DNA from: Paramecium tetraurelia
Taxonomy: Eukaryota > Ciliophora > Oligohymenophorea > Peniculida > Parameciidae
DNA: 64,000 bases
Assembly: GCF_000165425.1 (NCBI RefSeq)
Contig: NW_001799566.1
Span: 124,001 to 188,000 of the forward strand
Reading direction: 5' to 3'
Below, one piece after another: positions 1-64,000 of this stretch (position 1 is the first letter of the stretch; every line of letters starts with the position of its first letter). The translations under genes and the position numbers were made by a program. The notes beneath the pieces are model-generated. The model saw only the letters and a list, made by a program, of their open reading frames with translations. It ran no database searches and had not been told where the DNA came from.

Positions 1-1170
1 GAATTGAGCAGTGGTGGATAACTTCTCGCTGATGTGCTCTTAGAGTCTGTCAACAATTTCTTATTAGGCAGTTCTAATAAACTAGAATGATGGGGATACC
101 TTTCAGCAGTTTGGGTTTCATAGATTTCTGATTAGACTGCATACCATGCTTATTATCCAGCAAGTCTCTCTTCACTGTTTTCCAATTCAAGAGTATGGAA
201 TTCGATCCATGATTAAGCATCTTCGATTGTGTCCTTTTATTCTTAGATTTAGACTTCCAATTAGGCTTTTCTTTCGACCAATCTGGTGTGTTCATTGCTC
301 AAATGTACAGAGAATTCAGCCCAATGAGCAGCTTATCTATCCTCAACATCCTTAAATATTAAATTTGAATGAATACAGTCTTGGCAGCTTTTTCTGAGAC
401 TAATTATTATCTGATTTCGCTCAAGAGTTAAGCAATCTTGGTCAATGCCTTTTAGTTAACTCCGTGGGTTGCCAATTCAGTAAGAGCAGTGATGACTGGC
501 TATTTAAAGTAGGGTAATCAATCATACTTGCAACAATGCAGTGTGGGATGTGTTGTCTGAAAGCTTTTTGTGGAGTGTGTCGTATTTGCTCTTCAATTAA
601 GCAAATGAGGCTCCAAGGCTCAAATGTTGGATCAATTTAGCGGCTTCGTCAATAGCATCAATCACATCATCAATAGCAGCAACTTTTGATACAAAGGTTT
701 CGTGTTATTAGTTTCTTGTGGCTTCCTCTCTTGCATAGGTAGCTTCATTGCTAGCGATATCTGAAATGGTCACTCTGATATCTTCTTCAGACACTGCAAG
801 TGCTTCAATTGTATCGTCTCTCAATTAGGTATTTGAGGAAATTTAGTTTTAGTGATACAAAATCTCCTTTTTCCAAATCTTCAACGATCTAAAGGATTAA
901 TTAAATAGAATCAACTCTGTTGTTTGTTGTTGTGTCAAGTTCAAAAGCATGATCATGGTCGTTCTAGTCTTAGACGAGTCCTGCTCCAACACCATTCAAT
1001 AACATATTAACTTCATTGGCTGGGGTTGAGGCTTAAAGGTGGGCCTTTATGGCACTCAACACAACATGGCCGAATGGGTCAGCGTTGATTTAAGCCAAAG
1101 TTGTGTGGGTGTCAACGAACTTGGCAGCAGTCACAGCAAGAACCAAAGCTAAGAGAGCTATTTTTTACAT
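1..1170 (-). CDS. Trichocyst matrix protein, 3' part outside window
   Basis: Secretory-granule structural protein of the trichocyst core. The start ATG (1168-1170) opens a signal peptide (MQKIALLALVLAVTAAK), followed by a long helical, Gln/Glu/Ala-rich chain typical of the Paramecium TMP family. In-frame TAA/TAG read as Gln. Short introns fit at about 499-526 (28 nt), about 384-409 (26 nt, AAG end) and about 85-110 (26 nt). The reading continues off position 1, so the C-terminus is missing. One oddity: between about 815 and 870 the frame moves by one base (into TIEALAVSEEDIRVT...) and no intron with GT...AG ends restores it. This is either a sequence error or a real frameshift that would make the gene a pseudogene. 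Two other TMP genes lie at 9.2-10.4 and 19.1-20.3 kb. Family assignment is by recognition of the sequence style; the subfamily is not assigned. Confidence 0.8.
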
Positions 1171-1418
1171 TTTTAATATTAATTTAAAAACGGATCGAGC
1201 ACTTCATTTATACTCATTTTAAACTATAATATTATATAATTAATATTTTCCCCACCTCTCCTGTCTCCCCATCTCACTTAATCCTCCCAATTCTTGCATA
1301 TCCCCTCTCCACTCTTGTTGAACTCAGCTCTCTCTTTTTTTATTATTATTTTTCAATTTAATAATTAACACTTCTTAAACATACTTAAACAAAGTATAAC
1401 ATATATTTTATATAATAT

Positions 1419-2678
1419 TCAAGCCTGCTTAATTCTTTATTATGGCGAACTAAACTAATGGTATCCATGGTCTCTTCTTTACGCTTAAGGCGATAAAGGT
1501 CGTCGTGGTTCAAAATCCCTTCCACCAGGTCCTCCCCTTTATAATTATTCTCCACCTCTTGGGTATTGGGGAGGATAATCTCCCCTATAGAACTCATTAG
1601 ATGGGCCTCCTCTTTGAGGATATCCTCCTGCTCTTCTGTATTCCCCTGGAGGTGGTTATCCTCTAAACTCTTAAGGTGGCAATCCTCTTGGATCCATTCC
1701 TCTCCCATATTCAGGAGGAGGTCCTCTATAATTGGCAGGAGGCATTCCTCTATATTCAGGAGGGGGAATTCCTCTTTAATCAGGATGAGGAGGTTTTCTG
1801 AAATCAGGAGGTGGCCCACCTCTGTATTCTGGAGGAGGCAAACCTCTGCACTCTTAAGGTGGCCCACCTCTATGATCAGGTGGAGGTCCACCTCTATACT
1901 CCAAGGGGGGTCCTCTATAATCATGAGGAGGTCCTCCTCTGTGATCTAATGGTGGTCCTCTATAATCAGGAGGAGGCCCATCTCTTGATGGTACATCTCT
2001 GCCGTAATCGCCGCGATAACCAATTGGTTCTGGTATTCCTCTTCTGAACTCACCTCCTTAATAATTGGGAGGGAACATTCTCCTATATTCAGGAGGAGGC
2101 ATTCCTCTAAATTCAGGACCATCACGAAAATCAGGAGGAGGCAATCCACGATAATCAGGAGGAGGGCCTCTAAAATCTTGAGGTGGTCCAACTCTTCTTG
2201 GGTCATATGCTCTTCCCTGTCCTTTCAAACCTTAAGGAGATGGTTCCCCGTATGGTTATTATCTTGGACCATATGGACTGCCATAAGGAGCAGATATTGG
2301 TCTATAATAGCGATCATCAGGATAGCCGTGATCATATGGAGCATTATTGTATCTTTCAGGGGGTGGAGGAGGATATTGAGGATTGAAACCAGGAGGAGGT
2401 CGTTCAAATCCTCTGGGCATGTTGCCATATGGAGGTTGTGGTCGATCTAAAGGGCGATCTTGGGGCCTTTAGGGTAGAGGGGCTCTTTCTGGGCCTTGTT
2501 CCTAATAAACTGGCTTTCTTTGAGGTGGAGGGCGTTCTTGAGGATGACCTTAATAATCATCAGCTCGACGAGGATCTTCGGGTAATTTTTGAAGATATTG
2601 AGGGTTTTAACCTGGAGGCTTCTCATGACGAGTAGGATATTTGTCATTGTCACCCGGTCTAGAAGGAGTGTAATACAT
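1419..2678 (-). CDS. Proline/arginine-rich repeat protein (PPP[DE]YRG repeats)
   Basis: Intronless frame of 420 codons (419 residues) ending at TGA 1419-1421. It is low complexity throughout. The N-terminal half is rich in Pro, Gln, Arg and Tyr (start MYYTPSRPGDND). The C-terminal half is built from about twenty copies of a 7-9 residue unit close to G-x-P-P-P-[DE]-[YF]-R-G, then an RGG-type tail (RGGP, GGRDF). No catalytic domain, signal peptide or membrane segment is visible. RGG and Pro/Tyr-rich chains in other proteins bind RNA or form condensates; applying that here is inference. It also resembles extensible surface or wall proteins only in composition. Codon use matches neighbouring genes. 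It lies between the trichocyst gene and a membrane-protein gene on the same strand. Confidence 0.8.
1540..2215 (-). repeat. Degenerate short tandem repeats inside the Pro/Arg gene
   Basis: On the + strand the sequence cycles through variants of AGGAGGAGGxxxTCCTCTATAxTC about every 24-30 bases; on the coding strand this is the PPPEYRG-type unit. Copies differ by substitutions and by whole-codon length, so the array is old or under protein-level selection rather than a fresh minisatellite. Confidence 0.75.
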
Positions 2679-2751
2679 TAATTTTGAAAAATATATATAT
2701 TGTAATCAGTTAGTATTTAATTCTCAAATTATTTGATATATTTTAATAGAA

Positions 2752-4228
2752 TCATTTAGAAACTCGATACACAAACATCTAGCCAAGAAATACTTTAATG
2801 GAAAAGTAAAATAACATCATTTTTGTGCTCTAAGCATATTTAATAATATACCCCTTCTGGAAAAAAGTAAGAAATACTATTTGAAATAATAGCACTCAAA
2901 CCCATGATGGCCAACATAAAGGAGAATACTCCTTGACTAGCCATAGATCCAAAAATTTTAGGAATAGAACTACTAATCACAGAGAACAAAAGGGCTAATG
3001 AAACCGTAAAAATTGAACACATAACATTAATCAACACTGTGTTATCAAACCATATTGAAGCAACAAATATAAGAATTAGGAGCATCTAAATGAATAATAA
3101 TTTTTTGAATACATTTGTTTAACCTAATCTTCTAATTACAAGTTTGTATGGCAAATCTGAAATAAAATAGTTATAGGCCAACCTCATAAATCCATACAAC
3201 ACAATCGATATTTAAAATGTGGTAGATGATTTATTATAGGTTATACCTAAAGCAGATTGGATCCTCTGATATTAACAGAATATCAAGTATGGCAAAAGAG
3301 ATGATGACACTACTAAAATTGACATTATTTAAAATGGCTTAGTTGATAGGGATTAAGGAAATGTTATTGGTTAATCGAATGATTAATCATTCTCGTTTTA
3401 AGAATGTTGGCTGTGTTATTATTATTTAAGATCTAAATGAGCAAATGCGAGGAGATCATAATCGACAACACTATCAGCAATATCTCCATCTGGTTATTTA
3501 ACAAGTAAAGCTGCTGTGATTCCTAAAATAAAAGCCCAGATTGTAAGTCCTCTTAGAGACCTTCTTGTTTAAAGATTGAAGCATTCTCCACAGAAATATT
3601 GATTATTATCAAAATACAATTCTAATTAATTTGCTTAATTCGACTCAAAGATTAGTAATGCAAAAAATGCACCTAATCCTATGAATATTTGGAATATTGA
3701 GTTTAGGTGTTCTAATTTAAGAATAAAGTATATACATTTCTATTTAACAAAGTATCTCCAAGTTGTTAAAAATGGTGTTGAGTACAGAATTCCTATGGAT
3801 GGGGCTATCACAAACAGCTGAAGTAAGAGGTGGATTATCCAATACTAAGTGATTCTATTTGTATATTTATACCTAATCAAAAATAGCCATCATCATAAAG
3901 GACATTCCAATCAAACTAACAAATATGCAAATTAAGGATTGAGGTCCTAATTTCTTAAGGAAAAAGTCACTATGAGGTATGAACAAATTCATAATTAAGA
4001 TCATAAGAGCATAGCTGATATAAATGATGTATTAGTGATTAAGGTCTTTATATCCAATTAAAATTTCATGATATGATTGTAAAATTGGCCATGCAAAGAA
4101 GAGCCCAATAATCTATTAATTGTTAGATAGATTACTAACTTAACGAGCAAGCCAGATATGAGTACTCTTGTCCCTTCTTGCTTGAAATCCATAATCTATT
4201 TCAGAATTTCCCTGTAATTAGGGTTCAT
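2752..4228 (-). CDS. Multi-pass membrane protein, transporter-like
   Basis: Translation from ATG 4226-4228 gives a hydrophobic protein of roughly 470 residues with about ten predicted membrane helices (for example LIMNLFIPHSDFFLKK, LTIWAFILGITAALLV, LLILIFVASIWF). A 23-nt intron near 4090-4115 and a 22-nt intron near 2838-2860 are needed to reach the TGA at 2752-2754; at least one more is required near 3.7 kb. A cysteine pair (FCGECF) precedes a basic stretch (TRRSLRG) before a helix, a layout common in MFS-like loops, but no family signature is firm. The open frame continues upstream without TGA to ATG 4499-4501, so the true start may be there. MFS-like or UNC93-like is the best guess; the substrate is unknown. 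Confidence 0.6.
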
Positions 4229-5092
4229 CAAAATTTAATAAAAATAATTAATTAAATATGCTGATAAACCTATCTAGAAATTGCAATTCTAATTTGAATT
4301 TTAGAAAATCAGAAATTATTAAACCTATGCCTTGATTATACACACAATATAAATTTTTGGTTATGAAGACTTTTCAACTATTTTGATACCATTTTATAAA
4401 TACTTTAAAACTATTAATTTCCTATGGGCAATTGATATCATAAACACTATTTAGAGATCTGTAAAAGATAATGATCGAGCCTTTTTTGATATATATTCCA
4501 TTAGATTCAAAGTTTCTAAAACTTTACTTAAGCCATTTTAATAATTAAGTATAATTTGATATGAAGAACATCTTATGCCTTCAATGAATATGAAGTTTTA
4601 ACCACATACTTCGAATAGCATAAGTTAATTTCATTATAATTAACTAGATATTAAATATTATAATTTGTTTTTCAAGATGTATTTGATTAGAATTTCACCT
4701 CCTAAGGGAAAAATAATTATAAATTTAAAATAGTAAATATTTAAAATGTAACAACCTTTATAATCAATTGGACTTTTTCAATAAACAGATAAATTTTAAT
4801 TCTTTACTTCTTATAACATATTTTTTTAGAGAATAATATTTTAAGTAATTGAGTTATAGCCAACAATCATCGATCAATTTATGTGTATACAATAGTTTTG
4901 ATTATTATTTCTATGTTTTAGGAGGGATATTAATTAGGATGATTTCATAGTTTTTGTTTTAGATTAGTAGTAAGTGTGAAAAAGAGGAAGTTAGGACATT
5001 ATGGAAGAGAGGTTTCAATTTAAGAGAAAGTTTTTTAAAATGATATGTTGAATAGCAAATAATAATAATAATATAATAAATATTTAAATCAA
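4229..5092. other. AT-rich spacer between divergent genes
   Basis: About 860 bases separating the divergent starts of the membrane protein and UNC119. The minus strand is open back to 4501 in the frame of the upstream gene and may be its first exon. An in-frame ATG for UNC119 at 5045 also lies here, preceded by a short poly-Gln stretch. No other gene is seen. Confidence 0.5.
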
Positions 5093-5720
5093 ATGCAGTA
5101 AGTGACTCCTGCATATGTCAGAAATCTGAATGGAATCACACAAGAGTATTTGATAGATTGATTTTAGTTTCTTGTGCCCTGTAAATGCCAACACTTACAA
5201 TATTCAATTCTTGAAATTTAGAATAAGAGATATGGATTCTGGATAAACACTATTTGAGGTTGAGCGAGATCAAGACGAGGAGTCGATAGGTAGAGAGTAT
5301 GTTGATGTATGATAGAAAATCTACCTCCAGAATATCAGGATGAGGCTAGACGTATAAAATATCATTTCGGGCCTTAATTTTTTGAATTAAAGACTGTGGG
5401 TGCTTAATTGACTTTTTCAGTGGGCAACAAACCTGTCAAAAACTTTACAATAATAGAGAGACATTATTTCAAAGAACATTTATTGAGAAGCTATGAATTT
5501 CAATTTCCCTTTTGCATCCCCAACTCAACGAACACTTGGGAACACATCTACACAATTCCAGAGATAGACGAGGCAATGGTAATGAATAATGGTTAAGAAT
5601 TATTAGAGACAGGAAATGATAAACAATCCATTCTAGACAAAATCAGATAGTTTTTATTTTGTGGGAGAGCAACTCGTGATGCATAACAAGGCAGAATATG
5701 ACTATTCACCTTTTGATTGA
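5093..5720 (+). CDS. UNC119: UNC119 lipid-binding chaperone
   Basis: Homologue of UNC119, the GMP-PDE-delta-fold protein that binds N-myristoylated cargo and releases it to ARL2/ARL3, often for delivery to cilia. Three introns (22, 26 and 28 nt) are removed; the remaining 552 bases give 183 residues plus TGA 5718-5720, an exact multiple of three. Family blocks are all present: IRDMDSGQTLFEVERDQ, TFSVGNKPVKNF, IERHYFKEHLLRSYEFQF, PFCIPNSTNTWEHIY and the C-terminal SDSFYFVGEQLVMHNKAEY. An alternative in-frame start at 5045 adds MLNSKQQQQQ... and is less likely. It ends 25 bases from the convergent acyl-CoA dehydrogenase gene. Myristoylation-candidate proteins elsewhere in the window (48.4 and 62.8 kb) are possible clients, by inference. 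Confidence 0.95.
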
Positions 5721-5745
5721 TATATATTAAAAATCTATTAATATA

Positions 5746-7618
5746 TCATAATTTGGCTTTGATTACGTTTTCCTTGACTAGCACCTCAAAAGCTTTGGGT
5801 GTGATGGACCAAGTAGTTGTATACGATTGCATCTATTCCACCCACAATTCAAAACTGAGGATGTCCTCTTCTCTCCCATTCTTCGAAATCAACTCCAAAA
5901 GTTACCCACCCACAAAGGATTCGCATAATCTAATTTTAATAGTAAACAATACATAAAGCAGAGATCTCTGATTCTCATTTCAGAGTACTTGACAGTTCCC
6001 TATAAAATATTAGATAATTCAGCCACAACTCCATTATGATTGATGGTCATTTTGGCAATGTAGGGAATGAAGCTTCTTCTGGTTTCAGGCAATTGAGTGT
6101 CAGCTGACAATTGAGTCATCATAATATGAGTGTGGAATCTGGCATAGACATCTAGTTTCTGGAGTGGATCCTTCTTATCACTGGATTTGAGAGCCCTCAG
6201 GAAGTCCAAACACAAGACATTAGTTGTGCCTTCCCAAATAGTTAGTACTTGAGCATCCCTCAACATCAAAGGAATGTAGCTATTCTCCATGTATCCCAAA
6301 GCACCCAAGGCCTCAATTCCCTCACTCATCCAATACATACAGATTTTTGCAGTATATAATTTCAACAATGGAGTCAATATTCTAAACATCTCCTCGTCAT
6401 CCTTCGTAGCGGCATTATTCTAGATTTTCGAGAACAATTAAGCCACTTTGAAATAGAACAAACTGCAAGCTCTCACATTAAGATTGAATTTAGTAAGCAT
6501 TGTTTAATGAGCTGGTTTCTCAATGAGTTCTTTCCCAAAAGCTTTTCTCTTCAAAGAATAATTGACAACTATTGAGTATAGTCTATTCATAGATCCAACA
6601 GCTGAAGATGCGTTATACAATCTAGTTACATTTAACATTTGACTAATTCCTTTTACTCCCTTGCCTTCCTCACTGATAAGATAGGCTTCACTTCCTTAAA
6701 GAAGTAATTCAGCTGTTGGCAATTGTCTAGTACCCATCTTATCCTTCATTGTCATAATCTTGATGTTGTTCAATGTTCCATCATCCTTCTTGACTCTCAT
6801 TATGAATAGAGACAATGGATATTTCCTAAAATCTTCAATTTTTTTCTCTGGAACTACTCTAGCTAATGCCAATCTAAGAAGTTTTAAATAGTTATTGATA
6901 CGTCATTTCACTATCGGTGGCTGATGAGAACCATTTGTAACCATACAATTTGTACTTGTTGCCTCCTTAATGGACGGCGATGGTTGTGGTTGAATTGTTT
7001 ACATCTGACCCGCCATCCTTTTCAGTCATCCATTATCCAGAGGTCCAAAATTTAGAAGGGTCTCTGGATGTTAAATTTTCAAATCCTTATTGTACCAGTT
7101 TGATAGTTTCTTAACATTGGGTGGTTGGATTGCTTAACCATTATTTGAGCAAGTAGGCTGCACCATCTGTCATGGCCAACGGACAACCCTATTGGTTTAG
7201 GAATGAATTAATATCTTACAAATAATCCAGATACTGGTTAGTACATTTGGAGTCTCAATAATTGCAGTAGTCTATTCCAAATTCCATGTTTACTCTCGTA
7301 GGCCATAGCTACTATTCCACACTATTTAGATCACATCATTACTTTTGCAGCATATTCCTTTTCCTTTCTCCATCCTTCTCCCAACACCAATTTATCAATT
7401 ACATTCCCATACACATCTTGTTTAATCAACTTAGGTGGATTCAATTCAGCATCCACACTGTGTTAGTAAAGAACATCATTGCAAAATTGTCCGAACTCTG
7501 TAAATTCTTTATCAATCTCATTAAATAGATCCTTATTGTAAAGCACATTCTTGAGTTGAGTTCTGAGGATTCCCCCCACCAACCAAGGATTGGAAGCCTC
7601 CAATTTTGGTTGAGTCAT
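5746..7618 (-). CDS. AidB/ACAD11-like acyl-CoA dehydrogenase
   Basis: FAD-dependent acyl-CoA dehydrogenase superfamily member, closest in motifs to the AidB/ACAD11 branch rather than to chain-length-specific mitochondrial enzymes. Recognised blocks in order: N-terminal MTQPKLEASNPWLVGG, KHGIWNRLLQ, GCPLAMTDGAAYLL, the substrate/FAD loop WTSGQWMTEKDGGSD, ALGALGYMENSYIPLMLRDA and TIWEGTTNVLCLDFLRAL. Several short introns are needed, including 31 nt near 7200 and one near 5830 that leads to the last exon and TGA 5746-5748. The start was put at ATG 7616-7618; an in-frame ATG at 7646-7648 would leave only 11 bases to the divergent neighbour. Expected role is fatty-acid oxidation or protection from alkylation, in mitochondrion or peroxisome; the substrate cannot be told. 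Confidence 0.88.
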
Positions 7619-7659
7619 TGATTACACCAACTCCAAATGATTTTACATATTTATTTTAT

Positions 7660-9075
7660 ATGAAATAAGCAATTTTAGATTTTATCAATTCTGGTATTCT
7701 CACAACTAAACCCATCGATGCCTTCTACACAGACCAATTTGAATACTTTACCAACGAATGCTACAATCGTCTTATCTCATTTTACATGAAATAGTAAAGT
7801 GATGATAAACTTAAGAGTGCTTATATAGCTCTAATGAAAGTTGTGCAGAATCCAAAAGTTGAAAACCTCAATCTCCTAGTATTTTGTGCAGCGTACCTTG
7901 CGCAAAAGACCTACTACTATCAGCAAAATCTTGTTCAAATGAATAGCAAGAACATCGAAAGAATCCACTTAGATTGTTATCATATCATAACCTACACTCT
8001 CAATGGAGTTATCGTGTCTGATCAGTACATCGAAACTAATCTAAAAAAGTATTTCACTGATAAGTACTTGGATTACACCAAAAAAACTGCTCCTCCACCA
8101 CAATATGTGAAACCCACCAAATTCTTTGGTCGGCCTGTTGAATACACCAAACTAGAAAGTGATGAAGGCTCAGAATTCGCTTAGACTCTCTCAGGGATAT
8201 TTAAACCACCAACCAAAAATAGGAAACTTCCCATAGTTGAAGAAGAAACTCAGTATTAAGTTAGACAACAATTTAAATCCCCTCCTATAAGAAGGATGAA
8301 AATTGACATCAACTCAATTTCACCATCTCTCGCAACCGCTCTACATAGAACTAGCTTAGGTTTCGAAAAACCCAAGATCATCAATCATCCATTACTGAAA
8401 TCTCAATTGGGAGATATGAATTTCATGTAAAGACTCAAAGATCTTGAGTAGGATGGCGAATAAAAACTCGAGACCAAGATCCAAAGATCCCATAGGCAGA
8501 ATATTGTCGAGTAACATAATCTTACCTATCCTCCCAAAGAATATTTTTAGAAGAATGTCAAAGTGGATGCCCTATTTAAGAACTTCCTCGAACTCAAATA
8601 CGTGTTAGATTAACGAAAAGAGACTATGAGTTCTATCAAAGACATCAATGATTATCAGCCTAGAATGCCCTATGTTCCTACTTATACTCCATACCTGTAA
8701 TTAGAGAGTTCATAGCCTCTGAAATAGCAATTGATTCAAAAGAGCAGCTTTGAAACACTGCCTCCTTCTCATGAATTGGACAAGGCTACCTTCAGCAAGT
8801 TTGATATTCAAGCCCAAACTACGAAATCAACTTTCAATAATCAAGTCAATTCCACATTTTTCTTTAAGACTAACAACAAACCATAATCCTTGTCGAAACA
8901 TTCAACTCAAAATTCATTCTTCTAATACATGAACAAGTAGAAAGAATACAAGCAACAATTTGATAGATTCCTCTCGAATGAATCATCTCCTGACAGAAAT
9001 ATTAACCAAATCAATAGTCAACTCTTGAAAAAGCAAAATTTCTTAAAGAAAAGTCTACAAAGGATAAAAAAATGA
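7660..9075 (+). CDS. Unknown protein, helical N-terminus and basic disordered tail
   Basis: Uninterrupted frame of 472 codons from ATG 7660 to TGA 9073-9075 under the ciliate code. Residues about 1-130 are helical and compact (for example IALMKVVQNPKVENLNLLVF then AAYLAQKTYYYQQNL), faintly like a cyclin box but without the usual conserved Lys/Glu pair that I could place. The rest is rich in Pro, Ser, Lys and Gln (KTAPPPQYVKPTKFFGRP, SPPIRRMKID) and looks disordered, with many S/T-P sites. No signal peptide or membrane segment. It is transcribed head-to-head with the acyl-CoA dehydrogenase gene and probably shares its very short promoter. The function is not recognised; cyclin-like is a weak suggestion. 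Confidence 0.75.
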
Positions 9076-9241
9076 GAGATATTTGTGCAATTTTATATTT
9101 TTTAACTGATGTGTATATAATATAAGAATTAAGAATTTGGAACCTTCCCTCATTTTAATCTGTGTGTGTGGAGTGAGATGAAAGATGAAGGGAAAGGAAT
9201 GAATGAATGAAATAAGATAAATTCTTATATGAATAATCCCA

Positions 9242-10379
9242 TCAATATCTTTTAAGGGATGTTTATGAAGCTAATGATCTGACTTAATCTTTGAAGAGTT
9301 GGATAACGACATCAATGATAGCATTTTCCTCTAAAAAAATATGTCTAGATAGTTACCGGCTCTTCTGACTGTTTCTGAAGCATAGAATTCTCTCTTTTCT
9401 TCCAAATCAGCAGTGGCACCAGCAACAGCGTTTAAGGAATCTTTCCATAATTTGAGGGCCTTGGCTTATTGGGCTAAGACGGCTGGGAGTTACTAAAAGA
9501 TTAAAGGCAAATGAGTACGGTTTCCAATTTTTCAACAAGGTTTGTTCTTCTTTCGTGTTCGGAGTTCAACCATGCGACTTCAGCATTTGTGTCTGAAACG
9601 TATTTGGCAAGAGCGAAAGCAGCGTGGATTTCTTATTCTTAGAGTTAGGCGAGTGTGGATTCCAATTCTCCTTGTAAATCTTATAAGATTGAAAGGACTT
9701 GTTCTCCAGTTGTTCCTTCTCTCTTAACTTCGGCAAGGGATTGGAATTTCTCGATAGCGTCTTATTAGAAGAGGTGACTGTAGGCAGACAATTTGTCAGC
9801 GATTGTTTAGGCTTTTTCAACGAGTTCAACTCCAGCATTGTTTGTGAGGAATCCAGCAACGTCTTGAGTCAAAAGTGTGACTACACCGATGGCATCAGCA
9901 TGATCAGCAAGGGATCTGACGAAGAGTCCATTGGCCCAACATCTTTAATCTTAGAGTTATGCATTTCTTCTTTCGATTTCAGCAAGTCTGGCTTCAGCCC
10001 AGGCCAACCATTAATATCCATCCTTTGAGAAAGTATTAATGAAATCATACCCTGACTTAGGCTTCAACATCACCTCTAACTCCACCAAGGGCTTCCCATT
10101 GTTATTTATTGAGGGAGGCGACATTTGTCAAGTCACCGATAACTTAAGAGAAGATTTCTATAGAGATATAATAAAATAAGGCTTACCCTCATCAGTGTTA
10201 TTCTTTTTGTCTGCAGCAGCTTAGACATTAACATTCTCTGTCTTGAGATCTCTCAAGAGGTTGTACACTGATTCAACAGCATCATTTCCTCTTGTACCAG
10301 TTTGGAGGAGGACAGCAAATTTGTTTGTATCTGCGGCAAATACAGCAGCCACTAAGCAAATTGTGATGAGTGCTCTCAT
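9242..10379 (-). CDS. Trichocyst matrix protein
   Basis: Second trichocyst core protein. Start ATG 10377-10379 gives a signal peptide (MRALITICLVAAVFAAD), then a mature chain of about 325 residues with alternating helical stretches. Four introns (29, 28, 26 and 26 nt) are removed; the exons total 1029 bases, 342 residues plus TGA 9242-9244, an exact fit. Recognisable TMP-style segments are LQGELESTLAQLQEQEIHAA and the C-terminal EENAIIDVVIQLFKDQVRSL. In this family the precursor is processed and crystallises in dense-core trichocysts, swelling on calcium-triggered release. It is not a close copy of the gene at 1-1170 or that at 19.1 kb, as expected for the large diversified family. Confidence 0.88.
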
Positions 10380-10779
10380 ATTTTTTTTAATTTAATTATC
10401 TAAAAAACGGGTTCATAATTTGGTTTAATAATTAATCATTTAATACTCAATATATTACAATAAATAATCATCAAGCTAGACCAAAGTCATACAGTAAAAT
10501 GGATAGCATGGATGCACTCCTCACCATACATCATAGATCAATATTATATTGGCAAGTCTAATTAATAATTTTAAATATTGAAGTGTTTTCATAAAATTGT
10601 ATTTTGTACATTTATTATTTTAAATTGAGCAAGAAGTCATTAATTCAAATACACTAATTTTACAAATTTCATTAATCCCATTTTATTATTTAAATTCTCA
10701 ACTCTTCTATAGATGTCTATAGATGTCTGTTTGATAATTGCTCAGTTATAAGTCTATTACGCCCAATTATAAAAATAAA
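10380..10779. other. AT-rich intergenic region
   Basis: 400 bases between divergent starts of a trichocyst gene and a coiled-coil gene. Runs of A/T only; no open frame of note in code 6 and no clear regulatory motif. Confidence 0.6.
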
Positions 10780-12461
10780 ATGAAAAGTAATTATCGTAAT
10801 ACTTCTTTTGGGTAACACAGTATTTCGGATAATTCTGATACTCAGAGAGATGTGGAATTGGAGGATATTGATATGAGTAAAATGAATCATTATACATTCT
10901 ACCAATCTATCAATGCCTAACAAACATAATATGAATAGATTGAAGGAGAAATCTTCATTTTAGAGGTCCTGCAAAATATTGTTCACAAGACTATCAAAAT
11001 TGCAGCGGATAATGAAATAAATAGAAAGATTCCACCCACTACAGCAACTGCTGCCTTAGAACTAATCATCTTACCTCTAACACAATCTTTTAATCGACCT
11101 GAAGATCCAAAACCAGACTTTAAGACTGGTGGATTATCTGAAGACTATGAACCTGTAAAGTAAATTTTTATTGCAAGCCGCATATCATAAGAGAATAATG
11201 GTTGACAGCAAATATGATAGTAGAATAATAACAACCAGCACCAATTAGTAGACAATTAACTACTGCTTAAACCTTAGTTAGATAAAAGTTGAATGTAATA
11301 TTGATGTATTATTAAAAGGATTAAACTCAAATAAAAAAAGAATAGAAGCAATTAGATCCTATGCCAATTGATCTCGATGATCCACTAGATATTAGTATAA
11401 CAGAAGAAAAACTGAGAACAGCTAAAGAACGATAGACATTAGAACGCCAATAATTGTACGAGCAGGAAAAGAGAAGGAAAATAAAATTAGAACAGGAAGA
11501 GTAACTGAAATACGAAATTATTGCCAAAGATAAGAAGTCAAAGTAATTTACCTACGATTATGATGGGAAATTAATACCAGTTACCACGACTAAAATAACT
11601 AAACTACCTCCATCGACATCCACTTTAGTGTAATAGAATAATTTATGTAATAGATCCAAATTCGAGGAAGATACAGTTACTAAACTAGCACAAAAAAAGA
11701 AACAATACAATAAGATAAATATGATAGGGAAGAGAAATGATGAAGACAAAGAGACTTTTAAATTTAATTAATTAGCTCCCTTAGTTATTGAGAACATGAA
11801 TCTGTAATCTGGGGTGACCATTAATTATGAAGGTCGTCTAAAAGAAGGACTTAAAACTCATACTATTGATTTAAATAATATGAGTAATCCTTGTTTAAGG
11901 ATGGCGAGACTTGAGTATTTGGGATTAACACAAATAATGAATTCCAATAGAAACCAAGTGAATAGTGTGAATGTCAAGGCTGAGGATAAGGAAGTTAAGT
12001 AAGCTACTAATTTTAATTATGAGAAACTGAAACGATTTACTTAATAGTCTCATACAAAATAAGGTTAAATTAAGTAAAATAAGTGTATCTATGTAGAATT
12101 AATTCAACTAAAATTTATGATTAATTGGCTTCAACTTTGTTTGAAGAAGAGTCAATGACATCCAGTCCTATTAAAAGATCATTTGAAGGGGCATAGAAGT
12201 TGTTAAAGAATCCCATAGATTAATTTAACCTTTCTTTGTATTAGAATACCACTTGGGGAAAGGAAACATAAAATTCAAATGCAGCCTACTCAAAATTGAT
12301 AACAAATAAGGCAATTGATAAGTTTATGACCATTTTTATAAAATAGAGATCTAAAGATGACAATTGGGAATAAGGATAAAAGACCTAGAGAACGTAAATT
12401 TTACTCAGAAGGCACTACATTACCTAGCATTAGAAGTTAACGTGTTTTATATTAAATGTGA
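10780..12461 (+). CDS. Unknown charged coiled-coil protein
   Basis: Start ATG 10780 follows an in-frame TGA at 10732, so it is well placed. Introns of 23, 24, 23 and 25 nt are removed; exons total 1587 bases, 528 residues plus TGA 12459-12461. N-terminal 40 residues are polar (MKSNYRNTSFGQHSIS). A helical block follows (ALELIILPLTQSFNRPEDPK), then a strongly charged coiled coil (about 160-215, with ERQQLYEQEKRRKIKLEQEE) and a short motif FTYDYDGKLIPV. The C-terminus is basic with TLPSIRSQR. There is no membrane segment. Composition and layout resemble axonemal or cortical ciliate proteins, but I do not recognise a family. Convergent with the PX-pseudokinase gene, 147 bases apart. Confidence 0.8.
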
Positions 12462-12608
12462 TTAAATTTTAATATTTTTTGTTATTATATGAACTCTCAT
12501 TTGAATAATTGCAAAGGAGAAATGTGATTTGATTATCACTGAATTAATATTAATTATAGTATTTGAATTAAATAAAGCGTATTAGAGAAACATAGATATT
12601 TTAACATA

Positions 12609-14462
12609 TCAAATCAATTATGTTTCATAATAACAAATCAATTTCATCTTATCATCTAATTCTGCTTTTAGAAAGTTTATAAAATCCATGGAAGAACAAT
12701 CTAAAGTAAACCGTTTCAGCAGATTCATTTGTTTCAATACTTAGATTCCATATATGATATCATTTTAATCTATTTATATCCCCTTTAAATCTAAGTTCAA
12801 GTTTATCACAGATTTAATCGATGCTAAACTACTGAGAACACTACTTACATTAATATTCTTTGCCCTAATTTACTTGTACAATAAAAGTACTTATTCAATA
12901 TTATCTCGATATCTCGAACTATTGCGAAATCTCCCAACAATGACATCAACTTATCTAATTCCTTATCGTCAACTTATTAATTAAACAAATTGATCTTAAT
13001 TGAGAGCACAGTTGATTAAGAAAGTTAAGCTGTAAGTCTTTATTACTCTTCTTCATTTATGGAGTCGAACCTTAAAAAGGTCACAGGCTGGTCTTGTGTT
13101 TGATTCAAATAAAGACTTTAAAATGGGATCACAGAACTCTGAGTAGCCAAAGAATGTAGGTTTTTAATTACAGCTCGTTGTTAGATTTAATTTTTCAAGC
13201 TCAACATTAAGATATTGGCTATTTCATCACTTATCTAAGTTAAAAATAAGTTTGATTACCCATATTAATTCTTTATTTTTGCGATTAACTCGTTAACAAC
13301 TTTCGGTTAGTGGATGCCGTCTAACTCTTTATTTGTACAAAGTAGAGCAGCCTTGACTATGCATACTCCAAATTGCCAACTATCTGCCAATTTTCCATGT
13401 AATTAGATTGAATTCAGTTTTTCAGGTGGAAAATATATTGAGTCATACTCTTGGTCTGTTCTAATGGCATGTCCATCAATTACATATCTTTCTTTATATT
13501 TTTCATTTGGTTCTTGGATTCCCGTTAATTTAAGATTATCATGATAGATAATGATTGAAGTAGGTGTTATTCTATTCGGATAACACTCATTGTTGTGAAG
13601 GAAGAGTATTGCATCCAATAACTTTTAGATTAAATTCCAAAGTTCGCTATTGGAGAAGGGAATCTACTTATTTCTTTTTTCTATTATAATTTCCTCTAGA
13701 TTTTATCCTTCCTAGACTTCAATAGAGAATAATTTAACAACATCATACTTATTCATTGAGGAGAGAAAATGTTCAAAGTGCTATTTTTTGCAAGATCTTG
13801 GTAGTTTAATTGACCCAAACATGCTATCCATAAAATTCTGTTTTGAATGCAAAAAGAATATATGAATTACTTTACAAATGTAGGTGAAATCAGTGAAATA
13901 TAAATGCGTATTAAAATAATGGCTAAATAATTCTTCACTTTCATTTCTTAAAACATAGAATTTATGCAAAATAACTTTTCTTCCCTGCATTGTACAGAGT
14001 GTGGTTTTGCCAAATATTGATTTTTTGAGTTCCTTTTGTGGTTTAATCAATTTGAAGAGTTCCGATTTAGTGTGTAATTCCTTTGACAATTCCTTCTATC
14101 TAATGGCATCTGCTCCTTCTCTTAAAAACTCCAATAAGGGTTTACATAAAGGAGGTGGCGATTTCATTAGTTATGAAAAGTATTCAGCTATCAATTGTTC
14201 CTTCTGCTTCACAAATTTGTTTTCTCCCATAAAGGATTGAATTAAGTCTTTCTTCGGAAATTGGGGTAACTTAATTTAAAAATCTAAGGCTTACTTGGCG
14301 ATCTGGATTTAAATCTTATAAATGGGAATGTAAATCAGATAAGAAACTATATTTGACCCTAATTTCCCTTTGCTCAAAAGTTTGTGAATTGAAGATACGC
14401 ATTTTGTACAAAACATTATCGGATTGAGTATCCACTCCGATTATTTTAGCATCATATATCAT
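12609..14462 (-). CDS. PX-domain protein with degenerate kinase fold
   Basis: Introns of 25 and 20 nt are removed, giving 602 residues plus TGA 12609-12611, an exact fit. Residues about 1-110 form a PX domain (VKYSFLSDLHSHLQDLNPDR, then LPQFPKKDLI), which binds phosphoinositides on membranes. Residues about 150-340 look like a protein kinase fold without catalysis: a possible lysine strand (RKVILHKFYVL), a C-lobe helix DAILFLHNNECYPNRITPTS where the HRD motif should be, no DFG, and IYFPPEKLNSI at the APE position. The last 250 residues contain leucine-rich, repeat-like stretches. PX-pseudokinase combinations are known in endosomal sorting proteins; whether this is orthologous to any is not clear. 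The upstream in-frame ATG at 14501 adds only an AT-derived stretch and was not used. Confidence 0.75.
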
Positions 14463-14569
14463 TCTATTTATTATATTATAAATTATATAGAAAATTAACA
14501 TAATATAATATTAATGTTGAATTATAATTTAAATACCATAATGAATTGAAAACTAATATAAAATCGATA

Positions 14570-15975
14570 TCAAAACTAACCATAAACAGCTCCAATCCAA
14601 CCAAAGACAACCCCCATGATTTCCAAAATTACTATGGAATAATTCAGTTTATCTCTATACTCCTTCAAGTAGATCAGAACAGGAATCAAACAAACCATAG
14701 TAGTACCTAAAAGACCTCCAAGTAATGTGATGTAGCGACTTTACAATAGAAATAAGCATTTACTTGATGTTGGGTAAAATTAGAGCTAGTATGGCACTTC
14801 CAAATTGGAGTACTAAAGTTGAATAGATGTGAATTTTGGATCTAAAAGTATCAACACTATCAACCTCAAAAGTAATCTTCCCATCCTGAGCTTAAATCCT
14901 GAGATTTCTATGTTTGAGTTGGTATTCCATCTCGTCAGATAATAACATATCATGAATGATTTGTCTACATGCTAATATATTCAAGGGAACAGCAAAGAAT
15001 AGAGCCATTGACATGCCCAATTTTCCCACAAAAAAGAGATCCCCATGATAATTGTAAATAACCCAAGGTTATGTGTCATCTCCAAATCTTAGGTATCCAC
15101 TAATACAGATTAGTGAATACACTATAAAACAGATCAAGCATTGTCTTTTCCATATTTTAGACTAACGTGAGATTGTTGGATTATGCAATTCCTTTCTAAT
15201 TGGGAATATAAACAAATGACATAGATAACAGAAGAAGGTCATTGCAAAAGTAGTGAAAATATTGAAATCTACATCCACCAATTTGATTTTAATGTCATCG
15301 TTGTATGAGCCTCTGGCAAAATAATCAAGTGAAGTTAGGGAGGTTATGTATATCACTGAAATTACTCCAACCAATGAAAAATATCTTAATTTGTAAAGAG
15401 TTTTCTGAAAAGATATCAATAGGTTTGGTATTATGAAGATTAATTAGGTTATTATTGCCAGTTCTCTTTGATCGACAGTTATCTCGAAATATCTGAATAA
15501 TTCATATATAAATAATTGAAAAGAGATCTAGATTTATGTAATTCCCAATAAACATTAACAGATAGTTAATATTTCGAAACCTCTCTTCATCTTATTTCCT
15601 AGACTCATCTGAATCAATTCACTATAGGATGAGCATTGCAAATCGCCTGCACTCCAACTTAAAATGTGCATTGATATACATGAGATTATTCCACAAAGTG
15701 CAATCAACAGTAATTCAATTATGAGTCCTTAATCTTTTGCTCTATCTTAAATAAAACTCAAATTATATACATGGCAAACCCAACATCCCAACACCCAAAC
15801 AAGGAGCAAGCAAACTGATAATACTCATTCTTATTCCACCTTTTTTCAGAGGACCAAAAGTACGTTGGCACCAATTCAGTTACTGTTCTTTCTCCTGCAC
15901 TGGCTCCTCCATCTCCATGTAGTTGCTAATGAAGGTTGATTGCATGTCACTGAAATGTACTTGTGAATTAGACAT
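14570..15975 (-). CDS. Amino-acid transporter, AAAP/SLC36-38 type
   Basis: About 440-residue membrane protein. The N-terminal cytosolic tail (start MSNSQVHFSDMQSTF) leads into the family's first helix signature, KKGGIRMSIISLLAPCLGVG then MLGLP, the unwound G-rich helix that lines the substrate path in amino acid/auxin permeases. Some ten further hydrophobic segments follow, including FFCYLCHLFIFPIRKELHNP and YSIVILEIMGVVFGWIGAVY close to the C-terminus. Stop is TGA 14570-14572. Several short introns are required, the first just after the MLGLP block. It probably moves neutral amino acids with protons or sodium across the plasma or a vacuolar membrane; substrate and location cannot be inferred. 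Confidence 0.8.
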
Positions 15976-16352
15976 TATTAATATAATGAATGACATTATT
16001 TTAACCAGAAGAGAACTATTTAGAATTGGAATTCCCTAATACTTCTTAGAAAACTCGAGTCAACTAAACGATGATTCCTTATCCATTAAAGTCATTATGG
16101 AATACTAATTCACTTCTTAATCTCGTATGAAATACGATTAAAACATTCTATAAAATTAAATAATTCTATAATAAGTTTATGTCTCCTATTGTTTCACATT
16201 CTACTAATCACTATTATAGCATTTGTCTATTTTATTATATTTAAGAAAGTCATAAAAACTCATTAAATTTCAATATAAATAAATTGATTCTTAGCATCAT
16301 AATTATTAAGTATTAATATTTATTATATACAATTTAAATAAATAAATAAATA
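15976..16352. other. AT-rich divergent promoter region
   Basis: 377 bases between the divergent transporter and CtIP/Sae2 genes. No open frame of interest; poly-A/T tracts only. Confidence 0.55.
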
Positions 16353-16971
16353 ATGTTTTTCTCACCTTAATTTTAAGAATTTATGGAAAACGAAAAATCT
16401 ATCTATTCCACTTTGTAAAAACATCTCGATATAATATTAGTACACTAATTTACTTAAATAGGCTAACTAATTAGATTTCACTTATCATTCTGTGTTTCAA
16501 CTATTTTGCCATATATCCATTTTACACAATACTCAAGCGAGTGTCTTTTAGGCCCTCATGAAAATGATTGGTAGTTTGGTTGAATAAAATAAATAGACAA
16601 CAATAAGTGAAGTACTTCTTCTTGATAATCAACCAAAATCAACCAAGTTTTTACAACCAAATTTTCTTGAAATATTTGAAGACAAATAAACTCAAGCATC
16701 CAAAATATAAAAACCATTGAATGCAAGCGAAGAAAACAAAAAAATTTCAATATAAACAGAAATTGATCTTCCAAAAGAAAAAGTGTTCAGAGAAACTGTT
16801 AAAAACAGAAAGGAAAGACAATAAATCAATGCTCATGAGTGCGAAGAATGTGAACAATTTTATAAAGCTTTGCCGAATTCGAATTAAGCAGAAAAATTAA
16901 AACAGGATTTTTCAAGGCATAGGATTAATCATAAGTTAAATCAAGAAAAATTACTATTAACTCCAGAATGA
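16353..16971 (+). CDS. CtIP/Sae2/Com1-like DNA end-resection protein
   Basis: Exons (one 22-nt intron, GTACAC...AATAG, near 16438) give exactly 198 residues. The last 63 residues carry the CtIP/Sae2/Com1 C-terminal domain: a basic helix VFRETVKNRKERQQ, the CxxC pair (HECEECEQF, C156 and C159) and the invariant SRHR motif (180-183), ending LLLTPE. The TP of TPE matches the conserved CDK site of the family. In this family the protein activates the MRE11 complex to start resection of double-strand breaks in meiosis and repair. The N-terminal 130 residues are short compared with animal CtIP and are helical, suitable for the self-association seen in Sae2. The protein stops (TGA TGA) just where the usual TPExFW ending would continue. 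Assignment rests on motif order. Confidence 0.85.
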
Positions 16972-17170
16972 TGAGAATTTCTTAATATATATTTATGTGT
17001 ATTCTTTTTTTAAAAAGTCTTCATTCCTGAATAAAACAATTAAGCATTCGAAAGAATTTTTTATTAATTAACAATAATAAATTTTACTTCAATATTTATA
17101 AATATTTAGTATATATTTTAATAAATTATTTTTTCTAGAGATTTAAATTGAAAAATATTTATTTATAATT

Positions 17171-17822
17171 ATGGATTTGCTAAAAGAAGGTTGTTGATAG
17201 GTATTAAAACTTCCATCTACTTAAGACCACTTATTTAGTGAAAGAAGAGTAGTTGAATTTATAAAATGGATTATATTCTTTATTAAAAATAATTATTTTC
17301 TGGTATTTCCAATTTAGCCTGGATTCATGTTAATTCACTCACTTTCTTTATTATTCTTCAATTGATCCTTAATTTACATAGCTTTCATGACGGAAATATT
17401 ATAAATTAATTGATAACAGAAGGATTTTAAAAATCAACATTCCGTATTATAAGCAATTATTTGAAGTATTAAAATTATATGATTTTCAAATAAATAAAGT
17501 AATTGAATAATAATAAAGATTTATTATGTATTCTAAGTATTGTTCTATTTTTAGGTTTTTTGAAAATGATTGTAAAGATGTTGTTTTAAGCTGAATGGGG
17601 AATTACCATTATCATCGCCGTAATCATGACGATACAATAATTTAAGCTTTAAGAATCGTTGCATAGAAGTTTCTATCGAAGAAATTATTTATTTCACTCT
17701 ATTTAATAAATTTTTGTTGACTTGAACAGCACATTGATCTAATGCATAATTGGGGAGGAAGATTGGATTTGAAGAAAGTTCAGAAATTGGAAGACGAGGA
17801 GAATGACGTTAGGAGGAATTGA
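17171..17822 (+). CDS. Probable small membrane protein, exon structure unresolved
   Basis: Begins ATGGATTTG; with a 36-nt intron it reads MDLLKEDHLFSERRVVEF and runs into hydrophobic segments (IKWIIFFIKNNYFLVFPI, FMLIHSLSLLFFN). The same frame then meets TGA followed by more coding-like hydrophobic sequence (SLIYIAFMTEIL). A further hydrophobic stretch (GFLKMIVKMLF, GITIIIAVIMTI) and a charged, coding-like C-terminus (GGRLDLKKVQKLEDEEND) lie in other frames up to TGA 17820-17822. I could not join these with acceptable introns. It may be a real two- to four-helix membrane protein with unusual introns, or a decayed gene. No family is recognised. It sits tail-to-head between the CtIP/Sae2 and MORN genes on the same strand. 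Confidence 0.4.
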
Positions 17823-18038
17823 TTTTAATTGATTACCGTATTAAAAGAGGAAGGATCTAATTTTCTGAAAAAATGATTTCTACTGACATTTCTGAGATAT
17901 TAAATTAATCTAGGAGTATGATTTCTCTTATTTTTCATTAATTATAATATCTCAATAATTAAATACACATGAATTAATAGATATCATAGGAATATTTCAT
18001 TTAGAAATTTTCATCTTTACATTTGAGTGAGAGTAAGA

Positions 18039-18952
18039 ATGAATTTAAGCGTAGCTGATGATGATACCTCAAGAAGTGAAAGTCCTGTTTTGGATTCCAG
18101 ATTAATGGAGTTTGTGGGTGGATTGCCAGCTCATATAAAAATAAAATTAGAAAATTTCAAACCAAGCTAAAACTTCTAACTTTCTAAACAAAACGACGGG
18201 AGCATCTACTTTGGTATGATGGAGGACAGCCTAAAACATGGAATAGGTATTTAACTATGGCCCAAAATTGGAAACTTATTAAAAGGGTATAAATGAATAT
18301 TTAAGTTTTCTTAGCACTTGGTAAAATGATTTACTGGAAGGTGTGTGTACGATGTATTATTCTAATGGAGATATGTAATTATAATAAAGTTATAGTAGTT
18401 TTGAAGCTCAATTCTCTCAAGGCAAGACTGTAGGATTTGGTATGTTTAAATCGGAAAAAAAAGTTGTAAAAGGTATAAATAGTTGTAAATTATTTTAGGG
18501 ATCTGGATAAACAATTAACTCCAGGGCGAAGGACAAGAGATGAAGAGTGATGGCACTACTTATCAAGGATAGTTTTGGGACGGGAGGAAGCAAGGGAGAG
18601 GAATACAAATGTTTAGCGACGGATGCAAGTAGAATTCTTTAATAAATCTATATGATATATAGGATTCTTTCAAAATAATAAATTTGAAGGAGATGGACTA
18701 TTTACATGGAGTGACGGCAGTTATTACTAAGGCCAATTTCATCGAGGATTAATTAGAGGACTTGGGAATTACAATAATAATAATGGGCTTTAATTAATGG
18801 GGCAGGTATTATATTTTAATTGAGTTTATTAGTTTTAAGAAATTAAAAAATCAGAGCTGCCAGAGTAGAATCTCAATTAAAATCTACAAACCATATCATT
18901 TTTGAACTAATATAACTAAACATTGCTAATCGAAAAGATACGCATTCTCTGA
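18039..18952 (+). CDS. MORN-repeat protein
   Basis: Start MNLSVADDDTSRSESPV; stop TGA 18950-18952. Short introns occur near 18246, 18474, 18628 and 18805. After an acidic N-terminus the chain contains MORN-type units of about 23 residues: DGSIYFGMMEDSLKHGIG, GEGQEMKSDGTTYQGQFWDG, GRGIQMFSDGCK and FEGDGLFTWSDGSYYQGQF. MORN repeats form beta-hairpin sheets that hold membranes, lipids or axonemal partners; several ciliary and cortical proteins use them. The C-terminal 45 residues are Gln/Asn/Leu-rich without a known motif. No enzyme domain is fused, so it is probably a scaffold. A second, longer MORN gene is at 62.8 kb. Confidence 0.82.
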
Positions 18953-19109
18953 CTTGATGATTTATATATATATCAATTTCATTTAAACATTTTTCGAAGC
19001 ACTTAGAATGACTACATAATAATTAATTAATTATATAAAAAATAAAATTCGTTTTTGGAATTTTTAACATTTAATTATCAGGTGTTGGCTTCATTATTAA
19101 TTACAATAA

Positions 19110-20334
19110 ATGTATAAATTAGCACTCTGCACATTGCTTATCCTTAGCGTAACAGCAATCGATGTCACCAACTCAGTTTGGACAAGTCACGACCAAAAAG
19201 CTTTTGCCTAAATCAAATAATCAGGTTGGGGAAATTTCATTTTGAACTTTGGTGAACTCCATTTATAAACAGGAGGTATCCTCTCAGAATTAAACACCGA
19301 AATTGCCAAACTTGTAATGCCTTTTTTCATTAATTTATTATAGATTGACGAATTGGATGAGGAATTGGCAGAAATCCATCACTAATATGCAAGAAGAACC
19401 GATATTCACAACAGAGAAGTCTAAAGACTTGAATAAGAAATCTAAGACAAAGAAAGAGGTAACCCTATTAACCCTATCCCATCTAGAGGTCTTCAATGCT
19501 CACGATTTCTATGATAATGTGTTGATCCCATAAAGAGATAGATTTGCTGCTCAACTTGAATAATTACAAGAAAACATCGCTTAAAACAGAAGAACACTCA
19601 ACGAGGCAACAGTCTAAAGAGCTAAAGATCATGCTGAATTTGAAGCTTAAGTTGCTGAACACAATGAAGCTATCGGTGCCATCGATGAATCCTTATAATT
19701 GCTCAGTCAATTGGAATCCCCATCCCTTGTTCAAATCCAAAAGGTCTAAAAGAATTTGACCAAAATCGAATAATCCCTCAAGAGACACAGCACATTCTAA
19801 ACATTCATTAAGACTCTTTTGGAAATTGCAGTTGAAGCTAACTTTGCTGATCAAGGTGCTCTTAAAGAAGTATCAAATTCTTATCATGATCCCCCTAGAT
19901 TCTTACCGCATTCAACAATTTGAGAGTCCAATTGGTTGACTCCCTCAATCAACTCACCGCTGACGAAGCTGAAGCTTAAAAGGACTTCGAAGCAAGAGTC
20001 ATCTAATTAAACTCAGAACATGCTGAATTCTAAAGAGCTGTTATTGTAAAGACTGCTGAAATCGAGGCTAATGCAAGTATCCAATTCATACTATCATCTC
20101 CTAGACAAGATTGAATAAACCCTTGATTTGATCGACGTCTTACACGCTGATTTGGATACTTTGAACGGATAATTGTAAGCTGAAAACGACGACTATGCCT
20201 TTGCAACTGATGTCTACAATGCCACCGTCGCTGAATACAACAAGGAATTGAATGCTGCCCATTAAGCTTTGGACTTATTAAACCAACCAAGATTCACCGA
20301 TTATGTTAAATCATAACTCAAGGGTGCATTTTGA
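19110..20334 (+). CDS. Trichocyst matrix protein
   Basis: Third trichocyst core protein and the best preserved here. ATG 19110 opens a signal peptide ([18 protein letters not shown]); four introns (30, 28, 29 and 28 nt) are removed, leaving 1110 bases, 369 residues plus TGA 20332-20334. The mature chain is almost wholly helical: [60 protein letters not shown], ending DYVKSQLKGAF. Expected processing into matrix polypeptides and assembly into the crystalline trichocyst body follow from the family, not from this sequence. The exact phase of every exon supports an intact, expressed gene. Confidence 0.92.
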
Positions 20335-20659
20335 TATTATTCATTCAATAATAGTAAATGAATTCATTGTATAAACCATTCTTCATTAATTCATACAACT
20401 CAAATAAGACTCCCTTACTCATTCTTAATTTCATTTGTATCTACATTTTCAGATCATACTTGTAATCTAAGAATTAAGAATAAATGTTTCAGAATAATAT
20501 GTAACAAAATAATTATTAAATAATGTTGATTAATCCGAACATTATGTGTTGGAATAATAATACATACCACAAAAATAATAACATTAAATTTTGCATTTCA
20601 ATATGCATATGCAGAATATGATTATAATAGAATGGAACAAAACTATAAATGATATATTA
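20335..20659. other. Convergent intergenic region
   Basis: 325 AT-rich bases between the 3' ends of the trichocyst gene and the PFK-2 gene. No gene seen. Confidence 0.55.
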
Positions 20660-22074
20660 TCATAATAAGATGTAGCTCTTTTTCTTAGTTAATAAATTGA
20701 CCCTTTCATATTGAAGATATTCTTCGATTTATTTTCTTTCTCCAGTTTCAGGATCAATTCTGATTCTTATCTCTTCGCAATAATATGCCGCTGGAGTTAA
20801 TTTTATAATTGCATGTATTGGAATCTCCAATTGAGGTACTTCTGAGATCTCATTTCGATGGAAATAAGCATAGAGACATCTTAAAATAGCTTGATGTCCT
20901 ATAACTAATACAGGTTCTCGAGATCTCTCAATTTCATAGATAATTGGTTCTATCCTACTAATCAAATCCAAGTAGGATTCTCCTCTGGGATATCTGTATG
21001 TTAATTTGTTCACTTTTCTTTACTAATGGGGTTAATATTACAAAAGATACAGCAAAGTCTTCAGGAAATTGAATTGCAATTTAAGTATAAGTTAAGCCAT
21101 CACAAATGCCGACATTTATTTCATCCAAAGTCTTTAATTACAAATAGTTGATCTTGAGAATGTTGCAAACAATGTCAGCTGTTTGAGTTGCTCTCTTCAT
21201 TGTGGATGTTAAGCAATGAATTTGATTCCTCTTTTCCTAAGTGGGGAACTCATCAAGCAAGAACTTCCCCAGCTATTCTGAATATTGGATTCCTTATTGA
21301 GATAAATCACAATCTCCACCCACTCGGTTTTCTTAATTAAATGTGCTCCCACCATGTCTTGTCAAATAAATTGGTCTGGGATATATGTGGAGATTCATCA
21401 AATATGATATGATTTTCGATAACAAATAGCCTTTAACCTTGTGGATTTAAATCTTTTAATGAATCAATATGATACATCTTCGCCGATATTAATTAATTTG
21501 ATAAATGACAAATTCTCGTCTAACTCTATCTTTTAATACACCTCCTCATACATTCTAATTCTTCCTAAGAAATCCTTTGTTGCATCCTCAGGATTCATAG
21601 AAACATAATCAGGATTATTAAGCTTAGTTAATCTGATATTATTTTGAATCACATCGGCGTCATCACAAATTGATTCAATCCAAAGAGTCTATACATTTTG
21701 GCATTATTGTGACAAAGAGCATTAAACCATGTTTCTCCTCTACTTTGTTGTGTTGGTCCCATCAAAAATAGCAATCTCCCCATCGCTATTTAAAAAGCTG
21801 ATCAAATCATTCAATGCCATCTAAGCACATTCATTTCTTGCTTTAGTTGCCTAATTAATGCTCAATATACTTATTCATTTTTTGAATCAAAGAAGGTCTT
21901 GTCACACTCGGTTCCACAGATTTCCCTTCTATAATTTCCAATGTTGAACACCTTACAATTGTAACCTAACCAATTTAAATATCTATGAAGTTTCCGAGAA
22001 ATATATGTTTTCCCTCTCGCTGGCAATCCAACCATACATATTGCTATCTTTTAAGACTTATGACAATCTTACAT
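20660..22074 (-). CDS. PFKFB: 6-phosphofructo-2-kinase / fructose-2,6-bisphosphatase
   Basis: Bifunctional enzyme that makes and degrades fructose 2,6-bisphosphate, the activator of glycolytic phosphofructokinase. Introns of 20, 23 and 28 nt are removed, leaving 447 residues plus TGA, an exact fit. The kinase half begins almost at once with the P-loop [14 protein letters not shown], then FNIGNYRRE and FDGTNTT. The bisphosphatase half has the histidine phosphatase motif [17 protein letters not shown], then [38 protein letters not shown] and [18 protein letters not shown]. The usual RHGES reads RHGGS here, while the catalytic RHG and the second histidine (GHQA) remain. The long regulatory N-terminus of animal enzymes is absent. 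The start was chosen as the first in-frame ATG downstream of a TGA. Confidence 0.95.
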
Positions 22075-22413
22075 AAATAATTTAAAAATTTCAATTTTAT
22101 AATATTCTTTAAGAAATGCTTCAATACTTCGTCATTATTCATAATATATTATCACTTTTGATATAATTAAATATTTATTAAAAATAATCCATTTATTATT
22201 ATTAAATATGCATCCACTCTCATCATATTTTATAGTATTATGACCGATTGATGATTTTAAATGTAAAAATCAAGTCTACAATTTAGAACCCAATTCAATA
22301 TTTCTAATATTACTACTATGATATTTAATAAGCATCCAAAAGAGTCAACACTTAAATAACAGATACTAGTATTAAATCTAGAAATTAATTTTATTTATAA
22401 TAGTTTAATTTTA
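22075..22413. other. AT-rich spacer
   Basis: 339 bases between the PFK-2 start and the end of the histone gene, both on the minus strand. No gene or clear motif is seen. Confidence 0.55.
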
Positions 22414-22971
22414 TCAATTAAGTTTAAGATTTCTTATTTCTTGAAGCGGCTACTCTATTCCTCGTATTCTCGCTGTTAAATTTAAGTCTTTTGCCATCAA
22501 GGTCACCCTTTTAGCATGAAAGGTACACTACACTGAATCCTCGAATAAATCCACCATATATTGTTCAGTTAATGTTTATAGGCATTCTAAGGATTTACTA
22601 GAATATCTAAATTCTTTAAACCCAAGTTCATCTGATACCTTGATCCCTGCCTACCTTACAAACCTTTAAAATCCTGCTCGGCGGCAAACTAATACTCCTG
22701 AAGTTTAAAGTTATCTAATCTCCTATAATACTTTGGACATTGGTTTATTTCTCTTTTATAGTTTGTCCCTTGCTTTTTATACTTGAATTCCAGAAATTCT
22801 TTCATCTCTCTTTCTTTCTGATTTTTTGCTTTCCTCCTTTGATTTTTCTGCGATTATGCTTTTCTCATCTGAATTAAACAAAGAATGCATAAAACTCGGC
22901 ATTTATTCAACGTTGTCCACTTAAAAAGATTAGTTCTCATTTTCTTTTGCCTTCTTTTTTCTATTTGCCAT
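22414..22971 (-). CDS. Divergent histone H3 variant, CenH3 candidate
   Basis: Intronless reading of exactly 185 residues. Residues 1-80 are a long, Lys/Glu/Ser-rich tail unrelated to the canonical H3 tail (no ARTKQTARKS). Residues 83-171 are a histone fold of H3 type: QEIRQLQTSGVLVCRRAG aligns with the alpha-N segment, FQRFVR with alpha-1, CLQTLTEQYMVDLFEDS with alpha-2, and HAKRVTLMAKDLNLTARIRG with loop 2 and alpha-3. Loop 1 is about five residues longer than in H3 (KVSDELGFKEFRY). The residue after LFED is Ser instead of the Thr of canonical H3, and the loop-1 Phe is Tyr. Long loop 1, loss of that Thr and a divergent tail are hallmarks of centromeric H3. In ciliates such a variant would act in the germline micronucleus. 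A non-centromeric H3 variant is possible. Confidence 0.85.
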
Positions 22972-23133
22972 TTCCCTTTTAAAACTATTTAAAAATAATA
23001 TTAAGAATCTGCAACAAAATAAAGTTAACTCAAAATCATAATTGAAAAACCTCTGATTTCATAAACTTACTAAACTTTAGGAAGTAATGCTCAAGTTAAA
23101 AATTAATTTTATATCATTAATATAATTAAGATA

Positions 23134-23667
23134 ATGCAAGAATTATAGACCTCATTGCAAAATTTTCTTGATAAATTGAATGAGAATAATTAGAAATTCT
23201 TAGAATTAATATTTCCTCAATAAAACAAACCTGAGCCTTAAAAAAAGCAAATAACTACAATTGATTAAGAAACACAAACAATTGATGGCAATTTAGAGAA
23301 TTAAAAGACTTCTGCTCTTCTGATATTTCATTAAACTGAATCAAATGTGGTTGATGATATGATCAAAGAATTTGAATAAAAATTAGCATAAAAAATAGAA
23401 TAGCAAAAATAATTTGATTATTACAAATAGCGAATTGCTTAATAGTAATCCCAAATAGACTATTTAAAAAAGGAATTATAATCTAGATTACTATCAAAAT
23501 ATGGTCCTAATCGTTTATAAGTTGAAAAAAATAAAAAAGAAATCGATAAATATTAAAAAATGATAAAAAAATAATAATAAGAAAATAACCGCATAAATCA
23601 GATAAATTAAAAGTATGAAGTGTTTGAAAATGCTCTTCAGTCAATTTAATAATCGAAAACACTTTGA
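23134..23667 (+). CDS. Small coiled-coil protein
   Basis: Uninterrupted 178-codon frame, 177 residues, TGA 23665-23667. Very Gln/Lys/Glu/Ile-rich, with most Gln from TAA/TAG. N-terminal MQELQTSLQNFLDKLNENNQ; residues about 85-170 form a long coiled coil (FEQKLAQKIEQQKQFDYYKQ). No other domain, signal or membrane segment. Shares a 162-base divergent promoter with the histone variant. High A+T and Gln content make the frame less certain than a conserved gene, but 177 codons free of TGA with an ATG in context support it. Confidence 0.65.
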
Positions 23668-24176
23668 GTTGTCTAAATAAATTGATTCTTAAAATATACA
23701 TTTTGATCCTTAACATTATACTTAATTGAAGGCTATTATTAATTTAGCTATTCCATTGAATAATTCTTTTGAACTTTATATATATTCACATTTGTTGATA
23801 ATATTTGTTGTATTAAATAAAAAACACCAATAATTCAATTATGTTATTTTGTGTTTTAATTACAGAATATAAGTTTATTTAATTTAAACACTTTTCTATA
23901 GTTTAACTCATATTAAATCTTAATAAAAGCAATTTGATTAAAAAATGTAAAATTTAAGAAATTTAATCTTACATTTCTCAGAAAACCATCTATTGATTAA
24001 GCATTCAAATATTTATTATTATTTTTCAACCAACATTTGTCTTATTAGAATATTTTTGAATACAAATTAAAGAGATTATTATTCTAAAAAGTAAATTAAT
24101 AAAACTTATATCATTTCTACAATTCTGAAGTATTAATTTTTATTTGCCTATTTTTTTCATTTTTGTGGTATTAATA
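23668..24176. other. AT-rich intergenic region
   Basis: About 510 bases, nearly pure A/T with scattered short frames. Nothing recognised. Confidence 0.55.
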
Positions 24177-25751
24177 ATGATAATTTATGTTTTATATGCA
24201 GTTTTGGGTTTGATCCTATATCTATTTGTTATGAAACCATTGACAGAGATGATCAAGTTAAAATTTCAATTCGGAAAGGAATGTAAGATTTGTTTCACTG
24301 TTTTTGGAAAGGAAATATTTGATCAACTAAAAGAAACAAAGGAAAACAAAAACCCCAGAGATATATTCAATAAGTAGAAAACAGCATACAATAAATATCA
24401 ATACAAATTTTTTGTGACCAATATGCTTTGGATTATAAGAATTTCTATTGCCGATCCTTTATATCAAAAAGAGGCTCTTATAAATCATGATTTATATTAA
24501 AAAGTGGATCCTGTGTGTCATAAGTATATCATTTCATGAGATTTTAGTGATTTATTATCTAAAGGACTTGTGTGGTCAAAAGGTGAATAATGGAAAAAAT
24601 AACGAAAACTATTATCAAGTTCTTTTGAATTTGATGCTTTAAAGAAAAAAGTACCTATGATAAATGAGATTACTTAAAGTAAAATAGAGAAATTTTCAAA
24701 TGAAAATGTTTTATCGTCCTTGCAGTCTATCACTGGTCTAATAGTAATTAAAAGCTTTTTTGGGATACAAACAGATCAAATATACATCAACAACACAGAA
24801 TTACAAGTAGAAATTGCTAATATTATGAATGAAATGGCATATATGAGATTTAAATCTTAAATTTAATCTACAAAAAGACTCATTTTTGGTACAAAGGCTT
24901 GGAAGATTTTTCCAACTAAAGAAGAAAAGAGATTATTGCAAAGAGTGAAAGACATGAGATCAATAGTTGGAGATTTAGTATAATAAAGAATAAAGTATTT
25001 TGAAGATTCAAATAATTCAAAGAATAATACTATTAATGAAAACTTTTTAAATATCTTGGTGAATGAGTATCTTAAAATAACAAATAAATAATAACAAGAG
25101 GCCACATTTGATTAGATTATTCAAGAATTCATCACATTGTAGTTTGCTGGGACTGACACAACAGCAGTACTATTACATCATTGTCTATATTTTTTGGCTT
25201 CTTATCCATAGGCTTAAGATGAAATAAGAGGAGAAGTAAATCGATGTTGCCCTTCATCTTTTATTAATGAAAATGAAATTAATAATTTAAAGAGACTGTC
25301 AGCATTTATCAGCGAGGTATTGAGATTAAAAAACCCAGCTATGAGACCTATAATTAGGGTGGCAACCCAAGATCATAAGATAAAGGATTTATAAATTAAG
25401 AAGGGTAATAAATATAAATCTATTAGGTAAGGATGGCTAGTGTGCATTGATTACTTCTTATAAAATTAATCAGAAAAACATTTTGAAAATGCTGGACAAT
25501 TTGATTACACAAGATGGTTGTAGGATAGCCCAATCAAAGATGATAATAATTTTATTTATATACCTTTCTCTGCAGGTCCTAGAAATTGCATTGGATCATA
25601 AATGGCTTTGTTGGAAGTTAAGATCATATTAGGTTAAATCTTGAAATAGTATTAAATAACAAGAAATACCAATGTGGAAGTCTCATGGGAGATACATTTT
25701 AACCATTAACTCAGTCCAACGAATGCTGTAATTTTAAATAAAATAAAATGA
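24177..25751 (+). CDS. Cytochrome P450 monooxygenase
   Basis: Haem-thiolate monooxygenase anchored to the ER membrane. ATG 24177 gives an N-terminal hydrophobic anchor (MIIYVLYAVLGLILYLFVM). Introns of 24 nt (about 24522) and 27 nt (about 25405, ending AAG) leave 507 residues plus TGA 25749-25751, a normal P450 length. Motifs in order: I-helix FAGTDTTAVLL (about residue 316), ExxR helix FISEVLRLKNPAMRP, the PERF-region equivalent FDYTRW, and the haem loop FSAGPRNCIGS with the ligand cysteine near residue 454. The haem loop differs from the textbook FGxGxRxCxG only by Ser in the second position. It is typical of the ciliate P450 families; the substrate cannot be predicted. Confidence 0.95.
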
Positions 25752-26044
25752 TTTAATCTTATTAAGTTTTTTAGAATTCATTGTAATTTTCAGAATTAAA
25801 TTTATAATTTACATAAAATATTGTATTCATTGCAATTATGTTATGAAATTATTGATAAAAGTATAATTGTTTAAAAAAGGAGCATTTTTATCATAGTAAT
25901 TTGGTTAAATTATTTTAAATCATAATGTGATAAATGTTGGAGATGAAATCAAGATAGAGTTTATAGATTTTGAGTAATCTACAAATTAGTCTTTGGTATT
26001 TTTTTTGAAATAATATTAAAAATAGTAACAATAGATTATATAAT

Positions 26045-27537
26045 ATGAGAAGATTAATATTTAACGCAGATTAAGTAAGAAGGGCTTCGACGGTTCTATA
26101 AAAGTTTGATATTAGATAAAGTTTAACAGGGTCAAAGTAAGAATCATATTAAAATTGAGCAACAAAGATCTGATTGATGTCATGGTTTATGTTTTATAAA
26201 AGCCTTGCGAGGTGAGAACATCAACGGATGTCTTTATGTTGAGGTCTGCAACTAGATCAATCGAGTTTTTCAATAACTTAGAGTCTGATTTATTGCATGA
26301 ATAATGTTGCAAATCATTGAAATATAAGTATTTGCCAGCGGGGCATTTCGTATTTAAGGAAGGTGATATTGGAGACAAATTTTATATCATAATAAGTGGG
26401 AGAGTGTAGGTTTTGAAGGACTTTAACCCAAATGATCTTTAAGCATCAATATATGATCATGAAATAAAACAACTATCGAATGGTGATACTTTTGGAGAGA
26501 GAGGAATGGATGTTGAAGCCACAAGAACAGCATCTTGTAGAACTCTTGAAAATTGTCATTTGGCTTATTTGGAGAGGGAAAGCTATTTAACAATTTTAAA
26601 TAATGTTAAGCATTTGATGAAAAAGACATATTTTGAGGAATTCGCTAATTTGGATTTGTTTCACAATTGGAAATTTCAAGACATCAAGGCATTCTATGAC
26701 AAAGCTTTTATAAAGAAGTATTCCATGAATGCCTGTGTGTATAAGGAAGGAGGTTCATTGGAATATGTGTATATTATAAAGAAGGGTGAATTTAAAATAG
26801 TGAAGACAGTATTAACATCCACAATAGATTTGAATGAGATGTTCATGGGAGATTTCGAGAAGATATTGTTAGGAATGAATCATAAATAGAAAACACTATC
26901 AGAGATATTTGAAGCAAAGTATCAAAGGAGAAAATTTGGAAATAATTATTATAAGCAGATGAAGAAACTTGTAACTATAAAATATATTACAAGTGGTCAA
27001 ATGTTTGGAGAAATGGAATTGCTAATGTAAAATCAAATCACAAGAACTCATTCGGTTTATTCTAATACTGATCAATCAGAATTATATTAATTAAAAGTAG
27101 AACATTTCGAAGCTATTCTCGATAAAATACCTTAAATTAAATAATAATGGATTCAACTTTCAGAACAGAAGAACAAAAACTTCATGAAGCAACTCTTGTC
27201 TTATGAAAAAAACTTTAATGATCTGACTGAGGCCAAAAAGGAAATCGAAAAAAACATCAATCTTGACTTTTTGGAGATTGGAACTAGTGAAAAACCAAAA
27301 CCAACAAAACCATTTCCCAGGATTGATACTGAAATCTCTACAACCAGAAAACAAAAATTCATCAAAACACAGTTAGAGATGCAATTGTAATAGCAAAGCA
27401 AAAAGAAATTCTTGATTAAAAAACAATACTAAAATAGCTATTTCTTCAATTCGACCACGTCAAGATTGAGGACTGACGAACAAGAATAAGAATAAACCCA
27501 AAATGAATACAATTTTGTCCATCTCACCTGTAAATGA
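26045..27537 (+). CDS. Cyclic-nucleotide-binding domain protein
   Basis: One intron (23 nt, near 26140) leaves 489 residues plus TGA 27535-27537. Two cNMP-binding domains are visible. The first (about 85-165) has LPAGHFVFKEGDIGDKFYII and the phosphate-binding cassette FGERGMDVEATRTASC, with the conserved Gly-Glu and Arg. The second (about 215-345) has VYKEGGSLEYVYIIKKGEF and a cassette FGEMELLMQNQITRTHS with an insertion between its strands. The C-terminus is Lys/Gln-rich and may be coiled. There is no kinase, channel or docking domain: it lacks the membrane helices of a channel and the inhibitor site of PKA regulatory subunits. Probably a cyclic-nucleotide sensor, perhaps in cilia; the partner is unknown. 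Confidence 0.85.
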
Positions 27538-27592
27538 GAATAATTAATATGTATATATATATATAGCTATTTATGTATTGCAACTATATGTT

Positions 27593-28188
27593 TCAACCTA
27601 TTTGGACTCCTCTCCCTGTAAAGGCTTGAAACTATCCTCTCTATGCTTATTGTTAAGGTTGAGCTGTAGCTTAATTGTAGTATGGTTGCTATTAGTATTA
27701 TTACTATTATTGATTATTATTCTATGCCCAATCATTCTATTGATCTGTTTGGATCAACCCTCCCATCTAATCGTATTGTAAGATTTTGAATTCTCTGTAT
27801 GCCAAAAATGCAACGTAACAAGCACCAATGTAATAGAAAAAGAGGATAAAATATGTTACTCCTATTCTTGTTGGTTAAAAGAATGAAATGCTCAATTCAA
27901 CATTCATACCAAAAAATATAAAAATCATCAATAACTAGATAAATAGAATTTAAATACATTTTATAAGAAGTAAAACACAGCAATCACACAATTGCAATAA
28001 TTCAATTATGCCCATGCCATATACAGTATGAATATAGTAAAGAAATCATAAAATCCTGCCATTTATTGCAAGACGAACAATTTAATCAAGCCAACCACAA
28101 ATTAACTTACGCCTAAAATTTATAACATCTAAACTGCTTTTTTTGTTCCTTCAGTAGGTGGTGGAATCGATTAAAAAGGTATGCACAT
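27593..28188 (-). CDS. Four-helix membrane protein with Gln-rich tail
   Basis: One 23-nt intron (GTATTT...TCTAG) leaves exactly 190 residues and TGA 27593-27595. Start MCIPFQSIPPPTEGTKKA, then four hydrophobic segments (LQILGVSQFVVGLIKLFVL, YDFFTIFILYMAWAQL, LMIFIFFGMNVELSI, GVTYFILFFYYIGACYVAFL), then AYREFKILQYDQMGG and a Gln/Tyr/Asn-rich cytosolic tail made of TAA/TAG codons. The layout resembles the MARVEL/SCAMP-like vesicle proteins, without a decisive motif. It ends 55 bases from the convergent cyclic-nucleotide gene. Confidence 0.75.
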
Positions 28189-28233
28189 TTATATTATATT
28201 AATAATTAATAATTAATTATAAATTTATTTTTT

Positions 28234-28901
28234 TCAAACTTATACCTCTATAACCCCATTCCTTATTTCCACATCCTCGTATAAGTACTCTTTTAAATAG
28301 TCTTAAGTCAACGGTCCTATCACAGGAATGCCATTCTTTGAATGATTCCCTAAATTCTATAACAACTACTATACCTTTCCCCACAATTATTTTCAGTTTG
28401 ACTTATCGTAAATCCTCCTCGTATTTATACACTCGAATTTTCTCTATTAGTCCATCCAACAAACCTTTTATTTCCGCTTTATAAAAATTATGAAAATCCA
28501 CTCGACATAAACCATCCTAAGGATTTATAAGTTTCAGAAATAGTTCTTTGCCTGATTCTTACAGGAACTCTATTCTTTAAACATATACTTCCAGAGCATA
28601 CTTAAATTCTGCTTTATTTATTTCTTTGTTCTTTTTTAACTAGTAGAGATTCGCCTTTTTTTCCTATAAGAGTACCATCGTTTCTCTATTTTCATTTAGT
28701 TCTAAAGTTAATTTCTTTTTCCTTTCCTCTTCTTAAATTGATCTATTTATTTTTTGAGATTATTAACGAATATTTTGAGAATAACTTCGAGGTTATTTTG
28801 AAGAATAAGATCTTGTGGTTTTATATGATTAATTTCTCTACTAAGCAAAATAGTAATTTAAGAAGTTGTTAAATTAGTACCTATAATTTGCTTATTTCCA
28901 T
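28234..28901 (-). CDS. Smr-domain protein (short form)
   Basis: Introns of 40 and 25 nt leave 603 bases, 200 residues plus TGA 28234-28236. N-terminal 55 residues are basic and polar (SYKTTRSYSSKQPRSYSQN); then a coiled coil (QEEERKKKLTLELNENRETM); then an Smr domain: RVDFHNFYKAEIKGLLDGLI and KLKIIVGKGNHSKNGIPVIG, with the D-x-H and GKGxHS motifs. Smr domains are nucleic-acid endonucleases; in eukaryotes Cue2, NONU-1 and N4BP2 cut mRNA under collided ribosomes. Whether this one does so is inference. It is a clear paralogue of the longer gene at 29440-31341. The 40-nt intron is long for Paramecium. Confidence 0.85.
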
Positions 28902-28970
28902 TGATAGTATGGGGTATTTTCATTTTCATTCGAGTCTCTGTTTTCAAATTAGTATTTCTAATACATTACA

Positions 28971-29300
28971 ATGACAAGCACAATGAAAAAAGCGATTGCA
29001 TACTACCAAGGTGTTAATTAAGGTGTTGCACTTTACTAGGGTATCAGAGATTCCAAAAATGTATATATATGCGAAATTATCATAAAGGGGATTGATATCA
29101 AATACCAAAGGAGGTTGAACAATTATGAAATTAAATACCATTTTAGTGATAATGTTGTACAAACACTTAAATAAATTACTTCAAAAATAATAGGAATAAG
29201 GTACTCTAATATTGATAATTTCAATTCGAAAATAGAACAAAGGGTAAAATAGATTGCGTAAAGAGTCCAATGAAATAGGAAGCGCAATAAAGTAAAATGA
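28971..29300 (+). CDS. Small unknown basic protein
   Basis: One 21-nt intron (GTAAAG...AATAG) leaves exactly 102 residues and TGA 29298-29300. Sequence begins MTSTMKKAIAYYQGVNQGVA and ends KIEQRVKQIAKRNKVK. It is basic, has no membrane segment and no motif I recognise. It is the only + strand gene between the two Smr genes, so it interrupts what would be a simple tandem duplication. The frame is supported by the intron that restores a natural C-terminus. Confidence 0.55.
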
Positions 29301-29439
29301 AGGCCTAAAAAAAGTGCAATCATAATTTATAATTAATTGTTAACAAAATTATTTTATTTAAAACCTTAGTTTACATCGACGCACTATTATTTTCCTTTAA
29401 ATACTGATCAATATAACATATTTTATAAAGAAATAAGAT

Positions 29440-31341
29440 TCAAATTATTACATCTATTTTCCCTTCAATAATTTCGATCTATTGTCCAAGATACTGTTAT
29501 AAATACTATTATGTAATTGGACCTATGATTGGTTATTAATTTTTAGAATGTAAACCTAAAAGCTTAAATATATCTTAAACCTTTGCCGACTATTATTTAT
29601 AATTTTAGTTTTTGTTATTTGTTGTAGAGTTTGTACGATTCGATTTTCTCAAACACTCCATCAAGTAGATTTTCAATTTCAGCCGAAAAAAACTTATGAA
29701 AATCAATTCTGCAAAACCCGTTTTCAATTACCATTAAATCAAGGAACAACTGCTTACCTATTTTCTCTAATTTTCTCTTCTCCACTGTTATTTATTACAA
29801 TTGCTAATTACATTACAATTCATTAATATGGCAAGCTTTAAAAATCAATAAAAAAAGTATTACTTTAATATTGTTTTATTACTTTAGCCTTTTGATCATA
29901 GATGGCAATAACTCGATCACGATTTTATTCGAAATCAGCTTTTTTTTGTTATTTAGTTTGTTAATCACACTATCATATATTGGAATAATACTTTTTTAAT
30001 ATCGAATTTTAAGTTCTGTATATCGATGATTTTGATGGCTGTTTAATATAATGATTGTCCTTCAACATTTTGAATTTTGTTAACCTTTTTAAATTCCTCT
30101 ATTTTGATATTTGTTTTAGTTAATTCAGCTTTGTCTTAGCTCTCTCTAGCTTTTTATTCTTCTTCAATTAATTGATTGATTTCTCTTATGATAAGTTTTT
30201 CTTCTTTAGGTTTCACACTTTATAGAAACTTTTCACAATTTTAAAAGTCGACTATCAACAATAATGACAATGCAATTTGAGAGTATTTAAGATAAGAAAA
30301 TTGATTGCACAACCTTTAAATTTGATTTTAGTAATTATTGATTTCAATTATTTTAATAGACTTGTCCTTATTCCCATACATAGTTTAAGTTAAACTTATT
30401 TTAGACTTTTCAATTTGTTCCAAAAAACTTGTAATGTTAATTCTAAATTCCTCACTTACAGCATCATCAAGTTATTCAATATTTCCATTATCAAATTGAT
30501 TGGTACTTTCTGGATCAACTTACTCCTCTTCACTCTCTTACTCATTTTGTTTTTGGTGTTCTTATTGGGCCTCGTTTTTTTTCTTATTCTTATTTTTTCG
30601 ATTTCCCCTTTTAGTTTTTTTCTTTTTGATTTTTACATTCTCTTGGTTGATAATTTCCTATGAATTATTTTCAATTATATCTTCATCTGAATCCCATAAA
30701 TTATTTTGGCTATAGTCAATCATCTAGATAGAATAATACTTTACCCCATCTTCTTCCAATTAAATTGCTTAAATTTAAGTAATTGGTAGCAAATAGGAAC
30801 ATTTTTCATTGTTGTAATATCTTTAAAAAATATCTAATTCTTGGAGTTGATTAGTCTCTTCATCAAAAGTGTAATTTTAAACAAGTACGTTTTCAACAGC
30901 TCCATAATCTCCATATTAAGGATTCATTTAGTCTAATTATTAGGATTGAGTATTGGATATTTGACAATCATAATGAGAGATATAATCAGGAAGTTTATCT
31001 GAATATTGATTGTAACTCGTCTCCATAAGTATTGCTCCAGAATTTTAATTGCTTTGATTATCTACTTATATTTGCTTAAATTGCATAGAACCATCTTAAG
31101 CTTAAGGTTGATTCAAAATCTACTATTGTTGAAATTTATCATCTTTCCAAGACTTAGAAGAGTTCTGATAATCAGTAAATTGCCGAAAATCATTTTCTGG
31201 TTCTATATATTTTTCCCCCTGCATTTACTCTTATGAAGCTTTGCCCAAACATACAACACTAAAATCATTTTATTCATTATAAGAAATTGTTTCATCATTG
31301 GTTTGATTGTTCTAAGATATTATTCTGATTCTGCTTTACAT
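29440..31341 (-). CDS. Smr-domain protein (long form)
   Basis: About 610 residues; TGA 29440-29442. Introns of 28 and 25 nt are clear, and at least one more is needed. The N-terminal 200 residues are disordered, Gln/Asn/Asp-rich (MQSRIRIISQNNQTNDE). Then come an acidic/basic low-complexity stretch (NVKIKKKKTKRGNRKNKNKK), a helical region with coiled coil (INQLIEEEQKARESQDKAEL), and a C-terminal Smr domain: CRIDFHKFFSAEIENLLDGV and LQIIVGKGLHSKNQQPIIGP. The DxH and GKGxHS motifs are kept. The plan (long disordered N-terminus, Smr at the very end) matches N4BP2/Cue2-like no-go-decay nucleases, but no CUE or kinase domain was seen. It shares Smr and linker sequence with the short paralogue 0.5 kb away. 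Confidence 0.82.
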
Positions 31342-31783
31342 TTTTTTATTAATTAATGAAATTATTGTATTAAGAAATTTTTAATCTTTAAAACGCAAAG
31401 TTGTGCTTTATAACTAAATATAATACGATTTATAGATCCAATAATAACAAGATAAATTTAAATTATCCAGAAAGAAAAGGTAAATACCAACAATATTCAT
31501 TTATACTTTATCACAGACAGAAAGCCTATCTTATAGACTATTATATGAGTGTGTGATCATATGTACATAAAATGAACAAGAACATCATATTGCAATTATA
31601 AAAGGATTTATTTTAATAATTTCCAAATGATTATAGTAAATTTTAAAAATAATGACTCTATTATAATGTATATTTATACTAATGAAGAAGTATTCAAAAG
31701 AAAATATAAAATTCAATCTATAATTGCATGATAGAATATAATAAAAAGTTTAATGAAACTTTTTTTTAAGAATGAAAAATAAA
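31342..31783. other. AT-rich intergenic region
   Basis: 442 bases between two minus-strand genes. No code-6 frame of interest and no motif recognised. Confidence 0.55.
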
Positions 31784-34700
31784 TCATATTAAATCATCTT
31801 GGACTACCATCTATCTTAGATTTCTATCTAATTGCACATCTAAAAATAATGAAGTTTGTGGAAGCAAGATTACAAAATTCTTTACTATATTAAACTCCCA
31901 CCTAAAGTATTTCTCTACAAGTGTTAACAATGCCAATATGCTAGTCAAAAGAATCACAATAAATGAAATATTTATAAACTTTTCTATAAAAATGAATATT
32001 TACAAACAACTATGAAATTAATTAATTTGTAGTATCAGTCAATTATTATTAAAACTAATCTCTCAAACTATTCAAATCATCATAAGCAATTAATCCTATT
32101 TCTAAGTCAGATTGTAAATCTATGACTTCAATTTTAAATTAATTCGTTGACTCATATTCATTCATAACATTATTTCTCACCTTATTTAAGGTCTCTATCA
32201 TGCCTCTACGCATCACTCCATCTAAAGAAGAATCACAATGTTATTGAGCAGTCTCTTGCTTATACTAAATATTAGATAATTTATACATCTGGCAAAAAAA
32301 TACAAATGTCTTTAACCATTAAATTATAGAAGTCAGTGACGAATTAATCAGATGTTATATATTGTGAAGAATCAAAGTTTTGAAACACCTATAAAAAAGT
32401 GTCAATTATTTTGATATGCGTCATAAATAGGTTAATGAAATCTGTGGCATTTTTATCTGAAAAGAAATAAATTTATGTTTCCTCTGCCTAAATAGTATAA
32501 CTGATTTCCCTCATTGAAAATACTCCGCTGCTGGCCATACTTAGATCTGATAACAAATTAAAAAATCTGGTCGATTCAGGATATTTAGTATAGAAATTTT
32601 AGGCTAATGAATTAGATATAAAGCAAAACACAAAGCAAATCCCATATATCGTAGCAAATGAAAAAATTGAAGGCAATTATTACATCTTTTATTGTAATAC
32701 TACTACTCCTTGCTAATTTGATTTATCTCTCTAAAATGCTTAGTTTTAAGCAATCCTATCCTTTTTTGTCTCCTCATTAATCAAAAAGACTTCCTTTGCA
32801 TCAAGATCGAATTAATATTTAAATAACACATCCGAATCCTTCATCAACAAACTTGCATAACCTCTATATCTATCTACATCCCTTTACAACCAAACAGTAT
32901 CTAAATATGAGAACAATTCCAAAAATTCATCATATTGCTATAGGTAATATTTGTAAAACAATATACACACAATTAGAAGCACTCCGCCTATAATTACAAT
33001 CGGGATTAATAATTAATACCAATTCTTAGAAACTTAAGTAGCCCTATTTGTAGAATAATCTAACATTTCTTCATTTAACTATTGACACAACTCTCTCAAT
33101 GGAATAAAATTCTTGTATAAATAAGTAAAAAACCCTTAGGTATAATCGATTTTATCATTAAATAAAAAGTCAGTCTTAATAAAATTTAATGAAGCCTCCA
33201 GCTCTAATTGAATTGCTTCTCTCAACCTAATATTATACTCTATTGTTTTAGGATAATCAGCCATCTAGATAATGACATATCTATCTTCAAAAAAAGGGTC
33301 AAGATACGGATTCTAGAGTTAGTTCTCAAAACTAGTCTTTAATTCATAAAATGTATAATTAATTTCATTATTTGCATAGATGGCTTCTTAAAAGGCTAAT
33401 TCTTTTGTCAAATAATTTCTTTAAAACAAAGCAGCATAGTTTGTTACAGCATTTTAGCCAACAATATAATTGTCAATTGGTCCAACTATGTTGGCTTTTA
33501 TTTAAAGCAGATCGATTTCTTTTAAAAATTAAGGTAGGTCTGAATTAGCATAAAACATTTCGATTGATCCAAACACTAGGAAATTAAGAAACATTAAAGT
33601 TAGCATATATTTCATATTGAGGAAATTATGAGAAAACTTTTAGGAATTTGTGAGTTTTTAAATTAAGTCATATCTCTTGGAAAATCTGGATTTCTTAATT
33701 CCTGCTAATGAACTTGTTTCAGAGCCATCTCCATTTATTTAATTTAGGCTTGGATCATTTACGAAGTTTTAAATCTGCATTTATTATTTAATGTTTTCTT
33801 GTAAATCCTTATCAATTTAATCTAATTATTAATCTTAGTTTTGATCGGCTTGCTTATTTTAAATGATGCTATTAATAAAATTACTAGACTCTTAATCTTC
33901 CCTTTAATCTAAAGCTGAAAAGTATTGTTATCGATTTTTGTCTTTTTTTTTGGAAATGGTATTATTCATCTATTATAAAGACACATCCTGCTTTTCCTCA
34001 ATTAACCTTGAGGCACTGTCTTTTGGACTTGCTAAAGCTATTGAAATATTCGGATAAATATGTTGAGAATTAGAATTATTGATATTTTAACTAATTCTTA
34101 ATCTCTATCCAAAATGATTTACCTCTTTTTCGTAATTCTCTAATAGTTCTAGAGCCTTAGGAGGATTCAGACAAAAACTTTCTTAATCTTCGATTATTTC
34201 AAAATTATTATCCATGTCAGTTAATTAAGCAAGATACTCTAAGTTATTATTCGTACTTATGGGTATTTCAGTTTAAAAAGGTGTTGAGAATTCTGTTTAG
34301 AGATATTTCTTAACATCTCTTATTTCTACAATAAGGTAGGAAAACAATTCCTATTTGACATTTCTTAAATGGAAGACGACATCTGCTGTTAATTAACTAG
34401 TATGTTCATTTTAATCCCAATTTATATTTTATTTCTTTTCAAATATATTGGGGTTTGGAACAATCATTTAAATTTAAGCATCACTTTAATCATAATTAGT
34501 TTACTTATCATCAAAATTATTTTAATCCTACACATCTTTTTGAAGAATTGAAGTTTTTGACAAGAATGATTCATAAATATTATGAAATCTTGGAAATACT
34601 TTGTTGATTTATTATTTAAATAACAGATCAATTAAGTTCTAATGGTATTGTTATTCATAACCTAATCTTTAGCCTATATTTTTAGTCATACATTATATTT

Positions 34701-37094
34701 TATAATTCTCACAACATAAAATATAAGCAGGTGATACTTAAGTATCTTAAAGGAATGTAACAAATGTCAGATCCTCAAAATTTGATAAATTTATATCAAA
34801 AAAGAAATCAATTGGTTTTATGCACTTATGGGTAGTTCTACAAAAACTTAAGTTTATTTATTTATAAAATTTAGATTCTCCACTCTACAAGAAATTTTAG
34901 ATTAATTTCTAATGAATCAAATCAAATCCTTAGGGCAAAATAGCCTCAATGAAGTTCATTTACTTAAATTACTCTTGAGTGTATCCAAAAAATTAATGAA
35001 TTAAATTTGAGGTAGATTACATTTATAAATAATGAGATTTTTTATCAAAGCCAAAGATAATGTAATCTAACTTGCTAGAAAATAAATCGATCGATATTTA
35101 TGACTACATCTTCAGTAATTTTTCATCTGAAATAGATGCAACTGTTGTCAATTTATAAGCTGAAAAATAATTGTTCATTAATTCTGCTTACAAAAATGTA
35201 TTCAAAGCTTACATTTTTCTGCTTGGAAATTAATCGTATAATTTTAGTAGTTCATTTTCAATTTTCTTAAATTTAATTAGCAAATTTTTAGAATTTGAAA
35301 ATATAGATCCAGATCCAGTATTTAATAAGATATTATTAAAATATTATCTCTTTCTATTTAAACTTGTGATTATCTTTTCCTTCAATCTTTTGTTTGCTGT
35401 TTCTGACATTAAAAATAAATTTACTGCGTGTTCAAGGTTCTCCTGCATTATACTTTATTTCCTCAAACCATTGCTCATTGACTTTTTTATAGAATCCTGG
35501 AGCATCCTGAGCTTGATTTAATTGATGAAGCTTAAATTCATAATTTTTACCCTCGTAAATTCATCATGCTCTAATTCATTCCTTTATCTTTATTGCGAAT
35601 GGCTTTTCTAATCTAAACTATGGCTGGACTCGACCTTATTGCTTTCACTTCTTTAATTGTTATATATATTTGATTTTGAACTAAAGAGTAGTAAATATAA
35701 TACTTAATTTCACTTTCATGAATGACCTAAACATTTGATTATTAAAAAGCTTTCGTGCTGAAACCCAGATAACTGATGAAGGATAAATAACGTAAAAACA
35801 TGCTTTGACGAATTGTCTTATCTTTTATTTCATTAATCACTTCTCCAAATAATTGAATTTATTCCTTCAAAAATATTGTGATAATTTATTCAAAATTCAA
35901 ATTACTAGTTTAACAATAACATAGGTTAGATTAGCAAGATTCTTTGTGAATCAATTAAAAATTATATATGAATGCCATATTTTGCTTATTCTCTATGTGA
36001 GAATTGTAGACTACTCCGAATTTTAAGAATATTTCAGCTATTTTGTATTGTTATTAATAAGCATTTAATGTATTTTTTCTATTTAATAAAATCTTCTCGT
36101 GAAATTCTTGAAATGAATTCAAGACAATATGAATTAGTAATGGATATGAGACTATAAATAATAGGGAATCTTTGCGATCGAAATCATTTTCTTGAATTTA
36201 CAAAATTAATAAAATTATCAAAATGGTTAATTGTGCGGTTAGGCCAATTAATTCAACATATGTTTTATAAAACAATGAAATGAAATACAATAATTATGAC
36301 TAAACACAAAAAATCAGTTTTAAAGCTAACAAAGTAAATATTAAATAAAACTTAATTGTATGATCTGCATTTAATTAATTTATTAAAATCACTAGCAATA
36401 TTGACATCTATTACCAATACAAGCTGAAACTTTATTGCAATACACCGAAGTTTTGTTGAGTTATTTAATTGAACTCAAGATTGCATATCATTTAGGCAAT
36501 CATATTCAGGATTACAATTATCAATGTGATTATGGCAAAAATAAGATTTCCTACATTGACATCATTCAATTATGAATTATGTGAAATAGAAGCCACACTA
36601 AGTTCAATCAAATTAGCAAAGACAAGGTGAAAGTGAAAAGCTTATATAAAAGTCAATATTGTCATTAAAATAATAAAAAATCTATTTTATTAATAAAATG
36701 TCTCTAGTAGTTTTTGGTACTTGGATTTCCCATATTTGTGATTTATAAATAGTTTAAGCACCAAGGAATAATAAATTAGATTAATTGCTAGGGGTATAAA
36801 ATAGGAATATCGATAAAAGTTCTCATCTAGAATTTTATAAGGTCGAGTGAATTCAGCCACGAGGATGAGGCATTTCATGAAACTAAACGATCCATTATCA
36901 GTGATGTAATAATTTTCAAAGAGAAAACTAATCTCTTATAGGTATGACATAATTATAGTAATTGAAAATAAAAGGGGAGGTATTTTGATGATATGATCTT
37001 CATATAAGATTCTAAATTAAAGAGAAAACTCCATGATTTGCACCAGTAATTTCTTTTTAAATTTTGGTATGTTTGATATTGTTTTTTCCTTCAT
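31784..37094 (-). CDS. Giant transmembrane PAS protein, TmcB/TmcC-like
   Basis: One gene of about 5.3 kb, roughly 1,700 residues, running from ATG 37092-37094 to TGA 31784-31786 with many short introns. The N-terminus (MKEKTISNIPKFKKKLLVQI) leads into at least eight membrane helices with a cytosolic LYEDHIIKIPPL motif. A helical region follows (NAYQQQYKIAEIFLKFGVVY; SFISYLGFSTKAF). Next comes a PAS-like domain (NLIHQFFGYTQEQFKQMNFI; TFVTFLQDTQ). The C-terminal third has an extracellular-type domain between helices, for example IVIIGGVLLIVCILFYKYYL, and ends near KNFVILLPQTSLFLDVQLDR. This order matches the large ciliate family annotated as TmcB/TmcC-like. The function in ciliates is unknown; a sensory role is inferred from the PAS domain. 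The last intron, about 46 nt, is uncertain. Confidence 0.75.
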
Positions 37095-37194
37095 AAATCA
37101 ACAATTTCAAACTTAAATAATTTAGTATTAATTTACAAATCAATTAAATTAATAAATATATATATAGATAACAATTTTGGTAATCATAGTTCTC

Positions 37195-38347
37195 TCAATA
37201 TTCATTGACAATAGAATTATGGCATTCTATGTAATCAATATTCATCTAATGCTTCTGATAATTGAGTCTAACGAATTCCTCGTAATCTTACTAATTATGT
37301 ATTTGTAATTGAATTTATTAACTATTTTCTTGATCTTAATCTTCTTCTTTTTTGATAGGTTGGTGCATTTCATAATATGGGTTCCATTATTCATAAGGTA
37401 TAGGATGCAGTAATTGTTTATCATACATCATCATTAATTATTCTTAATCAAAATGATGCTATTGAAGATTGACTTCCTCTATGATATTAATGGATTGGTC
37501 TTACCTGCCTTTGGAATATCACAGGAGGGATTCTTCTTCTTTCTTCCAGCTCTGCTTCTTTCACTCCGAGGCAAGCGCTTTCCATTTTCACCCCTCAAAG
37601 CATAGGGATTAAATTTTTGATGATGGCTTCTGCATTGGCTAGGAGTTCTCGTTCCAATAAGTTCGCTCATTTATTTGAATATTTTCGAGGTTTTTTTCAT
37701 CATAGAAGAAGTCATAATACTTTCATACTATTGAAGAAAGCCTATGTAAGTTGTATGCTCTTCTGTGGACCAGTGTCCAGTGTTAATGTTTTCTTTTTTT
37801 GGTTTCTTAGTCAATTGATGTTGCCCCTTTTGCTTTTAGGTTTGCTGGGAGCCTTCCTATGACCCTTGTGCTTCCTAATTTGAAATGATGTCAGATTGTA
37901 ATTTAGGGATAGGAGCTCCTTGTAGACAATGGAAAATAGAGTAAGGAGTGATTTATTTGGGACTATGTATAAGTAGTGGAATGAAGTACATTTGATCTTT
38001 TTAAATTAGAGAAGGAGGGGCAGACTCTTCGATTTGTTGTTTTGCGAACTCAAGGGTTTTTGGAAGTAATCCTTGAGAATCAGTATTTCTTGGTATAGTG
38101 ATTGAAGGTTTACTTGGTCTTCTTGCCTTTTTTGTATTTGTGGTGATGTATGACTTCATTATCAGGAAAGCAATCAATAGAGTATCCTGGGAATGAGGGA
38201 GGATAAGAGAACTAGGAAAGATAAGCGAATTCATTATGATTCTAATATGGGATGTATTCTTGAGAAATGTCTAAATTCTTTACTTTAGATATCTGAATCT
38301 AGTTGATATGCAAACGATTGGTCACCCTGGAAGAAATATGGTTACAT
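37195..38347 (-). CDS. SANT/Myb-domain protein
   Basis: Introns of 25, 25 and 26 nt leave 1077 bases, 358 residues plus TGA 37195-37197, an exact fit. Start MQPYFFQGDQSFAYQLDSDI; N-terminal 180 residues are low complexity. The central SANT/Myb repeat reads GHWSTEEHTTYIGFLQQYES, then KMSELIGTRTPSQCRSHHQK-type sequence (here FKQMSELIGTRTPSQCRSHH), with the first tryptophan kept and the third helix TRTPSQCRSHHQKF well conserved. A basic patch follows (RLPRSERSRAGRKKKNP), a possible nuclear signal. The C-terminus is Gln/Asn-rich. SANT repeats bind DNA or histone tails; a single TRTPxQ(C)RSHxQKF helix is typical of the plant-like SHAQKYF/MYB-related class. Probably a transcription or chromatin factor. 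Confidence 0.85.
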
Positions 38348-38727
38348 AATAAAAACAATTAATTTTTTTTATTCCTATTTAGTTTATATACAATCAACAT
38401 TTAAATATCTCAGCCAAGTTCTCAATCTTATCTGATCTAGTTTGAATGCACAATAAACTCATTGGTTTTGGTATTATATAAATATGGTCACTTGGAGTTT
38501 CGATTATCTGCAACTGTTGATATTTCCTTAGAGGATGGAATTAAGTTGTGTTGTATTTGATTGGAGATTGAGTGTTGTGAATTAGAGTGTGAATGGATAA
38601 TATTGCGAAAGAGGCTCAAATTAATAATTGTGTATTAGAGATGAATAATTAAATTCTGAAATTAGTGTATTTATATTTTTCTTGAATTTCATAAAATTTT
38701 AGTAATATTTATATCATACAATTAAAT
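38348..38727. other. AT-rich divergent promoter region
   Basis: 380 bases between the divergent SANT and Pumilio genes. No gene seen. Confidence 0.55.
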
Positions 38728-40411
38728 ATGTCAGCAAAAGAATATGAAGCAGAGGATGATTTATTAGGATCTATTCTAAGAAGTAGTTTTATTTTGATTA
38801 ACTTAGATGATGATTATGAAGAAGTTTTTTCTAATAACAACAGTCCTTTATGCAATTAAGGGTTCGAAAGTGATAGCATTATTGAGAATGTAAGTGTTGA
38901 ATTCATATAATGTAGGCTTCTACTTCAGAAAAACAATATTTCGATAGTTTCAACAGATCGTTCGAACATATGTCTTTGGGATCCGATTAGGCCCAGAGTC
39001 CGATGTCGAATAAGGCTGTATATCCACAGTATCCACCGAATCATTTCAAATTTTCGAGATAAGATGATAGATAGAGTGTCTCAATAAGTTTTGATGGTCC
39101 CTCGTTTTCCACATAGGAAAGTTCGATCAATTGCAGAAAAATTGGAAATGAACACTTTGGATACTTGAATAAACCTCATAATCGAATGGTTGATTATTAA
39201 GTCCCCTATTCTCCAGGAGTGTTGAGGCCTCATGGAATTTATTAGCCTGGATTTAATTATTCTTAACCATTGAATGGATTAGGTTTTACTGGATATTAAT
39301 AAGAAAGACAGCCCTTGCATGAGATAAATGATGATATGCAATTGACCAATGACATAGTATGATTTCATGTTTATTTAATTAGGACAATATGTGTGGTAAC
39401 TAATTGTTGTCACGCAAGGTTCAGAAGATAATTGAGCATGGGAAACCAGATCAAAGAGAATTGATTTTTAATAAGCTCGAGAGATCGTGTGTTCAATTTT
39501 CAAAAGATGTGTTTGGAAATTATGTGATTTAGAAGATATTCGAAAAAGGTATTGATTTATAGTCTATTATCCAATAGGAACTCCAATTCAATAGTTGAGA
39601 TTATTTAATAAGATAAGACCTCATGCTTATGAATTGTCGAAGAATAATTTTGGATGTAGAGTTATTCAGAAGATTATTGAAATCATTTACAACAACGAGT
39701 CTCTACAAGACCAATTGATTGACTCAATCAAACTCTAAGTGAAATCTCTACTTTACGACTCAAGTGGTAACTATGTGATTCTCAAATGCTTGGAAGTATT
39801 GCAGAAAGAAAAGATCGAGTTTTTCTTATAACCAATCGAAGACTCAACCTTATACTTATGTTCATCTTAATATGGATGCAAGATATTGTTGAAGGCTCTT
39901 GAATTGTTTTCTCCCACTCAAACTGATAAGATCATGACCACTTGTTTGTAACACCAATACAATTTGTCTTAATAAGAATTCGGAAATCACATCTTACAAT
40001 TTGCCATTAAGAACACTCAGTATTAACAGTTTGTTGTCAACTTTGTACTCTCAAACTTTGAGAAATTGTGTATGAACAAATATGCTAGCAATACAGTTGA
40101 AAAGGTTGTGGAGGCCTCTACAAATGAAGTCAAATAGCAGATCATGTCTATACTCATTTCTAAGTCCTAAATCAACAGATAGTACTATTAATTATTTATT
40201 CATTAGAACCATTTTTGTGAATTTATCGATCAATCCATTTGGAAACTACGTTATGAAGAAAATGATCATTATGTCAAATCACAATATTTTGTAACCTTTG
40301 ATAGACATTTTGAGATAAGATTAATATCTGATCACAGCAATAAGATCCTCCGATTTCGGCTAAAGAATCTATTAGCTAATCGAAAAGACCTTATTAATGT
40401 ACAAATCATGA
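38728..40411 (+). CDS. Pumilio (PUF) RNA-binding protein
   Basis: Introns of 26, 26, 29 and 25 nt leave 1578 bases, 525 residues plus TGA 40409-40411. The N-terminal 190 residues are acidic then Ser/Pro/Gly-rich and disordered (MSAKEYEAEDDLLGSI; QPLNGLGFTGYQ-like). The C-terminal 330 residues form PUF repeats with the usual five-residue code helices: CVQFSKDVFGNYVIQKIFEK, ELSKNNFGCRVIQKIIE, LLYDSSGNYVILKCLEV, LYLCSSQYGCKILLKALEL, LSQQEFGNHILQFAIKN, CMNKYASNTVEKVVEA and NLSINPFGNYVMKKMIIM. PUF proteins bind UGUA-containing 3' UTRs and repress or localise mRNAs. The repeat residues (N/Y, Q; C/V, Q) fit recognition of a UGU core. Confidence 0.93.
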
Positions 40412-40488
40412 ATATAATTGAGATTATTATGACAATATAATTATGAATAAAAAATTAGACATTATTTATTAATAATATTTATTAACGT

Positions 40489-41106
40489 ATGCAATTCACT
40501 CCCGACACTCGAAATGTGGGAGGTCGATAGATCATCATATCACAATTATGGGGACATCGATTATGTTTACAATAAATAAAAGAAAGACAAATCAATTTGG
40601 ATCTTAGAAATTAATTTGACAAAAAGAACGAAAATTAAAAAATACCTTACATACATGATTTCCATATGGAAATACACAAAAAGAAGCTATAGACCATTAA
40701 AGAATGTTTGACAGACAGAAATAAAAAAGAACCATCCTACTTCTTCAGAAGATTGCCATCCCCAACTAATATAAGTTCTCTTCAAAATAAATTGAACAAT
40801 ATCAAATCGAAGTCAACTTAAGAAAAGATGCTTTATACAAAGCTTCTACCCCCACCTAATATCGAATTAAGTAAATTTATACCCGAAAGCACCAAAACTA
40901 AAGTGGATTGGGAAGCTTGTATTAAAACTTTACAAGGACCCTAATATCCAATCAAAAAATGGGTTCGACAATTAGCAATATAAAATCGCATTTTTGATGA
41001 AACTGATTTTGCCATTTTAATAAGAATTTTAGTATAAGCATATTAAATAAAATAAACAACTTTAATAAACATAGTCTCTGAATTAATTGAGGAATTTGAA
41101 AAGTGA
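40489..41106 (+). CDS. Unknown basic protein
   Basis: Uninterrupted 206-codon frame, TGA 41104-41106, 78 bases after the Pumilio stop. Sequence starts MQFTPDTRNVGGRQIIISQL and is Lys/Gln/Ile-rich. The C-terminal 80 residues are helical (WEACIKTLQGPQYPIKKWVR; LVQAYQIKQTTLINIVSELI), possibly a small helical domain. No membrane segment or known motif. It could be translated from its own promoter in the short gap. Codon pattern is normal for the window. Confidence 0.65.
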
Positions 41107-41790
41107 TTGAAATTTGAATTGGTATTATTACTTTATATCTTATAAACTATTACAATTCATTCTAAAATAATTATTATTTAAATGTAATATTGTCTTAGAT
41201 TAGCAAATAATCAAATAGTATTAGTTTAGAGATATAAAATCTTAGGAATAATTTTTATTAACATAATTATATCCATTTCTTAACAATCTCAGGGAGTTTC
41301 TATGTTTTAAACTTAATATAACTTAAAAATATGACATCTATAAAGAGTCATTAATTATCTTATTGAATTACATTATGTGTTAATATGCATTAAAATAACA
41401 TAAATTGAATTATCATATACCATTTAATTTTTATACACTTATTATAAATATAAAGTAGAGAGAAGCAAAACTTACTAAATATACACCTCATATCTGCTGA
41501 ACATGCTTCAGCAAAGCCTAAACTTGAGACTTTTTCCTTTATTCTACGTTCTTGAAGAGCCTCCTAAGTATTTAAGCTCAATTATGAATCATCAAGAAAT
41601 ACTAACCTGGTGTGTGGTTGCCTAAATAATAATAATAAAATCGATATGGAGCACTATTATTTCCTTTGAATTTCAGTTTTACGGATTATTACTGAAGCCA
41701 CTTTTGAAATTATTAATAGATTTTAAGTTTTGTTTTCCACTTAATAAATAATATTTCACTTAAAAAAACAGAATTTATTGAAATCTCTAA
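41107..41790. other. Intergenic region with an ambiguous coding-like stretch
   Basis: About 680 bases. Between 41488 and about 41750 both strands are open. On the minus strand a 30-nt intron gives coding-like sequence (KFKGNNSAPYRFYYYYLGNH; ILRRLFKNVEQRKKSQVQAL) ending at TGA 41488-41490, but no ATG is available before the neighbouring gene. On the plus strand ATG 41503 opens a hydrophobic frame. Either may be chance or a gene remnant. Confidence 0.3.
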
Positions 41791-42204
41791 ATGGATTCTT
41801 CAATTAGTAATATAATGGTTGATAGAGAGGAAAATGATGCTTTGTGTATAAAATATGGGGAACTTCTTCCTTTGATCCCAAAAACAAAAGATGACATTAA
41901 ATTAAAAAATCAAATGCATGTCGCTCTGAAATAGCAAAGCTTCATTGGTTCTTTAGCTACCACAAAGGAATGGACTAAAACTTTATTGCATACTAGCACA
42001 TTGATTAGTAAAGAAGCATATGTCAGGTCACTGAACTCAATGGAAGCATTTTATGAAAAACAACAAAATGAGTCGGCAGAAAATCAAACTAAGAGTCTTT
42101 CCCCTATAAAACATTAGTTTGAAGATATATCTGACTATACTTTCAAATTGTAGAACGGTATAAAGAAAGTGAGATTTAGATTAAATTCAGATTATCAAGC
42201 ATGA
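41791..42204 (+). CDS. Small unknown protein
   Basis: Uninterrupted 138-codon frame (137 residues), TGA 42202-42204. Sequence begins MDSSISNIMVDREENDALCI. A central helical part reads QMHVALKQQSFIGSLATTKE, and the C-terminus contains FKLQNGIKKVRFRLNSDYQA. No membrane segment, signal or known domain. Moderate composition (few TAA/TAG codons) and a complete frame support a real gene. Confidence 0.65.
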
Positions 42205-43058
42205 CCTTTGTATTTGTGAATAGTTTTTGTGTATATTGTATTTGTTTATATAACTCGTATTTTTCTATCTTATATCGCATGCTGAATGCACTTTATTCAA
42301 TAAATTAAGGGATTTAAATATTTAGAGTTTGTCATATGCGATTGATAAGAAAATAGAATAATGATTTAATTTGAATCAAATTTTAAAAAATATTAATATT
42401 TGACAACTCGTATAATGAATAATAATCATTTTTAATAAAGTTTCTAAATTTATGAATTAGTGTAAATCTATACATTATAATATTAAATCAAATACAGTGA
42501 TAATATTAAGACAAATGATTCGAATTATTAGAATATTGATATTGAATAAGTTCAATTTTATAGTTAGTGAAATACTAATTACTGGATATTTAAGCACTTA
42601 ATTTAATTTTGTAGAGAATGATGAAAAGTGAAGCAAAATAAATAACTCATATATAAATTTAGATAAATATTCTTTATTTAATTGAATTTAATTATTGACT
42701 CAGGGTTTAAAATTATTTATATATTTAACAATTATTTTCTTTTAACTTTATAATATATACTCCTTTCTAAATTATTCTATTTTCAGAGACTATGGACTTT
42801 ATAAATTAAGAATGAGATAAATCAAAATTTGATTTTAATTGAATTATCATGATTGATTGATATAATATATCAACATAAAATTATTTGAAGTATGATTCAA
42901 ACAAAAAACAAAAATTTTTATTAATGATGTGGATTAAATAAAACAATTGATTTTTTGAGTAAATTATTATAAGGAAGAGATCAGTATGTAATTTTATTAA
43001 TTTCAAATATTTTAAATCATTATTACATTTAATTTATTTGGTAAGGATAAATTTTAGA
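42205..43058. other. Long AT-rich gap
   Basis: About 850 bases without a recognised gene, unusually long for this compact genome. It is over 75% A/T by eye with only short frames; no repeat or RNA gene was recognised. Confidence 0.5.
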
Positions 43059-44805
43059 ATGCAAAAATATTTATTGGATAATCTGCCACTCTCTTTACAA
43101 GAGAGAAACTTGCTCTATGCAAATGGGTAACAGGTGTATGATTAAGTTATGAAGGATGGAGGATTTGTGAAGGTATTTATATAATTTTACAAAATAGGTT
43201 TATTGTCAAAGAGATTTGCCTGCATATTTAAAAGAAGATGATTGGGTGACCTTTTATTAAAGCAAGGTGATTGCCTATGAATACAAATCGATGGTTGATG
43301 GTTCTTGCATAGGCAAACCGTACTATTATAATTTTAGTGAAATGCTAAAAATCTATGAAGAGAAGTCTTTATCCTGGTTAAAACATCAAATTAGCATACT
43401 CACAATAGACCCAAAAGCTTTAGAAATGATAAATGTGTTTTTTAATTTCGATGCTCTTAAATAAAATCATGGAAATTAATATACTGATATCAGAGTATAA
43501 CAACCTGGATATGATTCATTTTCACCATGTCGAATAAATTAACAATTGGAGGGAATGAAGATTATGGATTATATAGATTATCTTAATGATCCAACAAAAT
43601 TCATAAGAAAAGAAGGATTATAAGCAGATCAACGGTTGTTTGCTGTCAATGTGAATATGCAAGGTTGGGATAAGGAGATAAACCACTTGAAATAGTTCTT
43701 ACCAAAGTGTTTGAGACCTCAAGGGGATAATGACGGATTAAGCTACTTAAGATAGGAGATTGATGGTGTCAATATACCTTAAATATATATTAAAACAGAT
43801 GGAGTGTGGACGGGAGGACATTAAGAAAACCTTAGTGTAAATGCTATCAATATCAATCATGGACCTGCAGATTGTATTTGGATTACAGTGGATAATGAAA
43901 ATGTGTAAAGATTAAGATAAAAAGTCTTAGAATTATTAGAAACTGATATTTTTAAGAATGAAGGATTGTGGTTTAAGGAACCAGAATTCTTTTTGAAAAA
44001 TGGAATACCATTTCGATACACCTTGTAAAAGAAAGGAGATGTAGTTATATTGGGTGCTGGTTGTTTACATTGGGTGAAATCCTTGGGATAAACAATTAAT
44101 ACTGCTTGGAATCAAGTTGCTTTGGATGATATGACCCTTGAAGCCATGAGTGAAAGACACAAATTGAATAAAGAAATCAATTACAGAACTGTTATTCCAT
44201 ACAAGAATCTGATGTTAGACTTATATATACATGAAAAATCCTTATCTTAAATGACAATTGAAAGAATTTAATTAGAACTTTAAAATTTCTTTGATTAGGA
44301 AAATAGAAAATTGCACCTTATAGATCCGCCGTCATCTTAATTAGTTGAATGTTGTAAAGAGGTTTAATTATGTTCCAAATGTGAACATGAAATATTCTTA
44401 TACTTTTATCATGACAATGAGGAGTATTTGTGTTTAGAGTGTGTAATAAATAAACCCAATCATAAGAGTTTACCAATTTCTATGAAATATAGATATCATT
44501 GTTTCTATTACTTATTATAGGCACAACCATCCTAATGCAACTAAGAATTCTGTTGTCCTTACACTGGAAAAACTAAATGTTCTATTTAACAGGAGTTGAA
44601 ACCAGCACAATTCAAACACAAAGGATAACCAAAACTAAATTCAATGTTACATGGAACAGATAAAATGAGGAAGAAGAAATTTGATAGAATGGATTATGAA
44701 ATTGATGCAAAAACATCTATCTATAATGATAAGTAAAAGACAAGGGGTAGAAAACAATCCATTGACAAATCATAGCCAGCAATCAAACGAACTAGAAATT
44801 ATTGA
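43059..44805 (+). CDS. JmjC histone demethylase, KDM6/UTX type
   Basis: One 25-nt intron (43173-43197) leaves exactly 573 residues and TGA 44803-44805. The JmjC core (about 150-345) reads IYIKTDGVWTGGHQENLSVN, NINHGPADCIWITVDNENV, FRYTLQKKGDVVILGAGCLH and WVKSLGQTINTAWNQV. It holds the Fe(II) ligands HxE (GGHQEN) and the distal His (CLHWV). The order and the NxNxGPxDCxW signature are those of the UTX/JMJD3 subfamily, which removes methyl groups from H3K27. A Cys-rich C-terminal module (about 415-500: CCKEVQLCSKCE, YLCLECV, CNQEFCCPYTGKTKC) matches the zinc-binding GATA-like domain of that subfamily. A basic tail (KMRKKKFDRMD) follows. In Tetrahymena a JmjC enzyme, JMJ1, opposes H3K27 methylation during conjugation; orthology is inferred. 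Confidence 0.92.
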
Positions 44806-45079
44806 TGATTTAATAATAAAATTAAGAAATTTTAAATTAAATTGTTTTCTCAATTCATTATTAATTAACTTACAATTTTTTCATTTATTTTTTTGTTAAT
44901 ATTAAATCAACTACTAATAATTCATTTAAATTTATTATCAGTTTTTTGCAATCTCATCAAATATTTTAGTATGTAATTATGTAGAAAATAAACCGAATTC
45001 ATTATCATAGATTTTCCTCCATTTATGTAAATTTTATAATGTGATTGTTATTTTGAAAATAAAATAAAACTCAATAAAA

Positions 45080-46386
45080 ATGATTGATCTAATATCAAGT
45101 CCCTCTCCAATTCCACAAAACTCTATTACAAAAGATTAACATCTCCAGTGTAATTGGATGTAATAACGTTTCTTATTTACACAAAGCCATTGTAAAAAAA
45201 TTGACTTTGATAACAGTCATACTACGTAACTTTTGAAATAATCTTGAAGGAAATCTATTTTTCCTATCTCTTCATAAGAAGAAATAAGGATTCCAAGTGC
45301 AAAAATTGAAATTAAGGAGTTATAAGATCCATCAATTTTAAGCACATATGCTCAATCCTACATTGACAAAAACCAATTCTCACTCTCTTGTGGACCCTAG
45401 AAGAGTCAAGTAACATTAAACCTCTTGATTGCTGGACAATCTGGAACAGGAAAATCCACTTTCGTTGATGCTTTACTCAATAAAGTAATAATCCTAAAAA
45501 ACAATATCTAGAAACCAATTTCAAGACAATATGAGGGAAACAGATCTGAAACTAACAACGTGTAGGAATCAATGGGCATCATCGAATACGATAACCAAAT
45601 TGTTTATTTAAACATCTTTGATGCAAAAGGTTTTTAAAAAAATAACCAAAAAGACTGGTTTAAGGATATTAGACATTTAATAGATTAAAAGGTATTTTGA
45701 GATCCCTATTAAAGTTCAAAACATAAATTAGAAGAAATAAGTACGCTTATCTCAACAAAACATTATATTCTTAAATGTCCAATTTAGTTAATGACGAAAG
45801 AGTAAGCAATTGTGTCACTATTCCATAGATTCACTTATGTCTTTACTTTCTGAGCGGACCAGCTTATTTTAATGAGGACATCCAATATTTACAAAAGTTA
45901 TCCAACTTAGTAAATGTTATTCCAATCTTGGCGAGAGGTGATTAATATACAAAATCTGAAGTTCTTGAATTAAAACTAAGATACAATACGATCTTCAAAG
46001 AGTTCAAAATTGACCTCTATGATTGTCTCAAGATTAATGATGAGTCATTTAAATAATAACTAAAATATGGAGAATTTGGACAGTGTTCTCCATTCATGAT
46101 TATTGCTTCTACCTATGAGTATTACAATGAATAAGGCAAGAAGATTTAAGGCAGACAATATCCTTGGGGATAGTGTGATCTTTGGAATCCTCAGCATTCA
46201 GATTTCTTGTTGCTCTACAAATCATTGATAGGATATTACATATATGATTTAATTAAGCTTACTGATTTCTATCAGCATAGCTTTGTTAAAAGAAAGCAAG
46301 AAACTCAAAAGAAAAATAAAAGCCGAATGGGTTTTTTAAACTCAATATTAGTTCATATCAATTAAATATTATATTTGATGGATTGA
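45080..46386 (+). CDS. Divergent septin GTPase
   Basis: One 23-nt intron leaves 1284 bases, exactly 427 residues. After a 100-residue divergent N-terminus the septin G domain starts: LNLLIAGQSGTGKSTFVDAL (P-loop G1), YLNIFDAKGF (G3, usually DTxGFGD), QIHLCLYFLSGPAYF, LVNVIPILARGDQYT (G4; normally AKAD reads ARGD) and the septin-unique element GRQYPWGQCDLWNPQHSDFL. Septins polymerise into filaments at membranes; ciliate septins have been linked to mitochondria. The changed G3 and G4 suggest weak or altered nucleotide binding. The C-terminus is short and basic (KRKQETQKKNKSRM) without the usual coiled coil. Convergent with the solenoid gene, 124 bases apart. Confidence 0.85.
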
Positions 46387-46510
46387 TACTTTAATTTTGT
46401 ATTATTTTATCTACTATACATATTATTAACACATTATAATTGTTATGATAATCATAATAATATAATTTACTCTCTAATATATGATGTTGGACTAATCTTT
46501 GATGAAATAT

Positions 46511-47731
46511 TCAATGCCTACTTCTCATATTCTAATGCTTAACATTTTATTTACAATCTGCCTCATACGCTCTGTTCTCTGTCTTTAATAAAAGGCTATA
46601 TTATGTTAAACCCATCATCTATAAAAACGACAGTCTAGGTTGTTATGAGTTCAAGAAGTCAAGTAGAACTGTTTCAGCCTAATTGACCTTATTGTCAATC
46701 ATTGAAATTTTGGCATATTGCAACAGGGATCTTCCAAAATTGATTATATTTAAATTTGGACTTTGTGTTTTATTCTTAAAAACAACTTTGATCCATGCCG
46801 TGGCTTTCTTTTTGAATTTAATGATTAAATATTACATCTGGATATTAGTGATTTATTAACAAATCTATCAAATTAAACATTACTGAATAAGAATTTGGAT
46901 TTACTATCTAAGTTCCATTGATTATCGCATTAATTTCTTTTTTATCAATGTATGTCTTGTTTAGATCTAAGAATTACTTCTGTTTAATCGATTAATTTAT
47001 ATAAATAATAAAGCTCTTTTTTATTCTCTTCTACTGTAGTCAATTCAAAGGCCATGATTGCATCTAAAAGATTCTTAATATTCTATTAACAGAAGGCATC
47101 AAAATCTCCTTTTAACTTCTTAATTTCCCCTTCCAAATTGAGTTCAGATAAAATTACTTAATTATTCAAACACATTCCTTTAAATTAGTAAATACATATA
47201 CCTGCCAAACTCCCCTTTGCTCCCGAATCCTGTGCAGATACCAACAATTTCTAGGAATTTTCATAATTCTTATTTAGCAATTCTAAAGTCTAAAGGTATT
47301 CACAATTTTTACTCCTGCATATGTGTAAAATTCCTTCTAAAATCCAAGTGGGATAATATCATCAACTTTCTCTTATAAAAATGACAGCATTGCTTGGCCT
47401 CGCTTTGGATCATATTCGATATAAGATCTAAACAACTCTTTTAAGGATTCTGAATTATCCTCGTTATAAATAGAATTCATTGACAAATAAGTAAAAAATT
47501 GTTCCTCTTAGATGGATATTAAATCTTTATAATTTTTGGTTTGCTTGTATAATTGGACAAATAAATCCAAAACTTCTTGGGATGCATTTGGGTCCTGTAA
47601 GTTTTCTACTTATTATTTCAATTAAAATAAATATTCTTGAGCTTGAGCATATTCATTCTAAAATAAGGCTTAAATGGCTGATGAATAAACAGGTAGTTAC
47701 TGCAATTCTTATTTATTATAAAAGAGTACAT
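46511..47731 (-). CDS. Alpha-solenoid (TPR-like) protein
   Basis: Introns of 23, 23, 24, 22 and 28 nt leave 1101 bases, exactly 366 residues, with TGA 46511-46513. The chain is all-helical, with pairs such as EYAQAQEYLFQLKQQVENLQ, EVLDLFVQLYKQTKNYKDLI, ELNLEGEIKKLKGDFDAFCQ, FNLIDLLINHQYPD and NFGRSLLQYAKISMIDNKVN, the last close to a TPR unit. No enzyme motif and no membrane segment. An in-frame upstream ATG at 47840-47842 would add 37 residues (MIYLGYFNQQ...); the shorter start was used because the extra stretch is AT-only sequence. Probably a scaffold, for example in transport or axoneme assembly; no orthologue is recognised. Confidence 0.75.
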
Positions 47732-48705
47732 GAATTTATTCCAATCTTGTATGAAATTCTTAGAATCGATTTAAGCATAAATTATTTTAGTATAATTTAT
47801 TTTTTAAATTATTTACTAATTAAAATATCCCAAATATATCATAAGTAAAATATATGATCGATATCTTTATTTTAACAAATCAAGCATGAAAAATCATCAA
47901 TGCATAATTGTAAAGGAATAATTATCATCAATTTAATATATTAAAATACTTATAGCCAATTAATAATTTATTAAATCTTATATAGTTATCGTTAAATTTT
48001 TATTTATCAACAGATCAAACTTTTGAAATTTTGACAATAATTATTTTGATTTTTGTATTATTTGGTCTCATTCATTGGTTATTGTCAAGATTTGATGGGT
48101 GTTTTCAAAAAAAAGATTTTTGATTTAAAAAAAATAGGAATATTAATGATTAATATTAATGTAAAGAAGCATGATGAAGAAGTTTATAAGTGAGGGAAAG
48201 ATTTTTAAGAGTTAGAATGTATATTTTGTTATTAGATATTCTTGATAAAGTTTATTTGATTTATTTTGTTCGAGCTATAGTTAGGACTAATATTATGAGT
48301 TTAATAGGTATTGTATGTAAACAGAATGATAAGAATATAAATGAAATAATCATATTGGCTTTGAATCTGACAATTGTTGCTTTTCTTTACTACAATTTCT
48401 TCTTATAACAATTGGATTTTTTATTAGAAGAAAGTTTTGCTCCAAACCTAAGCAATCTGATTATATCAATTGTTCTATTTATTCTATATCGTCTCTTTTT
48501 CTTGGTTTCGCTTTTCTTATAGAGCAGCCCATCTATTAAATTGGATAAGAGTTGAAATGAATTATTAAAAATATTAATAAATATCCATAATTTGGAGAGA
48601 TTTGAAATTGAAAACAAATTGAGGGAATTTTTGAATTCTGAGGATTACGTAATTTGTTATTTTTGTCAATCATTTGCAATAATATAAATATAACTTTAAT
48701 TATAA
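47732..48705. other. AT-rich gap
   Basis: Apart from the small frame at 48350-48532, this stretch shows only short frames on both strands. No RNA gene was recognised. Confidence 0.5.
48350..48532 (-). CDS. Possible small myristoylated protein
   Basis: A 60-residue frame, TGA 48350-48352. It starts MGCSIRKAKPRKRDDIEQIE, which carries an N-myristoylation (Gly2) and palmitoylation (Cys3) signal followed by basic residues, the pattern of small membrane-attached signalling proteins. It lies alone in the 970-base gap between the solenoid and channel genes. Short length and AT-rich surroundings keep it tentative; exons may be missed. Confidence 0.4.
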
Positions 48706-51305
48706 ATGAATGAAGATCAAATTAATTTAGAATAACAGATCTTTGGTCCTTAAATTACCCAAATTCCTGATTTAACTCAATATTAGAAACAACATTTGGA
48801 GTCATAAGAATCAATGCGATCAATTGAAAGTCCTCATATTTAAACTAATCGTTTTTTTGTAAGTAAGTAGAGGTTATAGAAACTAACAAGAATAATCAAT
48901 ACACCCTCGAATAATTAGATAAAGTCAGAGTAAAAGATACCTCATAAATTAGATGAAAATGAGGCTTTTACAAGACTTGTAAGAAAAAATCGATTAATAT
49001 AAAAATTCAAATAAAATTTGTTTTTGAATTCATATATACTTTCTAATGCTTTGAAGACAAAAATCTTATCGTAAGAAAAATATATTTAACCTCAAATATT
49101 TAGATTCTTGTAGAGTATTTATTATGATATAAATAGATAGAATATGGCTCATCTAAATTAAAGCCAGCAATTCTACTGCCCCAAAGCCCTTTCTTGTATT
49201 TGTGGGATTTAATAACCTTATTGGCAAGTATCCTGGCTCTATGGATTTGTCCATTTTTATTAAGTTTTTCATTCGATGAATACTCATTTCCAAAAATAAT
49301 AATAGGACTCATTGCTCATTTGATAATCGATAACATCCTAGCCGTAAATCGAGCATACATTGAGTAAGGAGAAGTGATAGTGGATCGAAAGTAAATTATT
49401 TTGTAATACATGAACAACTAAGCAGTTTTAGAGATTGTGTCGTTGATGTTATGGATTGGTATTTATCCAAACATCCTCAAGGAGTTCAATTCATCCAAAT
49501 AAATATTGCTGATCCTGCAAAACATCATAGTACTTATAAAATTAAAGAGAACCAATACTAAAATGGAGAACATCTATCTAAAACATACATTAAGTAATGC
49601 AGCCGATTTATTAACTCTAATTTTATCGATCTATTTCTTTGCCCATTTTATGGCCTGTCTCTTTCATTACGTAGGAGTTATTACTGAGGAAAATGCACAC
49701 ACTTGGCTAATTTAAAGATAGATAAGACACGAGTAGGTGTGGATCAGATACAATACATCATTTTATTGGGCAACTATGACGATTACAACTGTTGGGTATG
49801 GAGATATTACTCCTGAAAATTAAGGGGAGATGCTGTTTGTTAATTTAATGATGTTACTTTCTAGTTTTTTATTTGCTTACTCTATGAATTCAATAGGGAT
49901 TATACTAAGAAATCTATATGAGCAAAATAAGAATTAAAAGTAAGTATTTAATTCTATACAAAATTAGACGGTCAATTTTGCAATTGGATAATTACATGAA
50001 TCATAATTAGGTAGATCTTTCCTTACAGATTAGAATTAGAAATTATTTGAAACATAAAATGACTAATATGAATTACGAAAAGATTGAATTTATAAATAAA
50101 ACGATTTCTGAATTACCAAAAGGCCTAAGATTTGAATTGAACTAAAATATATCTGAAAAAATACTGAAATCTATTAAATTATTTTCAGATCAATTTAGTA
50201 AAATAACTCAACAAGCATTGACATAGAAAATGAATCGATTACTATTTCAGCCTGAGGAATATGTATATCATTAATATGAAATTGATGATTAATCCTTGTA
50301 ATATATTTAATTATTGAGAGATATTTCGTAAAGGAAGGAATTATTGATATTTGTGAAGAATAAAGCCAATAAGTTATATAAACATTGACAAAAGGACAGA
50401 CTTTTGGAGAATACTAATTCTTTACAGGATTTCCAACTAAAACTTGTGCTTTCAGTAGAACATAAAGTGAAGTTGTTTAAATTCATAGATCTAACTTTCT
50501 AAAATTAATAAAAGATGATAAAAAAGACCTGGAAAGATTTAATCATATCAAGGATAAGATTCTATTATATTCAAATTATAACTCTATATTACTCAATTGT
50601 AATCAATGTAATAGGAGCACACATCTCAATATCAATTGTCCATTACTAACCTATCAACCTGATCTTGAGGGTATGATAAAGAAAAATTCTATCAAGAAGG
50701 ACCCTTAAAAGAGAATGGGATATATTCGAAAAGGTGATAAAATAAATACAAGAAGAATGTTAACTACAATTCAGGATTCTCTTAATAAGTTTTAATCAGA
50801 ATGCTAAATCAACTCAGAGGATGAATAATCTAGATATATGTCTCCTGATTATAACAGTCGTATCAATTATAGAAAAAAGTCAATTAAGAAACCTCATTAA
50901 ATGATATCAATATCAAATACAGTTATATCTGAAAAAGATATGCTCCCATCAGATAAACTCATTTAAATTTTGCCATCTAGAGAGAATTTTGAAAAAAGGA
51001 AAACTACACCTTCCAAGTTTCTGATATAAGGCGAAGAGTCTATATATAAGGAATAAAACAAGGATATGCTTTAAGATTTTGAAACCAAGCTACAATTCCA
51101 TCATATCAATATAGATTAGATCAAAATTTATTAAGATTATATGCCGCATAATAATTTTCATAATGTACTCAAAGGTCTTGAATTAATAAGTAGTACCAAA
51201 TATTATAAAAATAAATACAAAGAAACTGGAAAATATACTTTTAATCATTTAGTTAAACAAAAATCTTTACATCTCAGGAAATGGTATGAACATAAATTAA
51301 AATGA
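48706..51305 (+). CDS. Cyclic-nucleotide-gated-type potassium channel
   Basis: About 830 residues with several short introns; TGA 51303-51305. A long polar N-terminus (MNEDQINLEQQIFGPQITQI) is followed by six membrane segments: IIIGLIAHLIIDNILAVN (S2/S3 area), LLILQNIIVLIKLKRTNTKM (S4-like, with few basic residues), and LLTLILSIYFFAHFMACLFH (S5). The pore reads SFYWATMTITTVGYGDITPE with the K+ selectivity filter TVGYGD, then S6 (FVNLMMLLSSFLFAYSMNSI). After a C-linker (YRLELEIIQNI) comes a degenerate cNMP-binding domain (EEQSQQVIQTLTKGQTFGEY; FFTGFPTKTCAFSRTQS). The C-terminal 250 residues are polar. Paramecium has hundreds of such channels controlling ciliary beat; the physiological role of this one is unknown. 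Confidence 0.9.
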
Positions 51306-51856
51306 TTATCTTTTTTATGTATATATTTAAGAAATACAATTCTTAATAATAATATACAAATAATTGTCTTTAGACTCAAAATCAATCCATCTATTTCCGA
51401 TTGGCAAGTGATTAATTAAATAAGTCCCTAAAGCTTTGACATCATTTATTTAATTTTAGGTGAGGTTTTTCAGGTTCTAATCATAAAATTAGTGAGTTGA
51501 TTGTTTTAATTTTTATACAGGGTACAAGAAAATAATTATGAAAATCATAAAGATACCCTTAAAATAAAAAAAGGTAGCTTTGAAATCAAATAAAAAGATT
51601 GGAACTTTTAGAGCATATTAAATTTGATTTGAAGATAACATATAATTAAATCCTTGTATTAATTAATAGATTTTTTCTATCAAGAACATTATATAAATAA
51701 ACTTAAAAATAGAAATTTATACTTTTAAATAAAATATTTAGTAAATTAGATCCTAAAAGGATAATACTTCACCCATAACATTGGAGATTCCCATCACGAT
51801 TTGAAACCATAATACTAATATTTAAGTCAATAATTAAAATATTCTTGTTGATAATT
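51306..51856. other. AT-rich intergenic region
   Basis: 551 bases; a 29-codon frame starting MKIIKIPLKQKK (about 51538) is the only notable one and is too short to support. Confidence 0.5.
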
Positions 51857-52395
51857 ATGATGTAGCTGGACTGTGTAATTTTTGAAGTTCTGAATAAATT
51901 GTATCTCACAGTCAAAACTTTCCAATTTTAGTTCTTGTTATTATCGTGTCCCAGAGTTTATTCTATATTTAACTCAATATGAAGTTCAGTAGATATCTGT
52001 GCATTAGGTTGCATAAGAAGGAATTAATAATAAAAGAGCCACTTTTAAAGGGAAAAATGAAGTAGTTCAATTATTAGTACTATAATGATGATCTTTAGTT
52101 TTGTTTAAACAACGTGGATTTTTTGAAAAAGTTTCTTTTTCTAAATAAAGGCTATTTTAAGGAGATTTCTAAATATACAAGATAAGTTTCAAAAAGAAAT
52201 TTAGTTGAATTTATGATTTAGATTTACTAAAGCGAGAATAGTAAGATTTATGTTCAATATTTCAGCATAACTTAGAATAGAGTAGAAATGTGCTTATGCA
52301 TCGATTATTCAAAGATGTGGTAAATGGAATATATTTACAATAAAATATTTTACTAATGTATTTAATGTAAATCACTTATCTTAAGCTTCTCTTGA
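51857..52395 (+). CDS. Small unknown protein
   Basis: With one 29-nt intron (GTTTATTC...ATGAAG) the frame gives exactly 169 residues and TGA 52393-52395. Begins MMQLDCVIFEVLNKLYLTVK; later LNNVDFLKKFLFLNKGYFKE and IYVQYFSITQNRVEMCLCID. No signal peptide, membrane helix or domain is recognised. It would overlap the last 24 bases of the convergent eIF5A gene. The in-phase intron supports it, but the C-terminal end may be wrong. Confidence 0.45.
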
Positions 52396-52905
52396 GCCTA
52401 CAATCTTCTCTTCTCCCATAGCTGAAAGGACAGAAATCAACAAATCCCTGGATATAATATGAATATTTACTTGCCAGCATCAAACATTTCTCTAATTTCT
52501 TTGACCAAATTGAAATCATCTTCAGTTTCAGGTAATTTAAGATCTTCCTTTGTTGATCCATCTTCATTCATAAGAATGACAAAGCCATCCCCTTGGATAT
52601 CCATCAAAGTGTATTCTTTTTTAGTGACAAATGGAACATCAATATTGTGAGATGTTGGGGCTGAATCTTCATAAGTCTTATTTGTGAAGATATCCTTTCC
52701 AACAATGGATGCCTAAACATGTGAATGATAAAATTACTTTAGCATGACCATGCTTTCCTGCTTTGGATGTTGAAACATCGGTAATCTTGCAAGGATGTCC
52801 CTTGAGCATGACGTATCCTCCCTTCTTTAATGATCCTGCACTTTCTGTGTAGGTGTGAGATGATCCAGCATTTCCTTGTTCGAATTGATTCTCGTCGTCA
52901 GACAT
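52372..52905 (-). CDS. EIF5A: Translation elongation/initiation factor eIF5A
   Basis: Introns of 25 and 23 nt leave 486 bases, exactly 161 residues plus TGA 52372-52374. The N-terminal domain has SAGSLKKGGYVMLKGHPCKI and the hypusine loop STSKAGKHGHAK with the modified lysine at about residue 51. The C-terminal OB domain has KDIFTNKTYEDSAPTSHNID, ITLMDIQGDGFVILM-type sequence (here YTLMDIQGDGFVILMNEDG) and the helix DLLISVLSAMGEEKIVG. eIF5A binds the ribosome E site and relieves stalling, for example at proline runs, and helps termination. Hypusination by deoxyhypusine synthase is expected from the intact loop. The gene is short and strongly conserved. Confidence 0.97.
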
Positions 52906-53026
52906 TTAATTATTTAAAATTTTAATTTAAATCCGGGATTTGGGAATATTATATATTGCACAATATCAGAATAAAAATTCTTTTAAATAATTCAGAATAA
53001 GTTGATCCAAAATTAACTACTTACAC

Positions 53027-53738
53027 TCATTTAGCTTAGCGTTATTTTAATCGATTCATTAAAAGTTCTTTCCAACAATCAAATTCTAAATTTTCTATGT
53101 GAAACACTTCTCCATTGCATCTAGACTCTTTATAACATGTGTATGGATATTTCCAATCTAAATTATTCGTCGTCATGATATCCAATTGTGTTCTAATATT
53201 TAGCTTATTTGTACTTGTATTCAGTTATCGATATTTGATCTGATTGTATATAATTTGAACTCTTTTAATTAATTAGATCAATCCATTAATTCCGCTTATT
53301 GTGTTACAACAAAGATCTATACGAAGTTTATTAGGATTGTTAATGTATAACTGATTACTATTGCTTCATTAAGTATGATTACTATTCAGTTTTTCTAATG
53401 GTAAAGTCAGCAGGAGTATGTAAAGAAGTGCTAGGTGTTTTTTTCATGTGTTTTTTTATATAGTTCTTAGCAGATTTATGAGCCAATTCATTGAATACAT
53501 TTTTCAATGAAACATTTTATGCCATCATCACAGTTGTATTCTCATATGAAGATTTCAATTTATTATCGCTTATCATATTCTTCACATCCTTTTTAGACTT
53601 TGGACAATAAAATTTCTTTTGTTATGTGTCACATCTCTCATGTGTGTAACTGATTGTTTATTTGTTAAATGAAGATGTTCTCTTTTTATCAATTCCTTTA
53701 TTCATTTCTGCTAACTATTATCTAATATTATTATTCAT
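53027..53738 (-). CDS. Unknown protein with Cys-containing C-terminus
   Basis: One very short intron (19 nt, GTAATCATACTTAATGAAG) leaves 693 bases, exactly 230 residues, TGA 53027-53029. N-terminal half is Lys/Gln/Ser-rich (MNNNIRQQLAEMNKGIDKKR). The C-terminal half is better ordered: NNPNKLRIDLCCNTISGING, IQLIKRVQIIYNQIKYRQL and NLDWKYPYTCYKESRCNGEV, then FDCWKELLMNRLKQ. The spaced Cys (CCN, CYK, RCN, DCW) may bind metal or form disulphides, by inference. No family is recognised; the exact phase makes the gene model sound. Confidence 0.68.
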
Positions 53739-54499
53739 TTTAAATATTCAATAAATATACACAAAAAACAAAGAAATTTATTTATCTATAACCATGCACA
53801 ATCCTGAACATTTATGTACATCAAATCATTTACTATTTTATAGACTTTCCAAATTTAAAGCCTATCTTGAATCTTAATAATTTAATTTTTAAATATTCAC
53901 CTCTCTATTCTTGACATCAAGGGTCCAAAATTCATTCGGTGTTTTTTGATTAATTTTTGTATTAACCTAAAAAGTGTTCTATTTCAATAATTTATCCAGT
54001 ATTATCTTAATTTTATTAAAATTAAGATAAATGAAAGGATTAAAATTCTAAAGTAGAACTCAAATTTATATAATCTCGTTATCCGTAAAATTTAGAAATA
54101 CAGGGGTAAAATTGATTAAATTTGGTATTATTTTGAAAGGCGTTGAATTTCAATCAATAATCTACTCAAACTTAATTATTTAAGATAATTTATGAATTTA
54201 ATTGCAAATAATTTTGAAATAATCAGCTAGTTTTCTTAAAAATACAGTAATAACTGTGAGCTTAGTTAGTTATTTTATAATCAATTCATAATTCATTTTT
54301 ATACTCTTGCCCTATTTTACTTTAGTAATACTTAACGATTAGCTATTACTATAGTTGATAATTTATCTGGAATCAATAATTCTAGGCTTAAGTAATAAAT
54401 ATTATTATAAACTGACTTTAATGCAGTTTGAAAATAAGTTGTTTTACTATATGATTCTATATGAAATAGGAAACATCAATTGAACTCCTTTTACTCTAA
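53739..54499. other. AT-rich gap
   Basis: 761 bases with no supported gene; short frames only. Confidence 0.5.
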
Positions 54500-54825
54500 T
54501 CACCAAGCAGGACTAAAGGGTGATTCTTCAAGTACATATTTCATACTTGTCACTCCTGGAGTGCCCATCATTCTCGATATTTCCATTTCATGGTTTAGTA
54601 GCATAACATCCATCGGTGCTGTTTCGTATAACGGCTTGGTTAATTGTGCAAATAATGAATATTCTTATAGTTCTGGGGTATATTCATTATTCAATTATAT
54701 TAATTCATCGCTCTACTCTAGTCTTAATTATGGCCAACCATACCAAATTTATTCTTTCCTCTAAGAGATGTTTGACCTTGGGTACTAAATATTGTTAAAA
54801 TCAGAATCAAGACGACCAACTTCAT
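54500..54825 (-). CDS. Small secreted protein
   Basis: One 26-nt intron leaves exactly 99 residues, TGA 54500-54502. It starts with a clear signal peptide (MKLVVLILILTIFSTQGQ), then an acidic mature chain of about 80 residues (EQSDELIQLNNEYTPELQEY; ETAPMDVMLLNHEMEISRMM). No cysteines, repeats or known domain. Size and secretion signal could suit a trichocyst or surface accessory protein, which is inference only. It lies alone between two long AT-rich gaps. Confidence 0.65.
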
Positions 54826-56141
54826 GCTAATTTAATTAATAACTAATATAAATCCGTTTTTTTTATTCATTATTCAATTCAATCAATCAGCCCTTATTAG
54901 TGCAACCATGAGTATTTATTTTACATGAATAATGCTAATTTCGATTCAAATTAATATTCAAACTTGAAGATAAATTGTATATTTATTTGAATCAATCAAT
55001 ACCCTATTTAAGAAGTGTGTGTTTACATTATTTATTTAATAGAATAGTATTTATTACTAAATTGATACTTACTATTAATGCCAAATATAGAAGAAAACCT
55101 TAAATATTTGCTCACTTTTTGATATCAATCGAAAATTGTGAATTAAAAGATACACATTCCCAAAATTATTATATTTTAATTGCTACTAAAATCATGTAAT
55201 TGTTCTATAAAAAAATCTAATTATCAATAATTTTATCATAAATGGTTACTTCGAACTGATTTGTCTTGAATTAATAGTTTAATCAAATTCTAATCTTAAT
55301 TAAAGCATTTTTATTACATGGATACTCGATTTGTTTTGATTTTCAGCATTTTTTGTTTAGATTTAGATACAATAAAAATAATAATCTTTGCATTCTAAAG
55401 GATTTCTGTTTTCAATGAGCAAATACTTTAAAATAATCTTCAATCAATAAACTTTCCCATTTGTAGGCAATATATTCATATTTGTATTAATTATATGGAT
55501 GAAATGTTAGTAAAAAAACATAAAGAATTATATAATATATCTAGATAGAATAAAATTAAATATATTTATATATAAAACTAAAAAAAATAGATGTAGGTTT
55601 TATGTTTCTCAATTCAAACCATAAAAATTTATCATTTTTATCATTTGATAAAATAGTTTCATCAAAAGCGAAATAAATATTATTAGTTAGAAAAAGTAAA
55701 GTAAACTAATCTGAAATAATTTATCTCATTATAATATTATCAAAATATGATTAGAATTATAGATAAGAGAATTTCTTGATAGAAAGGTGAAAAATGTCAT
55801 AAAATAATTGTATATGAATGGAAGATATTGAATATTATCTAAAAAAGTGAACTAGAAATATTATATAATTTTGCTTAATAAGTTATTACAAATGCTTAGA
55901 GTAATTTAAAGACAGAGTAAAATGTTAAAAAAGACAATTACCCATTATTTTAGAATTTCTATAAATTCTACTATTAGTACTTTTATAATATTATTAACAA
56001 AATAACTTTAATCAAAAACTAGGAATCATTATTGATTCATTTGATGATATATTTATTATTAATCCAATTTATAACTAAAGATAGATATAATTATCACTTA
56101 ATAAAATTTCATTAATCAATTCTAAATTCCAAGCTTTTCGG
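54826..56141. other. Longest gene-free stretch of the window
   Basis: 1.3 kb, strongly A/T-rich. The longest code-6 frame (55504-55779, 91 residues) is Lys/Ile/Tyr/Gln-only, as expected from random AT sequence. No tRNA, repeat or conserved protein fragment was recognised. Confidence 0.5.
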
Positions 56142-59100
56142 TCAAAACTAAAATTAAATATTATAATTACTTTTTTTTCTCAATCTAGTTGGTACCTTTT
56201 TTTCCTCTAATGTTTTTCTAAATCGCCAATCTAATTAATTTTTATCATTGCTCACATCTAAGTACAATATTAATGATTCAAAAGTTTATTCATTTGATTA
56301 TTGGAAAAAGAGTTAATATTCTTTCAAGACTTTCGATGACTCCAGATAATTAGATTTCGATTTATTTCTTAAAGGAGTGTCCATCACTATGGATTCTGCC
56401 TTTGGTGAATGGCTTTATGGTTCTTAACCAACAATTTGTTCTGCTTCAACAATCTATTTAATTTCTTTGATATCAAGTTTTCCTTTTTATTATTTTATAT
56501 TCATAGCAACTTTATTAAATATAGTGCTTCCTTTTATTGAAATTCTATGCAAAGCCTATAGGAATTCATCGTAATTCATCCCTAGTGGTATTCCATCAAT
56601 TACCTCTTTGGATTTAGTTAAATATCTAAATAGTTAAAGAACATCATCTTTAGATACGATTTCAGGACATAAATTAAATCTATCTGTGAACCAAGCAAAG
56701 GTTTTGAAACTAATTTATTCTCTTGAAGATGGTTAACCAATCGGTAGAAAGGTTTCTTTAATTAAAAATTGGAATAGAGAATTTAATCCGAATTAATATT
56801 TTTCAATTATTTTCTGATATGATATTGATTTGAATTTGTTTTCTATATCTTTTTCTAATGTCTTTTACTCTTAGATTCTTGATTGATTCTGAGTTAATAT
56901 TTTTGATCTTGCTTATTATAGTAGTTATTATTATTTTTTTTATTGATCCTATTTTTCTTTTTCTGATTATTATTACTTATTCTACCCCTAAGATATTATT
57001 TCTTTTAATTTTTTAATTTATTTTTAATTGAACTCTTAAAAATTGTGTTTTTTCAATTTAATTTCTTTTTCCTATTTATCTTTTTCCTCCAAAATTCTCT
57101 TTAATTGATCTTCTTTTTCTTTATCATTTTTTTCTTTGATCTAATCATATAATAAATTTATTACTTTTAATTTTTATTCAGTTAAGTAACTCATGCGTTT
57201 ATCTAACTATTCTTTCTTCAAATGATTTTCAGTTTTGTTTTTTTCTAATCTTTCTTTTTCAATTTATAGGTGTAAAAGCTTTTGTTTTTCCTTTTCTTCC
57301 TTCAATTTATCTTTAATTTCTTTTTCTCTTTGCTTTCTCAGCTATTCTCTCTTTTACTCTTATTATTCCTAATCTAATAATAATTATTTTTTATCCTCTT
57401 TAACCTTATTAATAATTTCATTTTATCTTGTTGCCTACTATTTATTATGCTCAATAGCAAACAGCATATCATCAAGTAAATTAGCGACATTTTCAGCAAT
57501 GAATTTATCTTTGAGATTGCATTTAGCAATGGCCAATTTCATATTCAATGACCACTCCCTTTTAGGTTCTATTTCAAGGACTTTTTTTTTTTGTAAACTT
57601 GTATTCACTTCCTTTGACTTCTTATGCTTAATTTTGAATTCTTCATCTGCAGGTTCCTATTGCAATTTAGATTATATGTAACCAAAGGCATCAGGTTTGG
57701 CCTTAAAAACCATTACTCTCTTGGATATTGGTTCAATAATATTAACTCTTTTTAAATTTAAAATTGAATTTACCCCAATGCATTTATCAACAAATCATTA
57801 AGAATTTAATAAGGTATTTGGACATTATCATCTAGAAAAGGGATTTCATATGAAAATTGAATTTCAAAAGTAGTAACCTTCTTATATCCTTAAGGCAATT
57901 CATAATTTGGATCTATGAGCAATTATTGATTAAATTCTTTGATTATCTAATTAAATAAGAATACGTACATCATTCTCCATAAAGTATTAAGATTCTGGAT
58001 CATCAAATAAGGCTGTATTCTATCCTTTAGCCGCTGTTACATTTCTTAAATGATTGATAAATTTGATTAAACATTAATACGCTTGAGTATCTGCTAATTT
58101 ATTCTTGGATAGAACGATGGATAATTAAATTACAAATTAATTAAACCCTATCTAATCAAATTCTTTAAATTCCGTTTTGTTATGAAGAATTTGAGTTCCT
58201 ACTTACCTTGCTAATGCCTAAACATTTTCAATCGATAAAGCAATTTCATAATCATGAACAAACTTACTTATTTCTGCAATGTTTATGCTTTCAGTCCTCT
58301 AAAGATATTTATCAAAAGAGTTAGGTTATTTCATTCCTTATAGACAAGTGTTAGCATATTTTGTAAAAATATATCTAAAGACTTTACTATATTTTCTTAA
58401 AATCTATTCAACCATCAATTTTTCTATTTCCTCTTCTAAATTTAAATCTAGCAAATCAAATGTTACTAACCCATGTTTCTTCTCTTTAGCTAACTCAGTT
58501 TATCTGCTACCATCAGGAAATAATAATTTCACAGCTACATCTTTTTGATTCAAAGATGCTATTCCTTATTCAATCTATCTTTTCTCTAATTATTTCCTTA
58601 ATTTCTCTTTTTTCTATTTCAATTATTCCTCTTAAGTAAATTTTGACAATTCTTTTTCCATCTATTTATCTTAAAATTGCTTTTTTATAGTTGAAATATC
58701 ATTTATAACTTTAGGATCAGTTTCTTTAGGCATTCTCAATCTCGCCAAATGATATTGTTCCTCCTTAGTGAGTTTGATTTTTGAGAATTTCTTTAAATTA
58801 CCTTAAACTTATTGAACTTCTTTAACAGACGAATCTGAATAGGCTTATTTATTAGTTTAGGCCTCTTGATATTCAAATTCTACTTATTGCATTATTTCAT
58901 TTAAATCACCAAGTAACTAAAGAAGTACTTACAATCCTTTATTTTATTTGGAGATTAACTTAAATTATAAATTAGTATGGCCTGCCATTGTTTTTATGAC
59001 TTAATTAAAGTTTTCATTATGAATTTGTATTATACTTTTTAAAACTTCAATTATTTATGCTTTTCTTTATTTATCCACAATTTATTGGTTTGGCTTCTTT

Positions 59101-60940
59101 TTATCAGATTTCTTATGAACTGAAAAGTACACGGCAAGACTTATTTTAACAAATTTTTATATAAATTCTTAAGTGCTTGGTGTATGTTAAGTATTAGTAA
59201 CCATTTAAAGAAATATCTAAGAAGCTATTCTATAATGCAAAGTATCATAAATAGCTATTTTAGATAATAAATCCATAATTTATATTTGCGATTTAGTTGT
59301 CAAATTTGAATTATTAGCAACATTGGCTATGAAATTAAAAACAACCAAGCTTGGATATGTTTTCTCCTGTAAATTTACTATAAATGGATCGAGAACTATC
59401 GACAATGGGATTGAAGGGATCATTTAGAAAACTATCAAAAGATTCTAAAGTATAAAATGGACTAAATTCTCATTTGTTAATTCGACAAGCTAAATAGCAA
59501 TTCTATATATAACAATAAATGTGTACATTTTATACAAAATTGGAGCTTCAGGAATTTTATTCTTTCCAAAGTACTCTAAAGCAGAGAATAAAAATTAAAT
59601 AGAAAATAATGCCACGCATTCCCTGGGATCTTATGTGCCTAATTTAAATGCATTATGCACTCTTTCTTAATGTTATTAATATTAATTCTTTAACCAAATA
59701 TTATGAATGAGCCTTAAAATACAAATGTTCTCATCTGATTTTAAAGTATTCGTACTCTCAAGAATCTCCAGACCTTATTCTAACCATTGTTGCATTATTC
59801 CCATAGATTAAATTTCTAAAATATACTCTGGTGTGAGTGAATTAAACAGCTTTTCTACATTAATTAGCAACTCTATATTATTTGCACTATGCTATTTTAG
59901 AATTGAAGTAAAAAGATCAACTAAATGAAATTTACAAAATAATATCATTAAATCTACCAATGAATCGACTAATTATGGATGTCTTTTAATTGATAGAAGT
60001 GTTGTTTAAAAACATGATTCAACATACCATTAATATATATCCTCTTTATATGAGATTTTATTATTATATGCTTAGATTACAAAATTTCCAAGGGTTCGAA
60101 TTGTTTCAATACACACTTCAGGTGATTTAGAGACCAATCCTGGTTTTAAGAGATTTAATGAAAATCCTAATGCTTTATCTTTTTCCATAGAGATTAGATT
60201 CTATAGATGTTCAACTGACAAAAAAACATCCTTGTAAATGGAGATTATTGGTTCATAAACCCTTTGAACACCTTTGGTAACTATTTAAGCCCAAAATTTG
60301 AAATTTTCAGCATAAAGTGAAATAACCTATTTGTGTTACAAATTCAACCATTTTGACAATAATGATGTAAAGTATTCTAAAATATTTGAATCAGATATTT
60401 AAATTTACTCTTATGTTTAGCTAAGATTCAAATGATTATATCCTTAAGATTGTGGTTATTATTCAGATAAAATTCTATTTCTGACGTTTGGAGATGCTTT
60501 AGGTTTACTCAATCTGGCTTATTGCAACTTTAAGTAAAAGTCAAACAATTAATTAAGTACGTCTTCAATTACTTACACATCCCCCATCAATATTAACTTT
60601 TTAATGTCACTGTTTATGTCATTAGGTATTTACAATTAATTTATTGCATTTATGATTATATTCCAATTATATAACTTTGTGGATGCAGTGGTTAATTATT
60701 TAAGTTGATCTAATTGAGCAATAGGAGTTAGAGCTCTTATTAAATTGATGTTTAATACCTTTATGAAATCTCTTATTTTAAACTATATATTGATTTAACT
60801 AACTTGGCTACTGCAATCCCATTTTCGATCAAATTTTATTAGGCCTCTGTTAAAATAATGGGGTTTTTATTGGCTTGCTTAATTATTTCAAACACCTTTA
60901 AAGATGATAAGTGATTATAAAGTGCATATGATAATTTCAT
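56142..60940 (-). CDS. Large alpha-solenoid plus coiled-coil protein
   Basis: About 4.8 kb, roughly 1,560 residues, ATG 60938-60940 to TGA 56142-56144, with short introns. The N-terminal 750 residues are HEAT/ARM-like helices: MKLSYALYNHLSSLKVFEII, LGFSLNLLKPGLVSKSPEVC, SVEHLQNLISMEKDKAL, FALQSFDSFLNDPF-type repeats. The reading is continuous across 58.9 kb (VIKTMAGHTNLQFKLISKQN; GLQVLLQLLGDLNEIMQQVE). The middle contains KLLFPDGSRQTELAKEKKHG and EISKFVHDYEIALSIENVQA. The C-terminal 350 residues are a Lys/Glu coiled coil (KREQLRKQREKEIKDKLKEE) and a basic tail. It resembles large axonemal solenoid proteins; I cannot name the orthologue. Importin-like function was considered and not supported by any signature. 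Confidence 0.7.
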
Positions 60941-61168
60941 AGTTATATTATTATTAATATTTATACAAAATACTTGACATCATTAATTTATCAGTTTAGA
61001 AACTTCAGGATTAAAAAGAATCTTGAATTATATGTGAAAAAGCCTTGTATGGGATGAAAATTATAATTGAAAATGCTGCGAGTTAGAGTAGTTTTTTTGA
61101 ACGATTATTATTTTAAATTGTTTGAATGATTAATTATATTTAAACTCATATTAGTAAAAAAAAAGAAT

Positions 61169-62224
61169 TCAACATGTTATTTTTCGAGGTTATTTATGAT
61201 CATCATCAAATTGTTCAATTGTAGTTTGGCTCTTAGATTTTATACTTGAGTTCTTGAGATATTATTTAATAATTACATCCATGGTGGTTTAAGATGTTCC
61301 CTTAGATCTACAGCCAATTTCATTGCCATCAAGTTAGCTTTTGGCAATGAAAAATACCATAATATCACTTTCAACTACTGTTTGATAGCTATTATAGAAT
61401 TGAATTGAGACCTGAAAATACGATTAAGATAGTCTTCTAACTACGATTTTCTACCTCTTAAATCAGCAGCATCACAGATGTTAACTAATTTTTTTTCAGG
61501 AAAATTAGGCAATGGAAAATCAAGCTAAATGCTTTTCAATTGTCTATGATAATCTCTTAGGTCTTGAAAACGTTAAGTAAATTTCCAACTTTTGTTTGTA
61601 ATAGTATCAGTTGCTTAAATCGTGTATAGGGCTGAATCATCAAAAATGAAATGATCTTCGAACTTAAAACTATATTACTATCTAAAAATATTTAGTGTAT
61701 ATACTTGCTTTGTTACTCAACTTTTTTTTGGGGCAAGGACAATATTGAATCGCCGTGTTTTGCTAAGTAGGATTCTTTGATTTATTGAATTTCTTGCCAT
61801 CTTCTGTCAACAGGTTTATCATTTTTTTTCTGTGCATCCGGCTTCAGCTCTTTAGGAAGCATTTCTTCAATAACTCCTAGGCAATGCAATTCTGGACACG
61901 CTAGTATTTCATTGAGATATTATTATAGTTCTCCACTCTTAAAATACAATTAAAGTTTACTCGCTTAATAATGCTTTCCTCACACTAATTTGTATGAAAT
62001 AAGAATTTTTTCTTAGGAAAATGAATCAAAGGGATTTTTATTTTAAATATTTGAATCCATTCCAATATTTTTTAATGCATGGATTCTAATTCTGAATATC
62101 TTTTTCTTATCTCCTTAGGTTCTCCTCCTTCCAAGTTGCATATACTGATTGTATAGTAAACTTTCTTATCAATAACATCATGCTTTGGTATTTTCACAGA
62201 ATATCTTTGTGCTTATTGTTTCAT
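61169..62224 (-). CDS. Protein with two PX-like domains
   Basis: Introns of 23, 23 and 23 nt leave 987 bases, 328 residues plus TGA 61169-61171. The first PX domain (about 5-125) reads YSVKIPKHDVIDKKVYYTIS, RKRYSELESMHQKILEWIQI, PLIHFPKKKFLFHT and GELQQYLNEILACPEL. The second (about 190-270) reads WKFTQRFQDLRDYHRQLKSI, PLPNFPEKKLVNICDAADL and RKSQLEDYLNRIFS. Each keeps the basic residue before SELE/DLRD and the PxFPxKK membrane loop, so both may bind phosphoinositides. The C-terminal 60 residues are Ser/Thr/Lys-rich. Probably an endosomal or phagosomal adaptor; tandem PX architecture is rare outside ciliates as far as I know. Confidence 0.78.
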
Positions 62225-62769
62225 TTAATTAATTATAAATCCAATTTTAAATATATATTCAACCAATCATGTCAACGTAATTCATTGTGCAATCCCTTGA
62301 TTTACAAGATTTTTTTAATTAAATATTTGCTTTTCTTTCTTATCTCATTATTCAAGTTAAAAATTAGCTTTGAAAATTAAAATTTTTCTAGAAAATTTTT
62401 TATGTACAAATTCATTTTTCTGAATTAATATACGTTTTACACATATAATTATTATAATCTAAAAGAACTTTTAAATTGAAATTTGCCAATCAAATAATTA
62501 AGATCGACTCTTAAAATTAGACAATAGTTAAATCTAATATGTATTTCAGAATTCATACAGAGTTTTTCTTGTTAGTAAATGTGATGTAGATAATTAAAAA
62601 GGAGAAATTATTAGTGTATTATCATGGGTTGTTAAGAATTGATAGGGGATTTTTCAACTTTAAAAGTATTTTAGTTGTTTTGTAACAATTATAGTAATAA
62701 AGTAAATATAATTTAAGGGAATTAAGTTAAGTAAAATTAATTCAAAATAATTTATAGCGAAATATAATA
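62225..62769. other. AT-rich divergent promoter region
   Basis: 545 bases between the divergent dual-PX and MORN genes. No gene seen. Confidence 0.5.
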
Positions 62770-63765
62770 ATGGGGAATGCTTGTAGATGTCATTAACAGC
62801 CAGATAATCTCAACGAAGATCAAGAATCCAATAATCCAGAAGTATATCAAGCGAAGACTGATAAACCAGAGGATGATAAATGCGAATAATAATCGTTTTC
62901 GAAATGGAAAAATATTTAAGAAGGTTTGTTTTATAATCTAAAATAAGATGATAACCTTCCACTTCCAGAGTTTAGAGATGAAGTAGCAAAATCAAATAAT
63001 GGAAGCCGAATTCAATTACCTCCTGTCATAATGAAATCGGGGAATATGTAGAGTTTATGAACTAGCTTAGTTATGAGGGAGAATGGCTGAATTAGAAAAA
63101 AGATGGCAAAGGCAAATTCACTTGGAAGGATGGCAGTTACTTCGAAGGAGATTTTGTTTAGGACAAAGCGTAAGGCATAGGGAAGTTAGTGCATGTTAAT
63201 GGTGATTCATACGAGGGAGAATGGTAAAATGATATGGCTAATGGTCATGGAGTTTTCAATCATTTTAGAGGCGTTAAATATATAGGATAATGGAAATACG
63301 ATCTTTAAGATGGAGAAGGACAAGAAACATGGCCAGATGGTACTGAATATAAAGGAACTTACAAAGAGGGTAAAAGACATGGACTAGGACATATGCAATT
63401 TTAGGATGGTTCTAAATATGAAGGGAACTTTGAGAATAACGAAATTTGTGGATTTGGTTGTTATACATGGAAAGATGGCAAACAATATAAGGGATAGTGG
63501 TTGAATAATAAAATGCATGGTATTTTGAATTATCGAATATCTTAAAGGTTAGGGAGAATGTATTTGGAAGGATGGAAAGAGTTATAAAGGAGAATATTCA
63601 GACGATAAAAAGAATGGTTATGGAGTATTTACTTGGGCAAGTGGGAAAAGATATGAGGGATATTGGTAAGATGGCAAATAGCATGGAGAAGGGATAATAA
63701 TTAATGCTGAGGGAGTTCGAAGAGAGGGTTAATGGGAATATGGTAAGCCAAAGAATTTGGATTGA
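62770..63765 (+). CDS. MORN-repeat protein with myristoylation signal
   Basis: Introns of 24, 23 and 28 nt leave exactly 306 residues, TGA 63763-63765. The N-terminus MGNACRCHQQP has Gly2 for myristoylation and Cys5/Cys7 for palmitoylation. After about 90 acidic residues come about nine MORN repeats, each YxGxWxxxxxxGxGxxxxxDG: EGEWLNQKKDGKGKFTWKDG, EGEWQNDMANGHGVFNHFRG, GQWKYDLQDGEGQETWPDGT, KGTYKEGKRHGLGHMQFQDG, EGNFENNEICGFGCYTWKDG, KGEYSDDKKNGYGVFTWASG. It is a membrane-anchored scaffold of the kind found at ciliate cortex, cilia or the contractile system. The acyl anchor would make it a natural client of UNC119 (5.1 kb), by inference. Confidence 0.9.
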
Positions 63766-63838
63766 TTTTATTTGTATCTATGACACTGTTAAATTGAGAG
63801 ATTAATTATATAATTATCTATATAAAATAAAATTCAAA

Positions 63839-64000
63839 ATGGATGATGCTGATGGGAATTATATTGAATGTTTAAGTCAAGGAGGCTCTTCTCCTTATAA
63901 ACCAATGGATAACCTATTTCAAATCTATTCTGATAAAGTTGGCAAAAAATCTGAATAATAAAGAAGGTTCTTTAGTGGATAAAAACAAGTTACCGAACCT
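63839..64000 (+). CDS. Start of unknown gene, cut by window end
   Basis: ATG 63839 opens a frame that runs off the window: MDDADGNYIECLSQGGSSPY, then PMDNLFQIYSDKVGKKSEQQ. It is polar, Gln/Ser/Lys-rich and without a signal peptide; 54 codons are visible with no TGA. No domain can be assigned from this fragment. Confidence 0.6.

Follow-up and report, generated by a model that had tools for sequence, protein, structure and literature searches.

The locus and its product

The window analyzed here, that is, the whole stretch of 64,000 nucleotides corresponding to C195:124001-188000 in an assembly of 69.07 Mb and 231 contigs, encodes on its reverse strand a small protein that is almost certainly the centromeric histone H3 variant CenH3b of Paramecium tetraurelia (gene CENH3b, PTETG6500002001), as judged from the scaffold, the features of the protein and the number of H3 genes. 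The identity, localization and knock-down of CENH3b have already been published, so this is not a new gene. Under the ciliate code (table 6), the frame is translated into 185 amino acids followed by a terminal stop, with 13 in-frame TAA or TAG codons read as glutamine (Table 1).

Table 1. Coordinates of the CENH3b gene, the parts of its product and other features of the window
Feature	Position in the window	Strand	Residues	Description
Coding sequence (CENH3b, near-certain assignment)	22414..22971	-	1-185	185 codons and a TGA stop, uninterrupted frame
N-terminal tail	22756..22971	-	1-72	Rich in Lys, Glu and Ser, without H3 tail motifs
Histone fold including alpha-N	22456..22755	-	73-172	From Pfam, PDB and alignment
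Loop 1 insertion	22618..22632	-	about 114-118	Five residues, from alignments
C-terminal extension	22417..22449	-	175-185	11 residues, from alignment with five of the genome's own H3 proteins
Coiled-coil-like frame	23134-23667	+		Divergent from CENH3b; no Pfam match at E 0.001
P450	24573-25748	+		Pfam, 179.9 bits
Cyclic-nucleotide-binding protein	26200-27534	+		Two cyclic-nucleotide-binding stretches
JmjC-domain protein	43171-44802	+		62.3 bits; possibly a histone demethylase or hydroxylase

The protein matches the Pfam Histone family with 72.2 bits (E 5.8e-20; cut-off 26.4), and four further Pfam families match it below their own cut-offs. Neither ARTKQTARKS nor a KSAP-type motif is found in residues 1-72, in the translation or in the alignment with five H3 proteins from the same genome; the border between tail and fold, at residue 72/73, was taken from the start of the PDB matches. 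Relative to these five H3 proteins, loop 1 is longer by five residues, the exact positions of which shift slightly between two alignments, and the residue that follows LFED is serine. An earlier sequence-only reading of this DNA had proposed a CenH3 candidate with an H3 fold, a tail lacking any H3 motif and about five additional residues in loop 1, all of which the alignments and domain searches bear out, the insertion amounting to exactly five residues; the C-terminal extension was absent from its list of features. Upstream of CENH3b, 162 bases separate its start codon from that of the divergent coiled-coil-like frame.

Relationship to H3 and CenH3 proteins

A sequence search of the PDB with the window protein places a chain of Histone H3 at the top (E 6.2e-18), followed at ranks 2 and 3 by Cnp1, the CenH3 of fission yeast (E 1.4e-17 and 1.6e-17), and nearly all of the remaining 57 among the best 60 of 175 matches are H3. 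Over the fold, identity is 44% to the PDB H3, 40-44% to the five H3 proteins taken from this genome, and 41% to both human CENP-A and Schizosaccharomyces pombe Cnp1 (aligned fold); the same-genome H3 proteins L001, L008 and L009 are each 40% identical over 100 aligned columns. Because H3 and Cnp1 match nearly equally well, sequence similarity demonstrates the H3 fold and does not discriminate between the kinds of H3. Phylogenetic analysis sets the protein apart from canonical H3 and H3.3, its branch measuring 3.64 changes per column, with none of the 6 inner branches at the support threshold and no supported grouping with ordinary H3, CENP-A or Cnp1; with such a long branch and such weak support, the tree proves little as to placement.

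The distinction from ordinary H3 is therefore made by the loop, the tail and the extension together with the published work, and not by similarity alone. The fold is shared by the canonical H3 and H3.3 proteins encoded in the same assembly (L001-L011), but these retain the H3 tail and a short loop 1 and lack a C-terminal extension. Human CENP-A and S. pombe Cnp1 likewise possess an H3 fold and a loop 1 that exceeds that of canonical H3 in length, whereas their loop sequences and C-terminal ends are unlike those of the window protein.

Assignment of the contig to scaffold 65

Two CenH3 genes have been described in P. tetraurelia, CENH3a (PTETG46600001001) and CENH3b (PTETG6500002001), in the available text of Lhuillier-Akakpo et al. 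2015 (PMC4770206). We read these identifiers as carrying the scaffold number, 466 for CENH3a and 65 for CENH3b, a reading that is borne out by PTETG13800001001, which is listed under scaffold 138 in the accessible part of PMC3213138. Table 1 of the latter paper, as far as available, arranges the calcium-release channel genes of P. tetraurelia by scaffold under 31 labels. Searches for two domains of these channels matched 29 contigs, which were paired in text order with 29 labels; set aside were label 134 (no match) and label 3B, regarded as belonging to 3. From label "3" onward, 18 labels land where a text-sorted list would put them, 10 exactly and 8 shifted by one contig. The pairing is tested by this spacing and by base-level anchors.

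The starts, stops and intron borders given in the Figure S1 legend of PMC3213138 provide a base-level comparison, in which 10 of 11 anchors lie at the stated base and the eleventh, the scaffold 98 start, misses it by a single base. The exact anchors comprise the ATG and TGA on scaffold 9, the TGA on scaffold 98, the ATG, TGA and an intron on scaffold 134, one intron each on scaffolds 106 and 86, and two intron positions on scaffold 44, one of which is termed a mis-prediction in that source. The anchors of scaffolds 44 and 86 fit C171 and C218, and the alternatives, C170 and C217, have no GT...AG pair at the same positions. Together, the contig order and the base-exact anchors identify the assembly as the macronuclear assembly of P. 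tetraurelia.

In this order, C189 corresponds to scaffold 6, C192 to 62, C210 to 79 and C231 to 98. Since the 17 contigs that separate 62 from 79 are matched by 17 scaffold names, C195 is scaffold 65; the single extra contig falls outside this block, after scaffold 49 and before scaffold 6. The gene count leads in the same direction: a search of the assembly for H3 yielded 15 matches, namely the window gene and 14 H3 or H3 variants, and these 14 loci plus CENH3b and CENH3a agree with the 16 H3 genes reported for P. tetraurelia in the available text of PMC4770206. According to that text, a longer loop 1, a divergent tail and a C-terminal extension are present in both CenH3a and CenH3b, so that, compared by scaffold and described features, no difference was found between the window protein and the published CenH3b, which shares its assembly, its scaffold, the divergent tail, the longer loop 1 and the C-terminal extension.

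A duplicated block on scaffold 98 and the second CenH3 gene

Comparison of window positions 5001-45000 with C231:193000-212000 revealed four pieces of the window (12607-16034, 16324-16996, 17653-20393 and 26039-28218) that match C231 in order, in the opposite orientation and with 80.8-86.1% identity, as expected of a block derived from the last genome duplication. The cyclic-nucleotide-binding protein has a partner on C231 that is 88% identical. The stretch between the last two pieces, which holds CENH3b, corresponds to C231:196310-200176, and the slot matching the neighborhood of CENH3b contains a run of 1788 N (C231:198320-200107), which may be an assembly gap. A tblastn search of C231:193000-212000 with the window protein found no CenH3, the 1788 N being uninformative in this regard. 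Two neighbors of CENH3b also lack a close copy among the 231 contigs: the next match of the P450 in the assembly is 40% identical and all other P450 matches stay at or below 49%, and that of the phosphofructokinase/bisphosphatase-like neighbor, a label given by reading alone, is 55% identical.

Across the 231 contigs, no second CenH3, that is, no CENH3a, was found, and for this reason scaffold 466 is taken to be absent from them. Loss of the second CenH3 from the genome was considered as well and dropped, given that CENH3a of P. tetraurelia is published on scaffold 466 and that the matching slot on C231 holds N. We infer that CENH3a, placed on the small scaffold 466, may belong in the N run on scaffold 98.

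Alternative explanations

A divergent non-centromeric variant comparable to H3v1 and H3v2 of Paramecium might merely resemble CenH3, and the long, unplaced branch of the window protein, along with an identity to ordinary H3 that is not below that to CENP-A, would suit such a protein. So would the serine after ED, which recurs in the H3 variant L012 (LLED-Ser). This residue, which the sequence-only reading had rightly noted as replacing threonine but had also counted among the defining traits of CenH3, is not diagnostic, since the corresponding position is occupied by Ser in L012, Ala in L013 and Thr in Cnp1 (Ala in human CENP-A). However, both L012 and L013 start with MARTK, have a loop 1 of ordinary length and lack a C-terminal extension, and CenH3b-GFP is restricted to micronuclei in the available text of PMC4770206; a non-centromeric variant is thus very improbable. 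A near copy of L012 was also observed at locus L014 (1438-1866 of that locus, +); its open frame diverges before the RIRG end, through either a shift of frame or an intron that was overlooked.

Equally hard to credit is the proposal that the window carries the essential copy, CenH3a, or its orthologue from another aurelia species, even though the assembly contains just one CenH3 and 15 of 20 residues are identical between window residues 6-25 and the CenH3a antibody peptide (residues 4-23 of strain 51; accessible part of PMC4770206). The remaining 5 of 20 positions of this peptide, which starts two residues earlier, are mismatched, and thus the CenH3a of that strain is a different protein. Moreover, the base-exact anchors are those of P. 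tetraurelia and the contig is scaffold 65, whereas CenH3a is assigned by its identifier to scaffold 466. The two proteins are 90% identical overall and 76% identical in the tail (available text of PMC4770206). The assignment of the window gene to CENH3b is hence the one followed below.

Function and fate of CenH3b

In CenH3 proteins in general, contacts with nucleosomal DNA are made by the long loop 1, whereas kinetochore proteins are recruited through the tail and the C-terminal extension; by analogy, the corresponding parts of CenH3b may play the same roles. CenH3b almost certainly replaces H3 in the centromeric nucleosomes of the germline micronuclei and is lost from the new macronucleus in the course of its development.

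The localization experiments in the available text of PMC4770206 agree with the CenH3 candidate proposed from the sequence, which the contig, as scaffold 65 of CENH3b, likewise favors. In vegetative cells, CenH3a-GFP and CenH3b-GFP are found in micronuclei only, and the two proteins co-localize as dots moving to the metaphase plate (PMC4770206); GFP tagging, which the sequence-only reading had put forward as a test, had therefore already been published with the outcome that it anticipated. Its statement that CenH3 marks only the micronucleus holds for vegetative cells and does not extend to early developing macronuclei, in which antibody staining still detects CenH3a, gone at later stages (accessible part of PMC4770206). 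The loss of CenH3 during macronuclear development, also stated there, is matched by the disappearance of the CenH3-GFP fusions from developing macronuclei in the same source.

The two genes differ in the effects of their depletion, as described in the available text of PMC4770206. CENH3a is essential, being needed both for micronuclei to divide and for sexual progeny to form; its depletion upsets the number of micronuclei and leaves no viable sexual progeny, whereas a knock-down of CENH3b, about 75% effective by GFP signal, visibly affects neither (PMC4770206). Because this knock-down has no visible phenotype, the centromere role of CenH3b rests on its localization and its likeness to CenH3a, and the window carries the apparently dispensable CenH3 duplicate. 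A more speculative view, which we regard as unlikely though far from negligible, is that CenH3b is no redundant leftover: it would have survived from the whole-genome duplication onward with a tail that diverged and with a germline role hidden from vegetative knock-down, for instance in meiosis or centromere inheritance, either sharing centromeric nucleosomes with CenH3a or forming separate ones alongside it.

For the loss of CenH3 from the developing macronucleus, the model of the authors, in the available text of PMC4770206, is that CenH3 disappears because the underlying DNA is deleted. Paramecium, to which this locus belongs, is the case in which programmed DNA deletion has been proposed to strip centromeres from the somatic nucleus (PMC4770206).
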